Assembly: GCF_014219065.1 (NCBI RefSeq)
Contig: NZ_JACLGO010000017.1
Location: 1 to 64,000 of the forward strand
Length of the DNA stretch: 64,000 nucleotides
Source of the DNA: Halopseudomonas xiamenensis
Lineage (GTDB): Bacteria > Pseudomonadota > Gammaproteobacteria > Pseudomonadales > Pseudomonadaceae
Direction: 5' to 3'
Both the position numbers and the translations under genes were made by a program. How positions within the stretch are numbered: the first letter of the stretch is position 1; the number at the start of each line of letters is the position of its first letter. Below are positions 1 through 64,000 of the stretch, one piece after another. Under the pieces are notes generated by a model. The model did no database searches, was not told the origin of the DNA, and was given only the letters and a program-made list of their open reading frames with translations.

Positions 1-55
1 CACTGATGCAGCACCAGACAGCCTATCAACCAAAAACATCAGGTTGAGGGTTGCC

Positions 56-137
56 TGGAACCATAGAATCTCCCACAAAGAGGCAGCAGTACAAACAAAG
101 CGGCTGCAGGATGTGTGGGAGCGGCGCCTCGCCGCGA
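56..137. repeat. REP-like intergenic repeat pair at the 3' side of parC
   Basis: Positions 114-137 are a REP element: a TGTGGGA head followed by a hairpin with a 6-bp stem (GCGGCG / CGCCGC, loop CCT, 121-135). Positions 56-77 are a second 22-nt motif. Its exact reverse complement recurs at 17805-17826, again next to a REP (17863-17886). The two motifs face each other here, while both point the same way near 17.8 kb. Nothing else is visible in bases 1-166, which carry no convincing gene. Confidence 0.7.
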
Positions 138-166
138 TGGGCGTCCGCTGGACGCCCGGGATCGAC

Positions 167-2419
167 TCAGACCTCGACCTGCAGCCCATCCACCTTCTGG
201 AAGCCACGCGGCAGCTTGTTGCCCCGCCGCCCGCGCTCGCCACGATAATGCTCCAGATCCGCCGGCTTGAGGGTCAGGGTGCGTTTGCCGGCGGTGAGCA
301 CCAGGTTGGCGCCCTGTGGCAGCAGGGCCAGCGCCAGCAGGAACTCCTCGCGACTCTTCACCCGTGCCGATGGCACTGACAGTATCTTGTTGCCCTTGCC
401 TTTGGACAGCTGCGGCAGGTCGGTCAGCGGGAATACCAGCAGGCGGCCTTCGTTGGAGATGGCCACCACCAGGTCACTCTCACGCTGATTGACCGGTACC
501 GGAGCCAGCACCCGGCTGCCTTCCGGCAGGCTCAGCAACGCCTTGCCGTTCTTGTTCTTGGCCTGCAGATCAGCGCCCTGCACCACGAAGCCATAGCCGG
601 CATCCGAGGCCAGCAAGTACAGCTGCTGGTCCTCCGGCAGCAACACGCCGACGAACTCGGCGCCGGACGGCGGACTCAGGCGACCGGTCAGCGGCTCGCC
701 CTGTCCGCGCGCCGACGGCAGGCTGTGCGCCGCCAGCGAGTAACTGCGCCCGGTCGAGTCGAGGAATACCGCCTGTTGGTTGGAGCGGCCACTGGCCTGG
801 GCCAGGAAGCTGTCACCAGCACGGTAGGACATGCCCGCGCCGTCAACGTCGTGGCCCTTGGCGCAACGCGCCCAACCCCGCTCGGACAGCACCACGCTGA
901 CCGGCTCGGAGGGTACCAGTTCGGTTTCCGACAGGGCACGTGCCTCCTCGCGCTCGACCAACGGCGAACGGCGCTCGTCGCCATAGGTTTCAGCATCGGC
1001 GATCAGTTCACCGCGTACGGTCTTGCGCAGCAGCTTCTCGCTGCCCAGCACCTTCTGCAGCTGGTCGCGCTCCTTGGCCAGGGCGTCCTGCTCGCCGCGG
1101 ATCTTCATTTCCTCCAGCCGCGCCAGCTGGCGCAGGCGCGTATCGAGGATGTAGTCAGCCTGCAACTCGCTCAGCTCGAAACGGGCCATCAGCACGGCCT
1201 TGGGCTGGTCCTCGTTGCGGATGATCTCGATCACCTCATCCAGGTTGAGGAAGGCCACCAGCAAGCCGTCCAACAGGTGCAGACGTGCCAGCACCTTGTC
1301 CAGTCGGAACTGCAGGCGCCGGCGCACGGTGCTGATACGGAAGCCCAGCCACTCGCTGATCATGGCGTGCAGCCCCTTTACCGCCGGGCGACCATCGGTG
1401 CCGATCACGTTCATGTTGACCCGGTAGCTGTTCTCCAGGTCGGTGGTGGCGAACAGGTGCTGCATCAGCTCATCGGCATCCACCCGGTTGGAGCGCGGCA
1501 CTATGACGATGCGCGTCGGATTCTCATGGTCGGACTCGTCGCGCAGGTCGGCTACCAGCGGCAGCTTCTTGGCCTGCATCTGCGCAGCGATCTGTTCCAG
1601 TACCCGGGCGCCGGATACCTGGTGCGGCAGCGCGGTGATGACGATGTCGCCATCCTCGCGGGACCACACCGCGCGACAGCGAATCGAACCACGACCGGTG
1701 GCGTAGAGATTGAGCAGCTCGCGGCGCGGGGTGATGATCTCCGCCTCGGTGGGGAAGTCCGGCCCCTGGACATGCTCCATCAGCTCGTCCAGCCCGGCGC
1801 CCGGGTCGTCCAGCAGGCGCACGCAGGCGGCGGCCACCTCGCGCAGGTTGTGCGGCGGAATGTCGGTGGCCATGCCCACGGCGATACCAGTGGTGCCGTT
1901 GAGCAACAGGTTGGGCAGGCGCGCCGGCAGCACCATGGGCTCGTCCAGGGTACCGTCGAAGTTCGGCTGCCAGTCCACCGTGCCCTGCCCCAGCTCGCTC
2001 AGCAGTACCTCGCTGTAGCGGGCCAGACGCGCCTCGGTATAGCGCATCGCGGCGAACGACTTGGGATCGTCCGGGGCACCCCAGTTGCCCTGCCCGTCCA
2101 CCAGCGGATAGCGGTAGGAGAACGGCTGGGCCATCAGCACCATGGCTTCGTAGCAGGCCAAGTCGCCATGCGGGTGGTATTTGCCCAGCACATCACCCAC
2201 GGTGCGCGCGGACTTCTTGTGCTTGGAGCCTGCCGACAGGCCCAGTTCGCTCATGGCATAGACGATGCGTCGCTGCACCGGCTTGAGACCATCGCCGATA
2301 TGCGGCAGCGCACGATCCATGATCACGTACATGGAGTAGTTCAGGTAGGCTTCTTCGGTAAACGACGACAGTGAGCGGCGCTCAACGCCTTCCAGGCTCA
2401 GATCCAGACTGTCACTCAT
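167..2419 (-). CDS. parC: DNA topoisomerase IV subunit A
   Basis: The 750-residue product is the DNA breakage-reunion subunit of topoisomerase IV, which decatenates daughter chromosomes in the cytoplasm as ParC2ParE2. The N-terminal winged-helix/tower region contains the active-site tyrosine (Y127 in MRYTEAR) and the quinolone-resistance region (H82-PHGDLACYE-91). The last third is the beta-pinwheel DNA-wrapping domain. Length and numbering match P. aeruginosa ParC. Codon 87 (2159-2161, read TTG on the minus strand) is Leu, where susceptible P. aeruginosa and E. coli (residue 80) have Ser. S87L is a well-known fluoroquinolone-resistance change. The flanking D86 and E91 are normal. The ATG start overlaps the stop of the upstream protease gene by 8 nt, so both are probably on one transcript. 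Confidence 0.98.
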
Positions 2420-2948
2420 AGTTGCTCTCTAGATGTTGACGCAAAATCATTTCACCTCCGCGCTGGGTGAAATCCAGTTGCCGCAGGGCGCTCATGCCCA
2501 GCAGCACATCCTCGCCGACAATTCCCGGCACGATGCCGGCACTGACATCATGCAGCTGGATGTCGCCCAGCTGCAGGCTATCGATACGGGTGCTCCAGCT
2601 CTCGGTCAGGCCGTTGGCGGTATTGACCATGATCGGCCGGCCACGCACCAACTGCAGGCGTTCGGCCAGCGCAGCGGGCACGGCAACGAAGGTAGCGCCG
2701 GTATCCAACAGGAAGGTCACCGGCTGGCCGTTGATCTGGCCGGTCGCCAGATAGTGGCCGTGGCGGTTGCGCTCCAGGTGCACTTCTACCGTCTCGCCCA
2801 CGTGCAGCGACATCGGCTGCTGGTTGGGGTTGCGCCGACGTTCCTCCAACCCGGAAAACCACTGCGCGGCCAATGCCAGCCCGACGATCCAGGCCAGCAC
2901 CAGCATCACGGTGCCGAGCCGCCGGTCAGGCGGCGGGCCGGCGCTCAT
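2412..2948 (-). CDS. membrane-anchored retropepsin-like (clan AA) aspartic protease
   Basis: The product is 178 residues with one N-terminal transmembrane segment (about 11-30) and a single-domain retropepsin fold. The catalytic signature is FLLDTGATF with D82, followed by a typical flap and a C-terminal [13 protein letters not shown] segment. It matches the TIGR02281-type clan AA proteases, and a homologue sits at this place between parC and parE in other pseudomonads. As in retroviral proteases, a dimer should form the active site, probably on the periplasmic side. Substrate and role are unknown. The gene lies 10 bp downstream of parE and overlaps parC, so it looks co-transcribed with both topoisomerase genes. 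Confidence 0.85.
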
Positions 2949-2958
2949 GGATGGCCCA

Positions 2959-4854
2959 TCACGCCAGCACCTCAGCCAGATTACCCTTGCTTTCCAGCCA
3001 CTGCTTGCGGTCGCTGGCGCGCTTCTTCGCCAGCAGCATGTCCATCAACGCCTCGGTGCCGGCCATGTCATCCACGGTCAATTGCACCAGACGCCGGGTA
3101 TCCGGGGCCATGGTGGTTTCCCGCAGCTGCAGCGGGTTCATCTCGCCGAGGCCCTTGAAGCGGGTCACCTGTATCTTGCCGCGCTTGCCCTCGGCCTCGA
3201 TGCGATCGAGGATGCCGGCCTTCTCCGCGTCGTCCAGCGCGTAGAACACCTCCTTGCCGATATCGATGCGGTACAGCGGCGGCATGGCGACGAACACATG
3301 CCCGGCCTCGACCAACGCACGGAAATGCCGCACGAACAGCGCGCACAGCAGGGTGGCGATGTGCAGGCCGTCGGAGTCGGCATCGGCGAGGATGCAGATC
3401 TTGCCGTAGCGCAGTTGCGACAGGTCCGGCGAGCCGGGGTCCACGCCGATGGCGATGGCGATATTGTGCACCTCCTGGGAGGCCAGCACCTGCCCGGAGT
3501 CCACCTCCCAGGTATTGAGGATCTTGCCACGCAGCGGCATGATCGCCTGGAACTCCTTGTCCCGCGCCTGCTTGGCGCTGCCGCCGGCCGAGTCGCCCTC
3601 CACCAGGAACAGCTCGGAACGACGGCTGCCCTGCCCGGCACAGTCGGCCAGCTTGCCGGGCAATGCCGGCCCCTGGGTGATGCGCTTGCGCTCGATCTTC
3701 TTGCTCGCCTTCAGGCGGCGACTGGCGTGGTCGATGGCCATTTCGGCGATCTGCTGGCCGATATCGGCATGCTGGTTCAGCCACAGGCTGAAGGCATCCT
3801 TGACCACTCCGGCGACGAATGAGGCGGATTCCCGGGAGGACAGTCGCTCCTTGGTCTGCCCGGAGAACTGCGGCTCGGCCATCTTCACCGACAGCACGTA
3901 GCTGACCCGCTCCCAGACGTCCTCAGGCGCCAGCTTGACGCCCCGCGGCAACAGGTTGCGGAACTCGCAAAACTCGCGAATCGCCTCCAGCAACCCCGAG
4001 CGCAGGCCATTGACATGGGTGCCGCCCTGGGCGGTGGGAATCAGGTTGACGTAGCTTTCCTGTACCAGCTCGCCGCCCTCGGGCTGCCAGAACAACGCCC
4101 AGTCCACCGCTTCCTTGCTGGCAGCCAGCGCGCCGGTGAAGGGCGTTTCCGGCAGGGTCGGCCACTGCGAGCAGGCATCGACCAGATAGTCACGCAGGCC
4201 GTCCTCGTAATACCAGCTGTGCTTCTCGCCGGACTGGCGGTCGTCGAAATCGACGCGCAGGCCAGGGCACAGCACCGCCTTGGCCTTGAGCAGGTGCAAC
4301 AGGCGATTGACGTTGAATTTCGGCGTATCGAAGTAGCTGCCGTTGGGCCAGAACTTGACCGTGGTACCGGTATTGCGCTTGCCCACGCTGCCGACCACTT
4401 CCAGCTCGCTGACCTTGTCGCCGTTCTCGAAGGCGATGGCATACTCCTGGCCGTCACGCCGCACCCGCACTTCCAGTCGCAGCGACAGCGCGTTGACCAC
4501 GGAAATGCCCACCCCGTGCAAACCACCGGAGAACTGGTAGTTCTTGCCGGAGAACTTGCCGCCGGCGTGCAAGCGGGTAAGGATCAGTTCGACCCCGGAG
4601 ACACCCTCCTCGGGGTGGATATCCACCGGCATGCCGCGCCCGTCATCGATGACCTCCAGGGCATTATCCTGGTGCAGGATAACGGTGATGGCCCGGGCAT
4701 GCGCGGCCAGCGCCTCGTCGACACTGTTGTCTATGACTTCCTGGGCAAGGTGATTGGGGCGGGTGGTGTCGGTGTACATGCCCGGACGGCGACGCACCGG
4801 GTCCAGACCGCTGAGTACTTCGATATCATCGGCGTTATAGGACGATTGGGACAT
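2959..4854 (-). CDS. parE: DNA topoisomerase IV subunit B
   Basis: The 631-residue ATPase subunit of topoisomerase IV. The GHKL ATPase domain shows N43 (EVIDNSVDEA), DGRG at 71-74 and the GLHGVG lid at 111-116. The TOPRIM domain has EGDSAGG at 419-425, PLRGKILN at 440-447 and the metal-binding DADSDG at 491-496. The C-terminal RFKGLGEMNP segment is intact. I saw no recognisable resistance substitution around the TOPRIM quinolone pocket, in contrast to ParC. The gene has its own upstream region (4855-4962) containing TATA-like sequence and is followed after 10 bp by the aspartic protease gene and then parC. Confidence 0.98.
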   Translation of the reverse strand: MSQSSYNADDIEVLSGLDPVRRRPGMYTDTTRPNHLAQEVIDNSVDEALAAHARAITVILHQDNALEVIDDGRGMPVDIHPEEGVSGVELILTRLHAGGKFSGKNYQFSGGLHGVGISVVNALSLRLEVRVRRDGQEYAIAFENGDKVSELEVVGSVGKRNTGTTVKFWPNGSYFDTPKFNVNRLLHLLKAKAVLCPGLRVDFDDRQSGEKHSWYYEDGLRDYLVDACSQWPTLPETPFTGALAASKEAVDWALFWQPEGGELVQESYVNLIPTAQGGTHVNGLRSGLLEAIREFCEFRNLLPRGVKLAPEDVWERVSYVLSVKMAEPQFSGQTKERLSSRESASFVAGVVKDAFSLWLNQHADIGQQIAEMAIDHASRRLKASKKIERKRITQGPALPGKLADCAGQGSRRSELFLVEGDSAGGSAKQARDKEFQAIMPLRGKILNTWEVDSGQVLASQEVHNIAIAIGVDPGSPDLSQLRYGKICILADADSDGLHIATLLCALFVRHFRALVEAGHVFVAMPPLYRIDIGKEVFYALDDAEKAGILDRIEAEGKRGKIQVTRFKGLGEMNPLQLRETTMAPDTRRLVQLTVDDMAGTEALMDMLLAKKRASDRKQWLESKGNLAEVLA

Positions 4855-4962
4855 AGAGTGTCTGGTTTTCCTTGATCAATCAGAGCGGGGCTGCCTCCCA
4901 CTGCGGTGGCCCAGCATAGCATTCTATACGACAGCGCCGCATGCCCGGCTTGCGATGAAACC

Positions 4963-5147
4963 TAAGGAAACGCTGAATAAATCCCTATCTTGACCCGACA
5001 CAATCTGGGACCTCGTTACTCTTCGTCCCCACCCTCGTCATCCTTCGCGCAGGCGAAGGATCCACCGGCCACCCCGAGTCAGCCGGCACCCTGGATCCTT
5101 CGCCTGCGCGAAGGATGACGGGTAAGGAATTGTTCAGCGTTTCCCTA
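4963..5147. mobile_element. MITE-like nested palindrome between cpdA and parE
   Basis: The 185-bp element has imperfect terminal inverted repeats: about 18 of 22 positions match between TAAGGAAACGCTGAA... at 4963 and its complement ending at 5147. Both outer ends carry a TA dinucleotide, as expected for a TA target duplication. Inside is a longer, nearly perfect inverted repeat (CGTCATCCTTCGCGC... near 5037-5066 against its complement near 5092-5120). There is no coding capacity. The right end supplies the TAG stop of cpdA (5145-5147). It occupies the place where yqiA lies in E. coli and other pseudomonads. No parent transposase is visible in this window, so the family is not assigned. Confidence 0.65.
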
Positions 5148-5960
5148 ATACCCCGAGGCACCCGCATCCGGCAGAAAGCTGCCCGCCGGCAAGCGCGAAA
5201 CGGCGGTATCGATGCGGCCATCATCATACAGGCGCAGCCAACGATACCCCGGCGGCTGGTTGTCGGTGGCGAAATCGCTGCTGGCCACGGCGAACTGCAC
5301 GCAGGTCGAGGGGCTTGCCAGCAGGCGGATGGCGCCGCGCTGCTGCTCCAGGAGCTGGTGGATATGCCCCCAGAGCACCCCGCGTACCCGCGGATCGGCA
5401 TCCAGCCGCGCCCACAACTGGTCGGCATTGCCCAGCCCGATTGGTTCCATCCAGTCGCTACCGATCGACACCGGATGATGGTGCAGGCAGATCAATAGAT
5501 GCCGTTGACCGGCGCCGGCCAGCGCCTGGTCCAGGCGCGCCAGCTGCTGCGCATCCAGATACCCGGCAACGCTACCGGGCACGCTCGAGTCCAGCAGCAC
5601 GATACGCCACTGGCCGATATCGACCCAGGCCCGATTGAGTCCCAGCGCCTGCCCCAGCTCGGCCATCAGCGCGGCGTCGTCATGGTTGCCGGGCAGCCAA
5701 TGGCAATCCTGGGGAATACGCGCCACGGCGTCGATGAAGCGCTGGTAGGCCGCAGCCGACCCGTCCTGGGTGATATCACCGGTGGCCAGCACCAGATCGA
5801 TCTGCGGACGTTCGGCGAGCACCTGGTCGATCACCGCATTCAGTGATTCCAGGGTATCGAGCCCCAGCAGACGCTGCTGTGGCTCGGCGAAGATATGGCT
5901 GTCCGTCAGCTGGATCACGCAGACGGAATCAGGGGATTGACTGGCGTCGGATGGTGGCAT
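5145..5960 (-). CDS. cpdA: 3',5'-cyclic-AMP phosphodiesterase
   Basis: CpdA hydrolyses cAMP to AMP and tunes the Vfr/CRP response. The metallophosphoesterase motifs are all present: D-x-H in QLTDSH, GDITQDG, GNHDD, a His cluster CLHHHP, and GHIH near the C terminus. I chose the ATG at 5960 (271 aa, about the size of P. aeruginosa CpdA) because AGGAG sits 9 nt upstream. In-frame starts at 5990 (ATG) and 6005 (GTG) lack a good ribosome site. The stop codon lies in the terminal repeat of the adjacent palindromic element, so the last residues may have been changed by that insertion. It is the third gene of a nudF-yqiB-cpdA run. Confidence 0.93.
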   Translation of the reverse strand: MPPSDASQSPDSVCVIQLTDSHIFAEPQQRLLGLDTLESLNAVIDQVLAERPQIDLVLATGDITQDGSAAAYQRFIDAVARIPQDCHWLPGNHDDAALMAELGQALGLNRAWVDIGQWRIVLLDSSVPGSVAGYLDAQQLARLDQALAGAGQRHLLICLHHHPVSIGSDWMEPIGLGNADQLWARLDADPRVRGVLWGHIHQLLEQQRGAIRLLASPSTCVQFAVASSDFATDNQPPGYRWLRLYDDGRIDTAVSRLPAGSFLPDAGASGY

Positions 5961-6041
5961 CTGGCCCGCTCCTGAATAGTTACCCGACATGATCGCAATA
6001 GACACAGGGACAATCCAGTGACTGGATCACACTTGTGTAGT

Positions 6042-6497
6042 TCAGCGACCGATCAGCACCGGCTGGGCGCTCTGCCCATAACGCTGGCAATAGCCCAGCC
6101 ATTCGCCGAGAAACAGATTGAGCTGGTACTTCTCGTCCGGCTGCAGCATCTGCTCGTTGGGATAGGGATAAACACCACGGAAACGCCGGCGGTTATAGGC
6201 GGCCACCACCTCGGCCATGCGCGCATCATGATACAGCCGCACCTCCATGCTCGGCGGCGCCAGCCAGTCCTGCTGTTTTTCATGGCGCAACTGCAGCGTG
6301 GTGGTGTAGCGGCACCGCTCGATCACCCGCATCACCAGCCGCTGCGGCTGGTCATCGGCATCCACCAGGATATGCCACTCGTCCTGCGCAGCCATCTCCG
6401 GCATCAACTGACGCAGGCGGAAGAAATTGGTCTCGCATACCGCCTGCAGCGAGGACAGGTCGACCCGGTAACGCGGCTTGGCCAGCAGTGCAGTCAT
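6042..6497 (-). CDS. yqiB: DUF1249 family protein YqiB
   Basis: A 151-residue DUF1249 protein. The family is conserved between nudF and cpdA in Gammaproteobacteria and has no established biochemical role. The sequence is rich in aromatic and basic residues (for example RFRGVYPYPNEQM) and has no signal peptide or membrane segment, so a cytoplasmic location is likely. Its ATG overlaps the nudF stop codon (ATGA), which indicates translational coupling. The call rests mainly on synteny plus the recognisable C-terminal half with YPNEQMLQPDEKYQLN. Confidence 0.88.
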   Translation of the reverse strand: MTALLAKPRYRVDLSSLQAVCETNFFRLRQLMPEMAAQDEWHILVDADDQPQRLVMRVIERCRYTTTLQLRHEKQQDWLAPPSMEVRLYHDARMAEVVAAYNRRRFRGVYPYPNEQMLQPDEKYQLNLFLGEWLGYCQRYGQSAQPVLIGR

Positions 6498-7111
6498 GGT
6501 TGCGGCCCCGCCTGTTCACGCAGGCGCTGGCCATGCAGCTCGAGCCACTGCAGGGCGATGATGCTGGCGGCATTGTCGATCCGGCCCTGCTCCAGCGCCT
6601 GCAATGCCTCGCTGCGCGGCAGCACGCTGACGCGAATGTCCTCGCCCTCCTCGGCCAGCCCATGCACACCCCCCACGCCGCGGCTGTCCACCGTGGCGCA
6701 GTACAGATACACCTGCTCGTTGCTGCCGCCCGGCGACGGGAAATAGCGGGTGATCGGAGTCAGCTGCAACAGGTCGAGGCCGGCTTCCTCCCGGGCCTCG
6801 CGGTGGGCCACCTGTTCGGCGCTTTCATCGGCGTCGAACAGGCCGGCGACCAGTTCCAGCATCCATGGGCTGCTGCGCTTGTCCAGGGCGCCGACGCGCA
6901 TCTGCTCGACCAGCACCAGGGTGTCCTGCCAGGGATCATAGGGCAGCACGCACACCGCATCCGGCCGCACGAACAGCTCACGGCGCAGCTCCGGGCCCCA
7001 GCCACCGGCGAACAGGCGGTGACGCAGGGTCAGCACATCCAGCCGGTAGAAACCACGGAAACCCGGTTCACGGCGCAGGATCTCGACATCCTGCTGGTTG
7101 AAATCGGTCAA
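6494..7111 (-). CDS. nudF: ADP-ribose pyrophosphatase, Nudix family
   Basis: NudF splits ADP-ribose into AMP and ribose-5-phosphate. A complete Nudix box is present (G-x5-E-x7-REAREEAGL). I take the TTG at 7109-7111 as start: AGGGG lies 7 nt upstream, and the resulting 205-residue protein beginning TDFNQQDVEILRREPGF matches the family start. A longer reading from another TTG at 7183 adds 24 residues with no family resemblance and almost touches thiC. The gene heads a nudF-yqiB-cpdA run. In E. coli the same group lies beside tolC, as it does here apart from the intervening thiC. Confidence 0.93.
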   Translation of the reverse strand: MTDFNQQDVEILRREPGFRGFYRLDVLTLRHRLFAGGWGPELRRELFVRPDAVCVLPYDPWQDTLVLVEQMRVGALDKRSSPWMLELVAGLFDADESAEQVAHREAREEAGLDLLQLTPITRYFPSPGGSNEQVYLYCATVDSRGVGGVHGLAEEGEDIRVSVLPRSEALQALEQGRIDNAASIIALQWLELHGQRLREQAGPQP

Positions 7112-7196
7112 ATAATCGCCCCTGAAAAAGACATGCCCAATGGTCGGGCTTTTAAACTCGCATATCGGAGCAGGCCGAGGCAAGGGCTGACATGCC

Positions 7197-9248
<2,052 letters not shown>

Positions 9249-9389
9249 AGATGAGCCTGCAGCTTAGAGCCTCTGGACGCCGCCGGCAAGCCCGCCCGAC
9301 GACAAGCCGCTGCGCTTGCCCTTGACCGGCGGCCTGCAGCTCTTTAGCCTTGGTGGATTAACCCAGTCCCTCATGCGAAGGATCTCTGC

Positions 9390-10841
9390 ATGCTGCGCCC
9401 TCTTTATCTCGCCATCGTGCTGGCTGGCCTGTCCGGCCCGGCCCTGGCCAAATCCGATCTGCTGACCATCTATCAGGAAGCCCTGCTCAACAGCGCCGAC
9501 CTGGCCGCCGCCGAAGCCGACGCCCTGGCCCGCCAGGAAGTGCTGCCACAGGCCCGCGCCCAGTTGCTGCCGAGTATCGGCCTGGGTGCCGGTGTTGCCC
9601 GCGAACACGTGGATATCGAAGACCGCGGCAGCGACAGCTATTCCACCCACTACTACCAGGCCAGCCTGACCCAGCCGCTGTTCCGCGCCGACCGCTGGTT
9701 CAACTACCAGGCCGCCAAGTCCCAGACCGAGCAGGCCCGGGTCGAGTTCTCCGCGGTGCAGCAGCAACTGATCATGGACGTGGCCCAGGCCTACTTCAAT
9801 GTGCTGCGCGCCTCCGACAACCTGGCCACCGCCCGTGCCGAGGAGGCCGCCTTCGAGCGCCAGCTGGAGCAGGCCCGTGAGCGTTTCGAGGTCGGCCTGT
9901 CCGCCCGCACCGACGTGCTGGAAGCACTGGCCGGTTTCGATACCGCCCGTGCCACGCGGATCACCGCCAGCACCAACCTGGATGTCAGCTATCAGGCATT
10001 GACCCGCCTGACCAACCGCGATCACCCGGAACTGCTCGGCATGGGCCACGACCTGCCAATCCTGGCACCAATCCCGGGCGACATGCAGCAGTGGGTCGAT
10101 ACCGCCGCGGCGCAGAACCTGTCGCTGCAGGCCTACCGCCTGGCGATCGACAGCGCCTCCGATGCGCTGCGCAGCAGCAAGGCCGGCTATGCTCCGGTGG
10201 TGGATGCCTTCGTGCGCTACAGCGACAGCTATGGCGGCGCGCGCCTGGGTGGCGTAGGCGCCGGCGTCGCCGGCACCGGCGATACCGAACTGACCCAGTT
10301 CGGCGTGGAAATGACCCTGCCGCTGTTCACCGGTGGCGGCACCACCTCGCGGGTGCGCGAGTCCACCTTCCGCCTGACCCAGGCCGAGCAGGCCAGCGAG
10401 GCCGAGCTGCGACGCATCGTCGAACGCACGCGCAACCTGTTCCGCACCGTGACCTCCAGCGTCGAGGAAGTCGAAGCCCGGCGCCAGTCGATCATTTCCT
10501 CCAAGGCGGCACTGGATGCCACCCAGACCGGCTACGAAGTGGGTACCCGCAACGTGGTGGACGTGCTGGACGCGCAACGCAACCTGTACCGCGCGGTGCG
10601 CGACTACAACGATGCGCGCTACAACTACATCCTCGACAACCTCGGCCTGAAGCAGGCCGCAGGCACCCTCAGTCCGCAGGATCTGGAAGACCTGTCAGCC
10701 TGGCTGAAAGCCGACTACGACCCGGACCGCGACTTCATCCCGCCGTTCACCGAGCAGGAGATCCGCCGCATGAACATCGGCGGTAGCCAGCCGCAGCCGT
10801 CGCTCAATGAGCAGCAGCGGCGTATGCGTACCTCGTTCTGA
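9390..10841 (+). CDS. tolC: TolC family outer membrane channel protein
   Basis: A 483-residue outer-membrane factor with a clear Sec signal peptide (1-20, ending GPALA). It has two repeated OEP domains of long coiled-coil helices, seen in the ARAQLLPSIGLGAG and RTDVLEALAGFDTARA regions of repeat 1 and the GYEVGTRNVVDVLDAQRNLY region of repeat 2. It forms the trimeric exit duct for type I secretion and RND/MFS efflux pumps. The P. aeruginosa protein at the equivalent locus is OpmH. AAGGA lies 8 nt before the ATG. It stands alone, divergent from thiC, as in other pseudomonads. Confidence 0.93.
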   Translation: MLRPLYLAIVLAGLSGPALAKSDLLTIYQEALLNSADLAAAEADALARQEVLPQARAQLLPSIGLGAGVAREHVDIEDRGSDSYSTHYYQASLTQPLFRADRWFNYQAAKSQTEQARVEFSAVQQQLIMDVAQAYFNVLRASDNLATARAEEAAFERQLEQARERFEVGLSARTDVLEALAGFDTARATRITASTNLDVSYQALTRLTNRDHPELLGMGHDLPILAPIPGDMQQWVDTAAAQNLSLQAYRLAIDSASDALRSSKAGYAPVVDAFVRYSDSYGGARLGGVGAGVAGTGDTELTQFGVEMTLPLFTGGGTTSRVRESTFRLTQAEQASEAELRRIVERTRNLFRTVTSSVEEVEARRQSIISSKAALDATQTGYEVGTRNVVDVLDAQRNLYRAVRDYNDARYNYILDNLGLKQAAGTLSPQDLEDLSAWLKADYDPDRDFIPPFTEQEIRRMNIGGSQPQPSLNEQQRRMRTSF

Positions 10842-10877
10842 AGGATTGATCCGGGGAGGGGGAAGATAGGGATAGTG

Positions 10878-10910
10878 TGGGGTGAGAGTGGGGTGAGAGT
10901 GGGGTGAGAG
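10878..10910. repeat. 11-bp tandem repeat, three copies
   Basis: Three exact copies of TGGGGTGAGAG lie end to end, and the next bases (TGGGAG) continue straight into a REP element. The array sits in the roughly 290-bp tolC-waaA spacer. Copy number may vary between strains. No function is evident. Confidence 0.85.
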
Positions 10911-11010
10911 TGGGAGCCGCGCCCCGCGGCGATCGGTGCTCACCAACGCTGCAAAGCCTGCAAGGCAATATTCACTGCCAGCTCGATTCGCGCCGGGGCG
11001 GCGCTCCCAC
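10910..11010. repeat. REP element pair (inverted orientation)
   Basis: Two REP-type hairpins face each other: 10910-10932 (GTGGGA head, stem GCCGCG / CGCGGC) and the reverse-oriented 10988-11010 (stem GCGCC / GGCGC, ending CTCCCAC). This is the usual paired arrangement of Pseudomonas REPs between convergent genes, here tolC and waaA. Confidence 0.75.
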
Positions 11011-11048
11011 TGGTGGTGGCACCCACCCTTCAAGGTCGCATGCCCCGG

Positions 11049-11072
11049 GTCGTCGAGCGCCCGCTCGACGAC
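11049..11072. repeat. perfect 11-bp inverted repeat with 2-nt spacer
   Basis: GTCGTCGAGCG, CC, then the exact complement CGCTCGACGAC. It lies between the convergent tolC and waaA genes and could form a strong hairpin in either transcript. No T-run follows directly. Half-site relatives (CTGCTCGACGAC) occur near 17031, 61904 and 63103, all intergenic, so it may belong to a dispersed repeat family. Confidence 0.7.
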
Positions 11073-11134
11073 AGCGCCACCACAGGCTCGCACGGCGTAG
11101 CGCCCGAACGCGGACCAGGGCGCTCCCCCCTTTT

Positions 11135-12391
11135 CTACAGCAGCCCTGCAATCCCCTGCAGCAACTTCTCCAGAGCACCCTGGTTGGCCTTCACCACCGC
11201 CTGCCCTGCTGCACCGGCCTGCCGGGCGACTCCGGTATCGTCGAGCCAGCGTATCACCTGCCCGGCCAACGCCTCGGCGTCGGCCACCTCGACCAGCGCC
11301 CCGGCCTGCTCCAACAGCTCACTGATCTCGGTGAAGTTGAACCTATGCGGCCCGGACAATACCGGCAACCCCAGCGCCGCCGGCTCCAGGTAGTTGTGCC
11401 CACCGCCGGCAATCAGCGAGCCGCCGACAAAGGCCATGTCCGCGCAGGCGTAGAACTGCATCAGCTCACCCATGCTGTCGCCGAGAAACACCTGGTCCGC
11501 CATGCCCGGCATCATGCCCTCGCTACGCCGCACCATGCTCAGCCCCGCCTGCTGGACCTGCCTGGCGACACCATCGAAGCGCTCCGGGTGGCGTGGCACC
11601 AGGATCAGCAGTGCCTGCGGGTGTCGGCGCAGGATCAGCTGCTGCGCGGCCAGCACTATCTCATCTTCCCCGGCATGGGTGCTGGCGGCGATCCATACCG
11701 GCCGCTCGCCCCACTGCGCCCGCCAGCGATCAGCCTGCTCCAGCAGTGCGGCAGCGGGTTTCAGGTCGAACTTGATGCTGCCGGTCACCGTCAGCGCCGC
11801 CTGCCGCACACCCAGCGCGGCAAAGCGCTCAGCTTCGGCAGCGCTCTGCACCGCCACCCAGTCCAGCGCCGCGAACATCGGCCGTACCAGCCAGGCGACC
11901 CGCTGGTAGCCGCGGGCCGAGCGTTGTGATAACCGGGCATTGGCCAGTACCACAGGCACCCCGGCACGCCGGCATTCGGCAACCAGGTTCGGCCACAGCT
12001 CGGTTTCCATGATGATCGCGATGCGCGGCTGCAGGCGGCGGATCAGCCGGCGCTGCAACCAGGGCAGGTCATAGGGCAGATAGGCGTGCCCGACCTGGTC
12101 ACCGAACAGCTTGCGGATCTGCTCGGAGCCGGTTGGCGTCATGCAGGTGATGGTGATCGGCAACTGCGGATGGCGCCTGAGCAACTCACGCACCATGGGC
12201 GCGGCGGCAATGGACTCGCCCACCGATACCGCATGCACCCAGATACCGCCGGCACGCAGGTCCCCACCCAGGGCGAAACGCTCGGGCCAGCGCCGCGCAT
12301 AGGCCGGCGCACGCCAGGCACGATACAGCAGGCGCAGCAGCACCAGCGGCAGACACAGGGTAAAGATCAGGCTGTACAGAAAACGGGGCAT
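11135..12391 (-). CDS. waaA: 3-deoxy-D-manno-octulosonic acid (Kdo) transferase
   Basis: WaaA/KdtA (GT30) adds Kdo residues from CMP-Kdo to lipid IVA, the step that links lipid A to core. The 418-residue protein has an N-terminal membrane anchor (about 5-22). HAVSVGESIAA carries the catalytic glutamate. The acceptor domain is followed by the nucleotide-binding half with AASTHAGEDE and FVGGSLIAGGGHNYLEPA, all hallmarks of the family. It acts at the cytoplasmic face of the inner membrane. It is divergent from the FAD oxidoreductase gene (103-bp shared promoter region) and separated from tolC by REP and palindromic repeats. Confidence 0.97.
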   Translation of the reverse strand: MPRFLYSLIFTLCLPLVLLRLLYRAWRAPAYARRWPERFALGGDLRAGGIWVHAVSVGESIAAAPMVRELLRRHPQLPITITCMTPTGSEQIRKLFGDQVGHAYLPYDLPWLQRRLIRRLQPRIAIIMETELWPNLVAECRRAGVPVVLANARLSQRSARGYQRVAWLVRPMFAALDWVAVQSAAEAERFAALGVRQAALTVTGSIKFDLKPAAALLEQADRWRAQWGERPVWIAASTHAGEDEIVLAAQQLILRRHPQALLILVPRHPERFDGVARQVQQAGLSMVRRSEGMMPGMADQVFLGDSMGELMQFYACADMAFVGGSLIAGGGHNYLEPAALGLPVLSGPHRFNFTEISELLEQAGALVEVADAEALAGQVIRWLDDTGVARQAGAAGQAVVKANQGALEKLLQGIAGLL

Positions 12392-12494
12392 GCACTTCTC
12401 CAGTACCGGAACGCGGCATAGAGTAGCAGAAGTGACCTGGGAGGCTGCTGATGGCTATACTACAGACCCTTTTCACCGGTCATATGCGGAGCCC

Positions 12495-13667
12495 ATGAGC
12501 ACACCCCTGCACACCGACATCTGTATCCTCGGCGGCGGCATTGCCGGCCTCTGGCTGAACGCCCGCCTGCGCCAGCAGGGCTTCAGTACCCTGCTGATCG
12601 AACCGCAGACCCTGGGCGGCAGGCAGAGCAGCAAGTCGCAGGGCATCATCCATGGCGGCACCAAATACGCCCTGCATGGCAAGCTGAGCACCGCCGCCGA
12701 GGCGATCGCCGGCATGCCGGCACGCTGGCGGGCTTGCCTGGACGGCGATGGCGAGCTGGATCTGCGCGGGGTGAAGGTGCTGTCGGCGCATCATTACCTG
12801 TGGTCGCCCGGCAGCCTGATCAGCAACCTGGCCGGGTTCTTCGCCAGCAAGGCGTTGCGCGGGCGGGTGGACAGCGTCAAGGGCAGCGAGCTGCCGGCGG
12901 TATTCACCAACCCGGCCTTCAAGGGCAAGGTCTACCGCCTGGGCGAGCTGGTCCTAGATGTTCCCGATGTGGTAAGCCGGCTGGCGGAGCTGGGTGGCAA
13001 CAGCCTGCTCAGTGGCTCAGTACAGGTCAGCGGCGACAGCCATGGCGGCATCAACGAGCTACAGGTCGACGGCTGCCACATCGACGCCCGGCGCTACGTG
13101 CTCGCGGCCGGGGAAGGCAACGAGGCGCTGCTGCACAGCGCCGGCATCAGCCAGCCGGCCATGCAGCGCCGGCCGCTGCAGATGGTGCTGGTCAAGGGCC
13201 CGGCCCTGCCGGCGCTGTATGCCCACTGCCTGGGCAGCAGCCCCAAGCCGCGCGTGACCGTCACCACCCACCCCTGCGCCGATGGCCAGTGGTGCTGGTA
13301 TCTGGGCGGTGAACTGGCCGAACAGGGTACCGATATGCCTGCTGACGCACTGATCCGACAGGCGCAGCGGGAGCTGGCCGAACTGCTGCCCTGGGTCGAT
13401 CTGCAGGGCTGCCAATGGGCAACGCTACCGGTGACCCGTGCCGAACCGGCGCAGAGCGGTCTGGTGCGACCGGATAATGCCTTCGTGCAGGCGGTCGGCA
13501 ATACCCTGGTGTGCTGGCCAACCAAGCTCGCGCTGGCCCCGGACCTCAGCGATCAGGCCATCGCCGAGCTGCAGCGCCAGTCGATCCAACCGCAACTGCC
13601 GCAGCCGGTGACCAGCCTGCCGCAGCCGCGTGTCGCACCACCGGTATGGGATACCCTGTTCCCATGA
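12495..13667 (+). CDS. FAD-dependent oxidoreductase (DAO family)
   Basis: The N terminus has a dinucleotide-binding motif (ICILGGGIAGLWLNARL) followed by GGRQSSKSQGIIHGGTKYAL, typical of D-amino-acid-oxidase/glycerol-3-phosphate-dehydrogenase-like flavoproteins. The substrate is unknown. I use the ATG at 12495 (390 aa) because GGAG precedes it and the FAD fold starts at once. The upstream 35-codon extension is not convincing. Its TGA overlaps the ATG of the aldo/keto reductase (ATGA), so the two redox enzymes are coupled. The same pair lies next to waaA in P. aeruginosa (PA4991-PA4992). Confidence 0.88.
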   Translation: MSTPLHTDICILGGGIAGLWLNARLRQQGFSTLLIEPQTLGGRQSSKSQGIIHGGTKYALHGKLSTAAEAIAGMPARWRACLDGDGELDLRGVKVLSAHHYLWSPGSLISNLAGFFASKALRGRVDSVKGSELPAVFTNPAFKGKVYRLGELVLDVPDVVSRLAELGGNSLLSGSVQVSGDSHGGINELQVDGCHIDARRYVLAAGEGNEALLHSAGISQPAMQRRPLQMVLVKGPALPALYAHCLGSSPKPRVTVTTHPCADGQWCWYLGGELAEQGTDMPADALIRQAQRELAELLPWVDLQGCQWATLPVTRAEPAQSGLVRPDNAFVQAVGNTLVCWPTKLALAPDLSDQAIAELQRQSIQPQLPQPVTSLPQPRVAPPVWDTLFP

Positions 13668-14479
13668 AAACCCTGCACCCATATCACCGCCCGCTGGGCA
13701 GCACCGGCCTGCAGGTGTCACCGCTCGGCCTGGGCACGGTCAAGATCGGCCGCAACCAGGGGGTCAAGTACCCCAGTGGCTTCGAGCTGCCGGATGATCA
13801 GCAGGTAGCGGAGTTGCTGGCACTGAGCCGCGACCTGGGGATCAACCTGCTGGATACCGCCCCCGCCTATGGCATCAGCGAACAGCGGCTGGGCCCGTTG
13901 CTGGCCGGCCAGCGCCAGGACTGGGTGCTGTGCAGCAAGGTCGGCGAGGAGTTCGCCAACGGCGAGTCCTGGTTCGACTTCAGCGCCACCCACACCCGGC
14001 GCTCGGTACAACGCTCGTTGCAACGGCTATGTACTGACTACCTGGACCTGGTGCTGGTACATTCCAATGGCGATGACCTGAGCGTGCTCGCCGACGAGGT
14101 CTATCCGGCGCTGCAGCAATTGAAGCAGGAGGGCCTGATCCGGGCTTTCGGTTTCTCCGGCAAGACCGTCGCCGGCGGCCTGCAGGCGCTGGAACAGGGC
14201 GACTGCGCCATGGTCACCTGGAACCTGCGGGAGCAGGCCGAACGTCCGGTTCTCGACTTTGCCCTGTCACACAACAAGGGCATTCTGGTAAAAAAAGCAC
14301 TCGCCAGCGGACATATCTGTCTTGAGGGCGAAGACCCGGTCAACGCCGGATTCAAGCTGGTATTCAGCCATCCGGCGGTCAGCAGCGCCATCATAGGCAC
14401 CATCAACCCGGCGCACCTGACCCAGAACGTCACCACTGTCGCAGGTATTCTGGAGCGAGCGGGCAAGAATAACGATTGA
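13664..14479 (+). CDS. aldo/keto reductase
   Basis: A 271-residue TIM-barrel NAD(P)H-dependent carbonyl reductase. The catalytic tetrad can be traced: Asp and Tyr in DTAPAYG, Lys in CSKVGEEF, His in LVLVHSNGDD. The C-terminal SSAIIGTINPAHLTQNV segment is the cofactor-binding region. The start is the ATG overlapping the stop of the upstream flavoprotein. The longer frame beginning at 13511 is only an extension through that gene. The substrate is unknown. Confidence 0.9.
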   Translation: MKTLHPYHRPLGSTGLQVSPLGLGTVKIGRNQGVKYPSGFELPDDQQVAELLALSRDLGINLLDTAPAYGISEQRLGPLLAGQRQDWVLCSKVGEEFANGESWFDFSATHTRRSVQRSLQRLCTDYLDLVLVHSNGDDLSVLADEVYPALQQLKQEGLIRAFGFSGKTVAGGLQALEQGDCAMVTWNLREQAERPVLDFALSHNKGILVKKALASGHICLEGEDPVNAGFKLVFSHPAVSSAIIGTINPAHLTQNVTTVAGILERAGKNND

Positions 14480-14515
14480 AGCGCTGCTGGCGCAGCGCAC
14501 CAACGAGGGGGCGTC

Positions 14516-15391
14516 ATGGCCAGAATCATTGCCCGCAGGAATCCTGTCGCATTCAAGACACAGGCTCTTCACGTCCAGGCCAGCCCCGAGGTATTGCGCT
14601 ACTCCCCGGTCGGTGACCCGCTGAATTTCGAACAGATGCTCGCACTGCGCCAGCTAGTAGAGGTCGCCGATCCGGAATGCTTCGAGTTGACGGTGGCCAA
14701 CCTCGGGGTGTCCGCCGATATCACTCTGCACTGGCAACAACGGGAATTTCGCCTGCTGGTCAGACAGCAACGCCCTGATCGCGGCGATGAGGTACTCAAG
14801 TTGCTGTCCGGCTATGTTCCGGCCCATGAGCTGCGCCTGCCGCTGCTGACACTGATGACCGAGCTGGCCGAAGAGCTGCTGTTGGAAACCGGCCAGGGCT
14901 GGCTACCGGGGCGCTACCAGGAAGTCTGGCTCCCAGCGCCCTATGCCGATACCCTGCCGGCGGACCCCAAGCGCTGGTTCAGCCTCACACCACACCAGGG
15001 CGCCGCACGCGCCGTGATGTGCCGGGAACTGAACCTGCTGGAGCGGCCCCGGGCGTATGTGCATCTACCGACCAACTCGCTGCAACTGGTCTATCACATG
15101 CGCCTGGCTCCACCACCCTGCAGCGACCTCAGCGCGCTGCATGCCGATGAGTTCCTCGATGCACAAAGCGGCCAACTGCATGCGCGTCTGGACCACCACC
15201 AGCCCGACCTGTATCTCGCCGAGTTGCGCGACGGCGTAGCCAGCGGCCGCCTGTTCACGCTGGAGCAAGGCGAACTGATCGAACAGCACCCCCGGCATCT
15301 GGCATTGAGCGAAGCCTTCGCCCCACAGGTCGGCTGGGTGATTGCGCAGCCGCACTGCAGCTGGCCGGATGGCCTCCTGCTCAGCCAGTAG
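14516..15391 (+). CDS. conserved hypothetical protein
   Basis: I do not recognise a family for this 291-residue protein. It has no signal peptide or membrane segment, is rich in Leu/Glu, and reads as a globular cytoplasmic protein. Noticeable stretches are LLTLMTELAEELLLETGQGWLPGRYQ in the middle (shown here only as a landmark) and RPRAYVHLPTNSLQL after it. The ATG has a weak GAGGGGG-like site upstream (CGAGGGGGCGTC). It follows the aldo/keto reductase by 36 bp and precedes the CoA-transferase gene by 88 bp. Codon use resembles the neighbours, so it is probably a resident gene. Confidence 0.7.
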   Translation: MARIIARRNPVAFKTQALHVQASPEVLRYSPVGDPLNFEQMLALRQLVEVADPECFELTVANLGVSADITLHWQQREFRLLVRQQRPDRGDEVLKLLSGYVPAHELRLPLLTLMTELAEELLLETGQGWLPGRYQEVWLPAPYADTLPADPKRWFSLTPHQGAARAVMCRELNLLERPRAYVHLPTNSLQLVYHMRLAPPPCSDLSALHADEFLDAQSGQLHARLDHHQPDLYLAELRDGVASGRLFTLEQGELIEQHPRHLALSEAFAPQVGWVIAQPHCSWPDGLLLSQ

Positions 15392-15479
15392 AACCCATTA
15401 GACCATCGTCGACTGCCCTGCCGCCCAGCGGCGGCCTAGACTGCCGGCTGTTCGAAATCACCCACTGGTATCTGATTCC

Positions 15480-16976
15480 ATGTACAAAAATCGTATTCGC
15501 ATGCCGGCGCTGCATGACAAGGTCATGGGCGCGGCAGAGGCTGCATTGTTGATCGAAGATGGCATGACCGTCGGCATGAGCGGTTTCACCCGTGCCGGGG
15601 AAGCCAAGGCAGTCCCCCTGGCGCTGGTCGAGCGCGCCAGGGAGCAGCCGCTGAAGATCAGCCTGCTGACCGGCGCCAGCCTGGGCAACGATCTGGACAA
15701 GCAGATGACCGAAGCCGGGGTACTGGCCCGGCGCATGCCATTCCAGGTCGATGCCACCCTGCGTAAGGCGATCAACCAGGGTGAGGTGATGTTCATCGAC
15801 CAGCACCTGTCCGATACCGTCGAGCAGATGCGCAACCACCAGTTGAAAATGCCCGATATCGCCATCATCGAAGCCGTGGCGATCACCGAGGAAGGCCATA
15901 TCGTACCGACCACCTCGGTAGGCAACTCCGCCAGTTTCGCGATCTTCGCCAAGCAGGTGGTCGTCGAGATCAACCTGGCGCACAACCCCAATCTGGAAGG
16001 CCTGCACGATATCTACATCCCGACCTACCGGCCGACCCGCACACCGATCCCCCTGGTCAGCTCCGAACAGCGCATCGGCAGCACCGCGATCCCGATCGAT
16101 CCGGCGAAGATCGCCGCCATCGTCATCACCGACCAGCCCGACTCCTACTCCACGGTCACTCCGCCGGACGAGGAAACCCAGGGCATCGCCGATCACCTGG
16201 TCACCTTCTTCGAGAAGGAAGTCGCCGCCGGACGCCTGCCGAACAACCTCGGCCCGCTGCAGGCCGGGATCGGCAGCATCGCCAACGCGGTGATGTGCGG
16301 CTTCATCAACTCCTCCTTCGAGGACCTGGTGATGTACTCCGAGGTGCTGCAGGACTGTACCTTCGAACTGATCGACGCCGGCAAGATGAAGTTCGCCTCC
16401 GGCTGCTCCATCACCCTGTCCGGCCGCTGCAACGAGCGCGTGTTCGGCAACCTGGAGAAGTACAAGGACAAGCTGGTGATGCGCCCGCAGGAAATGTCCA
16501 ACCACCCGGAGATCGTCCGCCGGCTGGGCATCATCGGCATCAACACCGCGCTGGAGTTCGACATCTACGGCAACGTCAATTCCACCCACGTCGGCGGCAC
16601 CAGGATGATGAACGGCATCGGCGGCTCCGGCGATTTCGCCCGCAACGCCAACCTGGCGATCTTCGTCACCAAGTCGATTGCCAAGGGCGGCGCCATCTCC
16701 AGCGTAGTGCCCATGGTCAGCCACGTGGATCACACAGAGCATGACGTGGACATTCTGGTCACCGAGCAGGGCCTGGCTGATCTGCGCGGCCTGGCACCTC
16801 GTGAGCGCGCCCGGGCCGTGATCGACAACTGCGTGCACCCGGACTACCGCGAGGCGCTGAACGACTACTTCGAACGCGCCTGCGCCAAGGGCGGCCACAC
16901 CCCGCACCTGCTGCGCGAAGCCGTCGAGTGGCACCTGAACCTGGAAGAGTTCGGCCATATGCGCGCGGCAGGCTGA
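15480..16976 (+). CDS. acetyl-CoA hydrolase/transferase family protein (succinate:acetate CoA-transferase type)
   Basis: A 498-residue class I CoA-transferase of the AarC/YgfH type, exchanging CoA between acyl-CoA and acetate or succinate. It has both alpha/beta halves. The catalytic Glu is expected in ALEFDIYGNVNS, followed by the oxyanion segment GGSGDFARNA and the C-terminal TEQGLADLRGLAPRERA motif. This pattern fits succinyl-CoA:acetate CoA-transferases better than pure hydrolases, but the substrate is inferred. It is monocistronic: a hairpin follows at 16991 and an 88-bp spacer precedes it. Confidence 0.9.
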   Translation: MYKNRIRMPALHDKVMGAAEAALLIEDGMTVGMSGFTRAGEAKAVPLALVERAREQPLKISLLTGASLGNDLDKQMTEAGVLARRMPFQVDATLRKAINQGEVMFIDQHLSDTVEQMRNHQLKMPDIAIIEAVAITEEGHIVPTTSVGNSASFAIFAKQVVVEINLAHNPNLEGLHDIYIPTYRPTRTPIPLVSSEQRIGSTAIPIDPAKIAAIVITDQPDSYSTVTPPDEETQGIADHLVTFFEKEVAAGRLPNNLGPLQAGIGSIANAVMCGFINSSFEDLVMYSEVLQDCTFELIDAGKMKFASGCSITLSGRCNERVFGNLEKYKDKLVMRPQEMSNHPEIVRRLGIIGINTALEFDIYGNVNSTHVGGTRMMNGIGGSGDFARNANLAIFVTKSIAKGGAISSVVPMVSHVDHTEHDVDILVTEQGLADLRGLAPRERARAVIDNCVHPDYREALNDYFERACAKGGHTPHLLREAVEWHLNLEEFGHMRAAG

Positions 16977-16990
16977 TCACACCAAGGCAG

Positions 16991-17018
16991 CCCTCCCATG
17001 CAACACTGGGAGGGTTGT
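16991..17018 (+). terminator. putative intrinsic terminator after the CoA-transferase gene
   Basis: A perfect 8-bp stem (CCCTCCCA / TGGGAGGG) with an 8-nt loop starts 14 bp after the stop codon and is followed by TTGT. The T-run is short, so termination strength is uncertain. Confidence 0.6.
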
Positions 17019-17207
17019 CAAGCACCTGCTCGACGACAAAGTCTCCCATACAGAACCAGCCTGCCCACCCCCCTCCAGAAGACGCGACCTGCTTCGCAAA
17101 ACCGGCAGCAACTGCTGTTCATCTCCGCATATGTGACCTGCAACACACCACCAACTGATCAGCATTGATAGGCTCCAGGTATCCTCCAGCCAGCTCAAGG
17201 GATTGTC

Positions 17208-17675
17208 ATGGCTCACCACCCCGACCGCATCGCTGCCCACGGCGTACGGATACTGTTGCTGTGGCTGCTCACCGCCGCGCCCGGTCTGCCGGCGATCAGC
17301 AGTGAAGCCAGCTCCCCACGACAAACCGAATTCAGCGACCGCAACTACACGCCGAACCGCCAGATCAATATCAGCAAGCCAACCAGACCAGGCGCAGCCC
17401 GGGCCGCAGCCAGTACCGACAACAGGGTCATCCAGAGCAATATGGAGAAGGTAGCCTGGGTGGATGCACGGGGAGCGCAAACCGAATACCGGATGTACTA
17501 CGAACACGACAGTAACACGCTGGATTTCGCCAGCGTGTGCAGCAACTACCGCAAGGGGTCGATCGACTATCGCAACTGCCGCAAGGCGGCCAAGCAGTGG
17601 TTCGGCGGCAAATGCAACGGTGGCAACTCAGCGGGCAGGATGTACTGCCATGCCCGCAATGGATTCCTGCCCTGA
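17208..17675 (+). CDS. small secreted Cys-containing protein, unknown function
   Basis: The 155-residue product begins with a basic stretch, a hydrophobic core (ILLLWLLTAAPGLPA) and a plausible signal-peptidase site, so it is probably periplasmic or secreted. The mature part is polar and basic. Its C-terminal third has four cysteines (CSNY, NCRK, KCNG, YCHA) that could form two disulfides around KQWFGGKCNGG. The ATG has AGGG 8 nt upstream. I do not recognise the family. It sits alone between the CoA-transferase terminator and a repeat-rich spacer before hldE. Confidence 0.65.
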   Translation: MAHHPDRIAAHGVRILLLWLLTAAPGLPAISSEASSPRQTEFSDRNYTPNRQINISKPTRPGAARAAASTDNRVIQSNMEKVAWVDARGAQTEYRMYYEHDSNTLDFASVCSNYRKGSIDYRNCRKAAKQWFGGKCNGGNSAGRMYCHARNGFLP

Positions 17676-17708
17676 GCCGACTCCGGGGCCAATAGCAAAG
17701 CCCGCCAA

Positions 17709-17886
17709 TCGCGGCGAGGCGCCGCTCCCACTCCAGTCAGCAGTCAGCAGTCAGCAGTCAGCAGTCAGCAGTCAGCAGTCAGCAGTCAGAGCATGGCCTG
17801 CTCTTGTGGGAGATTCTATGGTTCCATACAAGCGGGTTCGAGTGCTGCAGATGGCATGCTTGCGTGGGAGCGGCGCCTCGCCGCGA
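17709..17886. repeat. repeat-rich spacer: two REPs and an 8-copy heptanucleotide array
   Basis: This spacer between the secreted-protein gene and hldE contains a reverse REP (17709-17731), a tandem array of exactly eight copies of CAGTCAG (17734-17789), a 22-nt motif identical to the complement of 56-77 (17805-17826) and a forward REP (17863-17886, hairpin GCGGCG / CGCCGC). The 7-bp array is the only long perfect microsatellite in the window. No gene is seen in 17676-17993. Confidence 0.85.
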
Positions 17887-17993
17887 TAAGGCGTACGGCA
17901 CGCTCCCCAGAGATTACTTTGCCGCACTCCAAACAGATCGCAGGGAGCCAGGGAGTCTCCCCCCAAGGCACCGCGCCAACCGGGCGAGTAAAC

Positions 17994-19424
17994 TCAGCCC
18001 GCACTCTTCTCGCGAATCTTCTCCACGATCGCCGTGGTCGAGCAGCTGTCGACGAACTTCAGCACTTTCACTTCACCGCCGTAAGCCTGCACTATGGGCG
18101 CGCCGACCACCTGGTCGATGCCATAATCACCGCCCTTGACCAGCACATCGGGACGGACCTGGCGCAGCAGCGCTTCGGGGGTATCCTCGGCGAAGCTGAC
18201 CACCCAGTCCACCGCCTCCAGGCCGGCCAACACCGTCATCCGCCGCTCCACGGCATTGATCGGCCGTCCCAGCCCCTTGAGGCGGGTCACAGAGGCGTCA
18301 TCGTTGATCGCCACCACCAGCCGATCGCCCTGGCTGCGTGCCTCTTCCAGATAGCCGACATGACCGGCATGGATGATGTCGAAACAGCCGTTGGTGAACA
18401 CGATCCGCTCGCCGTGCGCCCGCGCATCCTCCACCGCCACCAGCAGTTGCTCCGGCGACATGACCCCGCGGCCAGCACCCTGGGTCTGCTGCACCGCCCG
18501 GCGCAACTCCGGCGCGCTGATCGCCGCGGTACCCAGCTTGCCGATAACGATACCCGCCGCCAGGTTGGCCAGCGCCACGGCATTGGGCAGCGACTCACCG
18601 GCAGCCAGCGCGGTACCCAGGGTCGAGATGACCGTATCACCCGCACCAGTGACATCGAATACCTCACGGGCGCGGGCCGGCAGGTGCAATGCCGCCTCGC
18701 CGTGGCGCAGCAAGGTCATGCCATGCTCGCTGCGGGTTACCAGCAGAGCCTGCAGATCCAGCTCTGTGATCAACGCCATGCCCTTGTCCACCAGCTCCTG
18801 CTCAGTGGCGCAGTGGCCGACCACCGCTTCGAATTCGGACAGGTTCGGCGTGATCAGGGTGGCACCACGGTAGATGGAAAAGTCCTTGCCCTTGGGGTCG
18901 GCCAGCACCGGCAGGTTGCGCTCACGGGCCAGCCTGATCAGCGCCTGGTGGTTGACCAGCGCGCCCTTGCCGTAGTCGGACAGGATCACCACCCTGACCT
19001 TGTCCAGCAGCCCGCTGACCGTCTGCAGCATGGCCTCGCCATCGGTGGCGAAGGGCTCTTCGAAGTCCACCCGCAGCAGTTGCTGGTGCCGGCTCATGAC
19101 CCGCAATTTGGTAATGGTCGGCAACTCAGGGTGCGCCTGAAAAGCGCAATAGACGCCCGCGGCATTTAACCTCTGCTGCAGGCTCTCGGCGGCCTCATCG
19201 GTGCCGGTGACCCCCACCAGCCAGGCCGGCGCACCCAGCGCCGCGATGTTCAGGGCGACGTTGCCGGCACCACCGGGGCGGTCCTCGATCTGGTCGACCT
19301 TGACCACCGGCACCGGCGCTTCCGGTGAAATGCGCTGGGTCGGACCGTGCCAGTAACGGTCCAGCATGACATCACCCACAACCAGAACCGGTGCGGAATC
19401 AAAACGGGGCATGGTCAGTTTCAT
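17994..19424 (-). CDS. hldE: bifunctional heptose-7-phosphate kinase / heptose-1-phosphate adenylyltransferase
   Basis: HldE (RfaE) makes ADP-heptose for the LPS inner core. The N-terminal ribokinase-like domain (about 1-315) has the GG-binding motif [12 protein letters not shown] and the catalytic GAGDTVIS. The C-terminal cytidylyltransferase domain has [13 protein letters not shown] and ends [10 protein letters not shown]. The start ATG at 19424 gives 473 residues beginning MKLTMPRFD, the same as P. aeruginosa. An ATG at 19436 overlapping the msbA stop is an alternative. The gene follows msbA directly, so lipid A-core export and heptose supply are co-expressed. Confidence 0.97.
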
Positions 19425-19428
19425 TGCA

Positions 19429-21234
19429 TCACTCATGTGTATTGAGGTCTCGGGCAGTCTGCGTCTCGTCCTGGAACTGCATGCTGTGCAGACGCGCATA
19501 GTAGCCATTGAGCGCCATCAGTTCGGCGTGACTGCCGCGCTCCACGATCTGCCCCTGGTCCATCACCATGATGATATCGGCCTTCTCGATGGTCGACAGG
19601 CGATGGGCGATCACCAGCGCGGTGCGTCCTTCCATGACGCTGTCCAGCGCCGCCTGGATATGCCGTTCCGACTCGGTATCCAGCGCCGAGGTCGCCTCAT
19701 CCAGGATCAGGATCGGCGCATCACGCAGCAGCGCACGGGCGATCGCCAGGCGCTGGCGCTGCCCACCGGACAGCAGCACGCCGTTTTCGCCGACCAGGGT
19801 ATCGAAGCCCTGCGGCAGTTGTTCGATGAACTCCCGGGCATAGGCCGCTTCCGCCGCCGCCATGATGGCCTCACGCGGAGCGCCAGCCAGGTCACCGTAG
19901 GCGATATTGTTGGCCACCGTATCATTGAACAGGGTCACATGCTGGGTCACCAGCGCAATGTGCCTGCGCAGATTGCGCAGGCGATATTGCTCCACCGCCA
20001 CACCGTCGACCAGGATCTGCCCCTGATCGTGGGTGTAGAAGCGCGGAATCAGGTTGGCCAGGGTCGACTTGCCACTGCCGGAACGCCCGACCAGCGCCAC
20101 CATCTGCCCCGGCTCGACGGTAAAGTTGATGTCCCGCAGTACCGGCTTGTCAGAGCCAGGATAACGAAAGGTCAGGTTGTTCACCTCGATACGCCCGCTG
20201 ACACGGTCGCGCTCGATACTGCCGGTATCCTGCTCAGGCTCCTCGTCCAACTGCTCGAAGATGCTCTCCGCGGCGGCGATACCTTTCTGGATATTGGCGC
20301 TGACCTCGGACAGTTGACGGATCGGCTTGGGCAACAGGCCGGCCGCGGTGATATAGGACACCAGGTCACCGGCGGTGGCATCACCACGCAGGAACAGCAC
20401 CAGGAACATCACCCCGGCCATCGCCCCGTAGGTCACCAGCTGCAATGTCGGCGTGAAAACCGCGCCGGTACGTACCATTTTCAGGCCGCGCAAGCGGTTG
20501 TTCTCGCTGGCCTTGTGAAAGCGCTCGCTCTCATAGCTCTCGCCGCCGAAACTGCGCACCACGCGATAGCCGGTAATGGTCTCGGAGGTGACATGAGTCA
20601 CATCGCCCATGGCGGTCTGGATCTTCTTGCTCTGCTTGCGAAACTTCTTGCTGGTGCTGTTGACCATCAGGCCGATCAGCGGCAGCACCGCCATCAGCAC
20701 CAGCGTCAGCTTCCAGTTCATCCACAGCAGATAACCGAACAGGAAGATCACCGTCATGCCCTCACGAAACACTACCTTGATCGCATCGGTGGCGGCACCG
20801 GTGACCATGGTCACATTGAAGGTCACCCGTGAGACCAGATGGCCGGAGTTGTTGTTGTCGAAATAGCGGTTGGGCAAGGTCAACAAGTTATCGAACAGGG
20901 ATGTGCGCAAGTCATGCACTACCCCCAAGGAGACCTTGGCGATGAAATAGTTGCCGAGATAGGAGCCGATACCCTGGTACAGCGCCACCAGGATGATGAA
21001 CAACGGAAAGCCCCAGATCAGCGGCACCCCCAGAAACAATGCCGAACTGCCCTCGTTCAGGCCATCGACAAAGTACTTCAGCATCCAGGCCATGGCCGGC
21101 TGACTGGAGGCGAAAATCATGAAGCCGAAGATACTGATGGCAAAGGGCAGCCAATAGGGTTTGACGTAGCCGAGCAGGCGCAAATAGATGCGTACACTCG
21201 AACGGGCAAAGCTTTCTTTCTGCGGATCCGACAT
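19429..21234 (-). CDS. msbA: lipid A-core flippase, ABC transporter
   Basis: A 601-residue half-transporter with an N-terminal six-helix membrane domain and a C-terminal ATPase. The ATPase shows Walker [10 protein letters not shown], signature [16 protein letters not shown], Walker [13 protein letters not shown] and the H-loop IAHRLST. The dimer flips lipid A-core across the inner membrane. The ATG at 21234 starts [13 protein letters not shown], the family-like N terminus. The frame is open 24 codons further, without support. It is divergent from the kinase-like gene at 21386 and coupled to hldE downstream. Confidence 0.96.
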
Positions 21235-21385
21235 AAGCTCTTCGCGAAATGGAATCAGGCCGGGGAGTTTATCACAGCCTAGAACCGCGCTCCGGGTTGC
21301 CATCATCTGTACATACGACCGTCACTATAGATGAGCCGGTGACCGCGATACGGTAGACTAGCCGCTTTCATTGCGGGAAGGCGGC

Positions 21386-21982
21386 ATGCAGGCACTGGAT
21401 TCAGCACAATACGAGCGCTTGCGCGAAAACGCAGAAGTCCTGGAGCGGGACGGGCATGGCGAGAAAGTACTGCGCCTAGCCGATGGCACCTTCCTCAAGC
21501 TGTTCCGCCGCAAGAGCTGGCTGTCGAAAACCGCCTTCTACCCACCGGCCAGGCGTTTTACCGATAATGCCGCCGAGCTGGAACGCCTGGGCATACCCTG
21601 CCCCCATGTATTGCAACTCTATCGGATGAGCAATCCATACCGCTCGGTGGTGCACTATGAACCGCTGCCCGGCCTGACCCTGCGTCAACTGCTCGCCCAG
21701 GATCCCAGCCTGGACCAGTTGGAGCTTTTTGCCCGGCTGGCCGAATTCATCACTCGACTGCATGACTTGGGGGTGTATTTCAGGTCACTGCACATGGGCA
21801 ATATCGTCCTGACGCCCGACAACGAATTGGGGCTGATCGATATCTCGGATATGCGCTGTCTAGGCCGCCCGCTATCGCGGTGGATGCGTGACAGGAACTA
21901 CCAGCATTTGCTCAGGTACGAACAGGACTGGGCGCAGGTCGACCCGAACATAGGTACGCTGTTCATGTTTTCCCGGCGCTGA
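21386..21982 (+). CDS. Kdo/WaaP kinase-like protein (possible pseudokinase)
   Basis: A 198-residue protein of the LPS-kinase-like superfamily, syntenic with PA4998 beside msbA. The ATP-anchoring Lys is probable in GTFLKLFRRK. The loop reads YFRSLHMGNIVL and the metal-binding segment GLIDISDM. Where active kinases have Asp in the HxD position, this protein has Ser, so it may be inactive or use another base. The GGAAGG site before ATG 21386 fixes the start. It is the only plus-strand gene inside the LPS locus and converges on dnpA, with the two stops abutting. Confidence 0.8.
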   Translation: MQALDSAQYERLRENAEVLERDGHGEKVLRLADGTFLKLFRRKSWLSKTAFYPPARRFTDNAAELERLGIPCPHVLQLYRMSNPYRSVVHYEPLPGLTLRQLLAQDPSLDQLELFARLAEFITRLHDLGVYFRSLHMGNIVLTPDNELGLIDISDMRCLGRPLSRWMRDRNYQHLLRYEQDWAQVDPNIGTLFMFSRR

Positions 21983-23413
21983 TCAGTCAGGAATCGAGTC
22001 ACCCCGCCGGGGAGGCAGTTCTCTCACCCAGAACAGCTCATGCCGGCGCACCGCTTTGCGCAGATATTCATTATCACCGGTCTTCGGCCAACGCCTGCCG
22101 GCCAGCAGACGCTGGATATGACGGCGCAGCTGACGCTTGAAAGGCAGCGGCGGCTGCAGGTCATGGTGCATCAGCAGCGCCATGGCCTTATCCAGCTGCT
22201 GCTGATCATCCAGTACATGGCTGAACAGATCGTCAGCTAACAACTCGACCAACGCGGGCGGCAATGCCACACCAGTATTGGCGTCACCCATCGGCCAACG
22301 GTCGTTGTCATGCAGATGGTTGGCATACAGAAACAACTGTTCCGGCTGCCAGGCGCTCTGCTCCATCGCCTGAAAGAACGCCCGGGTGCTGGCGACATGA
22401 TCAGCATGGGGGTCCAGCTCCGGATGCGGCATCACCACCACATCAGGCCGGAAATGCTCCAGGCAGGCCGCCAGATCGGCAACCAGATTGTTCCAGGTGG
22501 GCAAGCCATCAGCATCGGCGGGCAGATCGATCGCATTGAAACGCCGCGCGCCGCGTATGTCCGTCTCACCGGACTCCTTGGAGCCGAACGCTTGCTCCGG
22601 CTGTTCCGCCATGGCCGTCAACTGCATGCAGTAATACCCCAGCTGCACGCAATCCGCCTGCGGCACACCGCCCCACAGTGGTATGGCCAGGCTATCCCAG
22701 CAACGCAGGCGCCCCTTCAACCGGGCGGCCTCAGTCTTCCCCAGTCCGAGCCGTTGGTAATGTCGCGCCTCGATCTCGCCCTGAGTAAGAGTAACGATGC
22801 GTACCTTCTCCGCACTGCTGTACAGGCCGAACGCCGCCAGCTCAGCATCGTCGGCATGGGGGGCGAGGATGAGCACGCTCTGCGTCCGTGGGCAGGACTG
22901 ATTGAAGGCGAACAATTGCACATCCGGCATGATGGAACAGAAGCCACAATGCACAGCCAGCCCTTCGCCCTGCAGATGCTCCGCCTGCCCGGTCAGGTTC
23001 AGATAGCGCACGCCCCTGGCACCGCGCTCGAATGTCTGTCGGTCATTGCCGATATGGATCACCGGATCGAACAGCAGCCCCAGCCACGAGCTGCGTATCT
23101 GCACCTGCACCACCAGTGTTGCCTGGTCCAGATCGAGCTGGGCCGCTGACAGCTCCAGTCGCCAGAACCCACCAGCCGTCTGCAACGGGATCGGCTCGAT
23201 ATGATCCGGGAAGCGGTAACGGTAATCCTCGCTCGGCGAATAGAACAGATGATCGGCGAACCAGGCTTCATGCGCCAACCAGGCCAGCAACAAGCCAAAC
23301 GGGAGCAGCCAGACTGAGAGTTCGATGCTGGCCATCACCAGCAACGTCAGTACAGCCACCATGGCAACGCGCTTGTTACGCCGATAGCGCTTGAGTAGTC
23401 GTTGTTTACGCAT
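21983..23413 (-). CDS. dnpA: PIG-L family de-N-acetylase, LPS-locus protein DnpA
   Basis: The 476-residue protein has an N-terminal membrane hairpin (about 17-50), a beta-rich middle domain and a PIG-L/LmbE deacetylase domain. The zinc-binding signature is APHADDAE (H186, D188, D189), with a second His set in HPELDPHADH. The P. aeruginosa homologue at this locus, DnpA (PA5002), is linked to antibiotic-tolerant persister formation. The probable substrate is an N-acetylated core or surface sugar, but this is not shown. It lies 5 bp after mig-14, so the two form an operon. Confidence 0.88.
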   Translation of the reverse strand: MRKQRLLKRYRRNKRVAMVAVLTLLVMASIELSVWLLPFGLLLAWLAHEAWFADHLFYSPSEDYRYRFPDHIEPIPLQTAGGFWRLELSAAQLDLDQATLVVQVQIRSSWLGLLFDPVIHIGNDRQTFERGARGVRYLNLTGQAEHLQGEGLAVHCGFCSIMPDVQLFAFNQSCPRTQSVLILAPHADDAELAAFGLYSSAEKVRIVTLTQGEIEARHYQRLGLGKTEAARLKGRLRCWDSLAIPLWGGVPQADCVQLGYYCMQLTAMAEQPEQAFGSKESGETDIRGARRFNAIDLPADADGLPTWNNLVADLAACLEHFRPDVVVMPHPELDPHADHVASTRAFFQAMEQSAWQPEQLFLYANHLHDNDRWPMGDANTGVALPPALVELLADDLFSHVLDDQQQLDKAMALLMHHDLQPPLPFKRQLRRHIQRLLAGRRWPKTGDNEYLRKAVRRHELFWVRELPPRRGDSIPD

Positions 23414-23418
23414 GGGTC

Positions 23419-24318
23419 TCAGCCGACCTCATACACAGGAACACGACGGCACCAGCGATCCTTGTACTGACGGTCGGCACGACCAAAGGAATAGCGCAGC
23501 GCCCTACCCCGCTGCCGAGCATGCTCCCATTCAGCCTGGGTATTCACAAAGCTCAATACGCTGCCCGGGCTCAGCTCGTTGAAAGCCGGGTCCACGCCGC
23601 CATTGATATACTCAACGCTGATCCACTCGGGCGATTCCACCCGGTACAGCACCTGGAATGCCACCGGCACGCCATCGACACAAATGAAACTGCCGGTCAT
23701 GAACTCCCGCAACAGATCGAACACCTCGGGCAGACAGGCCTTGCCCGGAACGGCAAACCCCCAGCGCTTTTCAAACAGGGTGGTATACATCCCGGCCCGC
23801 TCGGCGGTCGACAGCTGACTGATCGGCGCGATGACACCGCCCTGCTCCTCAAGCAAACGCAACTCACGGCGCTGGTTATAGCGAAACTTCCGGCTGTACT
23901 GTTCAGGCTCCCGGGCCAGCGCCAGTTGCTGCTTCTGCGGGCGCAGGGTAGCAACCCGACTGGTATGTAACCCGGAGACATAGCTTCCGGCATGACGTAC
24001 CGATATGAGCGAGTTCGCTGCCTGGGGCAGGATGATCTCCGCATTGCCCAGATCGAAAACGCCACGCTTCTTCCTGCGCTTGAGCACCACCCTGGACAGG
24101 GCCAGATGCTTGCCCCAGACAGGCATCGCCGCCTGCAGCTCACCATCGTCAAACCAGCCCAGGTAACGCACCTCGATGCCAGCCAGCGCTGACAACCCGG
24201 CTACGATCTGCGGGTGTGTCGCCACGCTGCCACCCCAGCGCGCCCAGGCCTGCTGGTAATCCCCGGCATCGATGGGAGTCCAGCCACGCTCACGATACAA
24301 ACGAAACAGATCGAACAT
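23419..24318 (-). CDS. mig-14: Mig-14-like protein, antimicrobial-peptide tolerance
   Basis: A 299-residue protein matching the Mig-14 family, with a C-terminal GNAT-like half (KFRYNQRRELRLLEEQGG, then FICVDGVPVAFQVLYR and FNELSPGSVLSFVN). In Salmonella, Mig-14 is PhoP-regulated and supports resistance to cationic peptides. The Pseudomonas homologue (PA5003) lies in the same LPS locus. The protein is inner-membrane associated in Salmonella, although no strong transmembrane helix is visible here. The upstream region carries the paired GTTCAG motif and TATATT box annotated separately, which fits envelope-stress control. Confidence 0.85.
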   Translation of the reverse strand: MFDLFRLYRERGWTPIDAGDYQQAWARWGGSVATHPQIVAGLSALAGIEVRYLGWFDDGELQAAMPVWGKHLALSRVVLKRRKKRGVFDLGNAEIILPQAANSLISVRHAGSYVSGLHTSRVATLRPQKQQLALAREPEQYSRKFRYNQRRELRLLEEQGGVIAPISQLSTAERAGMYTTLFEKRWGFAVPGKACLPEVFDLLREFMTGSFICVDGVPVAFQVLYRVESPEWISVEYINGGVDPAFNELSPGSVLSFVNTQAEWEHARQRGRALRYSFGRADRQYKDRWCRRVPVYEVG

Positions 24319-24482
24319 GGAACTAGACCGCGTTGCGCTTGGCGGCAGTATTCGTGATGGCCCAGTGATTTTTGAGCATAGCTGTCCCTATGCCCTCGCC
24401 GGAAGCATGACTTCCTCACTTGGGCATAACCTGATGATGATGAAATAACGAACTTGAAGGGCGGCAGTTTGCCGGCGAGCCC

Positions 24483-24543
24483 AATATAGAGAAGTTTGCT
24501 TTCTCGCTGTTGGGTATTCGCTTTTTGTTCAGGAAGCGTTCAG
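24483..24543 (-). promoter_or_regulatory. candidate activator box and promoter for mig-14-dnpA
   Basis: GTTCAG-GAAGC-GTTCAG (24527-24543) is a direct repeat with 11-bp period, the layout of OmpR/PhoP-type regulators. Exactly 38 bp away on the mig-14 side is AATATA (24483-24488), which reads TATATT on the minus strand and could be a -10 box, about 165 bp upstream of the mig-14 ATG. The same two elements with the same 38-bp spacing recur upstream of the InaA-like gene (26302-26362). No gene is visible in the rest of 24319-24653, which is AT-rich. The regulator is inferred. Confidence 0.55.
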
Positions 24544-24653
24544 CTTTTCAGGAAGGGAGGTCATACGTATATACGCATCGGCACAAGCGACTGCGGAAAA
24601 AGGCATACCGCAGCCACTTGTTCATAGGAATACTGGACCAGGTAAAACGAGGC

Positions 24654-25316
24654 TCAACGCGCGAACGTCAAATCCCAATCTTCTGGATCAATAAAACCTA
24701 ATGCCTTGACCCCTTCAGGATTGTCCGCCAGCGACAGGAAAATTGCGGAGCCGTATGCGGGAAGCTCTTCGTCATACCCCAGCGCCTCTTGTGCATAGTT
24801 GATGCAGTGACTGTGCGTAACCAGAATCAGGTTCCGCGCCACCTGCTTGTTGTCCAGAGCGGTGTCGATGAAATCCTCCTCACAACTGACCAGCCAATCG
24901 CGCTCCTCACCCACATCGCCAAAAACCAGCGCCTCGGTCTCGGCGGTCCGTAGTGCGGGGCTGTTGTAGACAATGGACTTATCCAGCCCCAGCTCGCCAA
25001 AATCCTCATGCAGCTCGTCCCCGACCAGTTTGGCACGTGCGGTCAGCCCGCTTTTGTCGGTCAGGCAGGGCACATCATATCGATCACAGCGCTCGAGATG
25101 ACGCAGCAGCACGACAACCTCACCCCTGTCCCACGACTGCAGAAGCTCTCCCGTGTAATGCCGGTGCTCTTCAGAAAGGTCGGCTATCGCCGGTGGTTCG
25201 AACAGGAAATACAGCAGCGTACTGGCGAGGAGGGTGAAGGCAACAGAGAGTCTGTGGCGGTTGAGCCATTCGGGCAGGCGTGACAGGTAGAGCATTGGCG
25301 AGATCCTGATTGTCAT
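24654..25316 (-). CDS. histidine phosphatase family protein, membrane-anchored
   Basis: A 220-residue protein with an N-terminal transmembrane anchor (about 23-40, VAFTLLASTLLYFLF) and a branch-2-like histidine phosphatase domain. The phospho-acceptor motif is VVLLRHLERC and the second catalytic His is in ILVTHSHCINY. It resembles the Ais/PmrG type of LPS heptose-phosphate phosphatases in size and architecture. Given its place among LPS kinases, removal of core phosphate in the periplasm is a reasonable but unproven role. The ATG at 25295 is an alternative start. A diverged copy of its 5' end and upstream region lies at 27208-27385. Confidence 0.78.
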   Translation of the reverse strand: MTIRISPMLYLSRLPEWLNRHRLSVAFTLLASTLLYFLFEPPAIADLSEEHRHYTGELLQSWDRGEVVVLLRHLERCDRYDVPCLTDKSGLTARAKLVGDELHEDFGELGLDKSIVYNSPALRTAETEALVFGDVGEERDWLVSCEEDFIDTALDNKQVARNLILVTHSHCINYAQEALGYDEELPAYGSAIFLSLADNPEGVKALGFIDPEDWDLTFAR

Positions 25317-25405
25317 GCAGCAAAGGGCAGCATGAAAGCAGTATTGAGATACATTCGCAACACTTTTCTACCGGACCAGTACCGACGGCTGCCTCCTTGT
25401 GCTTA

Positions 25406-26236
25406 TCATACCTGACGTTGCTTGCGGGCAGAACGATGCAATACCCTGGCGACCCAATAGCGCACCTGCATATCTACCTTTGACTTGCCCAGGTAAGCCA
25501 ACAGAAAGCGTAGCCGTTGACTCCGACTGGGCGGCTGGCTGCGTCGATACAATGCCTCCAGATCGCGCATACGTCCCCAGGGCGAGAATAGATGCGCACG
25601 ACTCTTTTCCAGATCGATTAGGCACGCACTTGCCCCATCCTCTGTTGGCTTGAGAAAGATATGCTTGGGATACAGGCAGTTATGCACTATCGAGTGTTTG
25701 TGCAGCAACGCAATCAGTTTCCCTGCCGCTACCAGCAGGTCCCTCTTCTGGCAGCACCCTAGCGAATGCCAGTTGGCAAACCAATGATCCAACGGCAGAT
25801 AGCCATCCAGATTACGGGTCAGCAGAATCGCGTGCAACTCCCCTTCGACCCGTCGCTGGGCAAAAAAGGCAGCTTGCAGTGCCGGAATACCCAGCTGTGC
25901 ATACCGTTGGATATTGTAGAACTCTCGCGCAACAGTTGGCTCACCCAGCGGGTGGCGTATAGTGCGGATCAGATAGTTGCTCTGACGCTTCAGATAGAAA
26001 ACCTGCGGGTTGCCGTTGGCATCTTGCAGACTCAGCCGACTGACGCTGCTATATCCACCACGGGCGTAGTTGGGTTCATCCACCAACTCCGCCTCCACTT
26101 CCCAGAGCGCTTCGAAGCTATCGAGTCGATGAAGTTGCAGCGTATCGAACGCATTGACGGCAATAAAAGCCGAATCCGTCGTTCTCGTCCTTCGATACCT
26201 AGGACGACCGATCTCAGGAGCCCTGCTCGACATCAT
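25406..26236 (-). CDS. InaA-like lipopolysaccharide kinase family protein
   Basis: A Kdo/InaA-superfamily protein of about 276 residues. The N-lobe contains VFYLKRQSN (probable ATP-anchoring Lys). The catalytic loop is IVHNCLYPKHIFL, followed by CLIDLEKSR. The HNC-LYPKH form, with Cys in place of the usual Asp, is what I recall of InaA-type proteins, so it appears to be a family trait. The role is probably phosphorylation of LPS core or an accessory function to it. I start at the ATG pair at 26233-26236. ATG 26257 adds seven hydrophobic residues without a better ribosome site. A promoter like that of mig-14 lies upstream. Confidence 0.8.
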   Translation of the reverse strand: MMSSRAPEIGRPRYRRTRTTDSAFIAVNAFDTLQLHRLDSFEALWEVEAELVDEPNYARGGYSSVSRLSLQDANGNPQVFYLKRQSNYLIRTIRHPLGEPTVAREFYNIQRYAQLGIPALQAAFFAQRRVEGELHAILLTRNLDGYLPLDHWFANWHSLGCCQKRDLLVAAGKLIALLHKHSIVHNCLYPKHIFLKPTEDGASACLIDLEKSRAHLFSPWGRMRDLEALYRRSQPPSRSQRLRFLLAYLGKSKVDMQVRYWVARVLHRSARKQRQV

Positions 26237-26301
26237 AATCACCCACAGAAAAGCCATGACACATCACAGCAACTGCTGCTGCGACGCACCAACAAAGGGG
26301 C

Positions 26302-26362
26302 AATATAAGAGAACCAGCCACCTCACTTCGGGATTTCCGCAATCCGTTCAGCGAGCGTTCAG
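26302..26362 (-). promoter_or_regulatory. candidate activator box and promoter for the InaA-like gene
   Basis: GTTCAG-CGAGC-GTTCAG (26346-26362) lies exactly 38 bp from AATATA (26302-26307), read TATATT toward the InaA-like gene. Spacing and half-sites are identical to those upstream of mig-14. On the plus strand the same box is followed after 12 nt by TATGAC (26375-26380), the spacing known for PhoP-dependent promoters. A second, rightward promoter into the higBA remnant is therefore also possible. Confidence 0.55.
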
Positions 26363-26470
26363 CTTTCCCAACAGTATGACCATCCACCTCGGTGGCCGGT
26401 ATCCTGCGCCAGCACCACCGCAGGAAACCGACACTCGCGCAAAGTCCCAACGCGGACCTAAAATAAGCCC

Positions 26471-26896
26471 ATGAGCATAATCGCCATCAGCCACCTGAAA
26501 GCCTTCAGGGAGAGATACCCAGATGCAGAGTAACCACTGTTGGCCTGGACCGACGAAGCCAAAAAAGCTGTCTGGTCCAGCCCTACGGACATCAAGAAGC
26601 AGTTTCGTAACGCGAGCATTCCCAAAAGATGCCTTCGAGGTCATAATCACCCTGATAGAGGCCTACGAGGCGAAGCATTTTCCTGTCGATCTGCCGACCC
26701 CCATTGATGCGATCAAGTTCCGCATGGACAATCAGGCTTGACTGCTGCCAATCTGGCTCCCGCTATCGGCAGAACGAATCGCGTCTATGAAGTGCTGAAC
26801 GGGACGCGCGCCCTTACGCTGCCGATGATCTAGAAACTGCACAACATGTTCGGTATCCCGGCGGAGAGCCTGATCAAGCCTGTGACTCACACATAA
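26471..26896 (+). pseudogene. degraded higBA-type toxin-antitoxin locus
   Basis: From ATG 26471 the reading frame gives MSIIAISHLKAFRERYPDAE, then a stop (26531-26533), then an open stretch ending KKQFRNASI. This is the N-terminal half of a HigB-type mRNA interferase. Without the rest of the toxin or an antitoxin start, the sequence passes into the middle of a HigA antitoxin (ITLIEAYEAKHFPVDLP, then IKFRMDNQ). A 1-nt deletion follows near 26737, and the +frame resumes LAPAIGRTNRVYEVLNG and ends at 26896 after another in-frame stop (TAG in ATCTAGAAA). At least four lesions make both genes non-functional. The identification is by recalled family sequence. Confidence 0.75.
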
Positions 26897-26953
26897 TCCG
26901 GCACCCGCAACGCAAAAAACCAGCCGGGCTGGGTTTGGCATGGCGCCATCTAG

Positions 26954-27172
26954 CCATTCGTCATCAGTCGCAAGAACTGGCTGTTCAACGATACACCCAA
27001 GAGTGTTCACGCCAGCACGCTGATCTACAGCCTAGTTGAAACAGCCAAGGCCAACGGGCAGGAACTCTATGCCTGGTTGCGGCATGTGCTGGAGCGCCTG
27101 CCCTTGGCCACTACGACAGAAGACTATGAAGCTCTGCTTCCATGGCATTGCCTAAAGGTCAATAGTTACTGA
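26954..27172 (+). mobile_element. IS66-family transposase (TnpC) C-terminal remnant
   Basis: The 72-codon frame starts PFVISRKNWLFNDTPK and ends LPLATTTEDYEALLPWH..., the characteristic C terminus of IS66-type TnpC. A TAG immediately precedes it in frame, and the rest of the transposase, tnpA/tnpB and the ends of the element are missing. It lies between the higBA remnant and a partial gene duplication, marking an old insertion/deletion point in the LPS locus. Confidence 0.78.
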
Positions 27173-27207
27173 TCGGTAGCCCTGTGGGAAGGTGGGGGTT
27201 ACGGATC

Positions 27208-27385
27208 AGTTACAGCGGTTGAGCCATCCAGTTAGGCCAGACAGGTAATGCATTGGCTAGGCGCTGCTTGTAGATTGGGGATCCTGAAAAAACATGTATA
27301 CGACAGAGGGTTCATGCTCCCTGAGGAGAGCAGGCACTATGAAACCAGTATTGAGACCCGTTCGCAACAAATTCCTTACCCTATG
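27208..27385 (-). pseudogene. relic duplicate of the histidine-phosphatase 5' region
   Basis: This stretch matches 25255-25375 with gaps. Shared blocks include GCGGTTGAGCCAT, CAGGTA..GCATTGGC, and ATGAAA.CAGTATTGAGA followed by TTCGCAACA. It thus copies the first codons (on the minus strand) and the upstream flank of the histidine phosphatase gene. The remaining coding part is gone and its place is taken by the IS66 remnant. It cannot encode a protein. Confidence 0.6.
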
Positions 27386-27401
27386 GCCTCATAAGTGCAT
27401 C

Positions 27402-28289
27402 TCAATGTTTTACCAGCATCCGTAATACCCCTCTCAGCACCTTCAAATCCATACTCCGAAGCGGGATGCGCCTTAGTATCTTCAAGGCCAGCCTGCGATC
27501 AGCTTTGGCAGCTTTCATAAAATAGGATTTGAAATGCTTGGTACACACCGCCTGATAATCCTGATCGTCAGCATACAAAGCATATATCCGTAATACCTCA
27601 TCGAACATGAATTCCAAACGAGAATGCATATTGCCATCGTGTACCCGGTAAAAGGCCAGATCGTCCTCCAGTACATCGATAAAGTAACCGGCGCTGGTAA
27701 CCTTAAGCATCATTAACAGGTCTTCAATACGCATGGTCTCGTCGTAACCACCTACGTTACGAACCACATCAGTACGTAGCATCATGCTGGGAGCAGGTGC
27801 ACCGGCTACCGTGCCACAGAACACTGCGCGAAAATCCAGGCGCCGAGCGGGCCGATGACGATACTTGTGCGGCAACCTTTCACCATTTTCCGCAATAGGT
27901 ACAATATTTCCGCCACAGATAGCCACCTGGGGGTGCGAATGCATGTGCTCAACCTGCCGGCCAAGTCGGCCAGGCAGCATCACATCATCTGAAGCAATAG
28001 GTACAAAGAGTTCGCCTTCAGCCAATGCCAGCGCCCGGTTGAGCGTGGTCAACAGACCTTGATTAGCTTGCACATGCAGCTTGAATGGGTAATCCTCCTG
28101 CAATCGTTGCAACAACTCCGGGCTGCCATCGGTCGAGCCGTCATCAATGACTATCACCTGCTTATTGACATAGTTCTGCTCAAAGATACTCTGCAGGCAT
28201 GCCTCAATGAAAGGCGCATGATTGTAGGAAGGCACAACCACACTGACCAAAGGCCCATCCGCCGACATCTGTTCCTCAATGCTATTCAT
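27402..28289 (-). CDS. glycosyltransferase family 2
   Basis: A 295-residue GT-A fold enzyme. The N terminus reads VSVVVPSYNHAPFIEACLQS, with VIDDGSTDGS (nucleotide-sugar contact) and the metal-binding ASDD segment (PIASDDVMLPGR). A probable acceptor-side ED occurs in RIEDLLMMLK. It has no membrane segment and should act at the cytoplasmic face on a lipid-linked or core acceptor. It is the last gene of the AT-richer sugar island, 28 bp after the aminotransferase gene. Donor and linkage are not predictable. The dTDP-3-acetamido sugar made by the upstream genes is a candidate donor. Confidence 0.87.
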   Translation of the reverse strand: MNSIEEQMSADGPLVSVVVPSYNHAPFIEACLQSIFEQNYVNKQVIVIDDGSTDGSPELLQRLQEDYPFKLHVQANQGLLTTLNRALALAEGELFVPIASDDVMLPGRLGRQVEHMHSHPQVAICGGNIVPIAENGERLPHKYRHRPARRLDFRAVFCGTVAGAPAPSMMLRTDVVRNVGGYDETMRIEDLLMMLKVTSAGYFIDVLEDDLAFYRVHDGNMHSRLEFMFDEVLRIYALYADDQDYQAVCTKHFKSYFMKAAKADRRLALKILRRIPLRSMDLKVLRGVLRMLVKH

Positions 28290-28317
28290 TCTACGTTCCG
28301 ATTAAGCCAGATGCATT

Positions 28318-29436
28318 TCAGCAGCCATATGCATTACAGGCAGCAACAACCGACTCAACCTGCTCATTCGACATCGCAGGTCCGATGGGTAAACTCAGAA
28401 CCTGCTCGTGCAGTTGTTCAGTAAGCGGTAGCGATAATCCGGCCCAGCTGCTATAAGCCTGCTGCCAGTGTGGCGGTATGGGATAGTGAACAAGGGTTTG
28501 CACACCATGCTGTCGCAAATGCGCCTGCAAAGAGCGCCTATCAGTGCAGCGCACTACAAACAGATGCCACACATGCTGCTCGGCATATTCGGACCAATAC
28601 TGACTGCTGCCTGGCAGAGCAATCAAGGGATTGCTGATACCGGAGAGATAACGCTGCGCCACCTTCCGTCTGGCATTAGTGTCATGATCAAGACGAACCA
28701 GCTTGACTCTCAACAGCGCTGCCTGCAACTCATCTAGCCGGCTATTGACGCCCTGATAAATATTCTCGTACTTCTTCTGGCTACCGTAGTTGCCAATGGC
28801 CCGAACAGTTTCAGCCAAGGCATCATCACTGGTCGTGACAGCGCCGCCATCGCCCAGCGCACCGAGGTTCTTGCCAGGATAAAAGCTAAAACCCGAAGCA
28901 TGCCCCCAACTACCGGCCCTTCTCCCATCGATAGCAGCGCCATGGGCCTGGGCCGAATCTTCCAGCACCAGAAGCTGGTATTTTTCTGCCAACGTCATGA
29001 TGTCAGCCATGGGAGCCAGCCGACCATACAGGTGAACCGCCAAAATGGCTTTTGTATTTGGCGTGATTGCAGCGGCAACCTTGTCTGGAGCAAGATTGCA
29101 GCTCTGCACATCAGGCTCCACCAAAACCGGAGTCAGGCGATTTTCGGTTATGGCCAGAATGCTGGCAATGTAGGTATTGGCAGGGACAATGACTTCATCA
29201 CCCTCCTTGAGTCGTCCCAGCACTTTCCAGGCACGCAAAACAAGAATGAGCGCATCAAGCCCATTCGCAACCCCCACACAATGCCGTGTACCGCAGTATG
29301 CCGCAAACTCCTGCTCGAAGGCCTTGACCTCCTGGCCCTGAATATACCAGCCCGAGTCAATAACGCGCGTTGCGGCATTCAGCAACTCCTCGCGGAGCGA
29401 GGCATTTACGGCCTGCAAGTCCATAAAAGGTATCAT
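28318..29436 (-). CDS. fdtB: dTDP-3-oxo-6-deoxyhexose aminotransferase (DegT/DnrJ/EryC1/StrS family)
   Basis: A 372-residue PLP-dependent sugar aminotransferase. The Schiff-base lysine is K189 in [17 protein letters not shown], with the supporting [11 protein letters not shown] motif. It matches FdtB/QdtB enzymes, which aminate C3 of dTDP-3-oxo-6-deoxy-hexose. The assignment is supported by the adjacent FdtA-like 3,4-oxoisomerase, GNAT and RmlA/RmlB. Whether the product is Fuc3N or Qui3N depends on the isomerase and cannot be decided here. Its ATG overlaps the stop of the acetyltransferase gene by 4 nt. Confidence 0.85.
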
Positions 29437-29954
29437 TGTATCTTGCTGCTCAATTTTTTTTTGCTTTCTGCTACGTCTGCCTTCTGTATGGTGAAGTACA
29501 GATTCTGTTCATCTTCACCAACAACCTCAGCACCCATTTTTTGATGAAAGGCGATGACACGCTGATTATCTTTCATCACATCAAAGTGAGACTGGGCAAA
29601 CCCCAACTCCTCGAATCCAAACTGATAGACAAGAAAAGCACTCTCTACAGCCGCATAGCGTGTCTTTTCCTGATTGAGGATCCAACTCCCCCAGCAAAAA
29701 GAATCTTCACGCAGATCATAGACACGAACCGTTCCGCAGCGAACTCCGTCCAGTCGCTCTATGATAAAATAGTATTGTATACCGGCCTGCTCATCCTGCT
29801 TGTAGCGGCGAATCCACTGACGCTGTTTGCTAACACTGGCATCGGTGCTGGACAGATATTTCCCATAGTTCTCATCCAACCGCAGCGCCAGGATAAACTC
29901 CGCATCTTCCTCTTCAACCAACCGCATACGAATAGTTTTGGCATCAAGATTCAT
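29433..29954 (-). CDS. GNAT family N-acetyltransferase, probable dTDP-3-amino-sugar acetyltransferase
   Basis: A 173-residue RimJ/RimL-like [21 protein letters not shown] at the N terminus, the beta4 region [20 protein letters not shown], and the C-terminal [18 protein letters not shown] acetyl-CoA fold segment. It lies between the sugar 3,4-oxoisomerase and the 3-aminotransferase genes with 4-nt overlaps on both sides. I therefore infer that it N-acetylates the 3-amino group. Better-known FdtC/QdtC enzymes are left-handed beta-helix proteins, so a GNAT here would be a non-homologous replacement. Confidence 0.78.
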
Positions 29955-30355
29955 ACAGGAGCCCGTTGTTTAAGAAACTCATCGTAATCACGAATATAGT
30001 CACTCTCATCATAGTGCGCACTGGCTAATACGACGAGAACACAGTCCTGGCTGAAATCATGCATGGTTCGCCAAACCATGGTATCAATAAAGATCCCCCT
30101 GCTTGGCGAGTCAAGCCAGACATCCTGCTGCTGGACGCCATCATCCAAGCGCATTCGACAACGGCCGGAAACACAGAAAGCAACCTGTTTCAGAGCCTTG
30201 TGCGCATGGAAACCACGGGATACACCCGCCTTCGTATCAAATATGTAATACATCCGTTTGATGTCGAAGGGCACGTTGCCGGCCCCTTCGATAGCGATCA
30301 GTGACCCACGATCATCACCCTTCAGCGGAAAATCAATCCATTGCACCAGGCTCAC
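29951..30355 (-). CDS. fdtA: dTDP-4-oxo-6-deoxyglucose 3,4-oxoisomerase, FdtA/QdtA (WxcM-like) family
   Basis: The 134-residue cupin has the family signature [12 protein letters not shown] (H50, H52), which carries the catalytic histidines, and DDVWLDSP-like strands typical of FdtA/QdtA. The enzyme moves the keto group from C4 to C3 of dTDP-4-oxo-6-deoxyglucose, the branch point away from rhamnose. FdtA and QdtA differ in C4 stereochemistry and I cannot tell them apart here. The start is GTG in a GTGA overlap with the rmlA stop. Confidence 0.87.
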
Positions 30356-31224
30356 AACCTGCCCTCCGCCAAGCTCAGCAAATACTGGCCATAGCTGTTC
30401 TTACTGAGTGATTGTCCTATGCGGTGAAGCTCTTCCTTGCTCAGCCAGCCGTTGTTGTAGGCAATTTCTTCGAGGCAGGCAACTTTATAGCCTTGTCGCT
30501 TCTCAATGGTTTCTACAAATAGCCCTGCTTCAAGCAAGCTCTCATGCGTCCCAGTATCCAGCCAGGCAAACCCCCGTCCCAACAGCTCGACATTAAGATC
30601 ACCCCGCTCCAGATAGGCTTGATTGATACTGGTTATTTCCAGCTCGCCACGGGGTGAGGGTTCAACCTGTTTGGCCATTTTCACAACATCATTGTCGTAG
30701 AAATAGAGCCCCGTCACCGCATAGGAGGATTGTGGTTTCAGCGGCTTCTCTTCAATCGACACGGCCCGCCTGTTTTCATCAAATGAAACCACACCAAAAC
30801 GCTCTGGATCTTTTACTTGATAGCCAAAAACTGTTGCCCCCGTCCCTCGCCTGGCAGCTGCCTTGAGCATGGGGCTAAAGCCTTGGCCATAGAAGATATT
30901 ATCCCCGAGCACCAGGCACACAGTGTCTGAGCCAACGAACTCTTCGCCAATGATAAACGCTTGGGCCAGCCCATCAGGGCTGGGTTGCTCAGCGTAACTT
31001 AAGGATATGCCAAAACCTGACCCGTTCCCCAGCAGACGTTTATAAGAGGAGATATCTTCAGGAGAACTGATCAACAGGATATCCCGAATACCTGCCAGCA
31101 TCAGTACCGACAACGGGTAATAGATCATCGGTTTGTCATAGATTGGGAGCAGTTGCTTGGATACCCCTTTTGTTATGGGGTAAAGGCGCGTACCCGAGCC
31201 TCCTGCCAATACAATACCTTTCAC
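30352..31224 (-). CDS. rmlA: glucose-1-phosphate thymidylyltransferase
   Basis: RmlA makes dTDP-glucose from dTTP and glucose-1-phosphate. The 290-residue protein opens with [18 protein letters not shown], followed by [17 protein letters not shown], and has the [12 protein letters not shown] and EKP (SIEEKPLKP) motifs. It is full length for the family. The start is GTG overlapping the rmlB stop (GTGA). Since rmlC and rmlD are absent from the cluster, its product most likely feeds the 3-amino sugar branch. Confidence 0.95.
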
Positions 31225-32318
31225 TGGTCACTCCTTCCTTGATGGTTAACACTAGCAGCACCGAGTCGTCCAAGATGATAGGCACCGCTCAATACCCGCT
31301 GCCACCAGACTTGATTATCAAGATACCAGGATACCGTCTTACGAATCCCCGTCTGAAAGCTTTCCTGCGGTACCCAGGCTAGCTCACGCTCCATTTTGCT
31401 GGCGTCGATCGCATAACGTCGATCATGCCCCGGGCGATCCTCAACGAATGTAATAAGGCTTCTGTAGCTGGCTACACCTGCCGGTTTATTCGGCACGAGC
31501 TCCTCAAGCAGATCACAAATCGTTTCCACCACCTCCAGATTTGTCAACTCATTATGCCCACCAATGTTATAGGTTTCACCCGGCACGCCTGCACAAACCA
31601 CTCGCCAAAGAGCTCTGGCATGATCCTCCACATATAACCAATCACGAATCTGCATGCCATTGCCATAAACCGGTAGCGCCTTGCCATGCAAAGCATTAAG
31701 AATCATGTGTGGAATCAGTTTTTCAGGAAAATGGTAGGGACCATAGTTATTCGAACAGTTGGTGACCAGCACCGGCATCCCATAGGTACGCTGCCAAGCT
31801 CGGACAAGGTGGTCAGAACCGGCCTTCGAGGCGGAGTAGGGTGAACTGGGCGAATAGCTCGTCGCTTCGGTAAACAGCTCTGTACTGCCTTCCAGATCGC
31901 CATAAACCTCGTCGGTAGACACATGATGGAAACGAAACCCGTGTTGCTCTTGCTTCGGCAAGGCCTGCCAATACTGGCGTGCGGCCTCAAGCAATACAGC
32001 CGTTCCCATCACATTGGTTCTGACAAACTCAAGGGGTCCGTCAATCGACCTGTCCACGTGGGACTCTGCGGCCAAGTGCATAATGGCCTGCGGGCGGACG
32101 TTCTCAACGATGCGCTGCACCTCAGTGGCATCAGTAATATCCGCCTGATAAAAGGCATATCGCTCAGAACTCGCTACATCGCCCAGCGACTCCAGATTAC
32201 CTGCATAGGTGAGCTTGTCTATATTGACTATGGACACGTTTGTATTCGAAATCAGGTATCGAATCAATGCCGAGCCGATAAAGCCCGCCCCGCCGGTTAT
32301 CAGAACACGTTCTATCAC
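31221..32318 (-). CDS. rmlB: dTDP-glucose 4,6-dehydratase
   Basis: A 365-residue extended SDR enzyme that forms dTDP-4-oxo-6-deoxyglucose. It has the NAD-binding GGAGFIG (9-15), the [11 protein letters not shown] motif, the catalytic STDEVYG and the YxxxK motif in [12 protein letters not shown]. The C terminus runs a little beyond usual length ([16 protein letters not shown]) with no known role. The start is GTG, overlapping the stop of the upstream GT4 gene. It is the first step of the dTDP-sugar module that continues with rmlA, fdtA, GNAT and fdtB. Confidence 0.95.
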
Positions 32319-33463
32319 AACCTTCTATCCCCTTTGGACATCACCATGCTCTCAATTAATTGGCGATAGTTTTTTCTGAAATCATGGATGCTGTGCTGCT
32401 CACATAAGTAGGCGTAACCCGCTCGCCCTAGGGCTTGCAACTGAGCATTTCCCATAGACAGCAATGGCTCCAGCTCACGGGCAAGATCATCAGCATTTCC
32501 TACCTGGAAAGAACGCCCGGAGCACTCTTCCAGAATCGGCGCCAGACTGGGAATATCGGAACCAATAACCGGGCGCTGACCGGCAAGCGCTTCCAGCAGA
32601 GCCAAAGGTAATCCTTCACTGAGAGATGGCATGGCAAAGACGTCAAACGCCCTGACATACTGAAGAGCATCATGATGAGCCCCTAGAAGTATAACCTGCT
32701 TCTGCAAGCTATGCTCCGCAATCAGCCTCTCCAGTTCTTCCCGCGAGCGCCCTTCACCGATAATGGCAATCAAAACATCAGGATAGCTCGCGGCCAACTT
32801 TGCAAAAGCTGCAATTAATGTAGTGTGCCCCTTCACAGGTACAAGGCGGCCAATACAGCCAACGATACGACATCCCTGGGCCAATCCAAGCCTACGCCGA
32901 GCCTCACGACCATCCAATAACATTCCAGTGGCACGCTCTATATCAATAGCATTATTGATATGAGAGGTATTACTTTCGTTGAATCCAGAAACCCTGGACA
33001 GCAAATAACGCTTTACCGCCTGGGACACACCAACAATGTGCCATTGAGGTCCAACCAGAATATTAGCTTCAAACACTCGCGCTCGCCGGTCATAGTCGCC
33101 AATACCGTGCTGAACGCCGATAAAGGCCGGGCGCGTCAAAATCCTGCTAAGCCACATCATCATGCTGATTGGTTTAAAACGATGAGCAATGACAACATCA
33201 AAGCCTTCATCACGACAAAAACGGTACAATTTCAACATAACTGACCAGCGCTTCAGCCCTTTCAGATCTGATTTATCCAGGTCAAAATACACCGACCGCT
33301 CAGCAGCGCTGACAGGCTCATCAGGCCCTGGCTTGCCGCGCAGAAACAACGTGGTAACACCGAAGTAATCTGTGGGTAGACCGGCAATCACCTGCTCAGC
33401 CAGGTCGGAGGCGTTGACGTTGTATCGCAGCTGTATCTGTAGAACCTTTACCCTGTTACCCAC
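32315..33463 (-). CDS. glycosyltransferase family 4
   Basis: A 382-residue GT-B enzyme. The C-terminal donor domain shows [18 protein letters not shown] and the EX7E-type segment [19 protein letters not shown]. The N-terminal half has IAHRFKP and IGVQHGIG on the acceptor side. The start is a GTG with AGGGCAGG just upstream. It leads the rmlB-rmlA-fdtA-GNAT-fdtB-GT2 run and is separated by 90 bp from the next upstream GT2 gene. Donor and acceptor are unknown. Confidence 0.87.
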
Positions 33464-33553
33464 CCTGCCCTCCGCTCCATAAACTTTCCAATCGATGTAG
33501 AGTTTTCACGTGTAGAAGGATTCAGCCACAAGACATATCACCCGGCAACACAC

Positions 33554-34504
33554 TCACTTGCGTAGCCAAAGACGCAAGGCTTTGCGGGAATAACTCAGAT
33601 TCAGCAATACACGCCAGTCCATCCTTAACGCATGCATGAAAAAGGCCTTGGCCTGAGTCTTTTCATTAGCCAGATAGGCACTGCGAAACAATGAAAGGCA
33701 GCGCTGTACATAGAAAGCCTTACGCATTGACCGCATGGACTCCGGCAGGCGTGAAAAAACTTCATCAACGACCTGCAGACCCACCTGCTGCCCATAACCT
33801 GTGTGGTGACGCAAGCTGTCATCGTGTTTGTAAAGCAATAATAAAGGCTCATTCAGCTGACTCACGGGGAAATGTGCCAGTGCTTGAGCAAATACCGGCA
33901 AGTCCTCCGAGTTACGGAATCTTTCTGGATAATTACCCAGATCGAACACTTCCCGGTGCATGGCACAACCACCATTGGAGAGACCCAGGGTTTTATCCAG
34001 CAGATAAGCCTTGACCCGCTCCAAAGCACCTCCAGGTAAGCGGGTATTACGGTGCCGACGTCGATTTCCTGCTGAATTGATCGAAATATGTTCACCAATG
34101 ACCAAACGGCTTTGACGATTGCTCTCGATATGCTCAATTAACTTGCCCAAAGCCCCTGGTACAAATTCATCGTCAGCGTCGAGAAACACCAACCAGTCCC
34201 CTTGACTCTCACGAATGCCCAAATTACGCACGGAAGCCAAGCCACCATTTTCCTTGCGGATACTCCTAAACTGCTCTGGATAGGCTAGGTGCAAGGCGTT
34301 GATAACATCGGGGGTCGCGTCCGTCGAACCATCATCAATAATCAATAATTCCGTGCGGGCATCGCGCTGTCCGAGTATTGATTGTGCGGCACGTGCCAAT
34401 GACGCGCCATAGTTATAGGCCGGAATGACCACAGAGATCAGCACCGGGGGCATATCCAGGGGTCGCGCCTCTCTCACGCTCAAGGATACTGGGTTATCCG
34501 ACAC
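33554..34504 (-). CDS. glycosyltransferase family 2
   Basis: A 316-residue GT-A enzyme with ISVVIPAYNYGASLARA, the IIDDGSTDAT donor motif and the metal-binding VFLDADDEFVPG. The C-terminal third is basic (RKALRLWLRK) and may sit on the membrane. The GTG start overlaps the stop of wapO by 11 nt, so it is co-translated with the carbamoyltransferase. It occupies a position comparable to a core glycosyltransferase next to PA5005 in P. aeruginosa, but I do not assign a linkage. Confidence 0.85.
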   Translation of the reverse strand: MSDNPVSLSVREARPLDMPPVLISVVIPAYNYGASLARAAQSILGQRDARTELLIIDDGSTDATPDVINALHLAYPEQFRSIRKENGGLASVRNLGIRESQGDWLVFLDADDEFVPGALGKLIEHIESNRQSRLVIGEHISINSAGNRRRHRNTRLPGGALERVKAYLLDKTLGLSNGGCAMHREVFDLGNYPERFRNSEDLPVFAQALAHFPVSQLNEPLLLLYKHDDSLRHHTGYGQQVGLQVVDEVFSRLPESMRSMRKAFYVQRCLSLFRSAYLANEKTQAKAFFMHALRMDWRVLLNLSYSRKALRLWLRK

Positions 34505-36242
34505 ATTTGCCCCCTTCTTTCACCACCAACACATCCTCCATGATCAGATACTGCAAATCCGACCCATAGAACATATTCAACGCATCCGTCGGCGAGCACA
34601 CCATCGGCTCGCCACGGCGGTTGAGGGAGGTGTTGAGGGATACACCATTGCCGGTCAGCTTCTCCAGCTCGAGCATCAGGTCGTACCACCGTGGGTTGTG
34701 GCGGCGTTCCAGGACCTGGGCGCGGGAAGTACCGTCTTCGTGTACCACCTCGGGGACGCGCTTGTCCCAGCCTTCGTTGACTTCGAAGGTGAAGGTCATG
34801 AAGGGACTGGGATGGTCGACCTTGAGCATCTGCGGGGCGACGGTGTCGAGCATGGACGGGCAGAATGGGCGCCAGCGCTCGCGGAACTTGATCTGTTCGT
34901 TGATGCGGTCAGCCACGCCGGGGACGCTCGGGCAACCTATGATGGAGCGTCCACCCAGGGCGCGCGGGCCGAACTCCATGCGGCCCTGGAACCAGGCCAC
35001 CGGGTTGCCTTCGACCATGATCTGGGCGATGTGCTCGGGTACGTTGTCGATCTGCTGCCACTGCGGCTGGTTCGGGTGCCGTGCGCAGGCGGCGATGATG
35101 TCTTCGTTGCTGTAGCTGGGGCCGAGGTAGACGTGCTCCATCTTCTCCACCGGCACGCCGTTCTTCACGGAGATATAGGCAGCGGCGCCCACCGCCGTAC
35201 CGGCATCGCCGGAGGCCGGCTGCACGAACAGCTCCTTGACCTCGTCACGGGCGATGATCTTCTGGTTCAGCTTGACGTTCAGCGCGCAGCCGCCAGCGAA
35301 GGCGATCTTGCCAGTTTCGCGGATGATGTCACCGAGGTAGTAGTCCATCATCTCCAGCGCCAGCTTCTCGAACAGGGCCTGCATGCTGGCGGCATAGTGG
35401 ATATAGGGGTCGTCGGCGATATCCCCTTCGCGCTTGGGACCGAGCCATTCGATCAGCTTGGGCGAGAAGTAGTAACCCTTGCCCTTTTCCTTGTAGCGAC
35501 GGAAGCCGATCACGTTGGCGTAATCGGTATTGATGATCAGCTCGCCATTCTCGAACTTGGCCAGCCGCGAAAAGTCGTACTTGGCGGCATCGCCATAGGG
35601 CGCCATGCCCATGACCTTGAACTCGCCATCGAGCATCTCGAAGCCCAGGTATTCGGTGAGCGCGCCATACAGGCCGCCCAGCGAATCCGGATCGTAGAAC
35701 TCCTTGATCTTGTGGATCTGGCCATTCTCGCCGTAACCGAAGAAGGTGGTGGCGTACTCGCCCTTGCCGTCGATACCGAGAATCGCCGTCTTCTCCTGGA
35801 AGCCGGAACAGTGGTAGGCACTGGAGGCGTGGGCCAGATGGTGTTCGACCGGTTCCAGCTTGACCTTCTTCAGATCGAAACCCAGCTGCTGCAGGCACCA
35901 CTGGATGCGCTTCTTGTAGCGATGATAACGGCGGTTGCCCATGAAGATGGCATCCAGAGAACGATCAGGGGCATACCAGTAGCGCTTGGCGTAATGCCAG
36001 CGGGCCTTCTCGAAAATGCTGATCGGCGCAAAGGGGATGGCGACGATGTCCACGTCCTCCGGCTTGATGCCGGCCTGCTCCAGGCAGAACTTGGCGGACT
36101 CATAGGGCATGCGGTTCTTGGCGTGCTTGTCACGTACGAACCGCTCTTCTTCCACAGCGGCGATCAGCTTGCCATCGATATACAGGGCAGCTGATGGGTC
36201 ATGGCTCAATGCGCCGGAAAGTCCGAGAATGGTCAGGCCCAC
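34494..36242 (-). CDS. wapO: LPS core carbamoyltransferase (NodU/CmcH family)
   Basis: A 582-residue O-carbamoyltransferase. The N-terminal Kae1-like ASKHA domain starts LGLSGALSHDPSAALYIDGKL and contains VEHHLAHASSAY (metal-binding His residues). The C-terminal YrdC-like half has WFQGRMEFGPRALGGRSI and FCPSMLD. The P. aeruginosa homologue WapO (PA5005) adds the carbamoyl group on heptose II of the core. Carbamoyl phosphate and ATP are the usual donors. The start is GTG with AGAGGTG upstream, and a TATAAA-like box lies near 36280. Confidence 0.9.
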   Translation of the reverse strand: MGLTILGLSGALSHDPSAALYIDGKLIAAVEEERFVRDKHAKNRMPYESAKFCLEQAGIKPEDVDIVAIPFAPISIFEKARWHYAKRYWYAPDRSLDAIFMGNRRYHRYKKRIQWCLQQLGFDLKKVKLEPVEHHLAHASSAYHCSGFQEKTAILGIDGKGEYATTFFGYGENGQIHKIKEFYDPDSLGGLYGALTEYLGFEMLDGEFKVMGMAPYGDAAKYDFSRLAKFENGELIINTDYANVIGFRRYKEKGKGYYFSPKLIEWLGPKREGDIADDPYIHYAASMQALFEKLALEMMDYYLGDIIRETGKIAFAGGCALNVKLNQKIIARDEVKELFVQPASGDAGTAVGAAAYISVKNGVPVEKMEHVYLGPSYSNEDIIAACARHPNQPQWQQIDNVPEHIAQIMVEGNPVAWFQGRMEFGPRALGGRSIIGCPSVPGVADRINEQIKFRERWRPFCPSMLDTVAPQMLKVDHPSPFMTFTFEVNEGWDKRVPEVVHEDGTSRAQVLERRHNPRWYDLMLELEKLTGNGVSLNTSLNRRGEPMVCSPTDALNMFYGSDLQYLIMEDVLVVKEGGKCVG

Positions 36243-36360
36243 GGGTACACCTCTTTCAGAAACTGGGTAAAGGGGACAATTTTATACACATTTGCCGCTA
36301 CTGGCTCGTTTGGTCTGGCAGTTATGACAGCCCAGCGTGTTCTGTCAACTTATGCCCCTT

Positions 36361-37785
36361 TCAGCGAGGCATGACCGATTCCAGCCATTGTGCCAGGGCC
36401 GAGCCTGCAGGCCAGTTACGGATGAAGCGTGCGCGGTCTTTGGCCCAGGCCTTGCGTCGCCCGGCCTCGCTGCGGTGCGCCTGCATGACATCCAGATCGA
36501 TCAGCACCACCTGCCGGTCGTGCCACAGCAGGTTGGTGGCCTTGAAGTCGCCATGGCTGATACCCGCATCGACTACCTGCTGGAAAACTCCCAGCAAGGC
36601 ATCAGCCGTGGTCGAGTCGGGAACCGCGGCACCGGTTTCGCCCAACTGCTGTAGCAGGTTCGGGCCCGGACAATACTCGCTGATCAGCCAGGCCTGGCGG
36701 CGCCAAAGCCCGATACGACGCTCGATCATCGCCAGCGGGGTGGGCGTGGCGATGCCGAGAAACTGCAGCCGCCAGGCCGCCAGCCAGGAGTGCCAGGCAC
36801 GACTGGGACGCCAGAAGCGCGTGAGCCAGTGACCGAAGCCCTTGATGTTGTAGCGTTTGACGACCACCTCACGACCACCAACGGTCGCCATGGTAACCGT
36901 GCTGCTACCCCCGTCCTTGAGCAGAGGGGTGCCGCTGAAGGCACTATCGGGGTCAGCCAGCAAGGGCGCCAGCGCCTGCTGGGCCGAACGCAATACCACA
37001 GCGAAGCGGTCGAACGAGCGGTGCACCGCGAACTGACTGCAGTCGCGCAGGGTCTTGTCGAGAAAATTGTTCAGCCGGGTCTGGCGTTGCTTGTGGATCT
37101 GCGCCAGCAGTTGCTGCCGGTCCAGGCCGTGCAGCGGATTGGCGTCGAGATAGGATGGCAACAGATGATCCACCTGCGCGTCCCACTCTGGCATCAGTTG
37201 GGCAAAAAACAGTGCGAGGTTGGCCTGGGCGGTCGTTAAGGGCAGCGGTTTTCCCGGCTCCGCCACCTCGATCGCATCCCCATCGATAACATACAACCGC
37301 TGCTGGTCCTGAAGGAAGTTGCCCAGATGCAGGTCGGTCTGCGCCAGCCCCTGGGCATGCATGGCGGCGATGGCCAGCAGGGCGTCCCGCAGAATGGCGA
37401 GCGCTTCGGCATTGCCCGGTGATCGATCCGCCAGTTGCTCCCAATGCTGCTGCAGACTCTGTGCACCCGGCAGGTACTCGGTCAGCAGGTAGCACCCGCC
37501 GCCCGGCAGTTCACCACTGTCCAGCAGCGCAGGCGTGGTGATCCCCGCTCTCTGCAATGCTTGAATGCCCACGCTCTCGCGTTGCCAGTGCCGTTCGGCG
37601 CCGGTGGCGATGAACAGCTTGGCGAGCACTTGCCGGCCATTCCATTCGCCGCGCCCAACCAGGCGCTTGCCCGGCAGGATACGCAGCCACTGCTGGATCA
37701 GCAGCGGCTGGCCCGCGGCAAGCGGCAGGCTGATATCGACCGGCGGGGTGCGTCCGGCCTCGCGCAGTCTGGCGGTAGTGCTCAC
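36361..37785 (-). CDS. tandem-domain Kdo/WaaP kinase-like protein
   Basis: A 474-residue protein with two kinase-like domains. Domain 1 has LAKLFIATG (Lys), loop LAQTDLHLGNFL and YVIDGDAIEV. Domain 2 (from about 270) has VVVKRYNIKGFG (Lys), loop ISHGDFKATNLL and VLIDLDVM. Both loops keep the catalytic Asp, so both could be active. It is syntenic with PA5006 of P. aeruginosa. The role is expected to be phosphorylation of core heptoses or another surface sugar, but substrates are unknown. The GTG start overlaps the stop of the next kinase gene (GTGA). Confidence 0.85.
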   Translation of the reverse strand: MSTTARLREAGRTPPVDISLPLAAGQPLLIQQWLRILPGKRLVGRGEWNGRQVLAKLFIATGAERHWQRESVGIQALQRAGITTPALLDSGELPGGGCYLLTEYLPGAQSLQQHWEQLADRSPGNAEALAILRDALLAIAAMHAQGLAQTDLHLGNFLQDQQRLYVIDGDAIEVAEPGKPLPLTTAQANLALFFAQLMPEWDAQVDHLLPSYLDANPLHGLDRQQLLAQIHKQRQTRLNNFLDKTLRDCSQFAVHRSFDRFAVVLRSAQQALAPLLADPDSAFSGTPLLKDGGSSTVTMATVGGREVVVKRYNIKGFGHWLTRFWRPSRAWHSWLAAWRLQFLGIATPTPLAMIERRIGLWRRQAWLISEYCPGPNLLQQLGETGAAVPDSTTADALLGVFQQVVDAGISHGDFKATNLLWHDRQVVLIDLDVMQAHRSEAGRRKAWAKDRARFIRNWPAGSALAQWLESVMPR

Positions 37786-38528
37786 TCTCGTCCCTCGAAG
37801 AATGCCAGTATGGCTCTGATGCGTTTCTTGTCAGCGGCGTCCAGATGCCGACGCCGGGTGTATGCCAGGTAGAAGCGGAGGCGATCAGTGCGCCTCAACT
37901 GATATTTGCCCACCTTGTCGAGGCAGGCCAGGTCCTTGATGATCCGGTAGCGCAGCAGCGGGCCAGGCCAGCGGCTGCCTGCGGGACAATCGATGAAATA
38001 GACCTGTGGCGCGGTCTGACGATCAACCAGGATATTGCGCCACTTGAGGTCGTTGTGGGCGAAACCATGCTCGTGCATGATGCGCGTGGCGTCGGCCACC
38101 TGTGCCATGACGGCAGCCAGCCAGCGCCACTCGCGCAAGCGCGGATCCTGGCGTCTGGCCAGCTGCGCCAGATCATCGGTATCGTCGATCCCCAGCGTGA
38201 TCAGCGCTCCCCGACCGAAACCGAGCCCGTCGCGCTCCATGCCATAAGCCACCACCGGCACCGTGGGGATACCCCAGCGCTGGAACTTCAGCAGATTCTC
38301 CCATTCGGCACGGACCCGCGGACGACCGATCCAGCGTCGCAGATTCTTGCCGGCCGCCACATAGCGCTTGATGTAGTAGCAGCGCCCCTGCAGGCAGAGC
38401 CGCTGCACGTCACTGATGTCATCTGCGGTAACCGGCTCGCCCTGCAGCTCGAACACGCTGGGCAGATCGGCAAACAGACTCGCGGCCTCGCCCTCGGCGA
38501 GGTCTGTGTTGAGTACCCAGCCGGTCAT
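37782..38528 (-). CDS. wapP: LPS core kinase WapP-like
   Basis: A 248-residue kinase of the Kdo/WaaP superfamily. It has CYYIKRYVAAGKNLR (Lys), the catalytic loop FAHNDLKWRNILV and the metal-binding YFIDCPAG. Its place directly after waaP matches wapP (PA5008), which adds a phosphate to the inner core. P. aeruginosa has another such gene, wapQ, before the tandem-domain gene. Here only one gene is present, so wapP versus wapQ identity is not certain. The ATG overlaps the waaP stop. Confidence 0.78.
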   Translation of the reverse strand: MTGWVLNTDLAEGEAASLFADLPSVFELQGEPVTADDISDVQRLCLQGRCYYIKRYVAAGKNLRRWIGRPRVRAEWENLLKFQRWGIPTVPVVAYGMERDGLGFGRGALITLGIDDTDDLAQLARRQDPRLREWRWLAAVMAQVADATRIMHEHGFAHNDLKWRNILVDRQTAPQVYFIDCPAGSRWPGPLLRYRIIKDLACLDKVGKYQLRRTDRLRFYLAYTRRRHLDAADKKRIRAILAFFEGRE

Positions 38529-39340
38529 GTGCCGCTGCCAGACGCATACTTGCGCTCGAAGCGCGTTTGCAGTTTGGCCGCCTTGCGCTCGAGCATACTG
38601 AGCAGCACTGCCTCTTCGGTAAAGATCTGGCGCAGCGGCAGCTGGAAGTAACTCTTGAGAAAGCGCAGCTTGTCACGCTCGGTCAGACCGATATGCAGGG
38701 CGGAGAAATATAGGCCGGCCAGATCCTTGTCGCGCCAGCGGCGCGGCACACTGCTGCGCACCTGGGCCCGGTGCAGGTCGATCAGCGACAGGCGCAGGTT
38801 GTCCGGGGTCGGCGGGGTGTCGGTATGCAACAGGAAGTGGCAGATATAGCAGTCACGGTGATTGACCCCGGCACGGTGCATGCGCCCGGTCATCTCGGCG
38901 ACGCGGTGGATGAGCGCATGCTTGAGCCCGGCTGGCGGCGGATAACTTGGCCAGTTTCGACTGAAGTCTTCCAGGCTGATGGTCGGCGCCAGTTCCTCGG
39001 TGATGATGAAAGAATGCCGGGCGGCGGGATTGCCGCCACGCTCGCCGAAGGCCACGGCGGTCATGGTCGGTACGCCGGCCCGGGTCAGAGCCTCGATGGC
39101 CTCCCATTCCTGGTCGGCGCCGAGCACCGGCTTCTTGAGTGTCGACCAGTTCTTGAGTATTTCGCCCCAGCCGACACCGCGATGGATCTTGACGAAGTAG
39201 CCGCGCCCAGCCACCTCGGTGCGCAGGGTGCGGCGAGCCTCCAGCTCCCGGAACACCTCGCCCTGCAGCTTTTCGACTTCAGCGAAGGCATCACCATCGG
39301 CCCACAGGGTCCTGAATGGTTCGTGCAACACCAGCTTCAA
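38525..39340 (-). CDS. waaP: LPS heptose I kinase
   Basis: WaaP phosphorylates O4 of heptose I, essential in P. aeruginosa. Starting from TTG at 39340 the protein is 271 residues and its active-site Asp falls at 163 in NHRDCYICHFLL, the same number as in P. aeruginosa WaaP. The Lys is K51 in GRGYFVKIHRG. The TTG lies in a TTGA overlap with the waaG stop and has GGGAG upstream. The longer frame to 39430 would overlap waaG by 94 nt and lacks similarity. It sits between waaG and wapP in a tight operon. Confidence 0.95.
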   Translation of the reverse strand: MKLVLHEPFRTLWADGDAFAEVEKLQGEVFRELEARRTLRTEVAGRGYFVKIHRGVGWGEILKNWSTLKKPVLGADQEWEAIEALTRAGVPTMTAVAFGERGGNPAARHSFIITEELAPTISLEDFSRNWPSYPPPAGLKHALIHRVAEMTGRMHRAGVNHRDCYICHFLLHTDTPPTPDNLRLSLIDLHRAQVRSSVPRRWRDKDLAGLYFSALHIGLTERDKLRFLKSYFQLPLRQIFTEEAVLLSMLERKAAKLQTRFERKYASGSGT

Positions 39341-40458
39341 GCGAACTCTCCCAGGATCACATCCGCCGCTCGCGCCGGCATGCTGTACAGGTCGGCATGC
39401 TCGGCATAGTCCAGGGCATTCTGCTGCCATTCCTCACGGGTTTGCCGATCATCCAGGATGCGCGCCAGCCAATTGTTCAGCGTGGCCTGCTCGAAGGGCT
39501 CAGGCACCACCAGCCCACAATCAGCCTCTTCGATGTAGTGCGCGTAGCCGCAGGCCGCCGTGGTCAGTACCGGCAACCCCGCCACCAGCGCCTCCAGCAA
39601 TACCGTGCCGGTATTCTCGTTATAGGCCGGATGGATCAGCAGATCGGCGCCCAGCAGAAAGCGCGGCACATCGCTGCGACCCTTCAGGATCTGTACCTGC
39701 TCGGACAACCCCAGGCCACGCATCTGGCGCAGGAAAGGCGCCGGATCATCGGCACCCATGACGATCAGCCGGGTGCGCTGGCGCAAGGCGGCCGGCAGTG
39801 CTGCCAGCGCCTCCAGGGTACGATCCAGCCCCTTGGTCTTGAAGCCTGAACCGATCTGCACCAGCAGCAGCTCATCATCGCCCAGGTTGAACTCGGCACG
39901 CAGCTCCGCCCTGACCTCGGCGGCATTGGCCGGAGCACGTCGATCAGTGGCGATGCCGGGTGGCAGCATGTGGAAGCGCTCGAGTGGCGTGCGGTAGTGC
40001 TTCATGAACAGCGGCAGCTGCAACTCGGAGATCATCAGTATCTCGGTGCGCCCCTGCGGGGCGAATACCGCCCGCTCATAGGCGGAAAAATGCCGATAGC
40101 GCGGGCTGTACTGATAGAACCAGCTGCGCTGATTCTGCGCCTTGTCCTCAAAACAGCCATCGGCAGCGTAATAGACATCCAGCCCCGGCATCTTGTTGAA
40201 GCCCACTACGCGGTCAACCGGATGGCGCTTGAGATCCGCCTGGACCTCGGCGACGAACTTCTCGTTGCGCCCCTGACTGGTCAGAGCCCGGGCCGGAACA
40301 ATACGAATATCGAAACCTGACGGCCGCTCCCCTTCCCAACCCATGGTATAGACGCGAATGGCATGACCGCGTTGCTGGCATACCTGGGCAATCCGCAGGA
40401 AGTCACGCTGCAGGCCGCCGAAGGGGAAGTATTTGTACAGTACGAACGCCAGTTGCAT
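39337..40458 (-). CDS. waaG: UDP-glucose:(heptosyl) LPS alpha-1,3-glucosyltransferase
   Basis: A 373-residue GT4 enzyme that transfers the first outer-core hexose to heptose II. It opens MQLAFVLYKYFPFGGLQRD, the classic WaaG start, and has NKMPGLDVYYAADGCF and the donor motif HPAYNENTGTVLLEALVAG. The last codons overlap the waaP TTG start. It is separated from waaC by a 345-bp repeat-filled spacer, unlike the compact arrangement common in pseudomonads. Confidence 0.96.
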   Translation of the reverse strand: MQLAFVLYKYFPFGGLQRDFLRIAQVCQQRGHAIRVYTMGWEGERPSGFDIRIVPARALTSQGRNEKFVAEVQADLKRHPVDRVVGFNKMPGLDVYYAADGCFEDKAQNQRSWFYQYSPRYRHFSAYERAVFAPQGRTEILMISELQLPLFMKHYRTPLERFHMLPPGIATDRRAPANAAEVRAELRAEFNLGDDELLLVQIGSGFKTKGLDRTLEALAALPAALRQRTRLIVMGADDPAPFLRQMRGLGLSEQVQILKGRSDVPRFLLGADLLIHPAYNENTGTVLLEALVAGLPVLTTAACGYAHYIEEADCGLVVPEPFEQATLNNWLARILDDRQTREEWQQNALDYAEHADLYSMPARAADVILGEFA

Positions 40459-40573
40459 CGAAGTTCTCTTGGGCTGGGCTCTGGATCAAGGGGCAAAGTT
40501 TAACATAGCTGGGCAGGTGCTGCGGTGGGTGGGCTGTTTCCGCCTCTCTCTCCCTCTCTCCCCCTCTCCCCAG

Positions 40574-40829
40574 CCCTCTCCCGCAAGGGGAGAGGGAGTC
40601 AGGCCGTGCCTATCGCAACGCCTGAGTTTTCCTGCAGAAGTGAATTTGTGCTGCTTGCAGGGGAAATACGGAGGCTCGGGCACGAGTCACCTCTCACCCC
40701 TTGCGGGAGAGGTAGCTTGTCTATGCCTATCACAACGCCTGAGTTTTCCTGCAGAAGTGAATTTGACCTGCTTGCAGGGAAAACACGGCGGCTCAGGCGC
40801 GAGTCACCCCTCGCCCCTTGCGGGAGAGG
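40574..40829. repeat. repeat array between waaG and waaC
   Basis: A hairpin with a 9-bp stem (CCCTCTCCC / GGGAGAGGG, loop GCAAG) lies at 40574-40596, and an identical stem recurs at 53282-53304. It is followed by two direct copies of a roughly 106-bp unit (40607-40712 and 40724-40829) with 117-bp period. Each begins TGCCTATC.CAACGCCTGAG and ends CTTGCGGGAGAGG. The second copy covers the last codons and stop of waaC. No gene is visible in 40459-40803. Confidence 0.85.
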
Positions 40830-41898
40830 GGCCGGGGGAGAGGGGGTGAACACCAAGCAACACCCCCTCCAGCTCCGTCATCACCCGCTCGGGCTGCAGC
40901 CGGGTAAAGCACAGCGGCAATTCCCGGCGCAGGTCGAAGCGCCTGGCGTCTTCCGGGGTCGGTTCGTACTTGCACTTCTTGCTCATGCAGGGTGCGCAGG
41001 GGAAGTCGCTGGCCAGGTGTACCTGGCTGCGGCCATAGGCACCACTCCAGCCGGGGTTGGTTGGCCCGAACAGCGATAGCGTCGGTACGTCCAGCGCCGC
41101 GGCCAGGTGCCCCAGGCCGGTATCCACCGCCACGCAGGCGCTGGCGCCGGCGAGAATGCTGGCCATGCCGGCCAGCGGCAGCCTGGGCAGTACCTGTACA
41201 CCGGGCAACCCCTGGGCAATACGCTCGGCGCGAGCTTTTTCCGCATCGTTACCCCAGGGCAGCTTGACCTGCAGGCCACGCTCGACGGCCAACTGCGCCA
41301 GGCGCTTCCAGTACAGCTCCGGCCAGTGCTTGGTCACCCAGGTAGTCCCATGCAGAAAAACCACATAGCGCTCAGCGGACTGCTCGCCGGCGAGGCAGCT
41401 GCGATCCAGGCCGTAATCACCGGTATCGGCCGGCAATCGGTAACCCAGCGCCTGGGCGAACAGTTGCCGCACCCGCTCCACCGCATGCTGGCCCCAGGCT
41501 ACAGCGATGCCCTGGTCGTACCAGCGGCTGGCCAGCGGCTCGCGGGCCGAATGGCGATCCAGCCCGACCACCCGGGCCTTGATCCCGGTGGTCAGCAGCG
41601 CGCTCTTCACCAGCCCCTGGGCATCGATGACCAGGTCATACCTGTGGGTTTTCAGGCGCCGGCGGAAGCGCTGCCACTCGCCACTGCGCAAGGTCTTGAG
41701 CGGGTGCTTGCGCCAACGCCGGATGGCCACCGGAATCACCTCGGCCACCGCTGGATGCCACAGCGGGATTTCGGCGAAGCCCTCTTCCACCACCCAGTCG
41801 AAGCGGATACCGGGAATCGCCGCCTGGGCATCGGTCAACGCCGGCAGCGTATGAATGACATCGCCCATGGAGGACGTCTTGATCAGCAGGACACGCAT
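40804..41898 (-). CDS. waaC: LPS heptosyltransferase I
   Basis: WaaC (GT9) adds the first L-glycero-D-manno-heptose to Kdo from ADP-heptose. It opens RVLLIKTSSMGDVIHTLPAL and has VDAQGLVKSALL-type acceptor sequence (VIDAQGLVKSA), the ADP-heptose site TKHWPELYW and the VDTGLGHLAAAL motif. The frame gives 364 residues. The C-terminal dozen (about HPLSPGPSPARGEG) is encoded by the intergenic repeat that runs into the gene, so the tail is unrelated to the family. It follows waaF after 5 bp. Confidence 0.95.
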   Translation of the reverse strand: MRVLLIKTSSMGDVIHTLPALTDAQAAIPGIRFDWVVEEGFAEIPLWHPAVAEVIPVAIRRWRKHPLKTLRSGEWQRFRRRLKTHRYDLVIDAQGLVKSALLTTGIKARVVGLDRHSAREPLASRWYDQGIAVAWGQHAVERVRQLFAQALGYRLPADTGDYGLDRSCLAGEQSAERYVVFLHGTTWVTKHWPELYWKRLAQLAVERGLQVKLPWGNDAEKARAERIAQGLPGVQVLPRLPLAGMASILAGASACVAVDTGLGHLAAALDVPTLSLFGPTNPGWSGAYGRSQVHLASDFPCAPCMSKKCKYEPTPEDARRFDLRRELPLCFTRLQPERVMTELEGVLLGVHPLSPGPSPARGEG

Positions 41899-41903
41899 GC
41901 TGC

Positions 41904-42950
41904 TCAGAGATCCGACGGATCGGCCAGCGGATCACCCACCAGGCGATCCAGGGCATCGATTACCCGCTGCGGTTCGAGGTCGCGCAGGCAGTTGTAATGG
42001 CCGAAGCGGCAGGTCCGGTCGAAACAGGGACTGCAATCCAGGCCCAGCCGCACCACCTCCACCTGCTCGGCCAGCGGCGGCGTGAAGTCCGGGGAAGTCG
42101 AACCATAGACTGCCACCAGCGGCCGGTTCAGTGCTGCGGCCACATGCATCAGGCCTGAATCATTGCTGACCACGGCGGTGGCACAGGACAGCAGGTCGAT
42201 GGCTTCGGCCAGGCTGGTTTCCCCGGCCAGGTTGCTCGACTCTTCACGCAGACCGGGGCGCAGGCGCTCGCGGATCTGCTCACCGACCGGATGGTCGTTC
42301 TTCGAGCCGAACAGCCAGACCTGCCAACCCTGGCGCACTTTCTGGTCCGCCACCGCAGCGTAGTGCTCGGAGGGCCAGCGCTTGGCCTCGCCAAACTCGG
42401 CGCCCGGACACAGCGCCAGCACCGGTCGATCCAGCTCCAGGCCGAAACGTGCCAGCGCCGCCTCGCGGCTGGCTGGTTCGATCTGCAGGGTCGGTCGCGG
42501 ATAGGGCCGTTCCAGCTGGTGCTGCGGCTCCGATGCCAGGGCCATGAAGCGCTCGATCATCAGCGGATACTGCGCCTTGTCCAGCACGCGGATATCGTTG
42601 AGCAGGCCGTAGCGCATTTCACCGCGCCAGCCAGTGCGCCTGGGAATACCGGCGAAGAACGGCACCAGCGCCGACTTCAGGGAATTGGGTAGCAGAATGG
42701 CCTGGTCGTACTGGCCGGCCAGGCTCTTGCCGATGCGCCAGCGGCTGGCGATATCCAGCACGCCATGCCCCAGCGGGAAGCTCAGTGCCTGACGGACCTC
42801 GGGCATGCGCTCAAGGATCGGTCGGCTCCAGTCCGGAGCCAGCACATCGATGACGCAGTCGGGGCCGTGACGCAGCTTCAGGCAGGCAAACAGCGTCTGC
42901 GCCATGACCATGTCACCGACCCAACTGGGACCAACAATCAGAATTCTCAT
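41904..42950 (-). CDS. waaF: LPS heptosyltransferase II
   Basis: WaaF (GT9) adds the second heptose. The 348-residue protein begins MRILIVGPSWVGDMVMAQ and shows LPNSLKSALVPFFA, CPGAEFGEAKRWP and NDSGLMHVAAALNRP, all WaaF hallmarks. The ATG at 42950 is preferred to a TTG one codon upstream. It is the first gene of the waaF-waaC pair. The upstream spacer to ilvE holds a palindromic CGTCATTGCGAG repeat. Confidence 0.96.
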   Translation of the reverse strand: MRILIVGPSWVGDMVMAQTLFACLKLRHGPDCVIDVLAPDWSRPILERMPEVRQALSFPLGHGVLDIASRWRIGKSLAGQYDQAILLPNSLKSALVPFFAGIPRRTGWRGEMRYGLLNDIRVLDKAQYPLMIERFMALASEPQHQLERPYPRPTLQIEPASREAALARFGLELDRPVLALCPGAEFGEAKRWPSEHYAAVADQKVRQGWQVWLFGSKNDHPVGEQIRERLRPGLREESSNLAGETSLAEAIDLLSCATAVVSNDSGLMHVAAALNRPLVAVYGSTSPDFTPPLAEQVEVVRLGLDCSPCFDRTCRFGHYNCLRDLEPQRVIDALDRLVGDPLADPSDL

Positions 42951-42968
42951 CAAGCCTTACATCCTATC

Positions 42969-43058
42969 CGTCATTGCGAGGAGCGTAGCCCGGTGGATTG
43001 CCACGCCCTGCGGGCTCGCAATGACGTCGCGATGACACCCTGCGAAGCCGCAATGACG
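42969..43058. repeat. CGTCATTGCGAG-type palindromic intergenic repeat
   Basis: CGTCATTGCGAG at 42969-42980 and its exact complement CTCGCAATGACG at 43015-43026 enclose a 34-nt centre containing GGATTGCCACG. A second partial arm (GCAATGACGG) ends near 43058. A related half copy (CGTCATTACGAG ... GGCAATCCACC) occurs at 53149-53187. It lies between convergently spaced ilvE and waaF and has no coding capacity. Confidence 0.75.
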
Positions 43059-43074
43059 GTATTCAGCTTTCAGC

Positions 43075-43998
43075 TCACTTGACCAGCGTCAGCCATTCAC
43101 CGCGCGCTGCAACCTTGCCGTTGACCAGGTCGAAATACGCTTTCTGCAGCTTCTCGGTAACCGGGCCGCGACGGCCGATACCGATCTGCCGGCAGTCCAC
43201 TTCACGGATCGGCGTGACCTCGGCGGCGGTGCCGGTGAAGAAAGCCTCGTCGGCGATATACACCTCATCGCGGGTGATGCGCTTCTCGACCACCTTGATG
43301 CCCATTTCCTCGGCCAGGCTCAGCACGGTGCCACGGGTGATGCCGTTCAGGCAGGCGGTGACTTCCGGAGTATAGATCACACCGTCCTTGACGATGAACA
43401 CGTTCTCGCCGGAACCTTCGGCCACATAGCCTTCCGGGTCCAGCAGCAGCGCCTCGTCGGCACCGGCCGATACCGCTTCCTGCAGCGCCAGCATGGAGTT
43501 CATGTAGGCACCGCTGGACTTGGCGCGGGTCATGGTGATGTTGACGTGGTGACGGGTGAACGAGCTGGTGCGGATGCGAATGCCCTGCTCCAGTGCTTCC
43601 TCGCCCATGTAGGCACCCCAGTACCAGGCGGCGACGGCCACGTGCACCTTGAGGTTGTCGGCGCGAATACCCATGCCCTCGGAACCGTAGAACACCAGCG
43701 GACGGATGTAGGCGGTGTCCAAATTGTTCTCGCGTACTGCAGCGCGGCACGCCTCGTTGATCTGCTCCTTGGTGTAGGGAATCTTCATGCCCATGATGTG
43801 GGCGGAGTCGAACAGGCGATCGGTGTGCGCCTGCAGACGGAAGATGGCGGTCCCCTGGTCGGTGTTGTAGGCACGGATGCCCTCGAACACGCCCATGCCG
43901 TAGTGCAGCGAGTGGGTCAGAACATGCACGTTGGCCTCGCGCCACGGCACCATTTGCCCATCGAACCAGATAACACCATCACGATCAGCCATCGACAT
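43075..43998 (-). CDS. ilvE: branched-chain amino acid aminotransferase
   Basis: The fold-type IV PLP enzyme transaminates Leu, Ile and Val. It has 307 residues from the ATG at 43998 (MADRDGVIWFDGQMVPW), the same length as in P. aeruginosa, with GGAG 9 nt upstream. An ATG five codons earlier is less likely. The PLP lysine lies in RAKSSGAYMNSM, and GYVAEGSGENVF and TGTAAEVTPI complete the active site. It is positioned between glnE and the LPS heptosyltransferases, a conserved Pseudomonas arrangement. Confidence 0.97.
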   Translation of the reverse strand: MSMADRDGVIWFDGQMVPWREANVHVLTHSLHYGMGVFEGIRAYNTDQGTAIFRLQAHTDRLFDSAHIMGMKIPYTKEQINEACRAAVRENNLDTAYIRPLVFYGSEGMGIRADNLKVHVAVAAWYWGAYMGEEALEQGIRIRTSSFTRHHVNITMTRAKSSGAYMNSMLALQEAVSAGADEALLLDPEGYVAEGSGENVFIVKDGVIYTPEVTACLNGITRGTVLSLAEEMGIKVVEKRITRDEVYIADEAFFTGTAAEVTPIREVDCRQIGIGRRGPVTEKLQKAYFDLVNGKVAARGEWLTLVK

Positions 43999-44110
43999 AA
44001 CAACCAGCTCCATTCATATATATCTATCTACTAGGTTCAGGTGCTCCGCCAGGGAGCTTGCCCGTTGCGTTCTGGCCTGATCATGCCTGCCGAAAGATTC
44101 TCAAGGTCAT

Positions 44111-47053
44111 TCAGGCATCCGCCACGTCCGGCAGCCATTGCTGCCAGAGGCGGATGATGTCATGTCGGTAGTCATGAAACTGGTCGCCAGGTGTTTTCCC
44201 CGGCTGCTTTTGCAAAGCCAGGCGATGGGCTGCTGCTCGGTAGGCCTTGTAAGCCTCCTGCACACGCTGAACGTCCTCACCGGCGATCAATCCGGCGTCA
44301 CGCAGCCCGTCCAATATTCTGATGTTATCCGTAAAGCGCAGTAACTCTGGGTACCGGCACGACCAGGCCAGGACCGCATATTGCACCATAAATTCGATAT
44401 CGACGATACCTCCCGCGTCATGCTTGAGATCAAACAACGCTTCGGCGCTGAAGGCAGACTCGTCGAAACCCGCCCGTGTGGCTTGCGTGGCCAGGTTGTC
44501 GCGCATCTTCTGGCGCATGCCCAGCACTTCCTGACGCAGCACCTGCTCATCCCGCTCACGGCCCAGCACCGCCGCACGCAGGGCATCGAACTTGTGACTC
44601 AGTTGCGCGCAGCCGGCCAGTGGCCGCGCCCGTACCAGGGCCTGGTGCTCCCAGGTCCAGGCCTTTTCCTGCTGATAGCGGGCAAAGGCCTCCAGCGAAG
44701 TGACCAGCAGCCCCGAATCGCCCGAGGGACGCAGGCGCATGTCCACGTCATACAGCACACCGGAGGTGGTCTGGGTATTGAGGATATGGATGATGCGCTG
44801 GCCCAGCCGGGTATAGAAGCGGCCACCATCCAGCGGGCGCGGACCGTCGGTCTCGGCCTCGGTATCACCGTCGTGGATGAAGACCAGGTCCAGGTCGGAG
44901 CCATGCCCCAGCTCGATGCCGCCGAGCTTGCCGTAGCCGACGATGATGAAATCCAGCTCGCAGGCGCTGCCATCATGGCGCCGCGGCACGCCGTGGCGCC
45001 GGACCATGTCACGCCAGGCCAGCTGCAGCACCTGCTGCAGGATGGCCTCGGCGATCCAGGTCAGGTAATCGCTGACCTTCATCAACGGCAGGCTGCCGGC
45101 AATTTCCGAGGCCGCCACACGCAACGTGTGGGCACGCTTGAAATAGCGCAGCACCTCCATCTGCTGTTCCAGGTCGTCTTCGGGAATGCGCAGCAGTTGC
45201 TGGCGCAGCTCGTCCAGCAGCTCACCGGTCTCCGGCGGCCGGTACAGGCGCCCGGCATTCAGCAGCTCATCGAGCACCACCGGATAACGGGCGATCTGCT
45301 CGGCGAGCAGCGGGCTGGCCGCGCACAGCACCAGCAACTCGCGCAACGCCCCGGGGTTTTCCGTCAGCAGCACCAGGTAGGCCGAGCGCCGTGCCACCGC
45401 CTCGACCAGCGGCATCACCCGCTCCAGTGCCAGGTCCGGATCATCCTGCTCGGAGGCCATGCCCAACAGGCGCGGCATGAAGATATCCAGGCGTTCACGC
45501 CCCATGCGTTGCATGGCGCGCACGCGAGCGGAGTGCATCAGGGTCTGCAGCAGGTTCCAGGCCCGCTCCGGGTCCTTGAAGCCGCCTTCGGCCAGTTGCT
45601 CCTGGGCCTGCTCCGCCTCGGGGAAACCGGTCAACAGCGTCATCCACTCGGCATAGGGTGGCTGCGCCTGGTCCTGATCCTCGTCCGGATCAGCAATCAC
45701 GCCGGCGAAATGCCGCTCCACCCGGCTGCGCTGCAGCTCCAGCTGGCGGCGGAATTCGTCCCAGCTGTCGAACCCCATGACCAATGCCACCCGCGCCTGA
45801 TTCAAGCGGTCGGTGGGCAGCATCTGCGTCTGGCGGTCATCGATGGCCTGCAGCGCATGCTCGGTATCGCGCAGGAACAGATAGGCGCCCTTGAGCTCAT
45901 CCACCGCCTCGTCCGGCAGGTAGACATTGGTCGCCAGCACATCCAGCACCGCCAGGATCGGCCGCTGCTGCAGGCTGCGGTCGCGCCCGCCGTGGATCAA
46001 CTGGAATGCCTGACCGATGAACTCCACCTCACGGATACCGCCCGAACCCAGTTTGACGTTGTCCTGCAGGCCCTTGCGCTGCACTTCGCGCTGGATCATC
46101 TGTTTGAGATTGCGCAGCGCCTCGATGGCGGCAAAATCCAGATAGCGCCGATAGACGAACGGCTTGAGCATGCCGAGCAACTCGGCGCCGGCCTGCTGGT
46201 CACCGGCAACCACCCGTGCCTTGATCATCGCGTAGCGTTCCCAGTCACGGCCCTGGCTCTGGTAGTACTGTTCCAGCGCATTGAAGCTGAACACCAGCGC
46301 ACCGCTGTCGCCATAGGGGCGCAGGCGCATGTCCACGCGGAACACGAAACCGTCGACAGTGACCTCGTCGAGCAGCTTGATCAGGCGCTGCCCGGCACGG
46401 GTGAAGAATTCCTGGTTGGACAGGCTGCGCCGCCCACCCTGGGTGTCGCCCTGCGCCGGGAAGGCGAAGATCAGGTCGATGTCCGAGGACAGGTTCAGCT
46501 CCTGGGCGCCAAGCTTGCCCATGCCCAGTACCACCATGTGCTGTTGCACACCGGCATGACTGAAGGGCGTCCCGAAATCGCTGGCCAGTTGCTGGTAGAC
46601 CCACTGATAAGCCTGGTCCAGGCAGACATCGGCCATGTCCGACAGGTCACGGGTGGTTTCCATGGTGGCGGCCTGCCGGGTCAGGTCGCGCCAGATGATG
46701 CGCACCTGATGCTGCTGGCGAAAGCGCCGCAGCCGCTGCGCCAGCTGGTCCTCGCTGGCGCTGTCGGCCAGCGCCGCGGCCAGCAGGCTGGCCATCTCAC
46801 CGGGAACCAGCGAACGCCACAACTGCCGCTCCTGCGTCAGACGCCAGGCCATGGCCGGGTCACGGCGCAACTGCTCGGCGACGAAATCGCTGCCGGCCAG
46901 CACCTGCTGCAACTCGCTCATGAAACTGTCGCCCAGCAGCGCCAGATCAGCTTCCAGCCCCGCCTGGCGTACCGCCGCCAGCCACTGCGCGAGGTGGTGG
47001 TCCACGACCGAGTGCAGTGCGGCAGGCAATGTGGCGGGCAATGAAAAAGACAT
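44111..47053 (-). CDS. glnE: bifunctional glutamine synthetase adenylyltransferase/deadenylase
   Basis: The 980-residue enzyme adds and removes AMP on glutamine synthetase in response to PII. Two nucleotidyltransferase domains are evident: the N-terminal deadenylylase half with GMGKLGAQELNLSSDID and the C-terminal adenylylase half with GYGKLGGIELGHGSDLD, both with the G-x-D-x-D metal triad. Between them lies the helical regulatory region. Length is normal. It is divergent from aceE and 97 bp upstream of ilvE on the same strand. Confidence 0.97.
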   Translation of the reverse strand: MSFSLPATLPAALHSVVDHHLAQWLAAVRQAGLEADLALLGDSFMSELQQVLAGSDFVAEQLRRDPAMAWRLTQERQLWRSLVPGEMASLLAAALADSASEDQLAQRLRRFRQQHQVRIIWRDLTRQAATMETTRDLSDMADVCLDQAYQWVYQQLASDFGTPFSHAGVQQHMVVLGMGKLGAQELNLSSDIDLIFAFPAQGDTQGGRRSLSNQEFFTRAGQRLIKLLDEVTVDGFVFRVDMRLRPYGDSGALVFSFNALEQYYQSQGRDWERYAMIKARVVAGDQQAGAELLGMLKPFVYRRYLDFAAIEALRNLKQMIQREVQRKGLQDNVKLGSGGIREVEFIGQAFQLIHGGRDRSLQQRPILAVLDVLATNVYLPDEAVDELKGAYLFLRDTEHALQAIDDRQTQMLPTDRLNQARVALVMGFDSWDEFRRQLELQRSRVERHFAGVIADPDEDQDQAQPPYAEWMTLLTGFPEAEQAQEQLAEGGFKDPERAWNLLQTLMHSARVRAMQRMGRERLDIFMPRLLGMASEQDDPDLALERVMPLVEAVARRSAYLVLLTENPGALRELLVLCAASPLLAEQIARYPVVLDELLNAGRLYRPPETGELLDELRQQLLRIPEDDLEQQMEVLRYFKRAHTLRVAASEIAGSLPLMKVSDYLTWIAEAILQQVLQLAWRDMVRRHGVPRRHDGSACELDFIIVGYGKLGGIELGHGSDLDLVFIHDGDTEAETDGPRPLDGGRFYTRLGQRIIHILNTQTTSGVLYDVDMRLRPSGDSGLLVTSLEAFARYQQEKAWTWEHQALVRARPLAGCAQLSHKFDALRAAVLGRERDEQVLRQEVLGMRQKMRDNLATQATRAGFDESAFSAEALFDLKHDAGGIVDIEFMVQYAVLAWSCRYPELLRFTDNIRILDGLRDAGLIAGEDVQRVQEAYKAYRAAAHRLALQKQPGKTPGDQFHDYRHDIIRLWQQWLPDVADA

Positions 47054-47138
47054 GGTCTATCCTGATTACATCCGAAGGATGCAGATTGCCACGCTCGGGA
47101 CACACGGAAAAGCCTGAAACAAAAAAACGCGGTCCAGA

Positions 47139-47204
47139 TGTAGTTTCACTACAGAAAGCCCCGTGACCGGATGGTTTTTTTGTTCCAAATGTAGTAAAAC
47201 TACA
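47139..47204. promoter_or_regulatory. twin 15-bp palindromic operators upstream of aceE
   Basis: TGTAGT-TTC-ACTACA (47139-47153) and TGTAGT-AAA-ACTACA (47190-47204) are perfect palindromes with identical arms, 51 bp apart, in the 245-bp glnE-aceE divergent region. They resemble the HexR consensus (TGTAATwwwATTACA) except for one arm base. HexR is a central-carbon regulator, so control of pyruvate dehydrogenase would make sense. Another regulator is equally possible. TTGACC at 47212-47217 might be a -35 box. aceE itself starts with GGAG before ATG 47299. Confidence 0.7.
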
Positions 47205-47298
47205 CGCACCGTTGACCATTGCATTCCCGAGCCACACCACCACGCTCAGGTAATGCGATTGTTTTTTACCCTGGGACCCACAAGGTCTGGAGAACAAT

Positions 47299-49953
47299 AT
47301 GAAGCTTGAAGATATCGATCCACTCGAAACCCAGGAATGGCTCGATGCCCTGGAATCCGTTCTCGACACCGAAGAAGGCGAAAAACGGGCCGAATACCTG
47401 ATCCAGCGCATGGGCGAACTGGCCAGCCGTTCCGGTACTCAGCTGCCCTACGCCATCACCACCCCCTATCGCAACACCATCCCGGTGACCCACGAAGCGG
47501 CGATGCCCGGCGACCTGTTCATGGAACGCCGCATCCGCTCGATGGTGCGCTGGAACGCGCTGGCCATGGTCATGCGTGCCAACCTGCAGGACCCGGACCT
47601 GGGTGGCCACATCTCCACCTTCGCCTCCAGTGCCACGCTGTATGACATCGGCTTCAACTACTTCTTCAAGGCCCCCACCGAAGAACACGGCGGTGACCTG
47701 GTGTTCTACCAGGGTCACGCCTCACCGGGCATCTACGCCCGCGCGTTCCTGGAAGGCCGCATCAGCGAAGAGCAGATGACCAACTATCGCCAGGAAGTCG
47801 ACGGCAACGGCCTGTCCTCCTATCCGCACCCCTGGCTGATGCCCGACTTCTGGCAGTTCCCCACCGTATCCATGGGCCTGGGCCCGATCCAGGCGATCTA
47901 CCAGGCGCGCTTCATGAAGTACCTGGAAAGCCGCGGCTTCATCAAGCCGGGCCAGCAGAAGGTCTGGTGCTTCCTGGGTGACGGCGAGTGTGACGAGCCG
48001 GAATCCCTCGGCGCCATCTCCCTGGCCGGTCGCGAGAAGCTCGACAACCTGATCTTCGTCATCAACTGTAACCTGCAGCGCCTCGACGGCCCAGTTCGCG
48101 GCAACGGCAAGATCATCCAGGAACTGGAAGGCAACTTCCGTGGTGCCGACTGGAACGTGATCAAGGTCATCTGGGGTCGCCTGTGGGACCCGCTGCTGGC
48201 CCGCGATCACGACGGCCTGCTGCAGCAGCGCATGGAAGACGCCGTGGATGGCGACTACCAGAACTACAAAGCCAACGACGGCGCCTATGTGCGCGAACAC
48301 TTCTTCGGTGCCCGCCCGGAACTGAAGAAAATGGTCGAAGGCATGTCCGATGCGGAGATCTGGAAGCTCAACCGTGGCGGCCACGATCCCTACAAGGTCT
48401 ACGCGGCCTACCATGCGGCCAGCAACCACAAGGGTCAGCCCAGCGTCATCCTGGCCAAGACCATCAAGGGCTACGGCACCGGCGCCAGCCAGGGCCAGAA
48501 CATCGCCCACAACACCAAGAAGGTCGATACCGAGAGCCTGCGCAAATTCCGCGACGCCTTCGGCATCCCGATCAGCGACGATCAGCTGGAGCACCTGCCC
48601 TTCTACCGTCCCGAGGAAGGCAGCCCCGAGTACAAGTACCTGCACTCGCGCCGCGAAGCCCTGGGCGGTTACACGCCGCAGCGCCGCACCAGCAGCACGC
48701 CGATCCCGGTTCCGCCGCTGGAGACCCTCAAGTCGATCCTCGACGGTACCGGCGAGCGTGAAATCTCCACCACCATGGCCTTCGTGCGCATCCTCGCGCA
48801 ACTGCTGAAGGACAAGGAGCTGGGCCAGCGCATCGTACCGATCGTGCCGGACGAGGCGCGTACCTTCGGTATGGAAGGCATGTTCCGCCAGTTGGGCATC
48901 TACTCCTCGGTCGGCCAGCTGTATGAGCCGGTGGACAAGGACCAGGTGATGTTCTACCGCGAGGACAAGAAGGGCCAGATCCTCAACGAAGGCATCAACG
49001 AGGCCGGCGCCATGTCCAGCTGGATCGCCGCCGCCACCGCCTACAGCACCTACAACCAGCCGATGCTGCCGTTCTACATCTTCTACTCGATGTTCGGCTT
49101 CCAGCGTATCGGCGACCTGGCCTGGGCCGCTGGCGACAGCCGCGCCAAGGGCTTCCTGATCGGCGGCACCGCCGGTCGCACCACGCTGAACGGTGAAGGC
49201 CTGCAGCATGAAGATGGTCACAGCCACATCCTGGCCTCGACCATCCCCAACTGCCGCACCTATGACCCCACCTACGGCTACGAGCTGGCAGTGATCATTC
49301 GCGAAGGTTCGCGGCGAATGATGGAAGAGCAGGAAAACATCTTCTATTACCTGACCGTGATGAACGAAGCCTACGCCCAGCCGGCCATGCCCGAAGGCGT
49401 GGAAGAGGGCATCATCCGCGGCATGTACCTGCTCGAGGAAGCCAAGGAGAAAGGCAAGCAGCATGTCCAGCTGATGGGCAGCGGCACCATCCTGCGCGAA
49501 GTACGCGAGGCGGCCACCCTGCTGCAGAACAACTACGGCATCAGCGCCGATATCTGGAGCGTCACCAGCTTCAACGAACTGCGCCGCGACGGCCTGGATG
49601 TGGAGCGCTGGAACCGCCTGCATCCGACCGATGCACCGCGTCTGACCTATGTCGAGCAGAACCTGGCCGAGCGCAATGGACCGGTCATCGCTGCCACCGA
49701 CTACATGAAGCTGTACGCCGAGCAGATTCGCCAGTGGGTACCGGGCAACTTCAAGGCGCTGGGCACCGATGGCTTCGGTCGCAGTGACAGCCGTCGCAAG
49801 CTGCGGGACTTCTTCGAGGTCGACCGCCGCTGGATTGCCTACACCGCGTTGGCGGCGCTGGTCGAGAATGGCGAGCTGCAGCCCAAGGTACTGGTCGAGG
49901 CGCAAGCCACCTTCGGTCTGGACCCGAACAAAACCAACCCGCTGAACTGCTGA
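47299..49953 (+). CDS. aceE: pyruvate dehydrogenase E1 component (homodimeric)
   Basis: AceE decarboxylates pyruvate with thiamine diphosphate and passes the acetyl group to AceF. It has 884 residues. The ThDP-binding motif runs from GDGECDEPESLGAIS to FVINCNLQRLDGPVRGN, and the N-terminal active-site region includes YQGHASPGIYARAFLEGR. The C-terminal transketolase-like domain ends normally. It is followed after 11 bp by aceF. Twin palindromes upstream suggest a dedicated repressor. Confidence 0.98.
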   Translation: MKLEDIDPLETQEWLDALESVLDTEEGEKRAEYLIQRMGELASRSGTQLPYAITTPYRNTIPVTHEAAMPGDLFMERRIRSMVRWNALAMVMRANLQDPDLGGHISTFASSATLYDIGFNYFFKAPTEEHGGDLVFYQGHASPGIYARAFLEGRISEEQMTNYRQEVDGNGLSSYPHPWLMPDFWQFPTVSMGLGPIQAIYQARFMKYLESRGFIKPGQQKVWCFLGDGECDEPESLGAISLAGREKLDNLIFVINCNLQRLDGPVRGNGKIIQELEGNFRGADWNVIKVIWGRLWDPLLARDHDGLLQQRMEDAVDGDYQNYKANDGAYVREHFFGARPELKKMVEGMSDAEIWKLNRGGHDPYKVYAAYHAASNHKGQPSVILAKTIKGYGTGASQGQNIAHNTKKVDTESLRKFRDAFGIPISDDQLEHLPFYRPEEGSPEYKYLHSRREALGGYTPQRRTSSTPIPVPPLETLKSILDGTGEREISTTMAFVRILAQLLKDKELGQRIVPIVPDEARTFGMEGMFRQLGIYSSVGQLYEPVDKDQVMFYREDKKGQILNEGINEAGAMSSWIAAATAYSTYNQPMLPFYIFYSMFGFQRIGDLAWAAGDSRAKGFLIGGTAGRTTLNGEGLQHEDGHSHILASTIPNCRTYDPTYGYELAVIIREGSRRMMEEQENIFYYLTVMNEAYAQPAMPEGVEEGIIRGMYLLEEAKEKGKQHVQLMGSGTILREVREAATLLQNNYGISADIWSVTSFNELRRDGLDVERWNRLHPTDAPRLTYVEQNLAERNGPVIAATDYMKLYAEQIRQWVPGNFKALGTDGFGRSDSRRKLRDFFEVDRRWIAYTALAALVENGELQPKVLVEAQATFGLDPNKTNPLNC

Positions 49954-49964
49954 GGAGAGCTGCC

Positions 49965-51623
49965 ATGAGTGAATTGATCAAGGTACCCGACATCGGCGGC
50001 GCAGGCGAAGTCATTGAAATCTTGGTCCAGGTCGGCGATCGCGTCGAAGTGGAACAGAGCCTGGTAACCCTGGAATCGGACAAGGCCAGCATGGAGCTGC
50101 CCAGCCCCAAGGCCGGTGTCATCAAGGCCATCAAGGTCAAGCTGGGTGACAGCCTGTCCGAAGGCGACGAGCTGATCGAATTGGAGGTCGAGGGCGGCGA
50201 GCAGGCTGCCGACGAGCAATCGGCGGAACAAGCCAAAGCCGAGCAGTCAACCGAACAGCCGGCCAAGCAGGAAGAGTCTGCCCCGGCTCCAACGGAAAAG
50301 CCGGCAGCGAAGAAAGCCGAGAGCAGCGTGCAATCGTTCAATATCCCGGATATCGGCGACGGCAGCGCGCGGGTCATCGAGCTGATGGTGCAGGTCGGTG
50401 ACAAGGTCGAGGCCGAGCAGAGCCTGCTGACCCTGGAATCCGACAAGGCCAGCATGGAAATCCCGGCACCGGCGGCCGGCGTGATCGAAGCCATCGTGGT
50501 GAAACTCGAGCAGGAAGTCAAAACCGGCGACCTGATGCTGCGCATGCGTGTGGAAGGTGAGGCCGAGGAGGCAGAGCAAGCCGAGCCAGCCCCTACTGCC
50601 CAGGAAGCAAAAGAGCAAGCAGCAACGCCAGCCAAGGAAGAAAGCGCCCCGGCACCAGCCGCCAAGCAGGCTGCACCGGCCCCGGTCGGCGCGCCCAGTC
50701 GTGGCGACAAGAAGGTCCATGCCGGCCCGGCCGTACGCAAGCTGGCTCGTGAGTTTGGCATCGAGCTGACCGATATCACCGGCAGCGGTCCGCGCAACCG
50801 CATTCTCAAGGACGATGTACAGGCCTACGTGCAGAGCGTGATGCGCAAGAACAAGGAAAGTGGCGGCGCCACCGCAACCGGTGGTGCTGGCATCCCGCAG
50901 GTGCCGGAAGTCGACTTCAGCCGCTTCGGTGAAGTCGAACTGAAGGACATGACCCGTCTGCAGCAGATCGGTGCCAGCAACCTGCACCGCAGCTGGCTGA
51001 ACGTGCCTCATGTCACCCAGTTCGACCTGGCCGACATCAGCGAACTGGAAGACTTCCGCAAGGCACAGAAGACCGTGGCGGAAAAGGCCGGCGTCAAGCT
51101 GACCGTACTGCCGTTCCTGCTCAAGGCCTGTGCTCACCTGCTGCGCGAACAGCCGAACTTCAACGTCTCGCTGGCCGCCAACGGCAAACAGCTGATCCAG
51201 AAGAACTACGTGCACATCGGTTTTGCCGTGGATACTCCGGATGGTCTGCTGGTCGCGGTGATCCGTGATGTGGACAAGAAGAGCCTGCTGGAGCTGGCAG
51301 CCGAAGCGGCGGAACTCGCCGACAAGGCCCGCAACAAGAAGCTCAGCGCCAACGACATGCAGGGCGCCTGCTTCACCATCTCCAGCCTGGGGCACATCGG
51401 TGGCACTTACTTCACACCGATCGTCAACACCCCGGAAGTCGCGATCCTCGGCGTCAGCCGCGCGACGATGCAACCGGTGTGGGATGGCAAGGCCTTCCAG
51501 CCACGGCTGATGCTGCCGCTGTCACTGTCCTACGACCACCGCGCCATCAACGGCGCCGCCGCAGCCCAGTTCACCAAGCGCCTGGGTGAACTGCTGGGTG
51601 ATATCCGGTCGATGTTGTTGTAA
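49965..51623 (+). CDS. aceF: pyruvate dehydrogenase E2, dihydrolipoyllysine acetyltransferase
   Basis: The 552-residue E2 core has two lipoyl domains. The lipoylated lysines lie in ESDKASMELPSP (first) and ESDKASMEIPAP (second). Ala/Pro/Glu-rich linkers follow, then a peripheral-subunit-binding domain (AGPAVRKLAREFGIELTDI) and the catalytic domain with SYDHRAINGAAAAQF (catalytic His). Two lipoyl domains is what P. aeruginosa AceF has, against three in E. coli. A strong hairpin follows at 51630. Confidence 0.98.
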   Translation: MSELIKVPDIGGAGEVIEILVQVGDRVEVEQSLVTLESDKASMELPSPKAGVIKAIKVKLGDSLSEGDELIELEVEGGEQAADEQSAEQAKAEQSTEQPAKQEESAPAPTEKPAAKKAESSVQSFNIPDIGDGSARVIELMVQVGDKVEAEQSLLTLESDKASMEIPAPAAGVIEAIVVKLEQEVKTGDLMLRMRVEGEAEEAEQAEPAPTAQEAKEQAATPAKEESAPAPAAKQAAPAPVGAPSRGDKKVHAGPAVRKLAREFGIELTDITGSGPRNRILKDDVQAYVQSVMRKNKESGGATATGGAGIPQVPEVDFSRFGEVELKDMTRLQQIGASNLHRSWLNVPHVTQFDLADISELEDFRKAQKTVAEKAGVKLTVLPFLLKACAHLLREQPNFNVSLAANGKQLIQKNYVHIGFAVDTPDGLLVAVIRDVDKKSLLELAAEAAELADKARNKKLSANDMQGACFTISSLGHIGGTYFTPIVNTPEVAILGVSRATMQPVWDGKAFQPRLMLPLSLSYDHRAINGAAAAQFTKRLGELLGDIRSMLL

Positions 51624-51629
51624 TGCAAA

Positions 51630-51657
51630 GCGGTCGGCAACACCTGTTGCCGACCGC
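51630..51657. terminator. terminator hairpin after aceF
   Basis: A perfect 13-bp stem (GCGGTCGGCAACA / TGTTGCCGACCGC) with a CC loop starts 6 bp after the aceF stop and is followed by CTTCCCTCCT. It sits between the convergent aceF and serine hydrolase genes, so it may serve both strands. Confidence 0.8.
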
Positions 51658-51665
51658 CTTCCCTC

Positions 51666-52979
51666 CTACTGCTCATTCCCCCGCAACAGATCCGCCAACG
51701 CCGCCAGTGCCGGAATACTCAACGGCATGGTTTGCGCGCTGCTGGCAATCGGATGCGATGACAGGCGCACCATGACCATGCCCACCGCCGGGTTGATATG
51801 GATCATCTGCCCATGCACGCCCAGGGCCTCGAAAGCGCCATCGGCGTTATGACTGATCCACCACTGGTTGCGATAGGAATAGCCCGGCTGGAAATCCCGC
51901 CCCGAGGCCTTGAATGCCTCCCGATCAGCGCCCTCCCGGATCTTCTGGATTGCCTCGGCACTGACCACCTGCTGGCCATTGAAACGCCCCTCCAACCGCA
52001 CCATCTCGGCAAAGCGCGCCAGGTCCCGCAGCGTCACGTTGAAGCCCGCCCCGGCCCACTCGGCACCCTTGGAATCGAGCAGCATATAGCCATCCTGCTC
52101 GGCACCCAGCTTGCTCCAGATCCGCTGTTCCACCAGGGCCGCCGTGGACAGTCCGCTCACCCGACGCAGAATCCAGCCCAGCACCTCGGTATGCGTGGTG
52201 CGATAACGGAACGCCTCACCGTGCGCGTCCACACCCGCGCCGATGGTCGGCAGATAGGAATACAGGTCCCGCGCGCCCGGATAATCATGCGGCACCGGCC
52301 CCATGCCCGCCGCCAGCGAATACTTGACCACATCGGAATTGCGATCGGCATAGATTTCGCTGTAATCGATATCCGCCGTCATATCCAGCACCTGCTGCAC
52401 CGTCGCCCCGCGCCAGCCACTGTTCTCCAGCTCCGGCAGGTACTCGGTCACCAGCGCATCGGGATTCAGCTCACCCTCCTCGATCAACTGCGTCGCCATC
52501 AACCCAACAAAAGACTTGGTCACCGACCACAGGATATGCGGCTCATCCTCCGGCACACCCGGCTGATAGCGCTCGAACAGCACCTTGCCGTGCTGCATGA
52601 CCAGCACGCCGTCGACATAGGTCGCATCCAGGTACTGCTCGAAGCTCATCTGATTGCCGTCAGGACCGGTAAAGCGCAGATCGGCAATCTGCTGCTCCAA
52701 CCCCTCAGCACGCGGCAGCGGATAAACACCCTCGTTACCACGGGCCACCCGCCGGGACGGAAACAACTCCCGCGCATGGTGGAAACTCCAACGCGGATTG
52801 GGATAGGGACGCATGAAGCCCGCCAACGTCACCTGCTTGTCCGCCGCCGGCGGAAAGCCCTGCATCAACTGCAAACGATCGGTACGCACCGACTCGGGAT
52901 CGGGCAACTCAACGGCAACACCTTGCGCGGACAACAGAACGGCAGCCAAAGTCACCCCCCATATTCCTGATTTTTTCAT
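51666..52979 (-). CDS. exported serine hydrolase, beta-lactamase/NylB-like family
   Basis: From the ATG at 52979 the product is 437 residues with a Sec signal peptide (MKKSGIWGVTLAAVLLSAQGVA). The SxxK motif is SVTK (S152, K155), with a second-site DYSEIYAD segment. The C-terminal region with GVHGQMIHINPAVGMVMVRLSSH is like class C beta-lactamase homologues and 6-aminohexanoate-dimer hydrolases. It probably cleaves an ester or amide in the periplasm. The substrate is unknown, and beta-lactamase activity should not be assumed. The frame continues upstream to 53204, but without signal sequence logic. Confidence 0.87.
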   Translation of the reverse strand: MKKSGIWGVTLAAVLLSAQGVAVELPDPESVRTDRLQLMQGFPPAADKQVTLAGFMRPYPNPRWSFHHARELFPSRRVARGNEGVYPLPRAEGLEQQIADLRFTGPDGNQMSFEQYLDATYVDGVLVMQHGKVLFERYQPGVPEDEPHILWSVTKSFVGLMATQLIEEGELNPDALVTEYLPELENSGWRGATVQQVLDMTADIDYSEIYADRNSDVVKYSLAAGMGPVPHDYPGARDLYSYLPTIGAGVDAHGEAFRYRTTHTEVLGWILRRVSGLSTAALVEQRIWSKLGAEQDGYMLLDSKGAEWAGAGFNVTLRDLARFAEMVRLEGRFNGQQVVSAEAIQKIREGADREAFKASGRDFQPGYSYRNQWWISHNADGAFEALGVHGQMIHINPAVGMVMVRLSSHPIASSAQTMPLSIPALAALADLLRGNEQ

Positions 52980-53410
52980 AGCAGCACCGGATATCTCTTG
53001 TTCTTGTCCACCCGAGACTACCCAACCCGCCCCCCTTCGCCAACAAGGCAAAGGCCAGATTGTTCTGCTGAATAGGGAATGATGCGGATCAGCCGCCCAA
53101 CCACCCGCGTCAAGACAACCCCGGCCACCTCGCCTGACCGTGCACCACGTCATTACGAGGCCAAAGGCCACGGCAATCCACCAACTCGAAGCCGGCCAAG
53201 CCAAAGCTGCACAGGGGTGTAGCCCCCCCCCGCGCCACGCCAGCGCCAGGGCACATAATCACCAGCTTGCACAATCCTACTCCCTCTCCCCTCGCGGGAG
53301 AGGGCTGGGGAGAGGGGGAGCAACATCACCGCCCCTGCCATCCTGGGTCTGCCGGAAGGATACAAGCAGCATCTTCCGCCAATACAGCAGACACCCTCCA
53401 TCCCGGTAAC
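52980..53410. repeat. gene-free spacer with repeat elements
   Basis: No gene is supported here. The spacer contains a half copy of the CGTCATTGCGAG repeat (53149-53187), a run of nine C residues (53223-53231) and a hairpin with the 9-bp stem CCCTCTCCC / GGGAGAGGG (53282-53304), identical in stem to that at 40574. It separates the divergent serine hydrolase upstream region from the end of the pilus operon. Confidence 0.7.
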
Positions 53411-53803
53411 TTACCAGGACTTCGTTCCATCACTTCCGTAGGTCAGCTTGGGCTTCCCAGACATCAGGCCTGTCTTCGGGTTCGCCTCAATCGTATAGCT
53501 CTGATTCGATGCACCTGGAGTGATTTTTGCTTCGTAATATTTGCTGCCACTCAATTCAGGTGCCAGTGTTGAAAGCTTCGTATCCGCATCTTTATAAGAG
53601 AAATGCTTGGCCCGATAGGCTTCGAGTGTGCTGGCCAGCTCCATGATCTGTCCTTGCGCTTCCGCCTCGCGGGTATTCTGCACATAACGCTGATAGGACG
53701 GGTAGGCAATAGCGGCAAGTATGCCGACTATCACCACCACAATCATCACTTCGATCAGCGTAAAACCCGCGCCCCGGCGCGGCAATGATAGGACTCTTTT
53801 CAT
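53411..53803 (-). CDS. pilE: type IV pilus minor pilin PilE
   Basis: A 130-residue prepilin. The basic leader ends at G13 before FTLIE (Phe+1, Glu+5), followed by the hydrophobic N-helix VMIVVVIVGILAAIAYPSYQRYV, then a small globular domain. It is processed by PilD and incorporated in the pilus tip/priming complex. The ATG overlaps the pilY1 stop by 1 nt (TGATG), where P. aeruginosa has pilY2 between the two. Confidence 0.92.
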   Translation of the reverse strand: MKRVLSLPRRGAGFTLIEVMIVVVIVGILAAIAYPSYQRYVQNTREAEAQGQIMELASTLEAYRAKHFSYKDADTKLSTLAPELSGSKYYEAKITPGASNQSYTIEANPKTGLMSGKPKLTYGSDGTKSW

Positions 53804-56661
53804 CAGCCGTTACCTCCTTCATCGCCCGAGCCTTTCGCCTCGTTACGAATCTCATTGGCCTCATCTTTTGGCAACTGCATCCAGCGACGCTTACGCAGAT
53901 TCGGGTTACCCAGATCGCCCTCGCCAATCACCTCAGTGCCAACGACCACGATCAGATCGCCCTTTTCATCCACCAACAGGGTTGGTGTAGGCGGCGGCGT
54001 ACTCTGGCTGAGCATCTCGCTGCGACTGGTCGGCGTCGGCCCTTCCTTGCTGATCGACTTGGGCGCTCCTGTGCGCAGATCAACACTGTGGAAATAAGCG
54101 GCGCCATAACGTACAGCGCAGACGTTATCATTTTCCTGGTCTTCGGTCGGCGCATAGGTGCTCAACATGATGGTGTTATCAAAGATCACCGGCGAGGCCA
54201 ACGCCTTCTCTCCTGGGCGCACCGCATCCTCCTCAAACAGGTAATACCAGCCGCGATCGTCACTTTTCAGATCGCCATCTACCACATTGGCCATATTGGA
54301 CAACGTAGCCACAGGGGAGGTACCTGAATGCCGCGCATCCTTATCAATAACAACGAACAAGCCCTCGTTCGTACCCTCATCCAGCGGATGGGTACGGTAA
54401 CCGGAAGCCGCCGCCACATATAGGTGGTTCTGCGCACCCGATTTAACATAGGCAACCGCCGGCGCCTCGTAGAAACGACGATGATTCACACCTTCGCCAC
54501 CCAGACTGGCAATGCGATGAACCTCGTAGTTAGCAGTTGTCCCACCCATATCGACACGGAACAACTGACCACCCAGATCGCCGAAATACAGGTGGTCCGC
54601 GACACCGTCAAAATCGATATCGACCACCGAAACACCACCTGGCACCGCCCATTTCAGATCATTGTGGGCGGCTTTCCAGATCAGCTCACCAGTCTCCGCA
54701 TTGACGATGTAGATGGTATTTCCCCATGTATCACCATCGTCAGCGCGGTTATGGGTGGCACTGGCAATGCCATTCTCAATGGATGTATGTTGCAGAGGAC
54801 TGTAGCCGCCCCCGAACACCAGTGCTGGTACCGGCTTGTCTTCACCGGAGACCCGGACCCGGGTCAAGGTCGGGGTGGACCAGGTCTCGCCCATGTCCTT
54901 GAAGTCGCCTTCACCACCGATGATCTGCCATTTCAGCTTGGGCGCTTCCGGATTGGTGACATCCAGCGCGTAGTAGTTTCGTCCGCCACTGCGCATGCCG
55001 CCGTAAACATAAACCTTGGCCGGTTTGTCGGTCAGACTGTCACCCGCCTGACGCCAGGCAACCCAACTGCCACCCAGCCCATAGGTCTGACGGCGGTTGT
55101 CTTGGGTAAGAGGCTTTTTCTTGATGGTGAACTCTGGCGCTTTTTCGAACAGTTCATGAGGCATAAAAGCGGCCACTTCTTCGCCAGATTTGGTGTCGAT
55201 GATATGCAGCATGCCACCATTGGTAGAGACAAACACATAGTTGTCATCTTCACCATAGTTGATCATCAGCGGCACGCTGTGCATCGGGTCGCCCCACTGG
55301 CTCTTCAAGGCTTCGAACATGGCCTTGCGTTCGTCCAAGCTATCCAAGCCAACAAAGGAACTATTGTCGGGCACAGTGCTAGTATTATTTGCGGCGTTCC
55401 AGCTTAGCTTGCTGGTGGTTCCACCATCAGCACTGCTGTAATACAGGTTGCGCGTACCCACCTGCTCCCGGGCGCCGCCCTTGGTGGCATCGGCACCGTC
55501 TTCCACAGTACCCCAGAAGCTACTGGCATCGCTCTTGAAGTAACCAGTACTCGAGTCAATGGCGGGACCACTGCGGTCATGAATTTCCTGATTCTTCAGT
55601 TGGTAGCGCTTGAGGTTACCCTCCCAGAAGCTGCTTTCCGCCGGCTGGAATACCGCGTAGTAAAGCTCGTCAAGGTGCTGGAAGCGGTTAAGGGTATTGA
55701 CTGCAACACCTGGTGCAGAAATGGAACGGGACTGGCCGTCGATCAGGTCGAGGATGTCGATAAAAGCTGCAGCCAGCGCCTCTGCTGTCTGGGCATCATA
55801 AACTTTTTCTGTACCACCTGCCGATGCCACTTCCCCCATATTCTTTAGGTTACCAGACGTCATCTGAAAACCGACCTGCCAGGTCTTTATGGGCTTTCGG
55901 GTCACCTTACCGCCGCTGCCCAACACATCCTCTCCGTCATTGTACAGCCACTTGGCTAGATCTTTCTGGCAGTTATAGGAGGAATTACAATTACTCCCAG
56001 CCTTGCCTCTCGCATAGTCTCTCGACGCATTATCGTAATCCGACACAGGCTCACCATCGGTCATAACGATGACATGGTTACTTTCGCACTGATTATTATA
56101 GTTTATCGGCGAGTCATAACTGCTCGAGCTTACCCATTTACAGTTCTTACCGTTACTATTACATTCCTGCTGCATATTAACAGCTGGTCTCGGATTAGAC
56201 TGCAATGCCTGACCACTTTTAGCATAATCACTTGGCGCCTCCCCTAGCATATAGCGCACCATTTCAGTATAAGACTCCAGAGTCGGCGTGTTACCGCTGG
56301 CCGGAAGCCCTGAAACCGCTCCCTTGACATCGGCTATCGCACTGCTATCCATAGGTGTAACCGGATAAAAAACATAACCACCGGAAGAACCGTTAAAGCG
56401 CCCCACTCCTACACTTATATCCTCCCCCAAGCCAGACACAACTGAATTAAATGCATTTTTCAGATCTGTCATTTTTTTTCCGGACATGGACCCTGAACTA
56501 TCCAACAGAAACAGCACATTGGCCACAGGCTTGTTCTCAGTATTACCCACATTCACTTGAGCAAAGTAGATTTCCGTATCATCGGCATAACTAACGGCCG
56601 AGAACGACAGGAGCGTGGTTGTCAGTAGTCCCGTGATGAAGCCCTGCAGTTTTCCGTTCAT
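53803..56661 (-). CDS. pilY1: type IV pilus tip adhesin/mechanosensor PilY1
   Basis: The 952-residue protein has a signal peptide (1-25, ending SYA). The N-terminal von Willebrand A domain has a complete MIDAS start DSSGS (54-58). The C-terminal PilC-type beta-propeller includes the Ca-binding-like DIDFDGVADHLYFGD and a GDLGGQLFRVDM strand. It primes pilus assembly with the minor pilins and mediates attachment and surface sensing. It is shorter than P. aeruginosa PilY1 (about 1160 aa), mainly in the vWA-propeller linker. The vWA-coding part (about 55.9-56.6 kb) is AT-richer than the rest, hinting at domain exchange. Confidence 0.92.
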   Translation of the reverse strand: MNGKLQGFITGLLTTTLLSFSAVSYADDTEIYFAQVNVGNTENKPVANVLFLLDSSGSMSGKKMTDLKNAFNSVVSGLGEDISVGVGRFNGSSGGYVFYPVTPMDSSAIADVKGAVSGLPASGNTPTLESYTEMVRYMLGEAPSDYAKSGQALQSNPRPAVNMQQECNSNGKNCKWVSSSSYDSPINYNNQCESNHVIVMTDGEPVSDYDNASRDYARGKAGSNCNSSYNCQKDLAKWLYNDGEDVLGSGGKVTRKPIKTWQVGFQMTSGNLKNMGEVASAGGTEKVYDAQTAEALAAAFIDILDLIDGQSRSISAPGVAVNTLNRFQHLDELYYAVFQPAESSFWEGNLKRYQLKNQEIHDRSGPAIDSSTGYFKSDASSFWGTVEDGADATKGGAREQVGTRNLYYSSADGGTTSKLSWNAANNTSTVPDNSSFVGLDSLDERKAMFEALKSQWGDPMHSVPLMINYGEDDNYVFVSTNGGMLHIIDTKSGEEVAAFMPHELFEKAPEFTIKKKPLTQDNRRQTYGLGGSWVAWRQAGDSLTDKPAKVYVYGGMRSGGRNYYALDVTNPEAPKLKWQIIGGEGDFKDMGETWSTPTLTRVRVSGEDKPVPALVFGGGYSPLQHTSIENGIASATHNRADDGDTWGNTIYIVNAETGELIWKAAHNDLKWAVPGGVSVVDIDFDGVADHLYFGDLGGQLFRVDMGGTTANYEVHRIASLGGEGVNHRRFYEAPAVAYVKSGAQNHLYVAAASGYRTHPLDEGTNEGLFVVIDKDARHSGTSPVATLSNMANVVDGDLKSDDRGWYYLFEEDAVRPGEKALASPVIFDNTIMLSTYAPTEDQENDNVCAVRYGAAYFHSVDLRTGAPKSISKEGPTPTSRSEMLSQSTPPPTPTLLVDEKGDLIVVVGTEVIGEGDLGNPNLRKRRWMQLPKDEANEIRNEAKGSGDEGGNG

Positions 56662-56671
56662 GGCGCTGTTC

Positions 56672-57214
56672 CTAGTTGAGCTCCGAGGAGGGGGCGATTC
56701 CACGTTTCAGCGCCTCCTGGAAGTGATGATTCTGCAGGCTGAGGGCAGGCATTTCGCTTTCAGCCAGCATATTGATCTGATAGTCAGCAAAGATAGTGCC
56801 GGCTCCGGTCTGACTGACCTGGGAGCCATCGAGAGGGGTATAGCCGCCGAGATAACTGAGCGAGCCTGCGCGTAACAATCCTCGCTCATCCAGCCTCGCG
56901 TTGCTGCCACAGGCGCCCTCCGACTCGGAGTTGCTGCGCTCAACACAATACTCGACTACACCTGAAGCGAAGGCAGTGTAGAGCTGCTGGTCGGTCATCT
57001 CATTGAGCTTGCGGTAGGTGACACCCAGCGCCGTTTCCGCCGCCTCAAAGGTCATGGCATCGCCCTGCACTCCGGTAGCTACCTTGCCGGAGAACAGGCT
57101 TGAACGCAGCGCAGACAGGCCCATCAACGAGACCATCAGCAGGATAATCAACGATACCAGCAAAGCCGCGCCGCGCTGGGTCTGAGGCCGACCAGTGAAT
57201 GTGGATTCATACAT
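56672..57214 (-). CDS. pilX: type IV pilus minor pilin assembly protein PilX
   Basis: A 180-residue PilX-type protein with the atypical prepilin N terminus RGAALLVSLIILLMVSLMGLSALRSS and a later Cys pair (EYCVERS...GACGSN). It belongs to the tip complex with FimU, PilV, PilW, PilE and PilY1. The ATG at 57214 starts MYESTFTGR. The frame extends to 57406 only as an antisense-like extension inside pilW. It lies 1 nt after the pilW stop and 10 bp before pilY1. Confidence 0.9.
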   Translation of the reverse strand: MYESTFTGRPQTQRGAALLVSLIILLMVSLMGLSALRSSLFSGKVATGVQGDAMTFEAAETALGVTYRKLNEMTDQQLYTAFASGVVEYCVERSNSESEGACGSNARLDERGLLRAGSLSYLGGYTPLDGSQVSQTGAGTIFADYQINMLAESEMPALSLQNHHFQEALKRGIAPSSELN

Positions 57215-57215
57215 A

Positions 57216-57935
57216 TCACACCCCATCCCAATCATAGTTACGCAGTTGCACGGTAGCGCTGTATACCCGGCGCAGCAGGTTGTCGTTGCTGGACACCGAC
57301 TGATCGAGCACCCAGTGCGACATGCTTGCCGACTCGGCCTGGCGGAATCTGTCTGAGGACAGCAGCAGGGCAAAGCGGATCGCGACCACCACCGAGTCAT
57401 CTTCAAGTTCGCCAGCAGTGACGAAGCGAGTCACCTCAAGCCGCTGGTTGGGTTTGCCATCAATACCGTACAGCACCTGAAAGCTCTCCACCCCGCTGAG
57501 CAGATCCACCGTGCTATTGGTCAGCTCGCTGGTACATTGCAACACGCTATCTACAACCCGATAAACACTGCGGATTTCCGTTTCAGTGGTATATGTCTCG
57601 CCGGCGCAAGTGGAGGTACCCCAGTAATGGATCGCCAAAGTGTCATCCCCTTCATTTCCCCCGTCTGCGGCTATGCTGGTGGCCCCGGCATCCCCTTCCC
57701 GCGCCACAGGCGGAATGGCTCCCGACAGTGCATCACCCCGTCCGGACTGGCGTATATCCGCCACCATATAGCGAATAGCCGCCTGGCCATCTTCGTGGAG
57801 TTCAGTCAGCGCTTGTTGCAAAGTAAAGGTGCGCTGATTGGTCAGAAACAGCTGCAAGGCGGCCAGGGTGAGGATCAGCCCGATCAACATCGCCACCATC
57901 AACTCGACCAAGGTAAAGCCGTATTGTCTTTTCAT
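57216..57935 (-). CDS. pilW: type IV pilus minor pilin PilW
   Basis: A 239-residue prepilin beginning MKRQYGFTLVELMVAMLIGLILTL (cleavage after G6). It has the PilW-type FTLQQALTELHEDGQAAIRYMVADIRQSG helix region, two cysteines (STCAGET, LQCTSE) and RFALLLSSDRFRQ near the end. The ATG overlaps the pilV stop (ATGA). Confidence 0.92.
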   Translation of the reverse strand: MKRQYGFTLVELMVAMLIGLILTLAALQLFLTNQRTFTLQQALTELHEDGQAAIRYMVADIRQSGRGDALSGAIPPVAREGDAGATSIAADGGNEGDDTLAIHYWGTSTCAGETYTTETEIRSVYRVVDSVLQCTSELTNSTVDLLSGVESFQVLYGIDGKPNQRLEVTRFVTAGELEDDSVVVAIRFALLLSSDRFRQAESASMSHWVLDQSVSSNDNLLRRVYSATVQLRNYDWDGV

Positions 57936-58486
57936 CGGGCAACCTCCAGGACCAGGCAGTTGCTGTCCTTGTCTACATTGATCCCGGCAGCCGCCATGCA
58001 ACTGGCAGGATCATCCTGATCACCCCAGCTGACGATGACGCAGGTCAGATCAGTGGTAAAGGTGCACTCATCAACGAGGATACGCCCACCCGGCAACTGG
58101 TTGGCAGCCAGCCAAGTAAGCTGGGCAATATCCCAATCGGCCAGCTCCTCTGGATCGCAGTCGGCATCTTTGCCAATGCAGCTGGAATCCGGCTCCTCAC
58201 CTTGCTCGCCCGCAGCCCAGTTGCCGGCCTGGTAATGATTGGTAGCCCATGAGTCGAGCGGATTTTCCGGCATCCCACGCCCCATCGGATTGAGTTCCAG
58301 GCGCTCGATGGCATCCTGAGCAATCAGCACCGCTGCGACCCGGTGGTTGGCGTCATCACTCTGGCTCAGGGCAGTCATCTGCAGCCCAGCAAAGCCCAAC
58401 ACACCAACGGCCAACACCAGCAGAGCAATGAGCACTTCCAGCAAGCCGACACCATGCTGCGGCGATATAGGGTTCATCCGCTTCAT
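57932..58486 (-). CDS. pilV: type IV pilus minor pilin PilV
   Basis: A 184-residue prepilin: leader MKRMNPISPQHG, then VGLLEVLIALLVLAVGVLGFAGLQ, the PilV signature with Glu+5. Cysteines later in the protein (SSCIGKDADCDPEE, DECTF, ASCMAAAG) suggest disulfides in the globular domain. The ATG at 58486 overlaps the fimU stop by 1 nt. A codon start three triplets upstream is possible. Confidence 0.92.
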   Translation of the reverse strand: MKRMNPISPQHGVGLLEVLIALLVLAVGVLGFAGLQMTALSQSDDANHRVAAVLIAQDAIERLELNPMGRGMPENPLDSWATNHYQAGNWAAGEQGEEPDSSCIGKDADCDPEELADWDIAQLTWLAANQLPGGRILVDECTFTTDLTCVIVSWGDQDDPASCMAAAGINVDKDSNCLVLEVAR

Positions 58487-58953
58487 CAGGAGCACCCTCC
58501 AGTTGTGATTTTTCCGAAGAAAGAAACGCAGAAGGTACGACTGGAAATGCTGGAGTCAGTATGGGAGACGGTGAATTCGGCGTTGTTCCCGCTGTTATCA
58601 CCACGCCCCCCCCTGGCTAAAAACTCCAATGCCCCACTCCCCGCGGTACGGCTGATGCTAACGCCCTTACCGGGAGCAAACTCGGCATCCTCTCCGGCAT
58701 CAACACTACCAAACTCAAGTTCCCAGCCATCGCCCCAACCGCCTGATGCCGGCTTGACCTTCACCTCTGTACGCATGCTCATGGACTGCTGGCGTGCAAT
58801 GTTGATTGTAGAGATCAAGTCGTTTGTGGTGGCGCGGACGGCGTTATTGCGGGACACAGTCTGAAAAGAAGGTATCGCGATGCCCAGTAGAATCGCAGCA
58901 ACCGCAATGGTCACCATGATTTCAACCAGTGTGAACCCCTTCACCCTATCCAT
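58486..58953 (-). CDS. fimU: type IV pilus minor pilin FimU/FimT (GspH family)
   Basis: A 155-residue prepilin starting MDRVKGFTLVEIMVTIAVAAILLGIAIPSF with a GspH-type domain (NDLISTINIARQQSMSMRTEVKV) and a terminal disulfide candidate (RTFCVSFFGKITTGGC). AGGAGG precedes the ATG at 58953. FimU versus FimT cannot be settled by eye. Heading a pilVWXY1E operon makes FimU more likely. It is the first gene of the minor-pilin operon. Confidence 0.9.
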   Translation of the reverse strand: MDRVKGFTLVEIMVTIAVAAILLGIAIPSFQTVSRNNAVRATTNDLISTINIARQQSMSMRTEVKVKPASGGWGDGWELEFGSVDAGEDAEFAPGKGVSISRTAGSGALEFLARGGRGDNSGNNAEFTVSHTDSSISSRTFCVSFFGKITTGGCS

Positions 58954-59219
58954 GACAATCCTCCTATTAGCGATGCCACTATAGAATGGGGGTTGGCAAG
59001 TGGCGCGCCTCTGACGATAAGTGGAGGAATTCGGAGCATGAGCGGTGCAGCCATTCCATGCAGACCATGCGTGGCTCGTCAGGCTCGTGGTCAAGCTACC
59101 GAATCAAGCTGGCCAAGCTGGACTATGTCTTTGCCCAGCGCATAAACTGCTTCCCTCCTGTTCGCTGGGCTTGAGTCTTATTCGGCCCCACTCTTTAATC
59201 CAGTTAGAAGATACTGAAA

Positions 59220-59993
59220 ATGCCCTTTCAATCTTGCTGCCATAACCACCTAACCAACGAAATACTGCAAACTCTAGAAAAGCTGAATAAGGCCGAACCC
59301 AGAAAGTACAAAAATACCAGCACCGAGGACAAAGCGAGGCGTCTATCCAACTGGTGCCTCATATTGGCAATCCTCCTGTTTCTTATCGCCCTTGCTTTTA
59401 CATTATTTTATAGGGCCGAACAACCAGCCCCTGCAGCCAAGTTTTTCCTCCTGACAATTATGACAACCGTGATATCTATGGCCCTTCTTGCCATTATCAT
59501 TCCACCGGCTGCATCACTAGCAACCCTAGTGAACTGGAAAAAAAGCTCATTCACAAACCTGCAGGATGACATTCACCATGAATATGAAATAGCCGAAAAC
59601 TTCAAACACCATACAGACAGGTCGATATCTGGCGCACGATTCTGGCTTGAACGAAAAATTCTCCGAATGAGATCACGCACCACTCGTTTTTTTGGCAGAG
59701 AAACAGCAGTAATTGGCCTGGTTTCTGCGGCCATGACGTTCAATGAAAAGCTTGACTTGATCCAGCTTCTCTCAGGCCTGTTCACTGGCAAAATCAGCCT
59801 TGCCAACGTTGGCAGCGTGGCAGTCATTTTCTCTGCGGCATTCCTGGTCGGCATTTCAAGCGGAACAATGTTACTGAATGCCGTTATCAGCCGATACCAG
59901 TACCAGATCGAGATACTGGATTTAGTTGAAGAACTGAAACAACGAAAACAATCTGACAGCCAGAATGAGTACCCCGAATGTGAGTCAGAGTAA
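59220..59993 (+). CDS. unknown membrane protein with four predicted helices
   Basis: A 257-residue protein that I do not recognise. Hydrophobic segments lie at about 43-64, 75-104, 161-175 and 196-224. The soluble loop between helices 2 and 3 (about 107-158) is basic and aromatic, and the C terminus (225-257) is charged and probably coiled-coil (EILDLVEELKQRKQS). The coding sequence is AT-richer than its neighbours and uses rarer codons, suggesting acquisition. It stands alone between the pilus operon and a relic repeat, with only a weak ribosome site. Confidence 0.65.
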   Translation: MPFQSCCHNHLTNEILQTLEKLNKAEPRKYKNTSTEDKARRLSNWCLILAILLFLIALAFTLFYRAEQPAPAAKFFLLTIMTTVISMALLAIIIPPAASLATLVNWKKSSFTNLQDDIHHEYEIAENFKHHTDRSISGARFWLERKILRMRSRTTRFFGRETAVIGLVSAAMTFNEKLDLIQLLSGLFTGKISLANVGSVAVIFSAAFLVGISSGTMLLNAVISRYQYQIEILDLVEELKQRKQSDSQNEYPECESE

Positions 59994-60157
59994 ACCCTCA
60001 CTCATATCATACAAACTGACGACAGCTAAAGTGATACAGGGGGAGTCGAGCCTGGTCAGAACGGAACCTCAGCCTGCCTATCAGCCCCGACGCCTATTCA
60101 GAAGCATACTTTTTGCCATCACAGAGTACGACCGGCAAGTCAGGCATCTCCTCCCTG

Positions 60158-60355
60158 TCGTCGAGCAAGCGCTCAACAACCCGGCCCCTAAGCCCCATGC
60201 CATCACCGATGCAGCGCTTTCACCTCTCCCACCAGCACATCATCCGGCCCCTCCACTACCACATGCGGGGCGATATCCTGGATCGAAAGCATGTTTACCG
60301 GAGGCGGAGCCAGACTCATATCCTGGCGCCATGCAAGCAACCGCCGGACAGACAG
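60158..60355 (-). pseudogene. duplicated 3' fragment of a nucleoside deaminase gene
   Basis: 60158-60340 aligns without gaps to 63102-63284, with 21 mismatches over about 182 positions (88% identity, counted by hand). On the minus strand it reads LLAWRQDM.LAPPPVNMLSIQD, then VLVGEVKALHR and stops, the C-terminal part of the deaminase at 63132. Most differences are synonymous, so it diverged as a working gene before truncation. With the intact copy it brackets the unknown periplasmic protein and the Rpn gene in direct orientation. Nothing else is visible in 59994-60396. Confidence 0.8.
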
Positions 60356-60396
60356 TCTCCCCCCTCAAAGCCACGATGCTCAAAGCTCCAGACTGT

Positions 60397-61566
60397 TCAA
60401 GGCGACATACGCGCTGTCAAACGTCGGAATTCCTCTTTCATGTTTTCATTCTGGAATTCGCGTACATCGGGCATCTGCAGTGAAATGAGCTGCTCGAAGG
60501 TGTTCGCACCCTCACGGATCATGCTCACGACTGCCGAGCTGAGAGACACTGTATTGTAGGTATTGTTGGCGACTCGTATTTCCTTCTCGGTTACCTGCAA
60601 TGCCTTACTGACCTTGTTCTTCTGGTCATTGAGAACCTGCTCATACAGTTCAATAACCCGCAAGGTCATTTCATTAGCTTCGATGTTGCTCTTTATCGTC
60701 TGAGGATGGGTCCCTGTTTTCAGCAGGGCTCGGGCCTCTTTCAGGTTGTCGTTGGCTGTGGCGCGGAACTCCGCCAACTTGGGTAAATACTCCCCATTCA
60801 CCTCAGCCAAAAACTGTTTCTGCATGGTGCCAATAAGGCGATGCAAGACCACTACCATGCCGTAATACTTCTTTGCGTGCTCCAAATCTTCTCCGGATTC
60901 CTGGGTAAGCACGCTGAGCTGCACCGTCAGGTCCTTGATAGCATTGAAAACCACTGTCATCCCCATTATGTCGTCTCCTGTGACAGAGGACAGCATGGTG
61001 TCGAGCTGGTCGTTCGTGAGATTCAAGCCGATGGCAGCCAGCGCCGTAGCCATCTCAGTCAACGTTTGTATCTTTTCCGCTTCAAAGCTTTCGATATTGC
61101 CTTCAGTTGCCTCAATAAGCAGGTCGTAGTCTTCCCGGGTAGAGGCCACCCACTGCTTCAGGGTTTCCCCGGGCACGAGATTGATGCTCAGACTACGCCC
61201 ATCGCTGGGCGCCAGGACCCGATCCCGCCGTAACTGAGTAAGGCGCCGTCTCTCAGCGGCTACCCGGCCTTCCAGCTGTTGATACTGGCTTCGCATGGTA
61301 TTGATACCATCCGATTCAAGAAGTCCAATGGCCTCCTTGATAAGCTTATCAAGGTCAGTTTCTGCCGATTTCTGGTCCCTACCTAGAAGTCGAGACCGCT
61401 CCAGAGTTGGGATCTCATCGTGCACGGTGAGTGCCTTTTCAAGCTGGCCAAGCACCTTGCGTGTATCAAAAGACAGCACCCGCTCACGGGTCCATTCCTC
61501 AGCATGAGAGTTCACGCTGACCAGCGCACAGGTCAACAACAGACCACAGAAAAACTTCTTCACCAT
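60397..61566 (-). CDS. unknown periplasmic, largely helical protein
   Basis: From the ATG at 61566 the product is 389 residues with a clear signal peptide (MVKKFFCGLLLTCALVSVNSHA). The mature part is strongly helical and charged. A likely coiled coil lies around SQYQQLEGRVAAERRRLTQL, with further helices around EFRATANDNLKEARALL and VIELYEQVLNDQKNKVSK. There are no cysteines in the mature part and no catalytic motif that I know. A GTG two codons upstream is an alternative start. It lies between the deaminase relic and the Rpn gene. Confidence 0.75.
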   Translation of the reverse strand: MVKKFFCGLLLTCALVSVNSHAEEWTRERVLSFDTRKVLGQLEKALTVHDEIPTLERSRLLGRDQKSAETDLDKLIKEAIGLLESDGINTMRSQYQQLEGRVAAERRRLTQLRRDRVLAPSDGRSLSINLVPGETLKQWVASTREDYDLLIEATEGNIESFEAEKIQTLTEMATALAAIGLNLTNDQLDTMLSSVTGDDIMGMTVVFNAIKDLTVQLSVLTQESGEDLEHAKKYYGMVVVLHRLIGTMQKQFLAEVNGEYLPKLAEFRATANDNLKEARALLKTGTHPQTIKSNIEANEMTLRVIELYEQVLNDQKNKVSKALQVTEKEIRVANNTYNTVSLSSAVVSMIREGANTFEQLISLQMPDVREFQNENMKEEFRRLTARMSP

Positions 61567-62095
61567 ACTCACAGCATTATCAACCTCTTGAAAGAGAATA
61601 TTTGAATGTAGCCATCGTCATCGCTGAGGCCTGACCGGCGTACTACCCACTCGCTGTCACGAATAATGACGAGCCCGCCTAGAGCGTAAAGACCTTGCCT
61701 TACCCTTTCCGGTCACCGACACAACCCCGATATTCCAGCACCATGACAATAATGGCCTAATGATGCGGCACTTGGCCTTCAAGGGGAAGCGTTGGCAAGT
61801 CTCATAAAACAAATGGACAACAGATGGACCAGGTACATTTACGGACACATTTACACATTTATGCATATAAGCGGTGTGGCTGAACTCGGGGCAGAGTTTC
61901 CGTAGCCTGCTCGACGACGGGAGTGTCCGCTATTGCCAGAACAATGAGACGAGCTATACCCCACCATCCCTGCGCTCTTGCTTGTAAGCCTGTTTCTTTG
62001 TGTGCTACTCCACAGTTCCCGCATCCTTTGGCCTGACGCTCCACTATCTGTATTAGCCTGATCCGCAACTCTCAGCCCAAGGATCGCAGCTCAGG
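61567..62095. other. gene-free stretch before the Rpn gene
   Basis: I see no convincing gene here. Short frames (up to 69 codons) have no recognisable domain or ribosome site. The segment contains an AGGTACATTTAC motif near 61833 and a CTGCTCGACGAC half-palindrome near 61904 related to the one at 11049. It presumably holds the promoters of the two flanking divergent genes. Confidence 0.5.
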
Positions 62096-63067
62096 ATGAG
62101 CCAAACCAAACCGCCACCACAGGACCACGACAGTCCCTGGAAGGAAGCATTGGAGTATTTCTTTCAGCCCTTCATGCAGCTACTCTACCCGGACATCCAT
62201 GACGCCATCGACTGGACGGTGCCGGCGGAGTTTCTCGACAAGGAACTGCAGAAGATCAACCACAAGGCCAGCGCCGGGCGGCGTTATGCCGACAAGCTGG
62301 TCAAGGTCCGCTACCGCGATGGCGACGCCTGCTGGATACTGATTCACGTCGAGGTGCAGGGCGAAAAGGAAGACGCCTTTGCCGCACGCATGTACAGCTA
62401 TTACCACCGCATCCGCGACCGTTACGGCCTGCGAGTCATCAGCCTGGCGGTGCTGGCCGATACCGATCCGGCTTTTCGCCCGGCATCCTTTGAGGAGCAA
62501 CTGGCCGGCACCGGCGTGAGCTTCCGCTTTCGCAGCATCAAATTGCTGGATTACCTGCCGCGCCTGGAAGAGCTCAAGCACGATGACAACCCTTTCGGCC
62601 TGTTGATTGCCGCCCAGTTGACTGCCAAACTGGTCCGCGACGGCAAGACCAGGGCCGATAACCTGATCAGCTTCTACCGCCTGGCCATCCGCAAGCAGCT
62701 GGAGCGGGAGCGGCTCGGCCAGTTGGTGATCTTTCTCGAATGGATGGTCGCCTTGCCGGAATCGGTCAATGATTATTACGAAGAGCAACTGGAGACTCTG
62801 CAGGAGGAGGCAGCCATGACCTATATCAGTTCATTCGAGCGTAAAGCCATGGAGAAGGGAGTTGCTCAGGGGCTTGAGCAGGGGCTCGAACAGGGAGTTG
62901 TCCAGGGCAGCCTGAGTATTTTGCTCAAACAGCTGAGCCACCGCTTCGGTGAGCTCGACCCGACGGTGCTGCAGAAGCTGCATGAAGCCAGCCCTGAGCA
63001 GTTGGAGCGTTGGGCGGAGAACATACTTGACGCCCAGACACTGGATGAGGTGTTTAGCCTGCATTGA
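62096..63067 (+). CDS. Rpn family recombination-promoting nuclease / PD-(D/E)XK transposase-like protein
   Basis: A 323-residue protein. The N-terminal PD-(D/E)XK domain has the acidic residue D66 (RRYADKLVKV) and E86-V-Q88 (ILIHVEVQGE), the ExQ variant typical of Rpn/PDDEXK_2 proteins. The C-terminal part carries a Glu-Gln-Gly repeat (GLEQGLEQGVVQG, near 259-271) followed by a DUF4351-like domain ending RWAENILDAQTLDEVF. E. coli RpnA-type proteins are DNA endonucleases that promote RecA-independent recombination. The gene lies between direct repeats of a deaminase gene. Confidence 0.85.
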   Translation: MSQTKPPPQDHDSPWKEALEYFFQPFMQLLYPDIHDAIDWTVPAEFLDKELQKINHKASAGRRYADKLVKVRYRDGDACWILIHVEVQGEKEDAFAARMYSYYHRIRDRYGLRVISLAVLADTDPAFRPASFEEQLAGTGVSFRFRSIKLLDYLPRLEELKHDDNPFGLLIAAQLTAKLVRDGKTRADNLISFYRLAIRKQLERERLGQLVIFLEWMVALPESVNDYYEEQLETLQEEAAMTYISSFERKAMEKGVAQGLEQGLEQGVVQGSLSILLKQLSHRFGELDPTVLQKLHEASPEQLERWAENILDAQTLDEVFSLH

Positions 63068-63131
63068 GCGGGGTAACGGAGCAGGTACATTTTCACCCAT
63101 ATCGTCGAGCAGTCACTCAACAACCCGGCTC

Positions 63132-63605
63132 CTACGCCCCGTGCCGTCGCCGATGCAGCGCTTCCACCTCCCCCACCAGCACATCAACCGGCCCCTCCAC
63201 CGCCACATTCGGGGCGATATCCTGGATCGAGAGCATGTTTACCGGTGGCGGAGCCAGGCCCATGTCCTGGTGCCATGCGAGCAGTTGTCGGGCGGAGCAG
63301 ATATACACGATACGGCCCAATCCAACCCAGCCGTGGGCGGCTGAACACATAGGGCAGTGCTCGCCGGAGGTGAAGACGGTGGCAGCCGCCCGTTCTTCTG
63401 CACTCATATGCTCGGCGGCCCAACGGGCCAATTCGAATTCCGGGTGGCGCGTGTTATCGCCGCCACCAACCTCGTTGCGGGCTTCCGCCAATATCGTACC
63501 GGTAGCACCTACCAGTACCGAGCCAAACGGCTCATCTCCCGCCTCCAGCGCCTGCTGCGCCAGTTCGATGCAGCGGCGTAGATGCTGCAGTTCTGAATCC
63601 TGCAT
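63132..63605 (-). CDS. nucleoside deaminase (cytidine/guanine deaminase-like)
   Basis: A 157-residue zinc-dependent deaminase. The proton-shuttling glutamate is in HPEFELARWA (H54, E56), and the zinc cysteines are C84 and C87 in TSGEHCPMCSAA. The upstream EPFGSVLVGATGTIL strand is typical of guanine deaminase/TadA-like enzymes. Substrate specificity cannot be read from the sequence. The ATG at 63605 has GAGGAG upstream. A truncated second copy of the 3' end is at 60158-60355. Confidence 0.88.
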   Translation of the reverse strand: MQDSELQHLRRCIELAQQALEAGDEPFGSVLVGATGTILAEARNEVGGGDNTRHPEFELARWAAEHMSAEERAAATVFTSGEHCPMCSAAHGWVGLGRIVYICSARQLLAWHQDMGLAPPPVNMLSIQDIAPNVAVEGPVDVLVGEVEALHRRRHGA

Positions 63606-63729
63606 GATAATGAACTCCTCAAAAGGAAAAGAGCCCCGGCACACCCGTGATTACGGATCAGCTCAACGCCGAAACCATTCAGCAGCAAGGATAACTCGGG
63701 ACACGATAAATGGACCGCTCAAACCTTGA

Positions 63730-64000
63730 TCATCCCTTCGCCAGACTCACTCGCCCTCGCTTGTCATCCAGCAGACTGCGCATCATGCCTCTGTCCCAGG
63801 CACGTAGCATTTTGCTGCCCATATCGGTAAACGAGTCAGTACTATTCATGTGCTCGCGTAGCTCAGCAGCCGCTTGGCTCACCCCCTCCGCCACTCTCTC
63901 AAGACTCTGTGCAACCTGGGCCTCGCTCAGTCCACAGGCGATTCTGCCGAAGTTATAAAGCAGCCGATGCTTTGGCCAATTCTTGGACTGCAGAGTCAAT
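63730..64000 (-). CDS. partial unknown protein at window edge
   Basis: The frame is open from the window edge to a stop at 63730. It reads NWPKHRLLYNFGRIACGLSEAQVAQSLERVAEGVSQ and continues to DDKRGRVSLAKG, a helical, amphipathic segment without a recognisable domain. The only in-window start is a TTG at 63999, so the real start probably lies beyond 64000. Confidence 0.4.
   Translation of the reverse strand, partial: LTLQSKNWPKHRLLYNFGRIACGLSEAQVAQSLERVAEGVSQAAAELREHMNSTDSFTDMGSKMLRAWDRGMMRSLLDDKRGRVSLAKG

Follow-up and report, generated by a model that had tools for sequence, protein, structure and literature searches.

Two candidate PhoP boxes before mig-14 and an inaA-like gene suggest a lineage-specific extension of the PhoP regulon in Halopseudomonas xiamenensis

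In the LPS locus of Halopseudomonas xiamenensis, the promoter regions of mig-14 and of an inaA-like gene carry the same direct repeat at the same distance from the same hexamer, which raises the question of which regulator reads the repeat and in which direction it acts. The window, i.e. the whole stretch of 64,000 nucleotides analysed here (NCBI RefSeq assembly GCF_014219065.1, contig NZ_JACLGO010000017.1, positions 1 to 64,000 of the forward strand), was said in a preliminary description to contain GTTCAG-N5-GTTCAG twice, each time 38 bp from AATATA (24483-24488 and 26302-26307), and both arrangements were found exactly. The features concerned are as follows.

24527..24543, minus strand: candidate PhoP box of the mig-14-dnpA promoter, exact; it reads CTGAACGCTTCCTGAAC toward mig-14, with GTTCAG-N5-GTTCAG directed away from the gene
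24483..24488, minus strand: TATATT, presumed -10 of mig-14-dnpA, 38 bp from the box and without a recognisable -35
26346..26362, minus strand: candidate PhoP box of the inaA-like/pmrG promoter, exact; it reads CTGAACGCTCGCTGAAC toward the gene
26302..26307, minus strand: TATATT, presumed -10 of inaA-like-pmrG, 38 bp from the box and without a recognisable -35
23419..24318, minus strand: mig-14 (Pfam Mig-14, E 1.1e-106)
21983..23413, minus strand: dnpA-like PIG-L deacetylase (PIG-L match), 5 bp downstream of mig-14
25406..26257, minus strand: inaA-like LPS kinase (Pfam Kdo/WaaP family, E 1.4e-46; best NCBIfam InaA, below its cut-off)
24654..25316, minus strand: pmrG, LPS core heptose(II)-phosphate phosphatase (NCBIfam PmrG, 178.7 bits against a cut-off of 170), 89 bp downstream of the inaA-like gene
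24483..24563, minus strand: mig-14 promoter patch similar to the inaA-like promoter, from about 20 bp upstream of the box through the -10
26302..26382, minus strand: matching patch of the inaA-like promoter, from the sequence comparison with the mig-14 patch

Read along the minus strand, the order is inaA-like, pmrG, mig-14, and a PIG-L deacetylase in the position of dnpA, a name given here by position from the gene order in the available text of PMC9866376. The dnpA-like gene presumably shares a transcript with mig-14, and the inaA-like gene and pmrG are probably co-transcribed. Both boxes are intergenic and in promoter position, with the spacing to the -10 kept. A promoter search gave no sigma-70 -35/-10 pair at either window promoter, as is to be expected if the promoters depend on an activator. 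No known structured RNA was found in 21000-28000 at Rfam gathering scores, nor any plasmid record similar to the window.

Some minor features lie around the two promoters. The presumed mig-14 transcript leader (about 158 nt, 24319-24476, minus strand) is in large part conserved in the sister species MYb185; its short reading frame, of 18 and 27 codons by eye, begins MxKNH and in the window stops 4 nt before the mig-14 ATG, and a leader peptide upstream of mig-14 is possible. A terminator-like hairpin with a T-rich tail (26257-26291, minus strand) lies in the presumed inaA-like leader just past its start; the region has four terminator-like sites against 2.3 in shuffles. Between the inaA-like promoter and a sugar-biosynthesis block, a broken reading frame (26473-26742, plus strand) looks by eye like the remnant of a HigB/HigA toxin-antitoxin pair.

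Within the window, the motif is not enriched at up to two mismatches (seven matches against a shuffle mean of 4.4, with 14 of 100 shuffles reaching seven), and the case is therefore carried by the exact search of the whole genome. That scan turned out as the preliminary description had predicted: in 4.28 Mb the exact motif gives five matches in three places, namely the two window sites and oprH-phoPQ, where three overlapping matches arise from four tandem half-sites with an 11-bp period (C7:23410-23448). The backwards-read control motif has no match in this genome. In 37 congeners there are 59 exact matches, 36 of them at oprH, six at other places in genomes with oprH, and 17 in the 23 genomes that lack it; the control gives eight. 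Eleven of the 15 matches inspected among those 17 fall inside open reading frames of at least 100 aa. A realistic background is thus about 0.7 exact matches per genome; by comparison the backwards-read control is too lenient, probably owing to frequent use of the codon pair CTG AAC. Apart from G013 C48, the exact sites outside oprH and mig-14 in oprH-bearing congeners were inspected in MYb185 (C23, inside a gene read as HlyD-type) and in G015 (C1, overlapping the end of a gene read as ybgF-like). Across 148 genomes of the family, 487 motif matches stand against 21 for the control, and 126 genomes have at least one match.

The third place in the genome bears on the identity of the motif. The fourfold array ends about 50 bp before a gene matching Pseudomonas aeruginosa OprH (PDB 2lhf, E 1.3e-61), downstream of which follow a response regulator and a kinase whose best NCBIfam models are PhoP and PhoQ, both below the enteric cut-offs. 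The comparison with oprH-phoPQ, which had been proposed as a check, came out as expected: all 14 oprH-bearing congeners (of 37) have the exact box there in direct orientation. Eleven of them have four exact tandem half-sites, and the other three (G010, G013, and G033) have one exact pair together with shifted or degenerate repeats; a CAnnnT hexamer, picked by eye, begins 11 bp past a half-site in every one of the 14. The motif therefore marks the promoter of phoPQ itself. The Pseudomonas PhoP box invoked in the preliminary description is also in print, and the window motif equals the P. aeruginosa consensus GTTCAGNNNNNRTTCAG given in the available text of PMC3156716 and PMC7916210. This site at retS was tested there by gel shift and half-site mutation (PMC3156716), and ChIP-seq of PhoP in PA14 is reported to give the motif G/ATTCAG and targets that include oprH, arnB, and slyB (PMC7916210).

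Accordingly, the window boxes fit the GTTCAG-N5-RTTCAG direct repeat of Pseudomonas PhoP-box promoters, and their own genome has a phoP-phoQ operon that carries this motif as well. They share with the P. aeruginosa regulon (oprH-phoPQ, arnB, slyB, retS, rsmZ), as far as described in PMC3156716 and PMC7916210, the half-site, the period, and an oprH-phoP-phoQ operon with the site upstream; however, they differ from it in being reverse-oriented and distal. The main text of the ChIP-seq study of PhoP in P. aeruginosa (PMC7916210) mentions neither mig-14 (PA5003) nor PA5006, and the PA5003/PA5006 gene cluster appears in a table of the RpoH regulon (PMC9866376, as available).

The preferred reading, drawn from sequence comparison, is that the window boxes very probably belong to PhoP-activated promoters and form a lineage-specific extension of the PhoP regulon. 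The small envelope-stress regulon that was suggested for this locus finds support in the identity of the motif with the site at its own phoPQ and with the published consensus, in its rarity, in its conservation at mig-14 of MYb185, and in the geometry at a further gene, uppP. PhoQ is active in low Mg2+ or with cationic peptides. PhoP-P from the cell's own oprH-phoP-phoQ operon would bind the direct repeat as a head-to-tail dimer, with the box reverse-oriented and upstream of where RNA polymerase sits, about 37 nt (in the Salmonella register) from a TATATT -10 that has no usable -35. From there it would activate leftward transcription into mig-14-dnpA and inaA-like-pmrG. PhoPQ would thereby be linked to peptide resistance (mig-14), a deacetylase, an LPS-core kinase, and a core-phosphate phosphatase, and uppP would probably join them. 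In this scheme we infer the binding of PhoP, the activation, the use of the -10, and the Mg2+ or peptide signal.

As to direction, both window boxes point away from their genes, i.e. they are in reverse orientation, which corrects the preliminary description. The 38 bp correspond to about 37 nt from the presumed -10 in the Salmonella (GTTTA) register, and the 11 bp at oprH to 12 nt, as the 17-nt Salmonella box begins one base before GTTTA; this conversion rests partly on what we take to be the Salmonella phoP sequence and may be off by one. According to the available text of PMC3335776, a reverse box in Salmonella activates when it lies 27, 37, or 48 nt from the -10, whereas distances of 23 or 28-32 nt give little expression, and pagK naturally uses a reverse box at 37 nt. 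The window promoters thus resemble architecture V of that classification, of which pagK is the example, in that an AT-rich -10 with a poor -35 is preceded by a reverse box at a distance of about 37 nt. However, architecture V promoters have a second box and the half-site GTTTA (PMC3335776), whereas one box was found at each window promoter, with the half-site GTTCAG. No second PhoP box occurs at or downstream of the -10 at up to two mismatches to GTTCAG-N5-GTTCAG; at three mismatches there is only an overlapping reverse match 11 bp downstream, at mig-14, and one enteric-type direct match with two mismatches lies 115 bp upstream of it. By analogy, the window promoters may work like the activating half of architecture V, without being full members. 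The oprH boxes, at 12 nt in the Salmonella register, correspond to Salmonella architecture I (PMC3335776).

The same orientation allows for a different reading, in which PhoP binds both boxes but drives rightward transcription, as a direct box would, or acts as a repressor, and does not activate mig-14 and the inaA-like gene. GTTCAG is indeed directed rightward, and the inaA-like box has a TATGAC 12 bp farther on, nearly the 11 bp of oprH; in P. aeruginosa, PhoP is described as repressing retS and rsmZ from boxes between the -10 and the start codon (PMC3156716). However, the mig-14 box has no -10-like hexamer 10-12 bp to its right in either the window species or MYb185, and rightward transcripts would run antisense to pmrG or into the presumed toxin-antitoxin remnant. 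Each window box lies upstream of the presumed -10, whereas that of retS lies downstream, and at uppP the -10-like hexamer is on the gene side and is conserved in genomes with and without the box. This alternative is therefore improbable, and activation toward the genes is preferred.

The statement that mig-14 is PhoP-controlled in Salmonella is likewise borne out in print (PMC3335776). Salmonella mig-14, an architecture II promoter in the available text of that paper, has a second, reverse activating box 57 nt from +1, from which a distance of about 36 nt from the -10 can be derived (57 minus 21). A direct box 12 nt from the -10 is present there as well (PMC3335776), and no counterpart of it was found at the window mig-14. 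Among the 37 congeners, mig-14 is present in two, the window species and MYb185, and in both the box and TATATT stand 38 bp apart. The two promoters share the entire 17-bp box, all 6 letters of TATATT, and 31 of the 38 spacer positions, but in an ungapped comparison only 10 of the 40 bp lying 20 to 60 bp upstream agree; the Mig-14 proteins are 84% identical. A PhoP box general to Pseudomonas mig-14 was considered and rejected. Among the best 80 of 92 mig-14 loci, taken from named genomes but without any record named P. aeruginosa, MYb185 alone has the box; the other 79 show at least three mismatches in the 500 bp upstream, and none has a match at up to one mismatch within up to 3.9 kb (1.35 and 2.0 kb in two loci with shorter upstream DNA). 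The mig-14 box is special to this lineage, and it seems that PhoP control of mig-14 arose separately in enterics and here.

For the inaA-like gene, a close relative (at least 49% identity) is present in 31 of the 37 congeners, the exact box is nearby in the window genome only, and the nearest exact box in the others is about 17 kb away, so that the inaA-like box is without conservation support (1 of 31). In MYb185 the inaA-like gene adjoins another kinase gene, and a sugar-biosynthesis block lies between it and pmrG, about 14 kb away; in the window it stands beside pmrG, on the other side of a comparable block.

It was further held that the intervening sequences of the two window promoters differ and that their shared 38-bp spacing is not simply a recent duplication. 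The first point is only partly true, since the spacers match at 16 of 38 positions, a value reached by 119 of 50,000 shuffles (P 0.026 for random window pairs), and the spacer of MYb185 mig-14 matches that of the window inaA-like promoter at 20 of 38 (3 of 50,000 shuffles). When all motif letters are left out, 63 positions remain to be compared (20 left of the box, the N5, and the 38-bp spacer). The two window promoters agree at 29 of them (2 of 50,000 shuffles; 4 of 16,743 GC-matched genomic 63-mers), and MYb185 mig-14 and the window inaA-like promoter at 34 (0 of 50,000 and 0 of 16,743). Outside the patch the two window promoters show no clear resemblance. These comparisons suggest that the two promoters are probably old copies of one another, with the inaA-like promoter probably an old copy of the mig-14 patch; copying is the simplest explanation, and a shared constraint by one more factor a less likely one. 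Therefore, the window pair probably does not represent two independent cases of 38-bp spacing, and the second point is weakened to that extent. An identical hexamer with at most one mismatch to TATAAT at an equal offset of 10-70 bp occurs in 3 of 100,000 random GC-matched pairs, a figure that loses force if the promoters are copies.

If the promoters are copies, a single origin is all that has to be explained, and the background of about 0.7 exact matches in each oprH-less genome would also speak for chance matches or a mere repeat without any regulatory role. Such an origin is nevertheless extremely unlikely. Both sites are intergenic, in promoter position, and with the -10 spacing kept, the mig-14 box is unchanged in a species with Mig-14 84% identical, and the sole other exact site in the genome is the promoter of phoPQ itself.

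The argument from spacing is restored by uppP, a third promoter outside the window (L012, 1405-1517; C10:82551-82662 of the same genome), where a one-mismatch reverse box, CTGACCGGCAGCTGAAC, stands 38 bp from TTTACT before a gene of the BacA family (uppP/bacA, Pfam E 8e-83). Its spacer agrees with that of mig-14 at 8 of 38 positions and with that of the inaA-like promoter at 13 of 38, both at chance level, and the geometry of box and -10 thus recurs independently; in this respect the claim that the spacing is more than a recent duplication holds. uppP is present in 35 of the 37 congeners, and the upstream DNA was read in all 35 (30 and five further loci). Of the 13 congeners among these that have oprH, 7 carry a reverse box at up to two mismatches, and of the 22 that lack oprH none does (Fisher 0.0003, or 0.0007 minus the window genome, in both cases uncorrected for kinship); the box is thus missing in six of the 13. 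Five of the seven boxes lie 38 bp from TTTACT, and those of a sister pair 40 and 41 bp from TCTACT. Many genomes that lack the box nevertheless conserve the hexamer block, an argument for a true -10 at uppP. The box and the stop codon of the gene before it overlap, so that the box may be conserved in part for a different reason. On sequence grounds, uppP is probably a further PhoP target with the same geometry, and its conservation slightly raised our already high confidence in the PhoP reading. The genome has 18 one-mismatch sites, of which 17 were read (all but L014) and L012 was compared for conservation; more members of the regulon may be among the other 17. A one-mismatch site at 6040 in the window was dropped, as it overlaps the end of a gene.

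The pattern at uppP also bears on the identity of the binder. Another OmpR-family regulator of similar specificity, e.g. a PmrA-, ColR-, or CprR-like one, could be the main binder at the window boxes, since 11-bp direct repeats are what this family binds; moreover, both mig-14 and pmrG serve peptide resistance, and in enterics PmrA regulates pmrG. Against it, oprH-phoPQ carries four exact tandem half-sites in 11 of the 14 genomes with oprH and no fewer than one exact pair in the remaining three, the motif equals the PhoP consensus published in PMC3156716 and PMC7916210, and the uppP box was found only in oprH-bearing genomes among the 35 congeners with uppP. It is therefore very unlikely that such a regulator, and not PhoP, is the main binder.

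Overall, a new extension of a known regulon with an unusual but known geometry is well supported. The PhoP regulon of a little-studied Pseudomonas lineage would thereby gain two likely new envelope-defence operons, and probably uppP as well. It also suggests that the rules of orientation and distance for Salmonella PhoP hold for Pseudomonas PhoP despite the different half-site. One tentative scheme, which we lean slightly against, goes further and takes the single reverse box 38 bp from the -10 as a second standard class of PhoP promoter in this lineage, with separate origins at uppP and mig-14. The class would have spread to inaA-like-pmrG when a patch of about 80 bp from mig-14 was copied within the locus, after the sugar-gene block had split the inaA-like gene from the core-LPS genes; Pseudomonas and Salmonella would independently have put mig-14 under PhoP in near-identical RNA-polymerase geometry. 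The sister species here could serve to test the growth of a regulon by promoter copying.

In other genera of the family, 20 places from seven genomes among the matches listed were inspected, comprising seven fourfold arrays and 13 single boxes. For the 13 single boxes, read in reverse, a -10-like hexamer never falls at exactly 38 bp; at four of them it falls at 39 bp, in three cases within an apparent terminator hairpin. Five of the seven fourfold arrays lie upstream of phoP, two before oprH-phoP (L230 and L233), one before phoP with no OprH recognised (L224), and two (L229 and L236) before a secreted protein of about 100 aa without an OprH match, which is followed by phoP and occupies the place that oprH has elsewhere. 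The other two arrays (L231 and L232, from two genomes of another genus) stand 11 bp before TAACCT or TAGTCT, in the same design as at oprH, upstream of a glycine-zipper lipoprotein that is read as SlyB (Pfam for L231); slyB is a known PhoP target (PMC7916210, as available). A single box recurs in three genomes upstream of an SbmA/YddA-like transporter, where it lies at the 3' end of a roxR-like gene (L227, L234, and L238; names by eye, with the transporter read in L234), and in three genomes near an FTR1 iron permease (L228, L237, and L240; Pfam for L240), and the genes near both groups of boxes are possible further PhoP targets.
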